Shown in pieces: positions 1-44,622 of a DNA stretch of 44,622 nt. Under the pieces are notes generated by a model. The model did not search any database and was not told the origin of the DNA. It was given only the letters and a program-made list of their open reading frames with translations. A program made the translations under genes and the position numbers. Position 1 is the stretch's first letter; every line of letters begins with the position of its first letter. This DNA is from a bacterium (GTDB lineage: Bacteria; Bacteroidota; Rhodothermia; Balneolales; M1805), in assembly GCA_006226965.1 (NCBI GenBank), contig SBGQ01000081.1, positions 1-44,622 of the forward strand, given 5' to 3'.

Positions 1-127
1 GGAATTATTTTAGGAAGTTGTAAAATAATGGTAAAAAAGCAAATAATAACGAAGCATCGATTTAGTGATTTTTATTTAAGTGGAATAGGGTATCTTTATT
101 GAGCTTTTATCAAGAAAAGGTGAAAAG

Positions 128-1267
128 ATGAAAATCTCGATGTTATATTTGTTAATAGGATTATTTCCGGTTACTGCTGTTTATTCACAAGACTTCAACG
201 TTTCTGATTCCATTTTGGTGAACTACGAAACCAGTCGCGCACAACTAACACTTCGTTTTTCAGAAGAGTTACATGTGCCTGAAAACCGCCCCGATTCATT
301 ACCCTTCTCGTTTTATGTACTCAATCCGCCGGATTCAATTTCTGTATTGAATTCCAAACACACGATTAGAAATGATTCTTCATTCGTTGAAATTACATTT
401 TCAATAACCCCCGAAACCTACTTTTCTGCGGTGATTTTGGATGCTCAAAATGTAAATGAAGAGCCGTTAGTTGAACCTTATTTCATCAATTTTGATAGTT
501 ATACACCGGAAAGTAAGCCAGATTATACAGTTATTGAAGTTTTCTATAATCAAATGGCAATCATTCCAGAGTTGAATTATAATTTTCCAAACCTTTTCAT
601 AACAGGTGTTATTACAGAACCCAATGAAAACCAATTTTCAACTAGTCGTGATGATTTGATTAAGCAATTTAAATGGGTACAAGCAGTTTCAAAAAGTAAA
701 GTTTTAGAAGCACTTTCGAATACTGAAGAAGTGATTAAGATGTCAATTCCATTATCAGAGAAAATTAGTGTTATTAATTATGGTTTCTATAACGATAAAA
801 TTGTTTCATCTGACAGTTTAGTTTTTGGAAATACTGAGGCCAATCAATATCCAAACATCTATAGTTTGTATAATTCAACTACAAGTGAAATAGACTATAT
901 AGTAACAGATTCAATAAAATCAGTCTCGATTTATAATATAATAATTACAGATGTTGCAGATGCACCTACTCTAGGCAAACCGACTTCAATTAAATTGATT
1001 AGCGCCTACCCCAACCCATTTAATCCATCCACTCAACTGAAAGTAGAAGTCAGTCAAGCCTCTGAGTTGGTGTTACATGTGTATGATGTATTAGGCAGAA
1101 ACGTTAAATCATGGCAAACACCGCAGCGTTTCACATCCGGCCAACATGAAATCGCAGTAGATTTTTCGGGTTTCGCATCAGGAACGTATGTAGTTGAACT
1201 TATCGGAACTGATTTGCTTTCAGGGGTACAGACTCGGCAAACAACTAAAGTGAGTTTGGTTAAGTAA
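128..1267 (+). CDS. Secreted protein with T9SS type A C-terminal sorting domain
   Basis: A 379-residue protein with an N-terminal signal peptide (hydrophobic residues about 4-18, likely cleavage after YSQ at 21). Its last 90 residues (290-379) form a type IX secretion sorting domain: YPNPFNPST near 294, a VYDVLGR turn, a GxY(V)VELIG strand, and a basic end, KVSLVK. The middle (22-285) is beta-rich with no family I recognise. A purine-rich AAGGTG lies just before the ATG. By family knowledge, such proteins cross the outer membrane by the T9SS and are released or surface-anchored after the domain is removed. The cargo function is unknown. The gene stands alone and converges on the CoA-transferase gene through a shared terminator. 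Confidence 0.8.
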   Translation: MKISMLYLLIGLFPVTAVYSQDFNVSDSILVNYETSRAQLTLRFSEELHVPENRPDSLPFSFYVLNPPDSISVLNSKHTIRNDSSFVEITFSITPETYFSAVILDAQNVNEEPLVEPYFINFDSYTPESKPDYTVIEVFYNQMAIIPELNYNFPNLFITGVITEPNENQFSTSRDDLIKQFKWVQAVSKSKVLEALSNTEEVIKMSIPLSEKISVINYGFYNDKIVSSDSLVFGNTEANQYPNIYSLYNSTTSEIDYIVTDSIKSVSIYNIIITDVADAPTLGKPTSIKLISAYPNPFNPSTQLKVEVSQASELVLHVYDVLGRNVKSWQTPQRFTSGQHEIAVDFSGFASGTYVVELIGTDLLSGVQTRQTTKVSLVK

Positions 1268-1268
1268 A

Positions 1269-1295
1269 AAAGCCGGACTGAATCAGCCCGGCTTT
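1269..1295. terminator. Bidirectional terminator hairpin
   Basis: AAAGCCGG pairs with CCGGCTTT, and an inner CTG/CAG stem closes an AAT loop. The A and T flanks suit both strands. It lies between two convergent genes and probably ends both. Confidence 0.8.
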
Positions 1296-1308
1296 ATCAA
1301 CCAACCGC

Positions 1309-2577
1309 TTACGAAAAACGTTGACTTATTTGCCCTTCCAGCCAAGCTTGATGTCTTGGATCCGCAATTTTTAATAGTTCATGTGCTCGTTCTTTTAAGG
1401 ATTTTCCATATAAATCTGCCACCCCGTGTTCGGTAGCCACATAATGAACGTGTGCACGCGTGGTTACAACACCGGCGCCTTCTTTTAAAAACGGAACAAT
1501 GCGAGAATCTCCTCGCGAAGTAACGGACGGTAATGCGATAATCGGTTTTCCGCCTTCAGATAAACTTGCTCCGCGAATAAAATCCATTTGTCCGCCCACA
1601 CCTGAATAATGGCGCGTTCCAATTGAATCGGCGCAAACCTGACCGGTAATGTCAACCTCTATAGCCGAATTGATAGCCGTAACTTTGGGGTTTCTGCGAA
1701 TTACCGCTGTATCGTTCACATATGCTACATCGAGCATGGCAATTAGCGGATTATCGTTCATGAAATCGTATAATTTTTTGGTGCCCATCACAAAACTGGA
1801 AACAATTTTTCCCGGGTGTATACGCTTGTTAAGTCCGTTAATAACACCTGATTCAACCAGTGGAATAATACCGTCGGAGAACATTTCGGTGTGGATGCCA
1901 AGATTTTTGTGATTGGTAAGTGAGGCTAAAACGGCATTCGGAATATTTCCGATTCCCATTTGAAGCGTGGCGCCGTCCTCAATAAGTGTGGCAACGTTTT
2001 TGCCGATTCTGGCTTCAATATCACTGGGTGCACCGGGATTAAACTCATAAATCGGGTAATCTACTTCAACAGATTCCAGAAAACGAGAAGAATGAACAAA
2101 TGCATCACCGTGAGTTCTGGGCATCTGTGGGTTAATTTCAGCAATAATGTTTTTAGCGGTATCTACAGCAGCTTTTGATGAATCCACAGAAACACCCAAG
2201 GTGCAATAACCATGAACATCAGGTGGAGAAACCATAATGAAAGCATAATCCAGCTTAATAATTCCTTTTCTGAACAGTAGTGGAACTTCGCTCAAAAAAA
2301 CAGGAATGTAATCAGCTCTGCCGGAATTCACGGCTTTACGAACATTCGAGCCTACAAAGAACGCTTTCGTAAAAAATGAGCCTTCATATTCAGGATTTAC
2401 ATAGGGCGCATCGCCTTCGGTGTGTAAATGATAAATGGTAACGTTTTCGAGTTCGTTTGCTCGGGTAACCAAAGCTTTAATTAATTCCTGAGGAGCAGCA
2501 GCAACGCTGTGTATATAAATTTTATCCCCTGATTTAATATGTTTTACTGCCTCCAAAGCAGAAACTGACATCTTCAT
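1309..2577 (-). CDS. Acetyl-CoA hydrolase/transferase family CoA-transferase
   Basis: A 422-residue, full-length member of the acetyl-CoA hydrolase/4-hydroxybutyrate CoA-transferase (Cat) family, which moves CoA between acyl-CoA and a carboxylic acid such as acetate. Both halves of the fold are present. The catalytic glutamate is E231 in HTEMFSDG, and the CoA-binding GGQMDFIRGA motif spans 328-337. GGAG lies just upstream of the ATG; a second ATG at codon 3 is also possible. It is cytoplasmic by prediction. Substrate cannot be read from sequence; 4-hydroxybutyrate, butyrate, propionate or succinate with acetate are all possible. It is transcribed alone; a weak promoter-like TTTG-N20-TATTTTA lies 35-70 bases upstream. 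Confidence 0.88.
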   Translation of the reverse strand: MKMSVSALEAVKHIKSGDKIYIHSVAAAPQELIKALVTRANELENVTIYHLHTEGDAPYVNPEYEGSFFTKAFFVGSNVRKAVNSGRADYIPVFLSEVPLLFRKGIIKLDYAFIMVSPPDVHGYCTLGVSVDSSKAAVDTAKNIIAEINPQMPRTHGDAFVHSSRFLESVEVDYPIYEFNPGAPSDIEARIGKNVATLIEDGATLQMGIGNIPNAVLASLTNHKNLGIHTEMFSDGIIPLVESGVINGLNKRIHPGKIVSSFVMGTKKLYDFMNDNPLIAMLDVAYVNDTAVIRRNPKVTAINSAIEVDITGQVCADSIGTRHYSGVGGQMDFIRGASLSEGGKPIIALPSVTSRGDSRIVPFLKEGAGVVTTRAHVHYVATEHGVADLYGKSLKERAHELLKIADPRHQAWLEGQISQRFS

Positions 2578-2708
2578 AATTCTCCAATAGATAAAGTCCT
2601 AAATGACAGAGATAAAATACGGACAAAAATGTCTTAAATCAAATTGCAAGAAATCAAAAGCCCCAAACAGCAAAATTTTGGCGTTTAAGTAATTGATAAT
2701 AAACAGGC

Positions 2709-3842
2709 TTACTTGGTAATGAGTTCTAATACTAAATGATCGGCAAGCAGCAAGCCGGAATCTGTTAGGACGATTTTTTCAGGATGAGGCTGAACTAAAC
2801 CTTGTTCTTGTAATTGTTGAATAAAATGTAATTGTTCTTCTGAAAATGAAAACTGATATCGGTTTTTGAGTTCATCAAATTCGAGTCCATCTTTTGTTCT
2901 TAACCCAATCAACAAACGTTCTTCGGCGAGTTCAGAAAGCTCCAGCGTTTGTATATCGGTTTGTTGTAATGGATTATTCACATATGCTTTTAAATCCGGC
3001 GCATGATTCCATCTTCTTGCCGTTTTTCCATCAAGCCAAACAAACGAATGTGCACCTGCTCCCATTCCGATGTAATCAATATGCTTCCAGTAATTCGAAT
3101 TATGAAAAGATCGATGACCGAGTTTCGCAAAATTAGAAACTTCGTATGCTTCAAAACCGGCTTGAGTCAAACGCTCACGAACTAAAAGAAAATGTTCGCT
3201 TACCGCATCGTCTTGAAGCGGTATTAGTGTTCCTTTTTCTTCCGCTTTACCCAGTCTGGTTCTTGGTTCAATAGTTAGGCTGTATGCAGAAATGTGAGGC
3301 AGATCAAAAGTCAAAAATTGGTCGATGTCAGCATTTAAATCGGCGAGTGTTTGATTCGGATTTCCGTAAATCAAATCAACCGTAAAACTTTTAAATCCGG
3401 TTTTTTGTATGATTTCAATGGCTTGTATTGCCTGAGTTTTTGAATGTGCCCTGTGCATAAAGTGTAGGCGACTTTCATCAAAAGTCTGCACTCCCATGCT
3501 TAATCGTGTAACACCCAATGCTTTTAAAACCTGCATTGATTCAATAGTTACATCATCGGGATTTACCTCAACCGTAATTTCTCTTGTTTTTGATGTGATA
3601 AAAGCCTGAAGCGAATCAAAAATTAGTTGCCAATGTTTGGGTTCTAAACGCGATGGTGTTCCACCGCCGAAATAGATGGTTTCGGCGCCCTCAGAAAAGA
3701 GGGAATGGTTTTCCCAATGTTTTATTTCAATCAATAAAGCCTGAACAAAGGCATCCATCAAATCCGTTTTGGTGACAAAATAAAAGTCACAATACGAGCA
3801 GGCCTGTTTGCAAAACGGAACGTGGATGTAAATGCCTGCCAT
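2709..3842 (-). CDS. hemW: HemW-like radical SAM heme chaperone
   Basis: A 377-residue radical SAM protein. The iron-sulfur cluster motif CxxxCxxC is C11, C15 and C18. GGGTPS is at 59-64, and the HemW signatures HNSNYW (247-252) and GxGAHSF (261-267) are present, followed by the C-terminal HemN-type domain. The usual HemW length and the signature favour the heme chaperone HemW over coproporphyrinogen dehydrogenase HemN, which is longer. Its ATG overlaps the stop of the upstream alpha/beta hydrolase gene in a TAATG arrangement, so the two are translationally coupled. No terminator hairpin is visible after it. Confidence 0.9.
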   Translation of the reverse strand: MAGIYIHVPFCKQACSYCDFYFVTKTDLMDAFVQALLIEIKHWENHSLFSEGAETIYFGGGTPSRLEPKHWQLIFDSLQAFITSKTREITVEVNPDDVTIESMQVLKALGVTRLSMGVQTFDESRLHFMHRAHSKTQAIQAIEIIQKTGFKSFTVDLIYGNPNQTLADLNADIDQFLTFDLPHISAYSLTIEPRTRLGKAEEKGTLIPLQDDAVSEHFLLVRERLTQAGFEAYEVSNFAKLGHRSFHNSNYWKHIDYIGMGAGAHSFVWLDGKTARRWNHAPDLKAYVNNPLQQTDIQTLELSELAEERLLIGLRTKDGLEFDELKNRYQFSFSEEQLHFIQQLQEQGLVQPHPEKIVLTDSGLLLADHLVLELITK

Positions 3843-4636
3843 TAGGATTTGGGATGAAAGTACGCATCAGCGATGGCATAAAACGCTGACGGATTATCTA
3901 AAAACGCATAATGTCCGGCACCGTCAATTCCGACTAGAGTCGCATTTTGTATTCCTGCTTTAATACGCTCCGCTTGATACATAGGAGTGGAATCGTCATT
4001 TTTTCCCCATAAAAGAAAAACTTCATGCGAAATATTCGGGAGCGTTTTTTCCAGATATTCAGAAACGGTTTTCACGAAAATTTCACGCATTACACCCTCT
4101 AATTGTTTGTAATCGGAACTGCCAAGAGATTTCCATAAATCGGTCTGCCGTAATTTTTGTAAACCTTTTTCTTGTAAGGCTTTTGGCAAAATCAGGAAGG
4201 GCGCTTTTAAGGTTTTTGCCAAATATTTTCGGTAATAAAATCGCCAGGTTCTACGTGGTTTCATTCCTGCTCCGCCAGTAATGAGCACTTTATCAATCCA
4301 TGTTTGAGCCCAACTTTGTTCAAGCAGTTTCAAGGCAACTCTTCCGCCAAAAGAATGAACTAAAAGAGATGTTTTTCTACCGATTACCTGCTGAATAAAC
4401 GACTGTGTAAAACGCATATACTCACTAACATCCCAAGCTGAATTCGGCGCCGGAGTTTTCCCGAAGCCCGGAAAATCGATGACGTAGCAAGTGTTTTTAA
4501 TCGCCATATGTTGAGCTAGTTGCGACATTACTTGAGCAGAACTTCCCCATCCGTGCAAAATTAAAAGAGGTTCACCCTCGCCTGCTTTTAAGAAATGTGT
4601 TTTAATACCAGAAACGTCAACAAAATGGGATTCCAT
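3842..4636 (-). CDS. Alpha/beta-fold hydrolase
   Basis: A 264-residue single-domain alpha/beta hydrolase. The oxyanion loop is LHGWG (28-31), the nucleophile elbow is HSFGG with Ser95, the acid is Asp214 or Asp215 in WGKNDD, and the base is His242 in GAGHY. There is no signal peptide, so it is probably cytoplasmic. The family covers esterases, lipases and C-C bond hydrolases, and the substrate cannot be inferred. It is the first gene of a two-gene unit with hemW, overlapping by the stop/start. Upstream, on its strand, are a TATTTTTG promoter-like box and a 12-base palindrome. Confidence 0.85.
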   Translation of the reverse strand: MESHFVDVSGIKTHFLKAGEGEPLLILHGWGSSAQVMSQLAQHMAIKNTCYVIDFPGFGKTPAPNSAWDVSEYMRFTQSFIQQVIGRKTSLLVHSFGGRVALKLLEQSWAQTWIDKVLITGGAGMKPRRTWRFYYRKYLAKTLKAPFLILPKALQEKGLQKLRQTDLWKSLGSSDYKQLEGVMREIFVKTVSEYLEKTLPNISHEVFLLWGKNDDSTPMYQAERIKAGIQNATLVGIDGAGHYAFLDNPSAFYAIADAYFHPKS

Positions 4637-4940
4637 AACCTCTTTAATTTATTTGCAGCAAAAATAAGCATTAATGCTGATTTTAAGATGAATCGATTAA
4701 GTGATAAGTACTTAGTGAAATAAGTTCTAATGAGTTTCAATATTGAATTTGCCGATATGTAATACATAAAAAATGCTCGTGAAATAAATCCTGAATGCTA
4801 CCAACCTTGCTAGTCTGCTTCATCAAAAAAGAAAAGTTGAATGATTTTATGAAATGCTGAAACGCGCTTAACTCATGATAAAAGCTAAACCAGCCATCGG
4901 GTGAAATCCATATATTCCCCGTATCACAAATGTAAAAATC
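4637..4940. other. Intergenic region between divergent genes
   Basis: A 304-base gap between the alpha/beta hydrolase (minus) and mgsA (plus). On the minus strand it holds a TATTTTTG box (4659-4666) next to a perfect palindrome AGCATTAATGCT (4667-4678). I see no ORF of note, no terminator hairpin, no riboswitch-like structure and no repeat. It probably carries the two divergent promoters. Confidence 0.6.
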
Positions 4941-5441
4941 ATGTCAAAACAATTATCAGATACAGAAAAATCCTTGCTCGGAAGTTCAAGCCCCAAGAAA
5001 ACGATTCGAATGAACAAGGTGAAAAAAATTGCTTTAATTGCTCATGATAATCGTAAACAAGCGCTCTTAGAATGGGCAGGTTTTAACAAAGGATTATTAG
5101 CAAATCACATTTTATTTGCCACAGGAACAACAGGAAAAATTATTTCTGCAGAATTAGATTTGCCGATTACACGATTTAAAAGTGGTCCGTTAGGCGGTGA
5201 CCAACAAGTTGGTGCAAAAATTTGTGAAGGTGAAATTGATTTCGTGATTTTCTTTTGGGATCCTTTGGAGGCTCAACCGCACGACCCCGATGTAAAAGCT
5301 TTATTGCGTTTGGCAACCTTGTATAACATTCCGGTTGCAATCGACCGCGCATCAGCCGATTTTATGATTTCATCGCCTTTGATGAATACAACATATGAAC
5401 GAATTTTACCCGATGCACAAGGTCGATACGAAGTTGGCTGA
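4941..5441 (+). CDS. mgsA: Methylglyoxal synthase
   Basis: A 166-residue methylglyoxal synthase, which converts dihydroxyacetone phosphate to methylglyoxal and phosphate. Seen in sequence: the phosphate-binding GTTGK (62-66), the catalytic Asp87 in [23 protein letters not shown] (106-123), and the DRASADF motif. It has about 25 extra N-terminal residues compared with short family members; Met24 ([13 protein letters not shown]) would give the usual core, so the start is uncertain. It is cytoplasmic. The enzyme normally relieves phosphate limitation when triose phosphates accumulate. Confidence 0.92.
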
Positions 5442-5477
5442 TTAAAAGTCGAAAAAGCATTAAAAACCGTAATTTCC

Positions 5478-5485
5478 TATATTTG
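5478..5485 (+). promoter_or_regulatory. Candidate promoter -7 element (TATATTTG) of yebC
   Basis: TATATTTG matches the TAnnTTTG -7 consensus of the Bacteroidota-type housekeeping sigma factor and sits about 44 bases before the yebC ATG, after mgsA ends. No clear TTG element is seen at -33, so support is moderate only. Confidence 0.4.
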
Positions 5486-5528
5486 CGCCTCAAAAAAATA
5501 ACAGAAGAACAAAACAAGGTACTATTCC

Positions 5529-6281
5529 ATGTCAGGGCACTCGAAGTGGTCAACCATTAAGCGTAAAAAAGCTTTAATTGATTCTAAACGTTCAAGAATT
5601 TGGACCAAAATCATTCGTGAAATAATGGTAGCAGCGAGAGACGGAGGCGGAGATGCGTCCAATAATCCGCGTTTATCTTTAGCAATTGACAATGCGAAAG
5701 CTGCCAATATGCCCAAAGACAATATCGACCGTGCTATAAAAAAAGGTACTGGCGAATTAGGCGGTGCTGCTTACGAAGATGTTACCTATGAAGGTTATGG
5801 CCCGGGTGGAATCGCCTATTTTGTAGAAGCCGGTACAGACAATGTAAACCGTACGGTAGGTGAAGTAAGACATATTTTTTCCAAATACGGCGGAAATTTA
5901 GGAACCAACGGTTCAGTAGCGTTCATGTTTAATCAGGTCGGAGTAATCAGTATTCCGTCTGATGGTGTTGATGAAGACCAATTGATGATGGATGCCTTGG
6001 AAGCCGGTGCGGAAGACATCAAAAATGAAGAAGAAGTATTTGAAGTGCAGACAGCTCGTGAAAACTTATTTGTTGTTCGTCAGGCCTTAGAAGCTGCGGG
6101 TTATAAAATAGATAGTGCTGAATTGCAACGGATTCCATCAACCTATACCAAAGTGGACGCTGAAACGGCTTTGGCAAATTTTAAATTGATGGAAAAGCTT
6201 GAAGAAAATGACGATATAAGCGATGTGTTCAACAATATGGAAATGGACGACGAAACCATTGCCTTAGCTGAAAACATGTAA
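5529..6281 (+). CDS. yebC: YebC/PmpR family protein
   Basis: A 250-residue, full-length YebC/PmpR (TACO1) family protein. It opens with the diagnostic SGHSKWSTIKRKKA and continues with RDGGGDASNNPRL, the MPKDNIDRAIKKGTGE segment, and EGYGPGG. Family members have been described as DNA-binding regulators and, more recently, as translation factors that relieve ribosome stalling at proline-rich stretches. The gene lies 55 bases upstream of batC on the same strand and could be read into the bat genes, as no terminator is visible between them. Confidence 0.95.
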   Translation: MSGHSKWSTIKRKKALIDSKRSRIWTKIIREIMVAARDGGGDASNNPRLSLAIDNAKAANMPKDNIDRAIKKGTGELGGAAYEDVTYEGYGPGGIAYFVEAGTDNVNRTVGEVRHIFSKYGGNLGTNGSVAFMFNQVGVISIPSDGVDEDQLMMDALEAGAEDIKNEEEVFEVQTARENLFVVRQALEAAGYKIDSAELQRIPSTYTKVDAETALANFKLMEKLEENDDISDVFNNMEMDDETIALAENM

Positions 6282-6336
6282 AAATCACACAATGAATAAG
6301 AGATAAGCTCGTTTTTGGGCACAAATTGATATCAAC

Positions 6337-7113
6337 ATGCTAAAACTTTTCATTTTACTGCTTTTATTTACGAACGATGCCGCTCGTGATGGCAATAAGG
6401 CTTACGATGAAGGGAATTTTGCCCAAGCCGAGCAATTATTTCGCCAAGCTCTAACACAAAACCCTGAAGATTCACGCATTTTATTCAATCTTGCGAATGC
6501 ACTAGCGAAGCAGGAAAAATTTGAGCAAGCTGTTGCCACTTATGAGCAATACAAGGCAATGGTGAGTGAGCCTGCCGAAAAATCCAAAGCGGATTATAAC
6601 ATCGGTAACGTTCTGGGACAAATGCAAAAATGGGATCAAGCGCTTAAATATTTTAAAAACGCCTTGAAAAGAGACCCCAAAGATGAAGAAGCTAAATACA
6701 ACTATGAATTAGCATACAACAAGAAAAAAGAGCAAGAAGAGCAACAGCAAAATCAACAGAATAAAAACGACCAGAATAATCAGAATCAGGATAAGAACGA
6801 CCAGCAGAATCAGGACCAAAATCAACAGAATAAGCAGGATCAAAACCAAGATCAGAATCAGCAGAAGCAAAATCAGAATAAAGACGATAAGCAAGATCAA
6901 CAGCAGCAAAACGACAAACAGCAGCAGAACCAACAAAACTCTGACGATAAACAAGACCAGCAACAATCTCAGCAACCTATGGAAGCTCAGATGAGTAAAG
7001 AGCAGGCACAGAAAATTTTACAAGCTTTAGATAAAAAAGAGCGTGATTTGCTGAAACAGTTCAAAAAACCGAAAACAAGTAATTCAAAGAAGCAAAATGG
7101 CAAAGATTGGTAA
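6337..7113 (+). CDS. batC: BatC-like TPR protein with Gln/Asn-rich linker
   Basis: A 258-residue protein with a short hydrophobic N-terminus and TPR repeats over about residues 14-115 (GNKAYDEGNFAQAEQLFRQAL and following units). A very low-complexity Gln/Asn/Asp/Lys stretch spans about 127-215. The C-terminal helix, MSKEQAQKILQALDKKERDLL, is typical of BatC. By family knowledge the Bat (Bacteroides aerotolerance) proteins form an envelope complex linked to stress tolerance. The stop overlaps the batD start by 17 bases. batA, batB, the DUF58 gene and moxR, usual upstream neighbours, are absent here. The linker is encoded by imperfect CAGAATCAGGAC-type repeats. Confidence 0.82.
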   Translation: MLKLFILLLLFTNDAARDGNKAYDEGNFAQAEQLFRQALTQNPEDSRILFNLANALAKQEKFEQAVATYEQYKAMVSEPAEKSKADYNIGNVLGQMQKWDQALKYFKNALKRDPKDEEAKYNYELAYNKKKEQEEQQQNQQNKNDQNNQNQDKNDQQNQDQNQQNKQDQNQDQNQQKQNQNKDDKQDQQQQNDKQQQNQQNSDDKQDQQQSQQPMEAQMSKEQAQKILQALDKKERDLLKQFKKPKTSNSKKQNGKDW

Positions 7114-8854
7114 GCTACTGTTTCTTTTTTTGTTGATGTTAGGGTTTGAGCAAGTAAAAGCTCAGGATGTTGATGTAAGTGCAACCTTAAATGAAACCAT
7201 TGTTTTTCAGGGTGATAGAGTAGTGCTAACCGTTACGGTTGGCGGCAAACGTTTCAAAAATGTGAGTAATCCGGAATTGCCGGAATTGAACGGACTTCGT
7301 TATTTAACCACGACGCCATCTACCTCAACCAACTTTTCCTTTGTAAACGGTGTTGCAAAAAGTACTTACAGCTATTCCTATTATTTGCTCACAGAAAAAG
7401 AGGGTGATTATTTTGTTCCTGAAGTAAAGGTAGAAATTGACGGTAAAGTGTATAAAACATCACCTTTAAAAATTACCGTTAAAGGTAGAACACAAGCACA
7501 AGACAACACTCAAAACACCCCTGATATTTACTTAAAACTGGAAGTTTCGAACGATAAACCGTTTGTGGGTGAACAGGTTGTGGCAAAAGTTGTGTTGTAT
7601 TTCAAAAACAACTTAGAAATACTGTCTTATCAACCGGTAGCCGGATGGAAAGCTGAAGGGTTTTGGAAAGAAGAATTACGCGACGGAAAACAGCCTCAGG
7701 CTGAATCGGCGATAATAAACGGAATGCGTTATCGAAAAGCGGAACTCATGAAATACGCTTTATTCCCTTCAAAAACCGGAAAATTGACGATTAGTCCGTT
7801 TACAGTAGTTACAACGGTTCGAGTAGCTTCACGTAATCGTGATCCGTTCAGCTCCTTTTTTGGCGGCTTTGGCACCAATCAACGAAATATTGATTTAGAA
7901 ACCGAGCCCTTGGAAATTGAAGCTCAAGCTGTTCCTCGTGTAAAAGATGCCACCTATTTGGGAGCAGTTGGTTCATTTACAGTTAAAAGAGCCATCACTC
8001 AAAACAATGCCTTAGTGGGGGAATCCATCGAAGTAACCACCACCGTTAGCGGAACCGGAAATATTGCGCTAGTGAGTAAGCCGACGTATGAATATCCGAA
8101 TACGTTTGAAATTTATGACCCGCAGGAAACCTCTTCAATTGACAGAAAAGGTGATGTAGTAAGCGGAAGTAAAAATTTTACTGACATTTTAATTCCACGC
8201 ACACCCGGTAATTATGAAATTCCGGAAATGAATGTTTCGTATTTCAATCCCCAGAAAAAACGTCATGAAGTGGTAAAGCTTCCTGCTATTGCCATGGTGA
8301 TAAAGCGCGACCCAAAGGCAACTCAATTAACTTCTCAAGTCATACCGTTTAATGTTCAGCCTGCATTAGGCTTAGTTGTGTGGACATCAAAAATTCCTGA
8401 TGAATTTTATAATGAATGGTGGTTTTTTGTGATACTGGGATTTCCGCTTATTGGTGCTGTAGGTTTGTATTTCTACCGCGGATATTTAGACAGAATGGAA
8501 GACGATGTTCAGTTTGCACGATCTAATAAAGCATCCAAAAAAGCAGATAAACGTTTAATTGAAGCAAAAAAAGTTGCTCAAACCGATGTGAAAGCGGCGT
8601 ATTCAGCTTTATATAAAGCCTTAGTTGGTTATGTTGCTGATAGAGCACATGTGCCGGAAACCGGTGAATCAGACGAAATGTATATCAAGATTTTGCATGA
8701 AAAAGGTTTGGAAGAAGAAAGTTTGAAACCATTAAAACAATTGATGGATAAATGTAGCACGATTCGTTTTGCTCCAGCCGGAACGGCCGCTGATTTTGAG
8801 AAAGATGCAGACTTGGCATCCGATTTATTAAAGAAAATCAGGAGAGTGTTATGA
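7097..8854 (+). CDS. batD: BatD family protein
   Basis: A 585-residue BatD protein with a signal peptide (hydrophobic 7-17, KAQ at 21-23). Long beta-rich, Ig-like extracytoplasmic domains run to about residue 435. One transmembrane helix follows (about 440-463), then a cytoplasmic helical tail of about 120 residues that includes coiled-coil-like, Lys-rich segments. It starts inside the end of batC and its stop overlaps the batE start by 4 bases, which shows tight coupling. The role in the Bat complex is established only at the level of envelope and oxidative or aerotolerance phenotypes. Confidence 0.85.
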   Translation: MAKIGKLLFLFLLMLGFEQVKAQDVDVSATLNETIVFQGDRVVLTVTVGGKRFKNVSNPELPELNGLRYLTTTPSTSTNFSFVNGVAKSTYSYSYYLLTEKEGDYFVPEVKVEIDGKVYKTSPLKITVKGRTQAQDNTQNTPDIYLKLEVSNDKPFVGEQVVAKVVLYFKNNLEILSYQPVAGWKAEGFWKEELRDGKQPQAESAIINGMRYRKAELMKYALFPSKTGKLTISPFTVVTTVRVASRNRDPFSSFFGGFGTNQRNIDLETEPLEIEAQAVPRVKDATYLGAVGSFTVKRAITQNNALVGESIEVTTTVSGTGNIALVSKPTYEYPNTFEIYDPQETSSIDRKGDVVSGSKNFTDILIPRTPGNYEIPEMNVSYFNPQKKRHEVVKLPAIAMVIKRDPKATQLTSQVIPFNVQPALGLVVWTSKIPDEFYNEWWFFVILGFPLIGAVGLYFYRGYLDRMEDDVQFARSNKASKKADKRLIEAKKVAQTDVKAAYSALYKALVGYVADRAHVPETGESDEMYIKILHEKGLEEESLKPLKQLMDKCSTIRFAPAGTAADFEKDADLASDLLKKIRRVL

Positions 8855-9603
8855 TTTTAGGTTTCTTACTCTTCTTTTTTACACAATTTGGAAGTGTTTC
8901 TGATGTACAACTTCAGTTTGATACAGCCAATCAGTTTTTAAAAGAACAAGATTTTGAGCAAGCACTAAACATTTATAGAACACTAAAACAATCTGATTTT
9001 GAAAGCGGTGCTTTGTACTTGAACTCGGGTTTAGCATATACCCAATTAGATTCTTTGGGAATGGCTAAGGCTGATTTTTTAAAAGCTCAGCAGTTTGATG
9101 ACACACGTGAACAGGCATTAGAAGGCTTGAGTTATGTCACTAAAAAGCTTCCGCAAAAAGCTGCCGCTTTGCCAAAAATGCCTTGGGATAATTTATTGGA
9201 ATGGACAGTTGACTCAGGAGTTGTTTTCTGGCTGATATCGGGTTCGGTTCTTTTGTATATGAGTTTTATGATTCTGATTATTTACTGGTTTAAAGCACGT
9301 GGAAATAAGTGGGTATTAAATGCAGTAATTGCCTCGGTTATACTGTCCGGTGCGTTTTTTGCGGCTGCATTCTACACAAATTACGTGAACGTGCGATACG
9401 GCAAAGCCGTGTTAAAAGTAAAACAATCCAGTTTATTTGAATCGGCTTCAACTGCTTCATCGGTTGTGAGCCTAACATTTGAGGGGTACGAATTCACCGT
9501 AGATTTCACCACTTCGCAAGGAAATCCGGAATGGGTGTATGTACGCATGAGTAACGGGGTGTTCGGTTGGATTCAAAAACAAGATCTTATTCAATTCAAT
9601 TAA
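8851..9603 (+). CDS. batE: BatE-like TPR and SH3-domain membrane protein
   Basis: A 250-residue protein with an N-terminal signal/anchor, TPR-like helices at about 25-100, and two transmembrane helices (about 125-148 and 155-178). A C-terminal bacterial SH3 domain (about 180-250) ends with the FGWIQKQDL pattern. AGGAG lies 7 bases before the ATG, inside the end of batD. TPR plus SH3 in the last bat gene is the usual BatE architecture. The M20 dipeptidase gene follows after 17 bases and is probably co-transcribed. Confidence 0.82.
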   Translation: MILGFLLFFFTQFGSVSDVQLQFDTANQFLKEQDFEQALNIYRTLKQSDFESGALYLNSGLAYTQLDSLGMAKADFLKAQQFDDTREQALEGLSYVTKKLPQKAAALPKMPWDNLLEWTVDSGVVFWLISGSVLLYMSFMILIIYWFKARGNKWVLNAVIASVILSGAFFAAAFYTNYVNVRYGKAVLKVKQSSLFESASTASSVVSLTFEGYEFTVDFTTSQGNPEWVYVRMSNGVFGWIQKQDLIQFN

Positions 9604-9620
9604 TAAGTAGAAAGGTAGTT

Positions 9621-10988
9621 ATGGCTTCTGTATTGGATTTTATTGATGCAAACGGGAAACGATTTGAAGAAGAGTTATTCGATTTGTTACGCATTCCCAG
9701 CGTCAGTACGGATTCATCAAAAAATGACGATGTTAAAAAGGCAGCAGCATTTTTACACGCTCAATTAGAGCAAATGGGGTTAGAAAATGTTAAAACCTTC
9801 CCGACTAAAAAACACCCGATTGTTTACGGAGAGTATTTAAAAGCGGGAAATGATAAGCCTACAGTTTTAATCTACGGTCACTACGATGTTCAACCGCCGG
9901 ATCCGCTGGAATTATGGGAATCTGAGCCTTTTACACCAACCGTAAAAGACGGAAAAGTATATGCTCGTGGTTCTGCTGATGATAAAGGTCAGGCATATAT
10001 TCACGTAAAAAGTGTAGAAAGCTTATTAAAAACCAGTGGTGCATTACCTGTAAATGTGAAGTTTATTTTAGAAGGTGAAGAAGAAATCGGTTCACCGAAT
10101 TTAGTTCCGTTTTTAAAAGAGCAAAAAGAGTTATTAGCTTGCGATATGGTCTTAATTTCTGATACTTCCATGTTCGGAAAAGACATTCCAAGTATTACGT
10201 ACGGTTTGCGCGGTTTAGCTTATATGGAAGTAGAAGTATTTGGTCCTGCGCGTGATTTACACTCCGGTGTTTATGGTGGTGCGGTAAATAATCCACTTAA
10301 CGTATTGTGCGAAATTATTGCCAAGTTGAAAGACGAAAACGGAGTTATTCAAATACCCGGTTTTTACGACAAAGTTCGCTTATTAACTCCTTCTGAGCGT
10401 GATGCTTACAAAGAATTACCTTTCGATGAAGAAGCGTATAAAAAAGATTTAAAAATCGATGAAGTTTACGGTGAAGAAGGGTATTCAACTTTAGAAAGAG
10501 CGTCTGCCCGTCCGACATTGGATGTGAACGGAATTTGGGGCGGATATCAAGGTGAAGGTGCTAAAACGGTGCTTCCTGCAAAAGCAGGTGCAAAAGTTAG
10601 CATGCGTTTAGTTCCGGATCAGGATCCTCATGAAATCGCCGAATTGTTTCAAAAACAAGTGGAAGCCATTGCCCCGAAAGGTGTTAAAGTGGTGGTTAGA
10701 GAACACCATGGCGGACAACCGGCTGTTACCGATTTAGATTTTTACGGTATGAAAGCGGCTGCAAAAGCTTTTGCTGATGTGTATGGAAAAGAACCGTTAT
10801 TTACACGTGAAGGCGGTTCAATACCAATTGTGGCATCGTTCAAAAGCATTTTGGGAGTCAATTCTATTTTGATGGGATTTGGATTAAACTCTGATGCTAT
10901 TCACTCACCGAATGAGCATTTCAGCTTGGAAGATTTCCATCGTGGAATCAAAACCTCTGCCAGATTTTTACAGATTTTGGGTGAATAA
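9621..10988 (+). CDS. M20 family dipeptidase/carboxypeptidase
   Basis: I place the start at the ATG at 9621, with AAAGGTAG just upstream; the longer reading frame would run back into batE. The 455-residue protein has the M20 zinc sites: GHYDV with His87 and Asp89, SADDKGQ with bridging Asp120, GEEEIGS with Glu153/154, Asp181, and a late HSPNEHF. The lid/dimerisation domain is at about 200-330 (HSGVYGG at 214). There is no signal peptide, so it is probably a cytoplasmic peptidase of the CNDP/ArgE-DapE clan acting on dipeptides. A strong terminator follows, ending the yebC/bat-side transcription unit. Confidence 0.92.
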   Translation: MASVLDFIDANGKRFEEELFDLLRIPSVSTDSSKNDDVKKAAAFLHAQLEQMGLENVKTFPTKKHPIVYGEYLKAGNDKPTVLIYGHYDVQPPDPLELWESEPFTPTVKDGKVYARGSADDKGQAYIHVKSVESLLKTSGALPVNVKFILEGEEEIGSPNLVPFLKEQKELLACDMVLISDTSMFGKDIPSITYGLRGLAYMEVEVFGPARDLHSGVYGGAVNNPLNVLCEIIAKLKDENGVIQIPGFYDKVRLLTPSERDAYKELPFDEEAYKKDLKIDEVYGEEGYSTLERASARPTLDVNGIWGGYQGEGAKTVLPAKAGAKVSMRLVPDQDPHEIAELFQKQVEAIAPKGVKVVVREHHGGQPAVTDLDFYGMKAAAKAFADVYGKEPLFTREGGSIPIVASFKSILGVNSILMGFGLNSDAIHSPNEHFSLEDFHRGIKTSARFLQILGE

Positions 10989-11009
10989 ATCACTGTAGAA
11001 GTACTAATT

Positions 11010-11046
11010 AAAAGGGCTGAGTTAGATAAATAACTCAGCCCTTTTT
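11010..11046 (+). terminator. Rho-independent terminator of the M20 gene
   Basis: A perfect 15-base-pair stem, AAAAGGGCTGAGTTA with TAACTCAGCCCTTTT, has a GATAAA loop and runs into a T tract. It lies 22 bases after the dipeptidase stop. Confidence 0.92.
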
Positions 11047-11073
11047 GTTTAGTTTAGTGCTTTCGCAGATTGA

Positions 11074-11124
11074 TTTCTTTAAAATATAAAAGGCTGAAAT
11101 CCACACACGATTTCAGCCTTTTAT
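11074..11124 (-). terminator. Terminator of the M1 peptidase gene
   Basis: A 16-base-pair stem (11086-11101 with 11109-11124) with a 7-base loop lies 25 bases beyond the minus-strand stop. It is followed on that strand by TATATTTTAAAG. It is separate from the plus-strand terminator just before it. Confidence 0.85.
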
Positions 11125-11148
11125 CATAGAGTTAATCGATTTTCTTTA

Positions 11149-14142
11149 TTAGAAATTATTGCTCACACCAAATAATAAGAAGGTATTCCAGTCACTTCTT
11201 CCTTGGAGGCCATTCATATAAAACGGCATTCGTAAACTGAATTCCAAGTTTTGGATGAAAGTGCTTTGCGGGCGCCATCTGTTAAACATCGGTAGAGAAC
11301 CCGCATCATAACTTAACCCGACAAACATACTCGCCAAAAGCGTTTTATCAGCTGAGTTTTTGCCGAAAGGTTGGTCATCAATAAAATTACCATTCCAACT
11401 TCTGCCTAAACCGGTTACAAATTCAAACGTAGTCGGCTTCATCCATTTTGATGAAAACGGAGTCCACTCATTCCAAATCACCGCTGAAAAATGGTTATTT
11501 CCTGGAATATCAGTTGAGCCGATTCCACTTAAACCATAACCAATTAATCCATTATTACCAGTTGGAACTAAATGCAAATCGTTTGTAAGGGATGCATCAA
11601 TGTTGGCAACTGAAAACCAAGTTGGGTTATTCCACATGCCGTCTAATGATGGTCCGGAAGCAGTAAAGCGATACTGAACAGGAAGTAGTGTTGAACCGGT
11701 TGCAACATTTAATCCCAAACGAGTCGAAAATGTATGTCCGAAATCAAAGGTTTTATTAGCTGTTAGCGATGAATAACTAGCTCCCAATAATTTACCGGAA
11801 CTCGCAATTTGTGAATTTAGTTTGATACCGTTCGATTCGGGATTGCCGATTTCATATGCCAGTCTTGCACCTACAACTGTAAATCTGTCCCAAGCATCAA
11901 ACAAACCAATGGTTCTATCGGCTGTTCTCTCCTGATGGAATAAACTAAAAGAAAAGAAACGTCTTTTTTTAGACCAAGCACCGTACGGGCCAATGTATTT
12001 ATCGAAACTAAGTTCATTTTGGAAAACACCATAATAACGCTTGGCTTCAAAATTAATCGTTGCGCTTTTTCCTGAGTATTTAGACGGTAAACTTAACTTG
12101 AATGTGTAATCGACATCTGTTTGTTTAGCATCATAATTAGAAACTGAGCCACTTGTTAGGCGAAAGGATGCTTCATACGCATATTGGTCGAAAATATAAT
12201 TTCCGTAAGCTCTGTATCCGGCAATAACACCGGCTTGTTCACCAAACCAAAACTGTGGTCTCCAGCTGGAACCGTAAGAATTCCAATAAGCTTGTGCGGG
12301 CTGCATAAACTTTTTGTCATTTGGAAAAGGCCAAGTGTTGTTTAAACGATTTATATCTGCCATTCTTAGCGTTGGGTCGATTTCAATTCGTTCGATTTGT
12401 TTTCCGGGGTGATTAAGTTCCAAATTGTACTCAGGGTGAGTCCAAGGCCAATCTTTTGCAATAGTATAAACCACATTGCCTTCAAATCGTTTTTCCCCGC
12501 GCTGACTCACAAGAGGAATGGTATAAAAATCGTAACTACCGTCTTTGTACTGAACATATACATCAACCGGCATCGGATGGTCGCCGACACGCTTTAACGT
12601 AATCGAAGAATTATTCGGTTTGATGGATGTTTTGCTGATTGCATAATCAATTGTATGGGTTGATTTTATCCAATGATCATAATACCAGTCTAAAACCATT
12701 CCGGATTCTTTTTCTACGATATGGATTAAGTCTTCGCCATCAGGATGCTTAAATTTCCACTCATTGAAAAAGCGAAGCAAAGATTTTCTCATTACATCTT
12801 GCCCAACTATGTAACTCAGTTGATTTAAGAAGATGTGTCCGTATGTGTAGGCCGCTGTACTGTATGCTGTATTTGTTTCATACTGGTCGGAATGTGTGGT
12901 AAGCGGCTCTTCCATTTGGCGATATTTTAAAAACAGATACGAGCCGTATGTACGAGCGTGCGGGTCTCCTTTTTGGTTGAATAAAGCTGCCATTACTTCG
13001 CTTGATGAATACTCGGTGAAACCTTCATCCATCCAAGAGTAATAACTTTCGTTAAAACCGAGCACGCCATAATACCACATGTGAGCTAATTCATGTGCAG
13101 TTACACCAACCAAACTTCCTAAGCTTCTATGTCCGGTAATCAAAGTCGTCATAGGGTATTCCATACCGCCGTCGCCGCCTTGAATTACAGTGAATTGCTC
13201 ATAAGGATACACACCAAAGTTTTCATTCATATACTGAATGGCTTTAGCGGTGTACTCGCCCAATTTTAACCAATTCGCTTGTGGTGCAGTATGTTGGAAA
13301 ATAACATGTACATCTATATTGTTCGGGCCTTTTACGGAGTAATGTTGGAATTCAGGGTCAGCAGCCCAAGCAAAATCGTGAACATTATGGGCGTAAAAAT
13401 GCCAAGTTAAACGCGATTTTCCGTTTGTATTTACATCAGATTGCGGAGCGTAACCATGTCCGATTTCAGTCGGGTTTTGAAGTACCCCCGTTCCGCCAAT
13501 GGTATAAGACGAATCAATAGTTATTTTTACATTGAACTCACCATAAGGCGCGTAAAACTCACGACCGATATACGGACTTGTATGCCAACCGTTTTCATCA
13601 TACTCAGCCATTTTGGGATACCACTGAGTCATAGAAAAACGAACACCTTCCGCATTATCGCGCCCGGAACGGCGAATTTGCAGTGGTACTTGAGCATGAA
13701 AGTCCATTTCAAAAACAGTTTCTGCACCGGGTAGTATAGGTTCTGCCAGAGTTACTTCAAGTGTAGTTTCCTCGATTTTAAACTCGGTTAATTTGCCGTT
13801 TTGTGTAAGGCTGTTAACTTTTTGGAATCCGATTTCTTCATCAGAAAGATGATAAATGCGATCTCGAACACGCCCGTCAGGGTCTAAAATTTCTCTTGAG
13901 CGTTTGTCCATCATGGAGTTGGGCTGAAACGCGTTAAAATACAAGTGATAATACACCTTGTATAAGGTATCGGGAGAGTTATTAAAATACGTTAAGCGTT
14001 GTTTGCCTTCATATTGGTTTTTATCCTCAAGCATGTTAATGTCCATGTCATAGGAAACACGTTGTTGCCAATAATGAGCAGAAGGTTGCGCAAATGCTAC
14101 CATGTTTATGCAAACAAATGCAAACGTTAAGAGTGACTTCAT
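11149..14142 (-). CDS. M1 family metallopeptidase with C-terminal outer-membrane barrel-like domain
   Basis: A 997-residue protein with a signal peptide (MKSLL...VAFAQ, cleavage near 19). The M1 domain covers about 25-600. The zinc site is HELAH (350-354) with Glu373 in WMDEGFTEY. GGDGGMEYP at 322-330 stands where the GxMEN substrate motif is. From about residue 625 to the end, the sequence is strand-rich with alternating hydrophobic and aromatic residues and ends in Phe, which is the signature of an outer-membrane beta-barrel. I infer a peptidase displayed at the outer membrane, most likely on the periplasmic side. It is monocistronic with its own terminator. The peptidase call is firm; the barrel is inference. 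Confidence 0.88.
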   Translation of the reverse strand: MKSLLTFAFVCINMVAFAQPSAHYWQQRVSYDMDINMLEDKNQYEGKQRLTYFNNSPDTLYKVYYHLYFNAFQPNSMMDKRSREILDPDGRVRDRIYHLSDEEIGFQKVNSLTQNGKLTEFKIEETTLEVTLAEPILPGAETVFEMDFHAQVPLQIRRSGRDNAEGVRFSMTQWYPKMAEYDENGWHTSPYIGREFYAPYGEFNVKITIDSSYTIGGTGVLQNPTEIGHGYAPQSDVNTNGKSRLTWHFYAHNVHDFAWAADPEFQHYSVKGPNNIDVHVIFQHTAPQANWLKLGEYTAKAIQYMNENFGVYPYEQFTVIQGGDGGMEYPMTTLITGHRSLGSLVGVTAHELAHMWYYGVLGFNESYYSWMDEGFTEYSSSEVMAALFNQKGDPHARTYGSYLFLKYRQMEEPLTTHSDQYETNTAYSTAAYTYGHIFLNQLSYIVGQDVMRKSLLRFFNEWKFKHPDGEDLIHIVEKESGMVLDWYYDHWIKSTHTIDYAISKTSIKPNNSSITLKRVGDHPMPVDVYVQYKDGSYDFYTIPLVSQRGEKRFEGNVVYTIAKDWPWTHPEYNLELNHPGKQIERIEIDPTLRMADINRLNNTWPFPNDKKFMQPAQAYWNSYGSSWRPQFWFGEQAGVIAGYRAYGNYIFDQYAYEASFRLTSGSVSNYDAKQTDVDYTFKLSLPSKYSGKSATINFEAKRYYGVFQNELSFDKYIGPYGAWSKKRRFFSFSLFHQERTADRTIGLFDAWDRFTVVGARLAYEIGNPESNGIKLNSQIASSGKLLGASYSSLTANKTFDFGHTFSTRLGLNVATGSTLLPVQYRFTASGPSLDGMWNNPTWFSVANIDASLTNDLHLVPTGNNGLIGYGLSGIGSTDIPGNNHFSAVIWNEWTPFSSKWMKPTTFEFVTGLGRSWNGNFIDDQPFGKNSADKTLLASMFVGLSYDAGSLPMFNRWRPQSTFIQNLEFSLRMPFYMNGLQGRSDWNTFLLFGVSNNF

Positions 14143-14375
14143 AGATTTGAGTTCGATTACGCTAGATAGTTTAAGAGCAGGATTATACTGAAATTGAATG
14201 GAGTATTGTTGTAAAAGAATTTGAAAATATAAGTTTAAAAGCGATTAGGCTATTTTGGCATCAAAATGAGTAAAAGTACATTGTTACAGAACTAATAATT
14301 TGATAAGAAAATTTTAATAACCTTTTTGTTTTGGATTCGTAACTGCTCGTCAATTATGGAATTAAGCTCAATGTT

Positions 14376-15299
14376 ATGAGAAAAGTAGCCTTAGCATTAT
14401 TATTCTTAGCAGCATCAATTATCTCCGCTTATGCACAACCTGATTTGGGTAAGCCCTATCGCGTTGAGACGTTTTCTGCTAAAGATGCTTCACGATTAGA
14501 GGTACAAACAAGTGGTGGTCATATTCATGTCGGCAAAGGCGACGACGACCAGTTTACAGTTGAAATGTATGTTCGTAAAAACGGAAAAAGTTATGATGAA
14601 GGTGAAGTTGAATTAGACGACTACACTATATCTATTCAAAAAATGGGTAATACCGTTCAGGCAATTGCAAAAAGAAACGGTGGTTTCAGTTATATGAGCT
14701 GGGACGATAATTACAGTATCCATTTTGTGGTTTATACACCAAAAGAAATTAATGCCGAATTAAAAACAAGCGGCGGACATATTTCTCTGATGGGACTAGA
14801 AGGCGATATCGATGCTAAAACCTCCGGCGGACATATTGCCTGTGAAGATGTTTCTGGCAATGTAAAGGTTTCAACCTCTGGCGGACACATAGAATTAACC
14901 TATTTCGAAGGTTTATTGGATGCAAGTACATCCGGCGGACATATAGACATCTCAAATGCTTCTGGTGATTTAACCTTTAAAACATCCGGTGGCCATATCA
15001 AGTTGAATAAAGTTTCCGGAACCATTAACGGCAAAACAAGCGGCGGTAATATTACAGCAACCATTACTGGCTTAAACAAAGGTTGTGAATTAAAAACCAG
15101 TGGCGGAAATATAACCGTTCAATTGCCTGCAAACGAAGGTTTTGATATCGATGCCAAAGGAAGCCGTGTAACTTCGAGATTAACTGATTTCTCGGGTTCA
15201 ACGGAACGTGATGAAGTTAACGGAACCGTTCGCGGTGGCGGAAGCAAAGTGTATCTCAAAACATCGGGTGGCTCAATTACATTAACTCAGCTCGACTAA
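14376..15299 (+). CDS. Secreted DUF4097-like repeat protein (TSGGHI solenoid)
   Basis: A 307-residue protein with a signal peptide (cleavage near AYAQ, 21). It has nine TSGG[HNS]I motifs. Five consecutive repeats, from about residue 130 to 220, are each exactly 18 residues and start with K/S-TSGGHI; the last three are TSGGNI, TSGGNI and TSGGSI. This resembles the DUF4097/DUF2807 adhesin-like beta-solenoid family found in envelope and cell-surface proteins. Function is unknown. It stands alone: upstream is a 233-base gap to the divergent M1 gene, downstream a terminator. Confidence 0.75.
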   Translation: MRKVALALLFLAASIISAYAQPDLGKPYRVETFSAKDASRLEVQTSGGHIHVGKGDDDQFTVEMYVRKNGKSYDEGEVELDDYTISIQKMGNTVQAIAKRNGGFSYMSWDDNYSIHFVVYTPKEINAELKTSGGHISLMGLEGDIDAKTSGGHIACEDVSGNVKVSTSGGHIELTYFEGLLDASTSGGHIDISNASGDLTFKTSGGHIKLNKVSGTINGKTSGGNITATITGLNKGCELKTSGGNITVQLPANEGFDIDAKGSRVTSRLTDFSGSTERDEVNGTVRGGGSKVYLKTSGGSITLTQLD

Positions 15300-15341
15300 T
15301 CTTTTCAAAAGAATACAACACAGTTTAAATTTACTCATCAT

Positions 15342-15374
15342 AAAAAGCCGGTCTTCGCAAGAGTCCGGCTTTTT
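15342..15374 (+). terminator. Terminator of the repeat-protein gene
   Basis: AAAAAGCCGG pairs with CCGGCTTTTT, with an inner CTT/AAG stem, followed by TATTTT. Confidence 0.9.
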
Positions 15375-15526
15375 ATTTTGAATGCGACTAGTCCTAGAAT
15401 AGGTTGACAGGAAATGGACTAATACGTAATTAAATGAAGAGAAAAGCGAATTTAACGGGATTGTAAACCGGTAGTTTAATCTTAAAATGCGTCAATATAT
15501 TTGAGTGTGAGTAAGTAAAATCGCAC

Positions 15527-15561
15527 AAAAAAAGCCACAAAAGATAAATCTCATGTGGCTT
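15527..15561 (-). terminator. Terminator of fahA
   Basis: On the minus strand AAGCCACA pairs with TGTGGCTT, with an inner AGAT/ATCT stem, and a run of seven T follows. It lies 17 bases beyond the fahA stop. Confidence 0.85.
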
Positions 15562-15578
15562 AAAAAGGCAAGTAAAAA

Positions 15579-16874
15579 TTATTGAACGTGTACAGCCGGC
15601 ACAATTTCACCAACAACTTCACCAAAACCAATTCTATAATTTTCGTTTTGGCAGAAAGCACTCATTCTTAAGGAATCGCCGTCTTTTAGAAACGTACGTT
15701 GTTCACCTGTTTTTAAGGTAATTGGACTCGCACCGCGCCAAGTTAGTTCTAATAAACTTCCGTAAGAATCCGGAGTCGGGCCGCTAATAGTTCCGCTTGC
15801 TAACAAATCACCGGTGCGCATTTCACAACCGCTACTGGTATGATGTGCTAATTGCTGAGCCATACTCCAATACAAATACTTAAAGTTTGATGATGAAATG
15901 GATTCGAAAGTTTCAGATTGAGATGTTTTAATACTTACGTCTAATTTGATATCAAAAGCATGAGCACCTTGTTGGTCTAAATACGCCAAAGGTTTTGGAT
16001 TTTGAACAGGTCCGGGAGTACGAAACGGTTCTAATGCTTCCATGGTAACAACCCAAGGTGAAATAGACGTTGCGAAATTCTTGGCTAAAAATGGCCCGAG
16101 CGGCACATATTCCCATTTTTGAATATCTCTTGCACTCCAATCATTAACAACTACCATACCCCAAATATGGTCTTCTGCATCGTTGATGGAAATGGGTTCC
16201 CCCATTTTATTCCCGGAACCAATAAAAAATCCCATTTCTAATTCAAAATCAAGTAATCGACAAGCACCAAAACTTGGGTTTTCTTCGGTATCACTTTTTG
16301 TTTGTCCTGATGGACGCACTATAGGTGTGCCTGATTTTACAATAGTACTAGCTCTGCCATGATATCCGACCGGAAGGTGTAACCAGTTGGGTTGTAATGC
16401 ATTGTCTTTCCCTCTGAACATGATTCCTACATTAGTAGCATGTTCTTTTGAGGAATAAAAATCAGTGTAGTCCCCAATTTCAACAGGAAGACTCATGGTG
16501 ATGTCTTCCATTCTGTGAAAAGCGTGAGTTCGCAGTTCTTGGTGGTCGCGTAAATCGGGATTATCAGCAGATAATAATTCTACAAGTCGGCAACGTAATT
16601 CTTGTGATGCCTTTCTGCCTAAGGCCATAAACCGATTGAGTTTCAATCGATTGAAGAGTTTTTTTCTTGCCCAGTTGTATTCATCAAATAGACCAAAATC
16701 GTCTAACATGGCTAAGTCTAAAACAAAATGACCAATAGCAACGCCTACACGGTAATTGCCATCCATTTGTGGCTTAAAAATTCCCAAAGGAAGATGTTGA
16801 ATTGGAAAATCAGAGCCTTGGGCTGACTCAATGAAGGAAACCAATTTAGGATTCCAAGTTTCTTGTAGGTTCAT
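15579..16874 (-). CDS. fahA: Fumarylacetoacetase
   Basis: A 431-residue, full-length fumarylacetoacetate hydrolase, the last step of tyrosine/homogentisate breakdown, giving fumarate and acetoacetate. Metal ligands by alignment to mammalian FAH are Asp138 (DYTDFYSS), Glu211 and Glu213 (DFELEMG) and Asp245 (NDWSARD). The catalytic His145 is in KEHATN. PVGYHGRAS at 168-176 and GPFLAKNF are also present. It is cytoplasmic. It is the second gene of a pair, 3 bases after the stop of an uncharacterised gene, and has its own terminator. The other homogentisate-pathway genes are not in the window. Confidence 0.95.
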   Translation of the reverse strand: MNLQETWNPKLVSFIESAQGSDFPIQHLPLGIFKPQMDGNYRVGVAIGHFVLDLAMLDDFGLFDEYNWARKKLFNRLKLNRFMALGRKASQELRCRLVELLSADNPDLRDHQELRTHAFHRMEDITMSLPVEIGDYTDFYSSKEHATNVGIMFRGKDNALQPNWLHLPVGYHGRASTIVKSGTPIVRPSGQTKSDTEENPSFGACRLLDFELEMGFFIGSGNKMGEPISINDAEDHIWGMVVVNDWSARDIQKWEYVPLGPFLAKNFATSISPWVVTMEALEPFRTPGPVQNPKPLAYLDQQGAHAFDIKLDVSIKTSQSETFESISSSNFKYLYWSMAQQLAHHTSSGCEMRTGDLLASGTISGPTPDSYGSLLELTWRGASPITLKTGEQRTFLKDGDSLRMSAFCQNENYRIGFGEVVGEIVPAVHVQ

Positions 16875-16877
16875 CGT

Positions 16878-17846
16878 TTATAATAGATGGAGTTTATGTA
16901 AGTCTTCACGCGGTTCATCAAAACTGCAACTTCCGTAGCTGAAACAGAGTGTTTCGCGTGCTTGTTTTATTTCTTTGGTTGGCACTTCCAGTTCACGCCA
17001 TTTCATTCCTTGATCGGAAAAAGTGAAGTGTTCAGGTTTTTCATCAACTAAAATTTCTTCTAATTCGTCTATGGTAAGACTGTATTTATTCGCAATGATA
17101 GATGCGCCGAAAATGTTAAAAAAACCGTACATCTTAGCTTGAACAGAATCATTATAGTGGCGAATCGGATGGTGCAACCCCGCTGTAAATTTAATCGGTA
17201 AGTTGTGTTGACGAGATAAATAAATAGCGGTTGCTACAATCTCTGCCTCAGGAAATGCATCAGATGTTATACCCCCGCAACGAAGTTTAAAACCTAAATG
17301 CTCAGCATAAGGATGATGTTTTAACAGTTTAATAAAGCGATTCAGATTGTATTTCCAGTCTTCATCAATATGAATCTCAATAAAGAATTTAGGGTCGGTA
17401 AGCGGGTGGTCTTTAGCAAAAACAATCAATTGAGTTATGAAATCGTAAATCGTTTTTTGTTCAGCATGCATTAAATCATGCGGAAGTTTAAACTCAAAAA
17501 AACGGAAATCGAACGAAGCCGGAAGTTGTTTAATGGTTTTGCTCAAAACCGTTAAATCAGTCATAAATCCCGACAAAAACAATTCAGATGAGTTCGAGTA
17601 AGTCGGTAGAGTCGAAAGTTTTATTTTGTGCTTATGCTGTGCCAGTTCATCACTGAATTGTTCAAGTGATGCAGTTTCTTGAATCGGGAATACAAAGCGC
17701 TCCAACATCCAATGGTATTTCTGGTTCTGATAATGCAAATAATTAGCAAACGCACTCGCAAAATCCAGACGTGCCGGCGGATACATTCCGGCATAATCTA
17801 TGATTTGAAACATAAATTGTTTTAGACCACTGCGAATTTTTATCAT
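16878..17846 (-). CDS. Uncharacterised protein encoded with fahA
   Basis: I choose the ATG at 17846 (322 residues) because AAAGGG lies 6 bases upstream. A longer frame would need a TTG at 17879, and a later ATG at 17813 is possible. The protein is soluble with no signal peptide. A conserved-looking IDYAGMYPPARLD lies near the N-terminus, and GFKLRCGGITSDAFP plus FTAGLHHPIRHY lie in the second half, separated by helices. The alternation of strand and helix suggests a TIM-barrel fold, with His and Arg residues at strand ends that could bind a metal or an acid. I do not know a function. Being 3 bases upstream of fahA, it is surely co-transcribed and may act on an aromatic-pathway acid. Confidence 0.78.
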   Translation of the reverse strand: MIKIRSGLKQFMFQIIDYAGMYPPARLDFASAFANYLHYQNQKYHWMLERFVFPIQETASLEQFSDELAQHKHKIKLSTLPTYSNSSELFLSGFMTDLTVLSKTIKQLPASFDFRFFEFKLPHDLMHAEQKTIYDFITQLIVFAKDHPLTDPKFFIEIHIDEDWKYNLNRFIKLLKHHPYAEHLGFKLRCGGITSDAFPEAEIVATAIYLSRQHNLPIKFTAGLHHPIRHYNDSVQAKMYGFFNIFGASIIANKYSLTIDELEEILVDEKPEHFTFSDQGMKWRELEVPTKEIKQARETLCFSYGSCSFDEPREDLHKLHLL

Positions 17847-17971
17847 AACACCCTTTGGAAGCGCTTTTTTAGCTGTCAAAGATGGCTGTTTTTAGCTTTA
17901 GATGCAAAGTGTAATTGTACGGAATTGCTATTTTCACCAGATAAATTAACCATTAACATTTCACTAAACAT

Positions 17972-19051
17972 ATGAATCCAGTTTTGTTGGTCGGTGCCGG
18001 ACAAACCTTACTCCCAAGTATTGTTCAGGCTTCGTTTTGGATTCAGCAAGGCGTTCGGGTGCAATGGTTATGCGAGCAGACGCAAGTCTATAGTACGCAA
18101 ATGATTAAGGAGTATTTAGCCGGAGTTTATTCTTTAGACGAAATCAGTATTTCGGTTGAAGAATTGGCAAGTGAATATGGCATAGAACTGATTCGAGATA
18201 AGGTCGCACTGGTATTGCCGAAAGAAAATCGAGTTATTGGTGAATCCGGAAAAATATACTCCTATTCCTGTATTGTTTTGGATGATGAAAGCTCCCATTC
18301 GGATGAAGATAGTGTCGGCGTTATACCCGAAAATCTAGTCAATTTGAAGAATGCATTTACAAACTCTGCTCAGGTTCAAATAGTTGGCGGTGGAATAAAA
18401 GGTGTTGAATTAGCCTTAAATCTTAGCGTATCAACAGAAATTCAACTTACTGTAAGCGAAAAAGAAAAGCGTTTATTACCACTCTATTCCAAACAAGCTT
18501 CGGATTGTGTTCACAAAATGCTAATTGAAAGAGGCGTTCTTATTCAACTTGGACGACATGTTTACAAAACAAAGGAATCCGTTACTTGTATTGATGCAAC
18601 AGAATCAAAAGGTTCAGAATATTTGAAAAAATCAGGGCTTGCGGTTGATGTAAACGGATTTTTGGTTGTGAATTCGAAACTACTGTCAATTTCTTCATTC
18701 AATGTGTTTGCTGTCGGAAAATCATCTAAAGTTCAAGGTTGTGAATCTGTAAAACCCAATAAAGCATTTATGCTAAAACAGGGGAAAATTTTGAGAGACA
18801 ATATTGAAGCTTGGTTGTTCAAACAAAAAATGATTCAACACGGACGCAAGGAGTTACACACATTTAGTTTTGTGGATTTGGGAGGAATATTGATTTCCAC
18901 GGGTTCAGAAAACGGACTGTATTTCAATCGATATGTTGCAATATATCATCCGCTAATACTTCGCTTAAAAAGGGAGTCTGATTTGAGATGGATACAACGT
19001 TATCAGCGAAAAGAGCACTTTAAATCGTTTTTTGAGCGCTTTCATCACTAA
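17972..19051 (+). CDS. FAD/NAD(P)-dependent oxidoreductase-like protein, degenerate
   Basis: A 359-residue protein with the layout of an NADH dehydrogenase-type (Ndh/pyridine nucleotide-disulfide) oxidoreductase. The N-terminal dinucleotide motif is altered, VGAGQTLLPS (7-16), lacking the usual GGxGG spacing. The second, NAD-binding, motif is well kept, VGGGIKGVELA (138-148). The C-terminal FAD motif, normally AVGD, reads AVGK with Lys250 in place of the flavin-ribityl Asp. It is divergent from the fahA pair. A TM segment is not evident. It may have lost FAD binding or changed function; the family call is moderate. Confidence 0.6.
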   Translation: MNPVLLVGAGQTLLPSIVQASFWIQQGVRVQWLCEQTQVYSTQMIKEYLAGVYSLDEISISVEELASEYGIELIRDKVALVLPKENRVIGESGKIYSYSCIVLDDESSHSDEDSVGVIPENLVNLKNAFTNSAQVQIVGGGIKGVELALNLSVSTEIQLTVSEKEKRLLPLYSKQASDCVHKMLIERGVLIQLGRHVYKTKESVTCIDATESKGSEYLKKSGLAVDVNGFLVVNSKLLSISSFNVFAVGKSSKVQGCESVKPNKAFMLKQGKILRDNIEAWLFKQKMIQHGRKELHTFSFVDLGGILISTGSENGLYFNRYVAIYHPLILRLKRESDLRWIQRYQRKEHFKSFFERFHH

Positions 19052-19139
19052 GTTTTTACGTTTTATGCAGAATTAGACAATTACACTTCCATTAAAATGA
19101 TTAAATTCTCGGCTTTAATCGTCATTTAATCTGTTTTTA

Positions 19140-20519
19140 GTGGAAAGCCTGAATAACTTTTTAGCAGCATTTAGTTCGTATGCATGGGGAATGCCCCTTT
19201 TGATTTTACTTCTTGGCGGGGGGATTTTTTTCATGTTTTATTCCCGCTTTATTCCATTTCGATATTTCGGTCATGCCATAAAAGTTCTTCAAGGAAAATA
19301 TGACGATCCGGACGATCCGGGCGATATCAATCACTTTCAGGCATTAATGAGCCACATGGCTTCAACTGTTGGCATGGGGAATATTAGCGGTGTGGCAGTA
19401 GCTATTGTTATGGGCGGACCCGGTGCTTTATTCTGGATGTGGGTTTCTGCATTTTTTGGTATGGCGACAAAGTTTTTTACCTGTTCTTTATCCATTATGT
19501 ATCGCGGTAAAGACAGTAATGGAGATATTCAAGGCGGCCCGATGTACGTAGTTGAAGAAGGTTTGGGAAAAGCGTGGAAACCACTAGCATATTTGTTTGC
19601 GATTGCCGGTCTGTTTGGCCCCTTACCGATTTTTCAGTCAAACCAGTTAACCCAGGTTGTTCGCGATATCGTCTTAGTTCCCAATGGCATAGTGGATGCA
19701 AATAATCATTTTTGGGGTGATTTGATTTTAGGTCTTGTTTTAGCAGGTTTAGTTTCATTGGTGATTTTCGGAGGCATAAAACGTATCGGTTCTGTTGCTT
19801 CTCGTATGGTTCCATTTATGGTAATTGTATATTGTATAAGCGTTTTATTGATTATTGGTCAGCATTTCGAAACGATTCCATCCATATTTGCCATGATTAT
19901 TGAAGACGCATTTACAGCTGATTCCGTGATGGGCGGTGCTGTCGGTGCTTTAATTATTGTGGGTGTTAGAAGGGCAGCTTTCTCAAATGAAGCAGGTATT
20001 GGTACAGAGTCTTTAGCTCATGGCGCAGCAAAAACCAAAGAGCCGATTCGCGAAGGTTTAGTTGGAATGATGGGTCCGGCAATCGATACTCTTTTGGTGT
20101 GTACGATGACAGGTTTAGCCATTTTGTCAACCGGAGTTTGGCAAAGTTCGGAATCAAACGGAGTAACCTTAACAGCTCAAGCATTTGATTTTGCCTTACC
20201 GGGTTGGGGGACGTATTTGTTGGTTTTGAGCGTGCTTACATTTGCAATGAGTTCTTTGTTCACGTACTCTTATTATGGCGGAAAATGTTTGAGTTACATG
20301 ATTGGCGTTGAAAAAGCACGGTATTTCAACTATTTCTATGTGGTGACGGTCATTTTTGGTGCGATTGCCAGTATTGATGCCGTTGTGAACTTCATTGATG
20401 GTATGTATGCATTAATGGCGATTCCAACCATGGTTTCAGCATTAATCTTATCCCCAAAAGTGATGGCAGCTGCTAAAGATTATTTTGCGAGAATGAAAGC
20501 ACAGGATGCGTCTTTCTAA
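19140..20519 (+). CDS. Alanine/glycine:cation symporter family (AGCS) transporter
   Basis: A 459-residue polytopic inner-membrane protein with about 10-11 hydrophobic segments. It carries AGCS signatures: VGMGNISGVAVA near 78-90 for the ion/substrate site, and RRAAFSNEAGIGTES near 280 followed by AHGAA. The start is a GTG at 19140 without a clear Shine-Dalgarno sequence; the next in-frame ATG would cut into the first helix. By family it imports alanine or glycine (or related amino acids) with sodium or protons. It converges on trkA with only 10 bases between the stops and no hairpin. Confidence 0.92.
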   Translation: MESLNNFLAAFSSYAWGMPLLILLLGGGIFFMFYSRFIPFRYFGHAIKVLQGKYDDPDDPGDINHFQALMSHMASTVGMGNISGVAVAIVMGGPGALFWMWVSAFFGMATKFFTCSLSIMYRGKDSNGDIQGGPMYVVEEGLGKAWKPLAYLFAIAGLFGPLPIFQSNQLTQVVRDIVLVPNGIVDANNHFWGDLILGLVLAGLVSLVIFGGIKRIGSVASRMVPFMVIVYCISVLLIIGQHFETIPSIFAMIIEDAFTADSVMGGAVGALIIVGVRRAAFSNEAGIGTESLAHGAAKTKEPIREGLVGMMGPAIDTLLVCTMTGLAILSTGVWQSSESNGVTLTAQAFDFALPGWGTYLLVLSVLTFAMSSLFTYSYYGGKCLSYMIGVEKARYFNYFYVVTVIFGAIASIDAVVNFIDGMYALMAIPTMVSALILSPKVMAAAKDYFARMKAQDASF

Positions 20520-20529
20520 GAGTTGTTGG

Positions 20530-21222
20530 TTAATTCAACTCAACAATTTTAGCGCATTCTTTAATACCGCCGAGAACTACCATTTTGTCCCCTTTTTGAA
20601 GCTTAGTGCTAGGCTCAACAAACCCAAGTGACTTAAATGTGGCTTCTCCGTCTGTGGTGGATGTTTCAGGTCTGTTTACAGTTAATACGTTAATACCGAA
20701 TCGTTTACGTAATTCTAATTCGGCTAATGTATAGCCATGCATCGAAGGCGGTACTAATACTTCAACAACAGAAAGTCCGTTTCCTAAATCGAGCAAATCC
20801 TTAATTCCTCTTCGGTGCAAGGTAACTCCCATACGTTCACCAACCTGACGTTCGGGATGAATGACTTCGGTAATGCCTAAACGTTTTAAAATTTGTTCCT
20901 GAACCGGAGATTTTGCGCGAGCATACACCTCTTTAACGCCGGCATTTAACATTTCCATCGCAACAATCATAACCGGCTCGAACGATTCTCCGATGGCTAT
21001 AACAGCAACATCAACATCTGTTAAGCCGTGTGCACGTAACTGATTTACATCGGTAACATCAAAACAGATGGCATTTTGTGTGTAGAATTTCACTTCTTCA
21101 ACAAATTCAATGCTTTTATCAACGGCAATCACATTTGCGCCTTCTTTACTCAAAGATTGTACTAAGGCTTTTCCAAAAGCTCCTAATCCGATAACGGCAA
21201 TTTGTGAATTATTTAGACTCAT
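20530..21222 (-). CDS. ktrA: TrkA/KtrA potassium uptake regulatory subunit
   Basis: A 230-residue cytoplasmic RCK protein. The N-terminal Rossmann domain carries GLGAFGKAL (12-20) and an acidic VDKS strand end for nucleotide ribose; the C-terminal RCK_C domain is at about 140-225. One RCK unit makes it KtrA-like rather than the double-unit TrkA of gamma-proteobacteria. It follows the channel gene by 23 bases, so the two form an operon, and it should gate the KtrB/TrkH pore in response to nucleotides. Confidence 0.9.
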   Translation of the reverse strand: MSLNNSQIAVIGLGAFGKALVQSLSKEGANVIAVDKSIEFVEEVKFYTQNAICFDVTDVNQLRAHGLTDVDVAVIAIGESFEPVMIVAMEMLNAGVKEVYARAKSPVQEQILKRLGITEVIHPERQVGERMGVTLHRRGIKDLLDLGNGLSVVEVLVPPSMHGYTLAELELRKRFGINVLTVNRPETSTTDGEATFKSLGFVEPSTKLQKGDKMVVLGGIKECAKIVELN

Positions 21223-21245
21223 AGTTCTGTTTCTTTAAATGTTAA

Positions 21246-23111
21246 TTAAGCTACTGGAATGTTTTCTTCCGGATATAAATAATTTTGATGTTTGGCTTTG
21301 TTCGCAAATGCAACGGCAAATGTTAATAGTCCAACTCTTCCCACAAACATGGAAAACACTAAAACAAGTTTGCCAACAGAGCCCAATTCAGCGGTAATTC
21401 CACGCGATAACCCCACCGTCATAAACGCAGAAACTTGTTCAAATAACAAATCTGTAAGTGAAAAAGGTTCATATAAACTCATAATGACCAAAGAAATCAG
21501 GGATGTTATAATGGCCAAAAACAGGGTACTGATAGCACGGAAAATGACAATATTCGGAATAGTTCGGTTAGCTATTTCCAAACGTTCTTTACCTTGAATA
21601 TTGGTAATCATTGAGGCAAAAAGAACGTACATGGTTGTAGTTTTAATACCGCCCGCAGTTGATGAAGGAGCTCCACCAATGGACATCAGAATGAGGAAAA
21701 TAAGGGTGGTGCCAAGACTTAATGCCGAAATATCTACCGAGTTAAAACCGGCTGTTCGTGTGGTTACACTTTGAAATAATGCCATCAAAAACTTTTCTGA
21801 TGTGTTATATCCTTCTAAAACACCGTTCCATTCGGTTATTAAGATGAAAACCGTTCCGAATGTGATTAAAATCGCAGTCATTTTTAGCACGATTTTGCTG
21901 TACACACTAAATCGCCATTTACGATTTTCATAAGGTCTTAATTTCATCAGAATTTCTGCAATAGTAGTAAAACCCAATCCGCCTAAAACGATGAGTATTA
22001 TAGTTGTAAGGTTGATGCTCCATGATAGAGCGTTTACCGGGTCTGCAAGGCTATTACTGAATAAAGAAAATCCTGCATTACAAAATGCTGAAACCGAATG
22101 AAAAACGGAGAAAAACAGTCTTTTTTCAACGCCGGGAATTAAATCTGTCCAGGTTAAGAAATAAATAATAGCACCAATAGATTCGATTATAAAGGTGACA
22201 ATTACAATCAAACGAAGTGTTTTGCTTACTGCTCTAACATCTTCCGATGAAATGACTTCCTGCAAAATATGGCGGTGATTCAAACCGAGTTGATCAGATA
22301 GATAAATCGCTAAAAAAGTGGCAAAAGTAATTACACCAATTCCGCCGATTTGAATCAACAACAAAATAGTAATCTGACCAAAAAGACTAAGTTGGGTGGC
22401 GGTATCAACCACGGCTAAGCCAGTAACACAAACGGCACTGGCCGACATAAAAAGGGCATCAACAAATGGAAGACCTTTTAAATCTGGTGTTGAAACAGGA
22501 AGCATTAACAGGGCAGCACCCATCAAAATAAAGAGGCCGAAACTACTGAGGATAAGTCGTGCGGGATTACTGTTTTGCGCGATAATTTTTGGAACCTGTT
22601 GCACTACCTTTATCACAATCAGGAAAACCAAATAATATTGAACGCTTAATAAAATGCTGTGTTTGGGATGATCTAAGCCCAAGTGTTCCAACCAGATGTA
22701 ACTGATAATTCCGCCGTCAAGAACAATTTCCCAGCCTAAAATAAATGCAAAAATGGCGGCAACGGCTTCAAATTTTCTGGACCGAATAAAATCAAAACGA
22801 TTGGGTTCAATAACAACACGAAAAAAGAATAATCCGCCAAAACTGAGTAAAACGATGGGTTCTAACCAGTTTAGGAGATGGTCAACATCGTAAACACCAA
22901 CCAAGAGAATGGGTAAAACAACAGTGATTAAAGCCAATAATAGAACTGTAAACGAGCCGGTTCTCACCCATTTATTTGCTGAAAGGCTGAAATCGTATAA
23001 ATCACTTTGAAAAAAATGATATTTGAGTCTCCAAGTTCGGAAGCGGTCTTGTATTTCTGATGAAAGTGACGCGAACTTCCGTTTGGTTCGATAACTCAGT
23101 TTAAATTTCAT
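21246..23111 (-). CDS. ktrB: TrkH/KtrB family potassium channel with N-terminal membrane extension
   Basis: I start at the ATG at 23111 (621 residues); the longer frame begins with TTG two codons earlier. The potassium-transporter core runs from about residue 180, with four pore-loop filters recognisable by their central Gly: ASAVCVTGL, VSAFCNAGF, VTTRTAGFN and VSAFMTVGL. Before it lie about 180 extra residues: a basic cytoplasmic start and four more hydrophobic segments (about 50-75, 80-102, 115-142 and 151-173). KtrB/TrkH proteins are usually 440-490 residues. ktrA follows 23 bases downstream. Confidence 0.9.
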   Translation of the reverse strand: MKFKLSYRTKRKFASLSSEIQDRFRTWRLKYHFFQSDLYDFSLSANKWVRTGSFTVLLLALITVVLPILLVGVYDVDHLLNWLEPIVLLSFGGLFFFRVVIEPNRFDFIRSRKFEAVAAIFAFILGWEIVLDGGIISYIWLEHLGLDHPKHSILLSVQYYLVFLIVIKVVQQVPKIIAQNSNPARLILSSFGLFILMGAALLMLPVSTPDLKGLPFVDALFMSASAVCVTGLAVVDTATQLSLFGQITILLLIQIGGIGVITFATFLAIYLSDQLGLNHRHILQEVISSEDVRAVSKTLRLIVIVTFIIESIGAIIYFLTWTDLIPGVEKRLFFSVFHSVSAFCNAGFSLFSNSLADPVNALSWSINLTTIILIVLGGLGFTTIAEILMKLRPYENRKWRFSVYSKIVLKMTAILITFGTVFILITEWNGVLEGYNTSEKFLMALFQSVTTRTAGFNSVDISALSLGTTLIFLILMSIGGAPSSTAGGIKTTTMYVLFASMITNIQGKERLEIANRTIPNIVIFRAISTLFLAIITSLISLVIMSLYEPFSLTDLLFEQVSAFMTVGLSRGITAELGSVGKLVLVFSMFVGRVGLLTFAVAFANKAKHQNYLYPEENIPVA

Positions 23112-23154
23112 AAGCAAAGGTATGAGATACTATCAAAAACAAAAATGATAGATT

Positions 23155-24222
23155 TTAATTACCTAAATCGAGGCTTGGTTCTGATAAATACGATTTCAAA
23201 TGCATCATTTGGCCGTTTTTCATCACAACAAATCGGCTTTCATCAATACCTTCTTTTTGTAATCCGTCTTTTAAAGCACGAGGCGGTTCATCCATATCTT
23301 CATCGGCGAGAGAAAATGTGCCCCAATGCATTCCGATAGAAAATTTAGATTGAACATCTTTATGAATTTTGATGGCCTCGTAGGGATCGACATGTACACC
23401 GCGCATAAACCAACGGGGATTATATGCGCCGATTGGAATAAATGAGACATCAAACGGCCCCAAACGCTTACCGATTTCTTTAAAATCAGGCGAATATCCG
23501 GTATCACCGGCAAAAAAGAATCGTTTGTTATCTTTAATTAAAACCCAGCCTGCCCATAAAGTTGAGTTTCTGTCAGAAAGAGAACGCCCGCTAAAATGTT
23601 GAGCGGGAACGCAATGAATTTCAAATCCGGAGTGCGAATCGGAATCCCACCAATCCATTTCAACTACGTTTTTTACGCCCCAATCTACTAAGCGTTCTTT
23701 TACTTTTAAGGGAACGAACCAAACCGGTGGATTATCCTTTTGAATGGATTCTATTTGTTCAATGGAGCCGGTGTCAAGATGGTCGTAATGGTCGTGTGAG
23801 ATAATTACAAAATCGATTTTAGGTAACGAATCGAGAGCTAAACCGACAGGAGTAGTTCGTTTAGGGCCAGCCCATTGAACGGGTGAACATCGATCAGAAA
23901 AAATGGGGTCGGTTAGTATGTTTACACCGTCAATCTGAATTAAAAATGTGGAATGATTTATCCAGGTAACAACCGGTTCAGAAGTGTTATTTCGAATCCA
24001 TTCCGGGTTATTTTTTTCAACCGGAAAACTCAACACTTTACCTTTTTTTCCCATAGTTGAGAACTGCCACTTTATGATTGAACTAAAACCGTGGTCATCA
24101 ATCGGATAATTGTTTTTAAAACCGTCTTTTTTGTGGTGTCTTTTCGTCATACTAGGTTCCGATTCATCAGCGGTAAAGCTGAAACTAAGAGTTGCTAGGA
24201 AAATCCAAATGAATAAACGCAT
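23155..24222 (-). CDS. MBL-fold metal-dependent hydrolase (NAPE-PLD/UlaG-like), secreted
   Basis: A 355-residue protein with a signal peptide (hydrophobic 3-17). The metallo-beta-lactamase core shows SHDHYDHLD (metal sites), the GRSLSDRN region, FAGDTGYSPDF, and the late GMHWGTF His. Overall order and the IPIGAYNPRWFM segment match N-acyl-phosphatidylethanolamine phospholipase D-like proteins. It probably acts in the periplasm on a phosphodiester or lipid, but substrate is not assignable. It lies between ktrB and rnpB, with the rnpB terminator upstream of it. Confidence 0.82.
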   Translation of the reverse strand: MRLFIWIFLATLSFSFTADESEPSMTKRHHKKDGFKNNYPIDDHGFSSIIKWQFSTMGKKGKVLSFPVEKNNPEWIRNNTSEPVVTWINHSTFLIQIDGVNILTDPIFSDRCSPVQWAGPKRTTPVGLALDSLPKIDFVIISHDHYDHLDTGSIEQIESIQKDNPPVWFVPLKVKERLVDWGVKNVVEMDWWDSDSHSGFEIHCVPAQHFSGRSLSDRNSTLWAGWVLIKDNKRFFFAGDTGYSPDFKEIGKRLGPFDVSFIPIGAYNPRWFMRGVHVDPYEAIKIHKDVQSKFSIGMHWGTFSLADEDMDEPPRALKDGLQKEGIDESRFVVMKNGQMMHLKSYLSEPSLDLGN

Positions 24223-24319
24223 AGTTATAATAGGTTGAAATTCGTTGTTTAAACAGCGGATGGCACAATTACGTTCGAAAACGGGATATGTAGGTGAAAG
24301 TAATCAATAGGATAGAGTT

Positions 24320-24357
24320 AAAAAAATAAACCCCATTCAGAAAACTGAATGGGGTTT
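24320..24357 (-). terminator. Terminator of the RNase P RNA gene
   Basis: On the minus strand a perfect 13-base-pair stem (AAACCCCATTCAG with CTGAATGGGGTTT, loop TTTT) is followed by ATTTTTTT. It lies directly after the 3' end of rnpB. Confidence 0.93.
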
Positions 24358-24371
24358 AGCCCAATAAAAAG

Positions 24372-24739
24372 CACAGCACCGCAGACTGTAAGCCGGATTC
24401 TGTATCTGCCCGAAAGCAGACGGTAATCATTTATCTAGCTCAGTTATCACTAACTGAGTCCAGCAACCTACCCGGCCGTTATGTGACAAGCTACACACGA
24501 CCTTATTTGGTTTTGCACCCCGTGAGGTTTACCATGCCTTTTATGTTACCATAAAAGCGGTGAGCTCTTACCTCGCCATTTCACCCTTACCTTGCAAGCA
24601 AGGCGGTTTCTTTTCTGTTGCACTTTCTGTCGCCCCGGCTGTGTACGAGACGCCTTCCCGTTAGGAAGCACGGCGCTTGTTGGTGTCCGGACTTTCCTCA
24701 CTTTGATTGCTCAAAGCGCGATTACCCGACTACGGTGTT
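24372..24739 (-). ncRNA. rnpB: RNase P RNA (bacterial type A)
   Basis: The catalytic RNA of RNase P, which makes tRNA 5' ends. The hallmark GAGGAAAGTCCGGAC (P4/CR-I) sits about 50 bases from the 5' end, with the matching ACAGAATCCGGCTTACAG near the 3' end. A CACCG/CGGTG pair closes P1, and GGGTGAAATGGCGAGGTAAGAG and AGGTTGCTGGACT core segments are present. Ends are set from P1 to within a few bases. No promoter is obvious in the 26 bases after the upstream gene, so it may be read from within that gene or processed from its transcript. Confidence 0.95.
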
Positions 24740-24765
24740 TAAAATTTTCAAAAAACGAAGTGGAA

Positions 24766-25509
24766 TTAACCTAAAGAAGCTTTGAATTCACGTTCAGCAA
24801 CATCAAAGAAACTTTGGTCTATTACTATACGCCCACTGGATTCATCGATAATAATGCGATTCTTTTTACGCACTTCTACCTGAACCTGTGGAGGTAGCAT
24901 CATACCTAAACAAGCTCCGCGTTCCATTGGTACAACAACGAGTCCGTTTTTAAATCCACCGCGTAAGCGTTCGTAATTACGAATGTAACGATCGCCAACT
25001 TGTTTCGCAGCGCTTTCACGTTTCTTTAAAAGTTCAGTTTCTTCAGCTTTAGTTTGGCTTTTTAAGCGTTCTAAATCGGTTTGCTTATTGGCTAAAACGT
25101 CTTCAGTTTCAGCTAAAGCATCTTTAGAATCGAACGTGTTTCTTTCATTTTCGTCCAACAAAATGTTGATTTCATCTAAACGCGAAAGAGCATTTTCAAT
25201 ACGTTGTTTTTGAGATTCAATTTCTTTGGTGAGCGCGTCATATTCGCGGTTGTTACGCACAGTCATTTGCTGTTTTTCGTACTTATCAACCAATAATTTT
25301 GCTTCTTCAACATCGCCATTGAGCATATTTCCTTCTTTTTTCAAATCGAGGGATTCCTGCTCTAAGTTTTTCACACGGTTTTGTAAACGTGCGATATCCA
25401 TTTCAATATCTGCGATTTCTTCAGGTAAATCTCCTCTTAAACGAGCGATTTCATCAATTCTTGAGTCGATATACTGAAGATTTGCCAGATTTTGTAACAC
25501 TTCTTCCAT
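24766..25509 (-). CDS. Coiled-coil protein of the C4-type zinc-ribbon (CT398/DUF164) family, cysteines lost
   Basis: A 247-residue protein. Residues about 10-190 form a long antiparallel coiled coil (IDSRIDEIARLRGDLPEEI and following heptads). Then the GACLGMMLPPQVQ region and ESSGRIVID replace the family's zinc ribbon: the usual CxGCxMxLPPQ and CxxCGRIL keep only one Cys, with Met, Asp and Ser at the other positions. Zinc binding is therefore unlikely. It lies 6 bases after the nif3-like gene and just before rnpB, an order known from other bacteria. Function of the family is unclear. Confidence 0.8.
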   Translation of the reverse strand: MEEVLQNLANLQYIDSRIDEIARLRGDLPEEIADIEMDIARLQNRVKNLEQESLDLKKEGNMLNGDVEEAKLLVDKYEKQQMTVRNNREYDALTKEIESQKQRIENALSRLDEINILLDENERNTFDSKDALAETEDVLANKQTDLERLKSQTKAEETELLKKRESAAKQVGDRYIRNYERLRGGFKNGLVVVPMERGACLGMMLPPQVQVEVRKKNRIIIDESSGRIVIDQSFFDVAEREFKASLG

Positions 25510-25515
25510 AAGTAC

Positions 25516-26580
25516 TTATTGGGCTTTCTTTTTGGTTAAGGGATTTGATTTATTTTCTTTGCCATGTACATAAACCTGCATCGGGTTCGTATGCACACTG
25601 GTTTGCAGAACCGGAATACGAGGAAATGCGCCTTGTAACAAACGCTGCAAGGTTTCTGCAATAAAATGTTCTGTTTCAAAATGGCCGATATCCATGTACA
25701 ATAAATCGGAATCAGCAACAAAAAAATCGTGGTATTTAATATCAGCTGTAATGTAAGCATCCGCTTTTTGGCGAATCGCTTGTTTTAATAAACTACTTCC
25801 AGAGCCGCCACAAACAGCAACTTTACGAATCGTATTTCTGGTACCTGTGAATCGGAACGATTGAATACCTAATTGCTCACAAACATACGATTTGAATTTT
25901 TCTGCACTCATCGGTAAACCGATGGGTAACTCGCCAATAGCTCCCATTCCGAATTCCGGATTTTTGTGAGAACTTGATACTTTTAAGAATCGAAAGCCGT
26001 CGTTTTTCGTGCAGTTTTGATGAAGTTGCGCGGCATCCGTTTCAGAAATGAGTAATTCAACAAAAACACGGTCTTTTTCTTCGGTGAGTTGTTTGCTGTA
26101 AATCGGTTGTTTGAATTCACCTAAAAATTTCTCAAAAGTAGATAAAAGGGTTTTTCCAAAAGACAAGTGCACCGTTTGCAGTTGACTTTCAGCAGAAGCC
26201 AGAAATTGAGTTTGAGTAAGACCTAGTTTTTCGGCGAGAACAAAAGAAACGCCGCCTTTAATGGAATCTAGGTTAGTGTGACTTACAAATAGATGGATAT
26301 TGTTTTTTATCAGCTTTAAAAGTAATCGGCCTGCTTCGGTGGAGTTATTAACTGCTGAAATAGTTGGGAAAATGATGGGATGATGAGCTACTATAAGATT
26401 TGCCTGTTTTTCAATCGCTTCATCAATAACAGCGTCGGTGACGTCTAGTGTGGTAATAATGCTTTTAACTTCTGCTTCAAATTCTCCCGCTTGAAGCCCT
26501 ACGTTGTCGTAGGATAATTTTAAACTCGGCAAGGCCCGATGTTCAAGAAATTCTGTGATATGACGAACGGTTAACATCAT
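25516..26580 (-). CDS. Nif3-like dinuclear metal center protein
   Basis: A 354-residue Nif3/YqfO-type protein. Metal-site motifs are visible: AHHPIIF (64-70), SHTNLD, and, in the C-terminal part, TADIKYHDF and GHFETEHF. The insert between about 130 and 240 matches the PII-like domain of long family members. ICGGSGSS-like CGGSGSSLL is kept. The family has been linked to GTP cyclohydrolase I type 2 annotations, but its biological role is uncertain. It is the first gene of the nif3, zinc-ribbon and rnpB unit. Confidence 0.9.
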   Translation of the reverse strand: MMLTVRHITEFLEHRALPSLKLSYDNVGLQAGEFEAEVKSIITTLDVTDAVIDEAIEKQANLIVAHHPIIFPTISAVNNSTEAGRLLLKLIKNNIHLFVSHTNLDSIKGGVSFVLAEKLGLTQTQFLASAESQLQTVHLSFGKTLLSTFEKFLGEFKQPIYSKQLTEEKDRVFVELLISETDAAQLHQNCTKNDGFRFLKVSSSHKNPEFGMGAIGELPIGLPMSAEKFKSYVCEQLGIQSFRFTGTRNTIRKVAVCGGSGSSLLKQAIRQKADAYITADIKYHDFFVADSDLLYMDIGHFETEHFIAETLQRLLQGAFPRIPVLQTSVHTNPMQVYVHGKENKSNPLTKKKAQ

Positions 26581-26671
26581 AACCTTTTTCGCTTAGCCCC
26601 TCCTCGGGCCGACTTCACAGAGCAATAATGAGTAATAGAAAATATGGTCATCTCAAAAGTTTGCAAGGATG

Positions 26672-26679
26672 CAAATATA
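26672..26679 (-). promoter_or_regulatory. Candidate -7 element (TATATTTG) for the nif3-like unit
   Basis: TATATTTG on the minus strand lies about 92 bases upstream of the nif3-like ATG. It overlaps an inverted repeat TTTGCA-AGGA-TGCAAA (26660-26675), which could be an operator. No -33 element is clear. Confidence 0.4.
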
Positions 26680-26729
26680 GCGGTTTTTAGCTAGTTTTAA
26701 AATAAATCAATTGCTTAAGCAGAATAAAA

Positions 26730-27440
26730 ATGATGCATACCGAATATCAGAATCGTTTACAGGAATTAAACCAACGAATTGAATACGCTGCAAAAGCTTG
26801 CGGCAGGAATCCGTCTGAGATAAAATTGATAGCCGTGAGTAAAACGCACCCCGTAGATGCAGTAAAACTATTTTATGAATTGGGGCACAGGGCGTTTGGC
26901 GAAAACAAAGTTCAGGAAATGGTCGGAAAATGGGAAGAGTTTCCGAAATCAGATATTGAATGGCATATGATTGGGGCGATGCAGTCCAATAAAATTAAAT
27001 ATTTAGCACCGAGAGTGAATTGGATTCATTCCATTTCTAAAGTGAGTTATTTAGACGAGTTGGAAAAACGATTAAAACTGCTCGAAAGAACTGTTAATGT
27101 GCTAATACAAGTAAATATTAGCGATGAAGACCAAAAAAGTGGTTGTGAACCGGAGCAATTACCGGATTTTTTTAAGAAAGTTGAAGAATGTGAACACATT
27201 AAACTCAGAGGTTTGATGGGAATAGCTTCTTTAGAAAAAGAACCTGAAGATGTACGTCCTCAGTTTAAGCAACTAGCCGATTTGTTAAAAAAATATCAGA
27301 AGGAATATCAATCAGATAAGATTCAGCTTACAGAGCTTTCTATGGGAATGACCGGAGATTTAGAGGTTGCCATAGAAGAAGGAGCTACTATGATTCGTGT
27401 GGGAACAGCATTATTTGGTAACAGAGATTATATAGTTTAA
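26730..27440 (+). CDS. yggS: YggS family pyridoxal phosphate homeostasis protein
   Basis: A 236-residue, single-domain alanine-racemase-like PLP protein. PLP lysine Lys38 is in AVSKTHP. The FGENKVQEM segment, IEWHMIGAMQSNK, SELSMGMTGDLEVAI-type phosphate site and IRVGTALFG end all match YggS. By family knowledge it buffers PLP and affects amino-acid balance rather than catalysing a reaction. Two ATGs sit in tandem. It begins a plus-strand run with two small genes and then divIVA. Confidence 0.93.
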   Translation: MMHTEYQNRLQELNQRIEYAAKACGRNPSEIKLIAVSKTHPVDAVKLFYELGHRAFGENKVQEMVGKWEEFPKSDIEWHMIGAMQSNKIKYLAPRVNWIHSISKVSYLDELEKRLKLLERTVNVLIQVNISDEDQKSGCEPEQLPDFFKKVEECEHIKLRGLMGIASLEKEPEDVRPQFKQLADLLKKYQKEYQSDKIQLTELSMGMTGDLEVAIEEGATMIRVGTALFGNRDYIV

Positions 27441-27495
27441 GTTGAGACTGAGCTCATTTTTTTGCAAATTGCCCAAAACGTAGTTGGAACTTGCC

Positions 27496-27747
27496 ATGAT
27501 TCAATTTTTCTTATTTATGTCGGCTTTTTTAGCAGCAATGTTAGTGTTCGATTATATGAGAACAAGAAATAAAGTACATGGATCAACCATTGAGCAAGAG
27601 TTAGAAGAGGCACGAAATGAAATCATGCATCTTAAAGAACGGGTTCAGCATCTTGAAACCATAGTAACTGCCGATGAAGATGATGTTTGGGGAATGCGAA
27701 ACAAATCGGGTAGTTCTTACGATAAAGAGTCCCCAATTAACTCATAA
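27496..27747 (+). CDS. Small membrane protein with coiled coil
   Basis: I take the ATG at 27496; a TTG four codons earlier is less likely. The 83-residue protein has one N-terminal transmembrane helix (about 3-20), a basic stop-transfer DYMRTRNK, and then a predicted coiled coil (about 32-57) that ends in an acidic DEDD patch. The layout resembles PspB-like anchor proteins but I see no family signature. It lies 55 bases after yggS and 26 bases before a second small membrane gene. Real coding is supported by the domain layout and packing, not by a known homolog. Confidence 0.65.
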   Translation: MIQFFLFMSAFLAAMLVFDYMRTRNKVHGSTIEQELEEARNEIMHLKERVQHLETIVTADEDDVWGMRNKSGSSYDKESPINS

Positions 27748-27773
27748 AAATAAGATTAGGAGCTCATTAGAAT

Positions 27774-28100
27774 ATGTCAGGTCAGGAAATGGTAGTTGCG
27801 ATTGTAGCCATTGGAAGTGGTTCCGCAATATTATTAACAGCAATGACTTCGGTGTTTAAGGTTATTAATAAGTGGATTGATCGTAAATCTGGAAATTCAG
27901 AATTAAATCAAAAGTTTTTTGATGATTACATTCAGTTCAAGCGACAAGTTTTATCCAGATTAGATGAGATGGAAACCGGAGTTCCTGCTCAATCAGGAAA
28001 ACACAAACAAAAAAATTTACCAAACCCGGAAGCGTCTGAGGAAGAAATCATACGAGAAGCCTCTCCCAGATTGAAAAATATGTTAAGTCAGAAAAGCTAA
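27774..28100 (+). CDS. Small membrane protein with coiled-coil tail
   Basis: A 108-residue protein. It has one hydrophobic segment (about 6-27) and a helical, charged tail at about 40-65 (FFDDYIQFKRQVLSRLDEME) that could form a coiled coil. It ends in a Lys- and Glu-rich section (SPRLKNML). I recognise no family. It looks like a partner of the preceding 83-residue protein: both have an N-terminal helix and a cytoplasmic helical tail, and they are adjacent in one transcript that ends at the hairpin downstream. Confidence 0.65.
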   Translation: MSGQEMVVAIVAIGSGSAILLTAMTSVFKVINKWIDRKSGNSELNQKFFDDYIQFKRQVLSRLDEMETGVPAQSGKHKQKNLPNPEASEEEIIREASPRLKNMLSQKS

Positions 28101-28128
28101 AACGCTCTGATTGGAATCTGTATATTTG

Positions 28129-28167
28129 ACCCGAGTCGGAATTTTATAAGCCGGCTTGGGTTTTTTT
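28129..28167 (+). terminator. Terminator after the two small membrane genes
   Basis: ACCCGAGTCGG (28129-28139) pairs with CCGGCTTGGGT (28151-28161), using G-U pairs, followed by a run of seven T. It separates the yggS unit from the divIVA-like gene. Confidence 0.8.
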
Positions 28168-28222
28168 GTATAAAGCCATTAGATTCCTCACAATAAAATG
28201 ACCTGACTGGAATTACATTGTT

Positions 28223-28849
28223 ATGAAATTAACTGCTCTTGAAATAAAACAACAAAAATTTGAACGAGCTCTTCGTGGTTACGATGTAGGTGAAGTAAAC
28301 GCGTTTTTAAACGTTATGGCTACCGAATGGGAGCATTTGGTGGGGAAAAATCGTGAATTAGAAAATACCATCCAGAGATTACAAGAAAAATTACAACACT
28401 ACGAGCGAGTTGAATCGGCTTTACACGAAACGCTTCAAACGGCAAAAGATTCTGCCACTCAACGAATTGAGAATGCAAAAAAAGAATCCAGAAGCCGCGT
28501 TGAAAAAGCGGAAATGGAAGCTGAAAATATGCTAAGAGAAGCTCGCCAACAACGTCATCAGATTCGCCAAAGTGTAATTCGATTATTAGACCGCCGTGAA
28601 GAAATTATTCGTGGTATACGCTCTTATCTTGAAATGGCAAACGAATCGTTGAATGCGTTTAATCGTGATGATAGTAGTTTGTACCAATTACCGCGAGAAG
28701 ATCAGGAATATTCGATGGACTCTAAAAAACAGATGAAACAAGAGCGTCAACCTGCATCAAGCAAAATTAAAGAACAAATTTCCAGAGATGAGAATCCATT
28801 AGTCCCGGGAATGGACGATGTGGATGCCATCATCGATCAACTAGATTAA
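28223..28849 (+). CDS. DivIVA domain-containing protein
   Basis: A 208-residue protein. The N-terminal DivIVA lipid-binding/domain motif [17 protein letters not shown] is at about 13-29, followed by a long coiled coil to about 145. Then comes a disordered, charged tail with a QLD end. DivIVA proteins mark curved membrane at poles or septa, and in this context may organise envelope growth. It lies between the terminator of the yggS unit and pnp, and is probably expressed with pnp (25 bases apart). Confidence 0.88.
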
Positions 28850-28874
28850 TTCAATTAACATTAGAAAAACCTAC

Positions 28875-29714
28875 ATGAAAGCATTTGATACTGTTGCAGA
28901 ATTCAGAGCTAAACGCGCTGAAGCTTTACAATTCATTCAATCAAAAACAGATTTAAGACCGGAGTATTTAGTGATATTAGGAACCGGTTTGGGCGATTTA
29001 GTAAAACAAATCAAAATCGAGTTCGAAATTCCTTACGAACAAATCCCACACTTCCCTACGTCAACTGTTGAGAGCCATGCCGGACGTTTATTATTCGGCA
29101 CATTGGGCGGTAAAAAAGTGGTTGCAATGCAAGGCCGTTTTCATTATTACGAGGGCTACACGATGCAACAAATCGTATTCCCTGTTCGAGTTTTACAAGC
29201 AAATGGCGCACATACATTAATTGTTTCAAATGCTGCAGGAGGTATGAATCCTTTATTCCGCCGTGGTGATGTAATGTGTATTAATGATCACATCAATTTA
29301 TTAGGTGATAACCCTCTTATTGGTCCAAACGACGATGAAATGGGCGCTCGTTTCCCTGATATGAGCGAGCCTTATTCTCATTCTTTAATTGATTTAGCTG
29401 AAAAAGTGGCGCTGAAAAACGCAGTAAGAATGCATCACGGCGTGTACGTTGCTGTTACCGGGCCGAATCTGGAAACTAAAGCTGAATACCGCTTTTTACG
29501 CGCACTCGGCGCCGATGTAGTTGGTATGAGTACAGTTCCTGAAGTTATTTCTGCCGTTCATTCCGGAATGAAAGTTCTCGGATTCAGCGTAATTACAGAC
29601 GAGTGTTTTCCTGATTCTTTAGTTCCTGTTTCTATGGCAGAAATTTTAGAAGCTGCTGATATCGCTCAGCCAAAAATGACCAAAATTATTGTTGGTGTTT
29701 TAGAGTCCCTGTAA
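28875..29714 (+). CDS. Purine nucleoside phosphorylase (class I, trimeric type)
   Basis: A 279-residue PNP that splits inosine and guanosine with phosphate. Motifs are GTGLGDL (phosphate), [28 protein letters not shown], and [25 protein letters not shown], with the base-binding Glu in ETKAE. The late base-binding site reads ITDECFP in place of the TNxA sequence of mammalian enzymes. It is cytoplasmic. The stop codon lies in the loop of its own terminator. It follows divIVA by 25 bases. Confidence 0.94.
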
Positions 29715-29726
29715 TCAGGGATTTTT
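29706..29726 (+). terminator. Compact terminator overlapping the pnp stop codon
   Basis: TCCCTG (29706-29711) pairs with CAGGGA (29716-29721), with loop TAAT containing the TAA stop, followed by TTTTT. A second stem, AAACTTTGAA/TTCAAAGTTT, lies right after at 29727-29748 without a long T tract. Confidence 0.65.
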
Positions 29727-29793
29727 AAACTTTGAAAGTTCAAAGTTTATCTGTGTATTTGACGTAAACAGAATCAGAAAGAAATTTACCTGC

Positions 29794-30618
29794 ATGGATT
29801 TTAATTCAAACTCAATTTGGGATGAACACCGCTGGGAAGCTCACCTGAATGATCTTGAAAAGAAGTCGTTTAAGAAAAAGTTGTTCATTAATGCATCTTG
29901 GGGTGAAAATGAACCGGTGTGGCTTCGCTTTTTAAAGGAGTTTGAAGACGTTGAAGAGGCTTTGGAAAGTTATCTTGATGATGAACTTACCTACGAAGAA
30001 GCCTATTTTCCTGATGATGTTGACGAATTGGGAGAAGACGACGATGTGGATGAAGATATTTTTCTGAGTTACGGTGAAGAGGAAGAAGAAAGCGACGAAG
30101 ACGAATATATACTAGACCCCGCTGAAGAATTGGAACTGCTAAATGAGGAAGCAGAGGATGTGGAAGAGGGCGATGAGTGGAAACTTAGCCTTACTGAAGA
30201 ATATTCTATTGATTCTCTTGCCGATGAAACTGATCCGTTCGATGCGTATTTCGTGTATGATGAATCCAGAGATTTAAGTCTTTACTTTCTTAAAAGAACT
30301 GTAGAATTTGATGAACACTTAACTTCTCCGATTTATATTGAATTTGTACAGGAGTTATTACATATAACTACTAAAATGGCAGCTGCATTATCTTTTAATC
30401 ATGAAGAAGTTCAGTATTTAGGTGCCATTATAACCTATTGCAAGCGAGCGCTTAAACATGCCAACAAATCCTTGGAAATGATTAAAGTGCTCAAAAACGA
30501 GGCTATTGTTACTGATAAAGAATACCCGGTCTTGTATACCCGATTATTCGAGTTGCGAAACGAGTTAGGTTTGCTAATTCAAGAAATGCGAGAGTTTTTA
30601 GAAAGCAATAAGTCATAA
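29794..30618 (+). CDS. Highly acidic protein of unknown function
   Basis: A 274-residue soluble protein. Residues about 45-135 are very acidic, with Asp/Glu runs such as DDVDELGEDDDVDED and EEEEESDEDE. Residues about 165-274 are helical, with KRALKHANKSLEMIKVL and a coiled-coil-like end. There is no signal peptide or membrane segment. I recognise no family. It starts with ATG and ends at a hairpin shared with clpX. It is probably an individual gene, since the pnp terminator precedes it. Confidence 0.65.
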   Translation: MDFNSNSIWDEHRWEAHLNDLEKKSFKKKLFINASWGENEPVWLRFLKEFEDVEEALESYLDDELTYEEAYFPDDVDELGEDDDVDEDIFLSYGEEEEESDEDEYILDPAEELELLNEEAEDVEEGDEWKLSLTEEYSIDSLADETDPFDAYFVYDESRDLSLYFLKRTVEFDEHLTSPIYIEFVQELLHITTKMAAALSFNHEEVQYLGAIITYCKRALKHANKSLEMIKVLKNEAIVTDKEYPVLYTRLFELRNELGLLIQEMREFLESNKS

Positions 30619-30645
30619 AAAAAAGCCCGATAAACGGGCTTTTTT
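30619..30645. terminator. Bidirectional terminator between acidic gene and clpX
   Basis: AAAAAAGCCCG pairs with CGGGCTTTTTT around an ATAAA loop, with A and T flanks. It sits between convergent genes. Confidence 0.92.
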
Positions 30646-30648
30646 GTT

Positions 30649-31896
30649 TTAAGCAGTAGCTTTTCGTTTTATATACATTGGCGGAGCTTGCTCTCTTATT
30701 GTTGCTTCTGTTATGATGCAACGTTCAACATTACTCAAGGTCGGTAAGGTGAACATGATGTCAAGCATAGCTTTTTCCATGATACTTCTTAATCCGCGAG
30801 CCCCTGTTTTTCTTTCAAGAGCTTTTTCAACAATGGCTTTCATGGCGTTTTCTTCGAACTCTAAACCCACATTTTCCATTTCAAACAACTTTTGATATTG
30901 TTTGGTGATGGCATTTTTAGGTTCAGTCAGAATTTGAATCATTGCTTTTTCATCCAACTCATGTAAACCGGAAATAACCGGTAAACGCCCTATAAGTTCT
31001 GGGATTAATCCAAAACGTTGTAAGTCTTCAGGTTCAACATACGTGAAAATTTCGGGGTCGTTTTTATCGTATTTCACTTGTTCAACGGTATGAAAACCCA
31101 TTGATGAAACACTTAATCGTCTTGAAATAATTTCAGCTAAACCGTCAAACGCTCCGCCAACAATAAATAGAATATTTTTGGTATTAACTTGAATGAATTG
31201 CTGTTCAGGGTGTTTACGTCCTCCTTTAGGCGGAACATTCGCAACAGTACCCTCAAGCATTTTTAACAGCGCTTGTTGTACGCCTTCACCGGAAACGTCA
31301 CGAGTAATGGATGGATTGTCGCTCTTACGGGCAATTTTATCAACTTCATCGATGTAAATAATACCGCGTTGCGCGCGGTCTAAATCATAGTCAGCTTGTT
31401 GAAGCAAACTGGATAAAATGCTCTCAACATCTTCTCCGACATACCCCGCTTCTGTTAATGCTGTTGCATCAGCAATAGTGAACGGAACATCAATAATAGA
31501 AGCTAAAGTTCGCGCTAAGAGAGTTTTCCCTGAACCGGTTGGACCTAACAGCAGAATATTACTCTTTTCGATTTCAACCTCGTCAAGACTTCTGCTTTGG
31601 CTGGAATTCACTCGTTTGTAATGATTATAGACAGCTACAGACAGTGTTTTTTTTGCAAAATCCTGACCAATAACATATTCGTCAAGCTTAGCTTTTATTT
31701 CAACCGGTTTAGAAACTGGTTTATAGTTTGCAGATCTGCGTTTTGCTTTTGCAGCAAGTTCTTGTTCTACAATTGAGTTTGCATCAGCTATACAGCGGTC
31801 GCAGATATATACATCTGGTCCCGCTACCATGCTGGTTACCTCAAAGTTCGAACGCCCGCAAAATGAACAATGGATATGAGAGTCTTTACCGCTCAT
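30649..31896 (-). CDS. clpX: ATP-dependent protease ATP-binding subunit ClpX
   Basis: A 415-residue, complete ClpX unfoldase. The N-terminal zinc finger has Cys10, Cys13, Cys32 and Cys35. Walker A is GPTGSGKT (118-125) and Walker B is YIDEVD (181-186); the AAA+ and C-terminal domains follow. It unfolds tagged proteins and feeds them to ClpP. Its start codon overlaps the end of clpP by one base, and it is the last gene of the tig-clpP-clpX unit. Confidence 0.97.
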
Positions 31897-32546
31897 TATT
31901 TGCTTTTAGGTTTACGCTCCAATAAGCGATCAACCAAACCGTATTTCAAAGCCTCATTGGCGTCTAGCCAATAATTACGGTCTGAGTCGCGCTCAATTTC
32001 TTCAACTGTATGGCCGGAATGTTTAGCCAAAATTTCATTCAAGGTTTTTTTTGTTCTGATGATTTCACGTGCTTCAATTTCAATGTCAGATGCCTGACCT
32101 TGAGTTCCGCCCATCGGCTGGTGAATCATTACTCTTGAATTTGGTAAAACAGAACGTTTACCTTGCGCTCCGGCAGTTAATAAAATGGCACCCATCGAAG
32201 CAGCCATGCCGATACATATTGTTGCAACATCACATTTAACATATTGCATCGTATCGTAGATGGCTAAACCGGAACTTACCACTCCACCCGGACTGTTAAT
32301 GTACAGGTAGATATCTTTTTCCGGATCTTCCGATTCAAGGAACAGCATTTGTGCAATTACATTACTTGCAATAGCATCATTAATAGGAGTTCCAAGAATG
32401 ATGATACGATCTTTTAGAAGACGTGAGTAAATGTCATAAGCTCTTTCTCCTCGGTTGGTTGTCTCGATAACCATCGGGATAAGATTGCTTTGTAAATCGA
32501 CGAGCCCGCCGTTATTTGAATCGAAAATGGGTTGTTTTGTTTGCAT
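31896..32546 (-). CDS. clpP: ATP-dependent Clp protease proteolytic subunit
   Basis: A 216-residue ClpP peptidase with N-terminal propeptide-like residues. Catalytic Ser117 is in GMAASMGA and His142 in MIHQPMGG. The third triad residue, normally Asp in the RDxDRD motif, reads RDSDRN, so Asn191 stands in its place (codon AAT at 31974-31976). The rest of the fold, including YGLVDRLLE, is typical. It lies 5 bases after tig and overlaps clpX, so the three are one operon. Confidence 0.95.
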
Positions 32547-32551
32547 AGGTC

Positions 32552-33835
32552 TTATTCAGACTTCGGGTTGTGTTTTTCCTGATAAGCATCTTTGCTTAGG
32601 TCGTTAATTTTAACGATTTCAAGAGCTTTATCATACACTTTTTCTTCACGAATTTGAAGTCTTAAGTTTTCTAATTCACCCGGATTTGAAGCGTATGCAT
32701 TTTTAATAATATCAACCGGATAGCCCATTTGAGCTGATTGTTTCTCTAAAAATGCGTCAACATCAGCTTCGTTTAATTCGATATCATTGCCGAATTTTTT
32801 GCTTAATTTTTGAGTGATGAACCACCATTTAGCGTCTTTAACAGCTTTGTCAGCATACATGCTGCGGTAAGCATTAAAGTCTAATTGTTCTTTGATGTTG
32901 TAACGTTGACGTAATTCTTCAACATAACGCTTAATAAGCATGGTTTGCAAGGTAGCAGGTACATCAAATGAATGTGCATTAACCAATGCTTCAGAAAGTT
33001 CATTCTTAATCATGGTTTCAGCAGTGTTGTCATAATATTCCTGAACACGGCTTTTTAAGAATGCACGGTATTCTTCTTCATTTTTGTACTGTCCGTTGCT
33101 GAATTTTTCAATCAATTCTTCAGATAAAGCAGGTTTTGTTAATGCTTTAACAGCTTTAATTGCTAAACGGTAGTAATGTGAGTGATCACCGTGTTTAATT
33201 TCAGCATCTACTTCATCACCGGCAACTTTGCCTAATAGGAATGGTTTGTAGTCAGCATTTTTTGGTTCGCGAAGATTGAATTCTTGGTCTGGATCTACAT
33301 CGCCTTCAACAAGATTGCCATCGTGGTCTTTACCGAAAACATCAGCAACGATTAAACTTTCTTCGGTAGCAGCTTGTTCTACAACGTTCCAAGTGCCTTC
33401 GTTTTCGAGTAAATAATCGATTTCTTTGTTTACATCGTCTTCGTTCACATCATGAATCATGCGATCGATTTCAATTGTAGCTAAATCGGTTAACTCGAAT
33501 GTTGGTTCAACACCAAGAAGGATAACAGCTTTTAATTCATTGTTTTCCCAATTGATTTCTTTGAATTCACTTTCACCAACAGGTTTGTATTCTTCAAGAA
33601 TTTTATCGTTGTACACGTCTAATACATAGTTGCGAACTTCATCTAACTCGATATCGCGACCATAACGTTTTTTGATTAAATCCATAGGTGCTTTGCCCGC
33701 ACGGAAACCAGGAAGGTTTACTTGTTTGCTAAATTTTTTATATGCTTTATCGAAGGCAGGAGCTAATTCTTCTCGTGTTGCAGTGAGGATAATTTCTTTG
33801 TCAACAGAGGAAATGTCGTTAACTGTAATGTTCAC
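32552..33835 (-). CDS. tig: Trigger factor
   Basis: A 427-residue ribosome-bound chaperone. The ribosome-binding motif PGFRAGKAP is at about 42-50, a central PPIase-like region follows, and a long C-terminal helical arm completes it. The start codon is GTG at 33835, which gives the expected MNITV start. It is the first protein gene of tig-clpP-clpX, a conserved bacterial order. A tRNA-Leu gene lies 53 bases upstream on the same strand with no terminator hairpin in between, so it may be read through. Confidence 0.95.
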
Positions 33836-33888
33836 GGAAATGTGTATAATTTAAGGGTGGAATTTAATTCTTTTTTTTAGATATGATT

Positions 33889-33973
33889 TGGTACGAGAGA
33901 GGGGACTCGAACCCCTACACCGCAAGGTACTAGATCCTAAATCTAGCGCGTCTACCAATTCCGCCACTCTCGC
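33889..33973 (-). tRNA. tRNA-Leu (anticodon UAG)
   Basis: The 85-base tRNA includes an encoded CCA. The acceptor stem GCGAGAG/CTCTCGT pairs with one G-U, and the discriminator is A. The D-loop region is TGGCGGAATTGGTAGACGCG. The anticodon stem CTAGA/TCTAG holds the loop TTTAGGA with anticodon TAG. A variable arm of class II size is present (TACCTTGCGGTGTA), then a T-arm GGGGTTCGAGTCCCC. It reads CUA and other CUN leucine codons. Confidence 0.96.
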
Positions 33974-33992
33974 AATAGGAATGTTCAATAAG

Positions 33993-34000
33993 CAAACTTA
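33993..34000 (-). promoter_or_regulatory. Candidate -7 element (TAAGTTTG) for tRNA-Leu
   Basis: TAAGTTTG on the minus strand lies 20 bases before the tRNA 5' end, matching TAnnTTTG. No clear -33 element is seen, so this is tentative. Confidence 0.4.
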
Positions 34001-34062
34001 TCAAAAAACATTTCAGAACGATAAAGTTAACTAAAATTTCGAAATCCGGCAATTCTTACTGT

Positions 34063-34380
34063 ATGACTAATTTACATTTTGTTTATTGTACCTGTTCAAA
34101 TAAAGAAGAAGCACAAAAAATCGCTAGAGATTGTGTGGGCAAGCGTTTAGCTGCTTGTGCAAATATTATTGATGGTATGGAGTCTGTTTATTGGTGGGAA
34201 GAAAAGTTAATAGAAGACAAAGAAACAGTGCTCATTTTTAAAACACATGAAAATAGAATTTTAGAATTAACGGAAAACATCAAAAAATTGCATAGTTATA
34301 AGGTTCCTTGTGTTATTTCTTTGCCGATTGTCGGTGGAAACCATGATTATTTGAAATGGATTCTATCAGAGACTAAATAA
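34063..34380 (+). CDS. cutA: CutA1 divalent ion tolerance protein
   Basis: A 105-residue CutA1 protein with the conserved EEAQKIA start, KRLAACANI, SVYWWEEKL, KTHENRILEL and SLPIVGGNHDYLKW, matching the trimeric fold. The family is linked to copper and other divalent metal tolerance, but its precise role is unsettled. It is divergent from the tRNA-Leu/tig unit and followed by a strong terminator. Confidence 0.94.
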   Translation: MTNLHFVYCTCSNKEEAQKIARDCVGKRLAACANIIDGMESVYWWEEKLIEDKETVLIFKTHENRILELTENIKKLHSYKVPCVISLPIVGGNHDYLKWILSETK

Positions 34381-34382
34381 TA

Positions 34383-34415
34383 AAAAGCCTCCTGAGTATC
34401 AGTCAGGAGGCTTTT
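34383..34415. terminator. Bidirectional terminator after cutA
   Basis: AAAAGCCTCCTGA pairs perfectly with TCAGGAGGCTTTT around a GTATCAG loop, with A and T flanks. It lies between convergent cutA and lipoprotein genes. Confidence 0.92.
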
Positions 34416-34449
34416 GGGATTTATGTGTTACTTGTTTGTGTATGCATCT

Positions 34450-35355
34450 TTAATTTTTGAAGCTGAACTCTCCAGTTTGTAAAGTAATGAGTGCTTTTTT
34501 AGCAAATCCTTTAAAGTCCATTAAAGCAGTTCCGTCTCCGGTCATTGTAATGGTACCTTCTACAACAACTTCGCTGTCATCTGTATTTGAATTGTAGGTA
34601 ACCATTTTGTAGTCGATTGTACCGGTTACGCCTTCTTCAAGATTTTCATTAGCTTGAACAGTTGCTTTGTCGATAGAAACATCTGTTAATTTGATGTAGA
34701 TGTCATGATATTTATTGATTGTAGTGCTGTCTTTTAAAGTTACTGTCATGGAACCTGTTCCGTAATGTGAGCCATTAAGAACTAATGTTTCTGCAGTACT
34801 TGCAATACCGGCCATTGAAAGCGTATCAATTCTGTTGAATTCTCCGGAACGACGAGTTGCTGTTTCACTGCCTGAACGTGTAGAAGTAAAATAGATGGAA
34901 TTGATAGAGTCTGGGCTAACTCGTGGTTGTACAACAAATGCACCGGATTCATGAGTATATATGTGTTTCATTAAGATGCTTAATGTTTTACTCATTCTGT
35001 TGTTGGTCATTGTACGTTCGATACTTAGTGTGTGAGTTCCTGTTTCAGGGTCATACGTGTATTGAGCGTTTCTGCCAATTCCGCGATCGGACTCATGATC
35101 GTTACCGCCGCGTTTCATCATGCTATTTCCATAGCTGATACCATCGCTGCTTACACTAGCTGTAGCATCATAAGTAGCTGCCAAAAGACCGTCAGTTTCG
35201 TCAGATAAACTAGAACTTACCACTGCTGCAGCATATTCTAAATCTGCAGTTGATGCTTCTATTGATGAAGAGTTATCGTCTGAACATGCAACGCTTAATG
35301 TGCCTAATGCGATAACCGGTATCAAGAATTTTTTAAAGTTAAATGGTGTTTTCAT
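34450..35355 (-). CDS. Lipoprotein of unknown function
   Basis: I start at the ATG at 35355 (301 residues), which gives a clean lipoprotein signal: KK, hydrophobic 10-20, and lipobox LSVAC with Cys24. After the Cys comes an acidic, Ser-rich DDNSSS, which often targets Bacteroidota-type lipoproteins outward. The rest is beta-rich, with TGTHTLSIERTM, repeated Thr-rich strands and a GEFSFKN end. I recognise no family. The neighbours (cutA and a crotonase) give no hint of function. Confidence 0.75.
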   Translation of the reverse strand: MKTPFNFKKFLIPVIALGTLSVACSDDNSSSIEASTADLEYAAAVVSSSLSDETDGLLAATYDATASVSSDGISYGNSMMKRGGNDHESDRGIGRNAQYTYDPETGTHTLSIERTMTNNRMSKTLSILMKHIYTHESGAFVVQPRVSPDSINSIYFTSTRSGSETATRRSGEFNRIDTLSMAGIASTAETLVLNGSHYGTGSMTVTLKDSTTINKYHDIYIKLTDVSIDKATVQANENLEEGVTGTIDYKMVTYNSNTDDSEVVVEGTITMTGDGTALMDFKGFAKKALITLQTGEFSFKN

Positions 35356-35429
35356 AATGAACTCTCGTATTTGTTTTGAGTTTGTTAGGTTATACATTCC
35401 TAATACACAGCTAATAAACTTCCCCCCTA

Positions 35430-36194
35430 ATGGAATTCAAAAAAATTTTAGTTAAAGAAGAGCCTGAGTGTATCACGTTTTCAATAAATCGTCCTAATGC
35501 ATTGAATGCCATAGATTTTGAAGTGATGGACGAATTGGAGCATTTGTTACAATTCATAGAGAAAAAAAATCTAAAGATGCTCATTTTTTGTGCTCCAGAA
35601 ACAGGAGGATATGTGGCTTCAGGTGGTGATTTAGTGCAATTCGCGAATTTAAAATCAGAATCTGATGGATTGATGATGGCAAGAAAAATGGCTGAGATAC
35701 TAAAGAGAATAGAATCTTTGCCATTATTGACGATTGCATTTATTAATGGACAAGCGTTTGGCGGTGGCTGCGAAATGAGTCTTGCGTTTGATTTAATATA
35801 TACGAATGAATCTACCTTGATGGGATTTACACAAGCTAAATTTGCCTTATCTCCCGGATGGAATGGCAGTACAAGATTGGTTGAACGTGTAGGCAAAGCA
35901 AATGCGCTGCATATTTTGCTCACACAAAAAAAATTGTCGGGTGAAGAAGCGTTACAATATGGTTTGGCGCAAGATTTTTTCCATACTGATGAACAGTTTC
36001 AACATAGAGTACATCAAATATTGAGTTATGATAAAGCAGTAATTAGAGGAATTAAGGCAGCGGTGAAATCGGTATCAACAAAAAAAAACAGAGAGAACAC
36101 TATGGAAGACGAACTTAATGAATTTGCAAAAATGTGGGCTGCTGAACCTCATCATAAAGCAGTTGAAGCCTTCATAAATAGAAAGAAAAGTTAA
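35430..36194 (+). CDS. Enoyl-CoA hydratase/isomerase family (crotonase) protein
   Basis: A 254-residue crotonase. The oxyanion loop ASGGDL is at 63-68, and GGGCEMSLAFDLI is at 111-123, with Glu115 at the position of the first catalytic Glu (rat E144). The position of the second Glu (E164) reads Ala-Lys in TQAKFALSPGWNGSTRLVE. This PGW-G-TRLVE pattern is like ethylmalonyl/methylmalonyl-CoA decarboxylase (ECHDC1), not a hydratase. It is cytoplasmic. It may be a decarboxylase that removes side-product acyl-CoAs; that is inference. The gene converges with a lipoprotein gene with shared stop bases. Confidence 0.85.
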   Translation: MEFKKILVKEEPECITFSINRPNALNAIDFEVMDELEHLLQFIEKKNLKMLIFCAPETGGYVASGGDLVQFANLKSESDGLMMARKMAEILKRIESLPLLTIAFINGQAFGGGCEMSLAFDLIYTNESTLMGFTQAKFALSPGWNGSTRLVERVGKANALHILLTQKKLSGEEALQYGLAQDFFHTDEQFQHRVHQILSYDKAVIRGIKAAVKSVSTKKNRENTMEDELNEFAKMWAAEPHHKAVEAFINRKKS

Positions 36195-36796
36195 TTTCTG
36201 GAGAAAACGGCTTTAAATTCACTCCAGGAAAACGCATCACCGGTTGAAATATCCGTCCATTTAGAAATGTACCACAAACCATTGCCTCCGGCTTGTAAGT
36301 CTAAAATGAGATCTCCAACAGCCGTAGTTGGAATTCCGCTAGATGTACGATTATGAATGATGGTTAAGCTGTATGAAGCGATAAACTGTTGTTCTGTTTC
36401 TGAGCGGATTTCATAGCGAGAATTTGAAAGTGTGAGTTTGTGTCCGGTAAACGATTCTGCTTCTGAAACCAGATTCGTCATATAGGTTTGTTCTTCCTGA
36501 TAAGTCCAAGCCGCCCAAATTCCGGGATTGGTTGCTGCTGATTGTTGAGAAGGTGTAAAGAGGAAGGTATTGGAGTCAAAACACTGCAAATAATTTTGAA
36601 TACTTAAACCGTTTAAAGCATTCGTAAAATTCTGAATTACAATTTCAGCCCTATCCGGTTGTATGAAAACAACTTGATTTCCGGAGTCAGGTAATTCCGG
36701 TTCACGAGTAGCAAAAAGTGAGCATGAGTTTATTAGTAATACAACTAAAAAACACCGAATGAAAAGCATTTTTCTATATGATGATAAAACCGCCAT
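36191..36796 (-). CDS. Lipoprotein with NTF2-like (SnoaL-type) features
   Basis: A 201-residue lipoprotein. Lipobox INSC puts Cys at 25 (or 16 if the ATG at 36769 is used). The mature part has an FTNALNGLSIQNYLQCF helix, LLVSEAE-type helix-strand patterns, and ends with curved beta-strands (QQFIASYSLTIIHN, GLWYISKWTD). The shape suggests an NTF2-like cone, but that is weak. Its role is unknown. It overlaps the crotonase gene by four bases at the stops. Confidence 0.65.
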   Translation of the reverse strand: MAVLSSYRKMLFIRCFLVVLLINSCSLFATREPELPDSGNQVVFIQPDRAEIVIQNFTNALNGLSIQNYLQCFDSNTFLFTPSQQSAATNPGIWAAWTYQEEQTYMTNLVSEAESFTGHKLTLSNSRYEIRSETEQQFIASYSLTIIHNRTSSGIPTTAVGDLILDLQAGGNGLWYISKWTDISTGDAFSWSEFKAVFSRN

Positions 36797-36974
36797 TGCT
36801 CAGAATATACTTTGAAATTGATTGACTATTTCTCTGTTAACATTTCAAATTCTCTTATCTTCTCGAAGCAATTTATATAAAAAGATTTCCGATAAATCTT
36901 TCATTTAATAATGAGATAGCGTATTTATATCGGGAGTTGAACATCTGTGAATGAAATAAACGTATCACTAAACT

Positions 36975-39476
36975 ATGTCTAATTTGGACTTATTTGGATT
37001 GAGTTCTGAGCCAGAAGATTCCGATGCAAAAAAAGGAACGGAAAGTCAGGCGCAGCAATCCGGGGATGAAAGAGTTGAGAATGTGCAAAAAACCGTTGAA
37101 GTTCAAACGGTAAAAACGAATTTGCCCGAAAAGAAATCAAGCAAAAAGAAAAAAGAAAATCCGACAGAACAGATTGGTGAGCTTCCTGTTGTTTCAGATA
37201 TGGCTGAACCGGAATCACAGATTGTTGATGAAAGTCAAGTATTTGAAGCTGAGCCACTTACAGATGAAATTCAAGATGAGGAATTAGTAGATGATCTCTT
37301 ACAGGAATATCAACAAGAGATAATGGAGAGTAAACCGGAAGAAAAAACGGGTGTTGAAAACAATTCTATTTACTTGGAGGAGAATTATATTGCAGATGAG
37401 AATGTCCAAAATTCTGAAGATGAATCTACAAACGAATTCCAGCCGGTTTTTGAGCAGGAAAATAATCTTGACGAAAATAGTGTCGATTCAATACAAGATG
37501 ATATTGCGCCGGAAATGGATTCCATTGAAGAGCATGTGCAAGAAGTTTTAGCAGAGTCGATGGAAGAAATTATTGATAATACAAGCTCTGTCGAATTCGA
37601 AGAAAAATCCATTGTAGAACAGATAACTGTAGAGCCGAAAAAAGATAATCGCCGCCAAGAAGAAATTATTGATTCCCTTTTGAGTTCTCTAAAAAGCGAA
37701 ATGAAAGAAGAGGATATTCCTTTAACCGAAGAACCTAAAAAAGAGGAAAAGAAAGCGGATTCCAACCCAATTCCGGTTTATATATCAAAAGAGATAAGAA
37801 AAAAACGAGGCGAAGTGGTTGAAGAACACGAAGACCAAATGCCCTTAGCCAACTTTGATCCCTTAGCTGTTTATAAAGGGATGGTGCGTCGTTTTTTTAT
37901 TATTAGCAGGCATACGGTAGGTTTGTTTGCAGGTGGATTAATTTCATTCAGAAAGGCGCTCCCTAAGTCCAGAACAAAAGGTTTGCGATTTTTGTTTACC
38001 AGAATGGCGGCGGCCATTACTCGTCCGCTGGTAATGAAAGACCTGCGTGATAAACCGTTTGCGTTTCAGTTACGCCGTCGTTTAGAATTAATGGGCCCCA
38101 CTTATATCAAGTTGGGACAAATTTTAGCCCTTCGTGAAGATATTTTGCCGGATTCTGTTACCGAAGAGTTAAAAAATTTATTAGACCGTTTACCGCCAAT
38201 TGATTTCAAAGAAATCCTTGAAATTGTGCAAAATGATCTAGGAAGGCCAATTGGTGATTGCTTTAAAGAAATCAACAAAAAGCCAATCGGAACAGCTTCG
38301 ATTGCACAAACACATTTGGCTATAACGGTAGATGATGAGCGCGTAGTTCTAAAAGTGGTTAAACCCGGAATTCGGGATTCTATTTTAACAGATATTCGCT
38401 TATTGAAATTGATTTCCGGTTTTTTACAATGGGCAATTCCTCAATATCAACCGAAACAATTAATTGATGAATTCTGTGCATATACCGAAAAAGAGGTCGA
38501 TTTAACGAACGAAGCTGATCATGCAGAAATTTTTGCAGCAAACTTTCGTGAACATCCGTTGGTGAAATTTCCGCGTATTTACCGAGAATACAGTGGTTTA
38601 GATGTGCTGTGTATGGAATTTATGGATGGCTACAAACCGGGCGCTCCCGAAACGGAAAGTTTAACATTAGAGGAACGCGAGTCCTTGGTGGATACCGGTG
38701 CGGCTTCTATTATTCAAATGTTGTATAAAGACGGGTTTTTCCATGCGGATTTACATCCCGGCAACCTGATGATTTTACCCGGCCCGAAATTGGGTTTTAT
38801 TGATTTAGGAATGGTCGGACGTTTCGAGGATAAAACCCGCAGACGTATGTTGTATTACTTCCATGCTCTTGTTTCGGGCGATATTGATGGCGCTACGAAG
38901 TACTTGTTAGCCATGGCTCGAGTGGGACAAGGCGGTGACCCACAAGGATTCCGTCGCGCAGTTTCTGATACTTTGAGAAGATATTACATGCACGCTCAAT
39001 CAGGAGACTTCAGTTTAGGGCAATTGATTTTGAATTCACTTTCCATTGGCGGTAAATATCGTGTGTTTTTCCCTGTGGAAATGACATTGATGGTAAAAGC
39101 CTTGGTTACGTTCGAGGGCGTTGGCTTTTTATTGTTGGATAAATTGGATGTGCCTAAACTTTCAGAAAAGTATGTGACTAAAATCTTTAAAGAACAGTTT
39201 AATCCGGCAAATATCACTAAAGAACTCTTGCGCGGAGCACCGGAGTTGGTTGATATGCTCGTACAACTTCCTAAACTTTCTGCGGACGGATTAAAATTTC
39301 TGGAAGAGACTTTGAATGACCGTTCACCCAGCAATCCTCTTGAAGGTATCAAAAGCGCAATTATTGCCGGTGCTTGTTTAGTTGGCGGTGTTTTGGCTTT
39401 AATACAAGGTGCGCATTGGGGTGTGTATTCAGTTCTGTTCGGATTGTCAATCTTATTTGCGATGTTCGGGAAATAA
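36975..39476 (+). CDS. UbiB/AarF (ABC1) family atypical kinase with long acidic N-terminal extension
   Basis: An 833-residue protein. The kinase core starts near 289. UbiB features are KLGQ (379-382), GTASIAQ (439-445, Ala-rich loop), Lys460 in VVLKVVKP, DLHPGN (592-597) and DLG (610-612). Two C-terminal transmembrane helices span about 790-833. UbiB proteins, usually 500-560 residues, help make or move ubiquinone or other lipids at the membrane. Here the first ~288 residues are disordered, Glu/Asp-rich and repeat-like, with no match I know. The acyltransferase gene lies 88 bases downstream. Confidence 0.9.
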   Translation: MSNLDLFGLSSEPEDSDAKKGTESQAQQSGDERVENVQKTVEVQTVKTNLPEKKSSKKKKENPTEQIGELPVVSDMAEPESQIVDESQVFEAEPLTDEIQDEELVDDLLQEYQQEIMESKPEEKTGVENNSIYLEENYIADENVQNSEDESTNEFQPVFEQENNLDENSVDSIQDDIAPEMDSIEEHVQEVLAESMEEIIDNTSSVEFEEKSIVEQITVEPKKDNRRQEEIIDSLLSSLKSEMKEEDIPLTEEPKKEEKKADSNPIPVYISKEIRKKRGEVVEEHEDQMPLANFDPLAVYKGMVRRFFIISRHTVGLFAGGLISFRKALPKSRTKGLRFLFTRMAAAITRPLVMKDLRDKPFAFQLRRRLELMGPTYIKLGQILALREDILPDSVTEELKNLLDRLPPIDFKEILEIVQNDLGRPIGDCFKEINKKPIGTASIAQTHLAITVDDERVVLKVVKPGIRDSILTDIRLLKLISGFLQWAIPQYQPKQLIDEFCAYTEKEVDLTNEADHAEIFAANFREHPLVKFPRIYREYSGLDVLCMEFMDGYKPGAPETESLTLEERESLVDTGAASIIQMLYKDGFFHADLHPGNLMILPGPKLGFIDLGMVGRFEDKTRRRMLYYFHALVSGDIDGATKYLLAMARVGQGGDPQGFRRAVSDTLRRYYMHAQSGDFSLGQLILNSLSIGGKYRVFFPVEMTLMVKALVTFEGVGFLLLDKLDVPKLSEKYVTKIFKEQFNPANITKELLRGAPELVDMLVQLPKLSADGLKFLEETLNDRSPSNPLEGIKSAIIAGACLVGGVLALIQGAHWGVYSVLFGLSILFAMFGK

Positions 39477-39564
39477 TCCCTTTCTAAATTGAATTAAAGA
39501 TTGGATTTTCCATTAGAATTCAACACTTTACAGATGCTGTTGGATTATGACTTTGGGTTAAGGT

Positions 39565-40854
39565 ATGGCTACAAAAAAATCGCTGTTCAGTATAAAAATT
39601 GAATTCTCTGATGAGGATTTAAATCAGTTATTTGAGCCGTTTGACCCATTAATGGCTGAAGGGTTTAATCAATTAGAAGAATTATCGAATCCTGTAAAAG
39701 AGCCTTTCGACCCGATTGATTACAATTATCTCAACTCGATAAAAGATTCATTTTTAGCGCCTATTATTGACCATTATTTCCGTGCCGAGATTTATGGGAT
39801 GGAAAAACTACAAAAAGAAGGTCCGGCAATTTTAGGGTGTAATCATTCCGGAACCGCATTTCCGTATGACGCTTTGGTTTTAGATGCCTTGATGTGGCGC
39901 CATTATCATTTCATGCCCAAATACAAGTGTCGTTCAGTGTATTCACCAAAATTGGCTAAAGTTTGGTGGATGCGTCCGTTTGGGATCGACAATTTTTGGA
40001 GAAGAGGCGGCGCTGTTGATATGACGTTCAAAAATTTTAGTGCCTTATTAGAGGGTGGAGAACGTGTTTTATATTATCCCGAAGGTGTGCCCGGAATCGG
40101 AAAAGGATTTACAAGAAGGTATCAGTTACAGCATTTTTATTCGAGTTTTGTGGTTTTGGCAGCCATGCACGATGCGCCGTTTTATCCGATTTTATGTGTA
40201 AATGCAGAATGGGTAAATCCGACTTCTATCACTATAAAATGGGTTGATAAATTGTTCGATAAACTTGCCGGAATTCCGTTTTTTCCAATTCCTGCGATAT
40301 TTGTCGGCTTGATATTTCCTTTCTTTTATTATTTGGCATTTCCTTGCAACATGAAATTTTTTGTCGGAAACCCGGTAAATATTCGCGAAGCATTAAAGAA
40401 AAACGGCGTGACCGATTTTGCCAAAGCTGATAAAATTGATTATCAAAAAGTTGCCGATCAAATTCGCGATACCATGCAGATTGATTTGGATAAAGCTGTT
40501 CACGAACACGGTAAAAAACCATACCATGCAAAAACATTATGGTCAAAAATGGGTGAATTAGGTTGGAGCTGGTTAAAAGCGACTCCATTAGGCTGGCCGT
40601 TCGCATTTTTGGGTCATTCTCGGGATTTAAGCAGACCCAAAGCCGGAAAGTTGTGGTCTGTAATTCGTGATTGGGATATTTGGTTCTTCTTCTTCCCTTT
40701 CGGATGGATTTTTCTCGCATTAACGCGTGCACTTCGAAAACCGCCTTATGGTTATCGAGGCTTAAGCAAGAGTGAATGGCGTAAGAAAACGGGTTCCTAT
40801 TTTTGGAATTTGGAGCACAACCCAATTCCAGGTAGAAATGAACGGTTCGATTAG
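39565..40854 (+). CDS. Lysophospholipid acyltransferase-family protein
   Basis: A 429-residue PlsC/LPLAT-type protein. The active site reads NHSGTAFPYD, with His94 and Asp102 seven residues apart, unlike the usual HX4D. YYPEG (FPEG block) is at about 173. WWMRPFGI and the hydrophobic segment VGLIFPFFYYLAF are consistent with membrane association. The longer N- and C-terminal parts (FDPID start, LSKSEWRKK tail) are not typical of 240-residue PlsC. Substrate is unknown. It follows the UbiB gene and converges on the barrel cluster with 4 bases overlap. Confidence 0.8.
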   Translation: MATKKSLFSIKIEFSDEDLNQLFEPFDPLMAEGFNQLEELSNPVKEPFDPIDYNYLNSIKDSFLAPIIDHYFRAEIYGMEKLQKEGPAILGCNHSGTAFPYDALVLDALMWRHYHFMPKYKCRSVYSPKLAKVWWMRPFGIDNFWRRGGAVDMTFKNFSALLEGGERVLYYPEGVPGIGKGFTRRYQLQHFYSSFVVLAAMHDAPFYPILCVNAEWVNPTSITIKWVDKLFDKLAGIPFFPIPAIFVGLIFPFFYYLAFPCNMKFFVGNPVNIREALKKNGVTDFAKADKIDYQKVADQIRDTMQIDLDKAVHEHGKKPYHAKTLWSKMGELGWSWLKATPLGWPFAFLGHSRDLSRPKAGKLWSVIRDWDIWFFFFPFGWIFLALTRALRKPPYGYRGLSKSEWRKKTGSYFWNLEHNPIPGRNERFD

Positions 40855-42062
40855 AACGAATAGGTTAATTCAAAGCCGTGTAAAACAGATCCTGTATCCT
40901 TTCCCGATGCAAAAGAATAATGAAATGAAACGGGTTTAAAGAAGGGAATCATCTTATCTACATACATTTTTTTGAGACCGTCTAATGATACTTGTAAACC
41001 CCAAACGGAGTCATTAAAGGAGTCTTGATTTGATATATAGTAGGATAGGCTTGAATAGGACAAGGTAACTGACTCATATAGCGCCAATCTAATCCCTTGT
41101 GCAATATCAATACCGGGTTTATTATTTCCTCTAAACAATTGATCCCAAACAGAAATATCAATTTCAGTAATTTTTTGATTTTGACTTCGTGAGCGTTGTT
41201 GCAAATCAAAAGCATCGCGGGTGAAATCTAAAGCAAAGAGTTGTACACGCGCATTGTTCACATAAGTGAATAAACCGATAGTTAGGGATTGTCCGAAACT
41301 CGTGGTTTGTGGCATGGCTAAGGTTTGATTCAGCCAAAAAGAATCCGGATTATTTATGGTAAATGAACGGCCGACATTTTTTAAAGCATATCCAAATCTG
41401 TAGGTAAACAGAAAATCTTCATAACTGCGCTCATAATTATATAAGCTTAAAAAATCTATAAAATCGAGTTCTACTATGAGTCCGATGTCGTGTAAGATTC
41501 TGTTAAAATTATAGTTATACAAATCGTCTTGTGCAAAAAACCATTTCAAAGAATAACCGAATGCAATATTAATTCCTTCATTAAATTGAATACTTGCACC
41601 GTTACTTATTTGAGATACATTAAATGCGGATCTGATATAGGTTGAGTCGTAGCCCTTTACAGTGTTAGAAACACGATAGGTATAATCTTCATGTATTTGT
41701 GAAGTATGTAAAATGGCAATTCCCCAATCGGAAGCCCGATTGATTAGGGTTGATTTGCCTTGATACCGAATAGCGTAATCGGAGCGTTTGTATGCATCAA
41801 AAAACCAAGAGTTATTGGGGTTAATACCGAGTCTAATATTAGATTTATCCGATGAATTAAATCCTAATTGTGCCGGACTGTACCAAACTGCGGTTGATGA
41901 AGAACTAGGAAGCGATGTAAATGCTCCGGAAAGCCCATATTCGGCTGGCATTGCTGAATTAGTAAGAAAAGGAAAACTATTGGGTACAAACTGAGCTTTC
42001 GATGCTTGTACAAAGCACATCAAAAAGAAAATGGATAAATAAAAGGGTAACTGTGTTTTCAA
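40851..42062 (-). CDS. PorV/PorQ-like outer-membrane barrel protein, copy 1
   Basis: A 403-residue protein with a signal peptide (hydrophobic 6-20, KAQ at 22-24). It has the family start: EYGLSGAFTSLPSSSS and WYSPAQLGF. Beta-strand pattern runs to the end, and the last residue is Phe. No ATG fits, so it starts with TTG at 42062. This is the PorV/PorQ/UPF0164 type (FadL-like barrel) linked to T9SS in many FCB genomes. It is the last of three tandem copies and is 9 bases from the second. Confidence 0.8.
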   Translation of the reverse strand: MKTQLPFYLSIFFLMCFVQASKAQFVPNSFPFLTNSAMPAEYGLSGAFTSLPSSSSTAVWYSPAQLGFNSSDKSNIRLGINPNNSWFFDAYKRSDYAIRYQGKSTLINRASDWGIAILHTSQIHEDYTYRVSNTVKGYDSTYIRSAFNVSQISNGASIQFNEGINIAFGYSLKWFFAQDDLYNYNFNRILHDIGLIVELDFIDFLSLYNYERSYEDFLFTYRFGYALKNVGRSFTINNPDSFWLNQTLAMPQTTSFGQSLTIGLFTYVNNARVQLFALDFTRDAFDLQQRSRSQNQKITEIDISVWDQLFRGNNKPGIDIAQGIRLALYESVTLSYSSLSYYISNQDSFNDSVWGLQVSLDGLKKMYVDKMIPFFKPVSFHYSFASGKDTGSVLHGFELTYSF

Positions 42063-42071
42063 ATTGTATTC

Positions 42072-43331
42072 TTAAAAACGATAATATAAGTCAATTCCCC
42101 AAAATGTCGGATTTTTCAAATAGGAATATGTGTTACTTTCTTCGACGAGAGCAGAGTAGGTGATACTCAATGAATAGGGTTTAATGGACGGAAACTGCTT
42201 ATCTAAATACGCTTTTTTTAATCCGTCTAAGTGAAATTGAAATCCTTTATAGGTTGATTTTGAATAATAGGTCGTATAAATGTAATCACTGTCATTAATA
42301 GTCACCCATTCGTTTGCGAATTCACGTTTTCCATATGAAATGCTAAATGTTTCTAAGAAGTGGAAACGTAAACCTGTAGAGGTTTCAATTTTCAAATCAG
42401 GTTTGCCATTAAAAAAATTACGAGTGAGTGAGATATCACTACTAAAGATAGATTGTGTTTGTTGATTGTTTTTTTGTTGTAAATCAAATATATCTCTTGA
42501 AATATCAACGGCAAATACTTCTATTGCTTGGTGTGTAACGCTTAGTGTTAATGATTGTCCCAATTTTGCAAGTTGAGGCATGGCATAAACGATGTAATTA
42601 TTTTCAATCTCATCTTGAAAATTATAGAATTCAGTGTTATATGAATACGATTTTCCCACATTATGAATAGAATACCCCAATCTGTAATTTATGTCCATTT
42701 TTAAAAATGAAGAATCAAAAATCCGTAATCCCAAAAAATCAAAGAGAGATAAATCAGTGATTAATCCGAAATCATGCAGAAGGCGGTCAAAATCAAAGGT
42801 AATCCAGTTGTTGGAATACCATTTAAGCGAATAGCCTATTGATACTCTAATGCCCGTGAAAAAAGAAGTACTGATACCTGAGCTTAATAATGAAACACTT
42901 GAAAAAAGAGGCAAAGTCTCACCGGTTCCCTCTGGTTGGTCAATAGTCGTAACTTGAAGAACTCCAAAATCCTCATTTGCATATGCTAAACTTATGCCCC
43001 AATCAAACGTTCTATTCTTTTTAACAATCGAGTTTTGATAACGAACAGAATAATTGGAATACGAGAGGTCATTAAAAAAAGCTTGATTATTGGGAGATAA
43101 TGACACTACTAAGCTTCGTGTTGGAGTGTACCCTAATAAAGCAGGATTGTACCAAGCTGCCATTGAGGATTGTGATGGAAGCGTTGAAACTGCCCCTGCC
43201 ATTCCCAATTCATTAGGTGAAGCAAACGAGTTCAGAAAATCAAAGTTAGAATTGTATGAACTCTGAGCGAACGTCTTACATGGAACAATCAGCAAAAAAA
43301 TTAAAAGGGATGTACAAGGTATTTTTAACAT
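42072..43331 (-). CDS. PorV/PorQ-like outer-membrane barrel protein, copy 2
   Basis: I start at the ATG at 43331 (419 residues), with GGAG 6-8 bases before it; an upstream TTG is the nominal frame start. It has a signal peptide ending in TFAQ. PNELGMAGAVSTLPSQSS and WYNPALLGYT match copies 1 and 3. The EVFAVDISRDIFDLQQ segment matches ALDFTRDAFDLQQ of copy 1. It ends YYRF. It lies between the two other copies and is probably co-transcribed with them. Confidence 0.82.
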   Translation of the reverse strand: MLKIPCTSLLIFLLIVPCKTFAQSSYNSNFDFLNSFASPNELGMAGAVSTLPSQSSMAAWYNPALLGYTPTRSLVVSLSPNNQAFFNDLSYSNYSVRYQNSIVKKNRTFDWGISLAYANEDFGVLQVTTIDQPEGTGETLPLFSSVSLLSSGISTSFFTGIRVSIGYSLKWYSNNWITFDFDRLLHDFGLITDLSLFDFLGLRIFDSSFLKMDINYRLGYSIHNVGKSYSYNTEFYNFQDEIENNYIVYAMPQLAKLGQSLTLSVTHQAIEVFAVDISRDIFDLQQKNNQQTQSIFSSDISLTRNFFNGKPDLKIETSTGLRFHFLETFSISYGKREFANEWVTINDSDYIYTTYYSKSTYKGFQFHLDGLKKAYLDKQFPSIKPYSLSITYSALVEESNTYSYLKNPTFWGIDLYYRF

Positions 43332-43343
43332 CGTTTTCTCCAA

Positions 43344-44614
43344 TTAAAACGAATATGTAATTTGGAATCCAGAAACAGTTGAACCATCTGTTACCCAGTT
43401 AATGTTAGGCATCACACTTCTTGAAAAAGAGAAATTAAATGGTTTAAGTGCGGGTAGATAATCATCTAAAAAGATTTTTTTAATCCCATCCAATCGTATG
43501 GTATAGCCTTTTGTTTTTAAAGGATAGTCATAACCAGCGCCAGAATAGTTGCCATTAAATATTTCAATAGTATTTAAGAATGAAAATTTGATGCCTTCAT
43601 GTAAATAAACATTTCCTGAAGCTTTACCGTTAATCAAATGATCTGAGAATGATATTTCATTGTAAAATCCCTTTGTATAAACGAGTCGGTTCACTGTTGG
43701 GTTTGTGATAAAATCAAATTCGGGGTTTAATGCTACCATTTGCTCTCGGGCTTCACGGCTCACGTCCACAGTAATAGATTTAAAAGCACGTTTTTAAGTT
43801 TAAAATCGAACCCAAGTGTCCCCGAAAAACCAAGATGAGCGAAACGAGGTAAAGGGTCGGCATATATCGGATTGTCTGTATAGTTAATTTCGTCGCCTAT
43901 ATTTTTGAGGGAATAACCACCCCGGATTTTGGAGATAATATAATAGAGCTTATCAGCAGGCTTAAGCCAAGAAATATTAAGTGCATCAGTAATGTTCAGT
44001 TCAGAATAAATGCCAAAGTCATAAGCGTTTTCTTTAACATATGCCTTTAAACTTTCTCCATTAGTAGTAACACCGCCTAGACCTAGTTTAGATTTGATGT
44101 ATCGGTATGAAAAACCAGCGCTGATATTAAACCCTCTAAATACTCGGGTTCCTAAACCAAAGCTTAAGGTGTGGGTAAAATCATAGCTATTATATCTTCC
44201 TAATTCATTACCGGATTCATCTGTTTGAATTTGTTCTCCTAAATCAAAAAAAAGATGATAGAAGCTAAGTCCCAATGTTGTTTCTTTACCTAAGAATGTA
44301 AAAGAATGCGAAAACCGCGCTGCGTAATTATCGAAATGTATCCCGACATCAAATTGAGCTAGCCATTCGGAATGTGTTGTTGCTGCAAGTGATAACGAAT
44401 ATCCCGGATTAATTCCCAATTGAGCCGGGTTGTACCAAGCGGCGTAAGTTGAAGAACTTGGCAGTGCAGTAAACGCTCCAGCCATTCCAAACTCTTCAGG
44501 TGTTGGATTCAGTTGCAAAAATGGAACTCCGGTAATTCCAACCTGCCCCATTCCAGAACTATAACCAAACATTAGCATACATACAGTAAAACAAACTCTT
44601 AAAAAATGTCTCAT
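43344..44614 (-). pseudogene. PorV/PorQ-like barrel protein, copy 3, interrupted by a -1 frame change
   Basis: Two overlapping frames: 284 residues from the ATG at 44614 and a downstream frame covering 43344-43769. Joined, they make about 423 residues, the same length as copies 1 and 2. The N-part has a signal peptide ending near MGQ, EEFGMAGAFTALPSSS, and WYNPAQLGI; the C-part has VDVSREARE (as in copies 1-2) and ends QITYSF. The break is in TTTAAAT at 43778-43784, in the exact frame T TTA AAT; slipping back one base there restores the reading. It is either a one-base deletion, a sequencing error, or programmed frameshifting. Confidence 0.8.
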
Positions 44615-44622
44615 ATCTTGTA

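Follow-up and report, generated by a model that had tools for sequence, protein, structure and literature searches.

A PorV/PorQ-like barrel gene that is probably broken, with a slippery heptamer that is likely coincidental

Background

Heptamers of the form X XXY YYZ that lie in phase with the upstream frame, before an early stop, are known from bacterial sites of programmed -1 frameshifting, such as those in dnaX and in the transposase genes of the IS1 and IS3 families. Stimulators are not obligatory in all bacterial cases of -1 frameshifting. In E. coli, even the best heptamers shift at a rate of about 0.3% if they lack stimulators, and the most efficient class of heptamers is V VVA AAG (PMC4066793).

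Genes whose reading frame changes partway through have also been surveyed on a large scale. Antonov et al. (2013; PMC3711429) reported 206,991 predicted frame transitions, of which 104,260 were unclustered; the unclustered cases were attributed to errors, recent indels, false positives, or orphan recoding. They accepted programmed frameshifting only where the site was conserved within a cluster of 5 or more genes, and 146 clusters showed apparent recoding. Singletons that were validated by BLAST were expected to be mostly sequencing errors.

Here we consider a barrel gene, gene C, at the right end of a 44,622 bp contig (C19). This contig, which is the whole stretch of DNA that we analyzed, is referred to as the window, and it comes from a draft assembly of 184 contigs (3.78 Mb). 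Like the sites in dnaX and the IS1/IS3 families, gene C has an in-phase X XXY YYZ heptamer (T TTA AAT) before an early stop. Unlike those sites, it lacks both a stimulatory structure in the vicinity and an SD-like element, and the motif is not conserved; also, the motif is outside of the most efficient class, and the short product has no evident role. On the other hand, we saw no difference between gene C and the singleton frame-disrupted genes (or hypothetical pseudogenes) of Antonov et al.: the change of frame is found in one gene only, the homologs are uninterrupted, and both halves match one family. We conclude, with a probability of roughly 0.9, that gene C is a PorV/PorQ-like barrel gene that was broken by an ordinary mutation or by an error in assembly or sequencing, and that the heptamer is coincidental.

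Gene C and its family

Three barrel genes form a tandem on the minus strand, with gene C first, followed by its paralogs B and A (Table 1). Gene C begins with an ATG at 44614, and its 284 codons are closed by a TGA (43760-43762). Just past a TAA, at 43793, the -1 frame opens; it ends with a stop at 43344. This C-terminal part is open over 149 codons and has kept the motifs of the family.

Table 1. Features of the right end of the window.
Feature	Position	Strand	Basis
Barrel gene C, N-terminal frame, PorV/PorQ-like	43760..44614	-	ORF, 284 aa + stop; match to NF033709
C-terminal part of gene C, -1 frame, stop-to-stop	43344..43793	-	Stop positions; matches paralogs A and B
Zone that holds the change of reading frame, both frames open	43760..43793	-	Stops in frames 0 and -1
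T TTA AAT heptamer, X XXY YYZ phase	43778..43784	-	In frame 0, CTT TTA AAT
Run of five A (A5) at the zone's edge, another possible indel site	43791..43795	-	Sequence
Intact tandem paralog B, 423 aa	42072..43343	-	37% identity to A, ~31% to parts of C
Intact tandem paralog A, 403 aa	40851..42062	-	ORF, sequence comparison

If the two frames are joined, the product has 423 amino acids at every allowed switch point, which is the length of B and 20 more than A. With a profile built from A and B, the score of the joined product is as high as 130.9 bits, as compared to 85.0 bits for the N-terminal part and 49.7 bits for the C-terminal part. The proposal of the first-pass annotation that the joined protein fits the two adjacent paralogs was thus borne out. 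Both by profile scoring and by comparison to uninterrupted homologs, the two halves match one protein in register. For instance, an uninterrupted homolog of 391 amino acids from genome G071 aligns with the joined product over nearly its full length. The C-terminal ends are ITYSF in gene C, LTYSF in A, and LYYRF in B.

The TGA of frame 0 overlaps a GTG in the -1 frame (GTGA, 43760-43763), and gene-finders may call the C-terminal part as a separate, coupled gene.

The N-terminal two-thirds of gene C are significantly similar to the PorV/PorQ family (NF033709, with PorV as NF033710 and PorQ as NF033711), but gene C is below the cut-offs of these models and its C-terminal third is divergent. Specifically, the N-terminal part matches positions 2-209 of the 326 positions of NF033709 (E = 5e-21, 75.6 bits), and neither it nor the read-through product (74.9 bits) reaches the curated cut-off of 90 bits. 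Against the PorV model, gene C scores 51 bits (cut-off 250). The genome's true PorV is on another contig (C76): it has 402 amino acids and scores 281.6 bits, which is above the cut-off, and the N-terminal part of gene C aligns with it at 36-38% identity. We found no match for gene C in Pfam, and a search by sequence against solved structures gave no meaningful match for the N-terminal part. Because the true PorV lies elsewhere, the tandem set is an accessory group of PorV-like barrels. In the order, just 5 of 129 genomes match paralog A; one of these is its own genome, and the matches in the others are weak. This scarcity would fit a dispensable, lineage-specific set.

Where the frame switches

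The zone in which both frames are open is 34 nt long, or 11 codons (Table 1). We reproduced from the sequence the first-pass annotation's reading of the heptamer: the upstream frame gives T TTA AAT with the phasing X XXY YYZ, and slipping by -1 leads to TCT ATT ACT GTG GAC GTG, which is the frame of the C-terminal part. The annotation went on to say that the change of frame lies on the heptamer. An in-phase heptamer is indeed in the zone, but the switch itself can be confined only to the zone as a whole. Across switch points 275-283, the profile scores are within about 3-4 bits, and the switch at the heptamer (279) is at the top with neither profile: it is 1.3 bits under the best switch with a profile of 31 sequences, and about 3 bits under the best with the profile of A and B. 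A tie between the frame switch and the heptamer is not supported, and any switch point in the zone is allowed. An indel at the heptamer itself is possible; the profile scores do not place the switch there.

The homopolymers at the break have lengths of 5, 4, and 3 only. The run of five A is at the edge of the zone, and a run of four T (43782-43785) is inside it. The first-pass annotation had also raised a one-A deletion in a short A/T run, and the run of five A is an alternative site for an indel. We also considered if gene C might be a phase-variable gene and rejected this, as there is no homopolymer of at least 7 and no tandem repeat at the break.

How surprising is an in-phase heptamer in such a zone? 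The 38 reading frames of the window (13,549 codons) contain 128 in-phase X XXY YYZ motifs, or about 1 per 106 codons, and TTTAAAT occurs in phase three times. The expected number of in-phase motifs in the zone is 0.10, or 0.04 for a stricter class (X different from Y, and Y is A or T). These expectations are mildly suggestive at most, and the motif was singled out after the fact. The in-phase heptamer of gene C is probably a chance occurrence, of a kind that is common where the sequence is AT-rich. With motifs this frequent, gene C illustrates how little an in-phase heptamer says in favor of recoding in such sequence.

Signals of programmed frameshifting

The downstream 78 nt have a predicted folding energy of -8.2 kcal/mol, as compared to an average of -11.2 kcal/mol for shuffled sequences (z = +1.15), and 186 of 200 shuffles fold at least as well as the native segment. 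The first-pass annotation was correct that there is no strong hairpin just downstream. More generally, this folding, which covers nearby structures free of pseudoknots, identified no stimulatory structure near the heptamer. There is no match to any RNA family in Rfam at the site. There is also no SD-like element within 30 nt upstream of the site; this may count for little here, since SD sequences are sparsely used by many Bacteroidota.

The C-terminal strand is usually needed for the assembly of an outer-membrane barrel (the BAM β-signal). The short product of gene C (284 amino acids) ends before the final third of the barrel and so lacks this strand. Because the C-terminal strands are missing, it is hard to see how the short product would be useful.

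Homologs at the site and quality of the assembly

Neither the change of frame nor TTTAAAT was found at this site in the 29 homologs that we aligned or in paralogs A and B (~25-40% identity). Any in-phase X XXY YYZ motif at the site was present in just 3 of the 29 homologs, and all three have GGGTTTC. The source genome is the sole member of its family in the collections that we compared, and the conservation of the site was tested at ~25-40% identity. More broadly, 228 of the 245 genomes of the class have a match. Among the matches listed, a single relative, G012 from the same order, has an internal stop (a TAA in its PorV-like match, G012:C112:7629-8384), and the others have open frames. A scan of the contigs in a public collection gave distant relatives only (26-30% identity), and these are mostly MAGs from the Balneolales/Balneolia. 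Within the same genome, we found no second intact copy of gene C; besides gene C, there was only a weak match of 76 bp to PorV.

To check the assembly, we compared stretches that total ~0.70 Mb with 1.2 Mb from the related genome G025 (median identity 46%). In these stretches, none of the 155 conserved genes (58,731 codons) had split-frame matches. The same procedure detected 127 of 155 simulated one-base losses (82%), and the upper bound on the proportion of genes affected by indels is roughly 2-3%. Therefore, the assembly is not full of indel errors. The clean control favors a genuine change in an accessory paralog, although a single error in the consensus is still compatible with it.

How the frame may have been broken

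We propose that the frame of gene C is broken by a net change of a single base, which lies inside 43760-43793 or on its border. As it stands, the gene would yield a product of 284 residues without the C-terminal barrel strands, which is probably non-functional. The first-pass annotation leaned towards mutation or sequencing error, and the uninterrupted homologs and the lack of stimulators support this. On the other hand, the long open frame and the retained motifs of the C-terminal part would also fit with continued use, and the conservation of the site could be assessed only with rather distant homologs. As to how the break arose, we infer that a genuine and recent single-base indel in an accessory paralog is somewhat favored. 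The other way to break the frame is on paper only: the organism's gene may be uninterrupted and the consensus wrong at one base. This is possible, but we hold it with less confidence. The assembly is a draft in 184 contigs and gene C is at the very end of one of them (the contig's edge is 8 bases from the ATG); also, there are A/T runs at the site, the C-terminal part is otherwise intact, and sequencing errors are what Antonov et al. (PMC3711429) would expect for most validated singletons. However, the control found no frameshifts among the conserved genes of the same assembly, the homopolymers are short, and the break is ~840 bases from the edge, which is several short-read lengths.

A quite different explanation, which the first-pass annotation had considered, is that ribosomes shift by -1 at T TTA AAT and make products of both 284 and 423 amino acids. 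This could be a programmed switch in a surface protein, confined to this lineage, or else low-level slippage at TTTAAAT could act as a "savior" of a lineage-specific indel. The phase of the heptamer, its position in the zone, and the direction of the shift are all as they should be, and so few such motifs are expected in the zone by chance. Nevertheless, we consider either form of this idea to be quite unlikely: the site has no local stimulator, neither the site nor the motif is conserved in homologs, the switch is not tied to the heptamer, the motif's frequency is compatible with chance, and the short product is incomplete and has no evident role. Also, TTTAAAT is not in the V VVA AAG class, which is the most efficient in E. 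coli (PMC4066793). Even less probable is that gene C is a two-part gene, with the halves translated separately by stop-start coupling at GTGA and pairing into a barrel. The overlap of the GTG with the TGA would allow this, but no SD-like sequence is upstream (again, weak evidence in this phylum), no homolog is split at the site, and the C-terminal part begins in mid-barrel with no apparent signal peptide, so its own export is unlikely. If programmed frameshifting were shown, recoding would have been found in an unusual place, an outer-membrane barrel gene; a frame-disrupted accessory gene has little import beyond the correct annotation of the contig.

Other features of the window

The barrel genes together (40851-44614) contain 21 in-phase X XXY YYZ motifs, while codon-shuffled versions have an average of 12.7 (standard deviation 3.7). 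Near the other end of the window, 128-1267 encodes a protein with a T9SS type A sorting domain (TIGR04183; 29.6 bits, cut-off 23).
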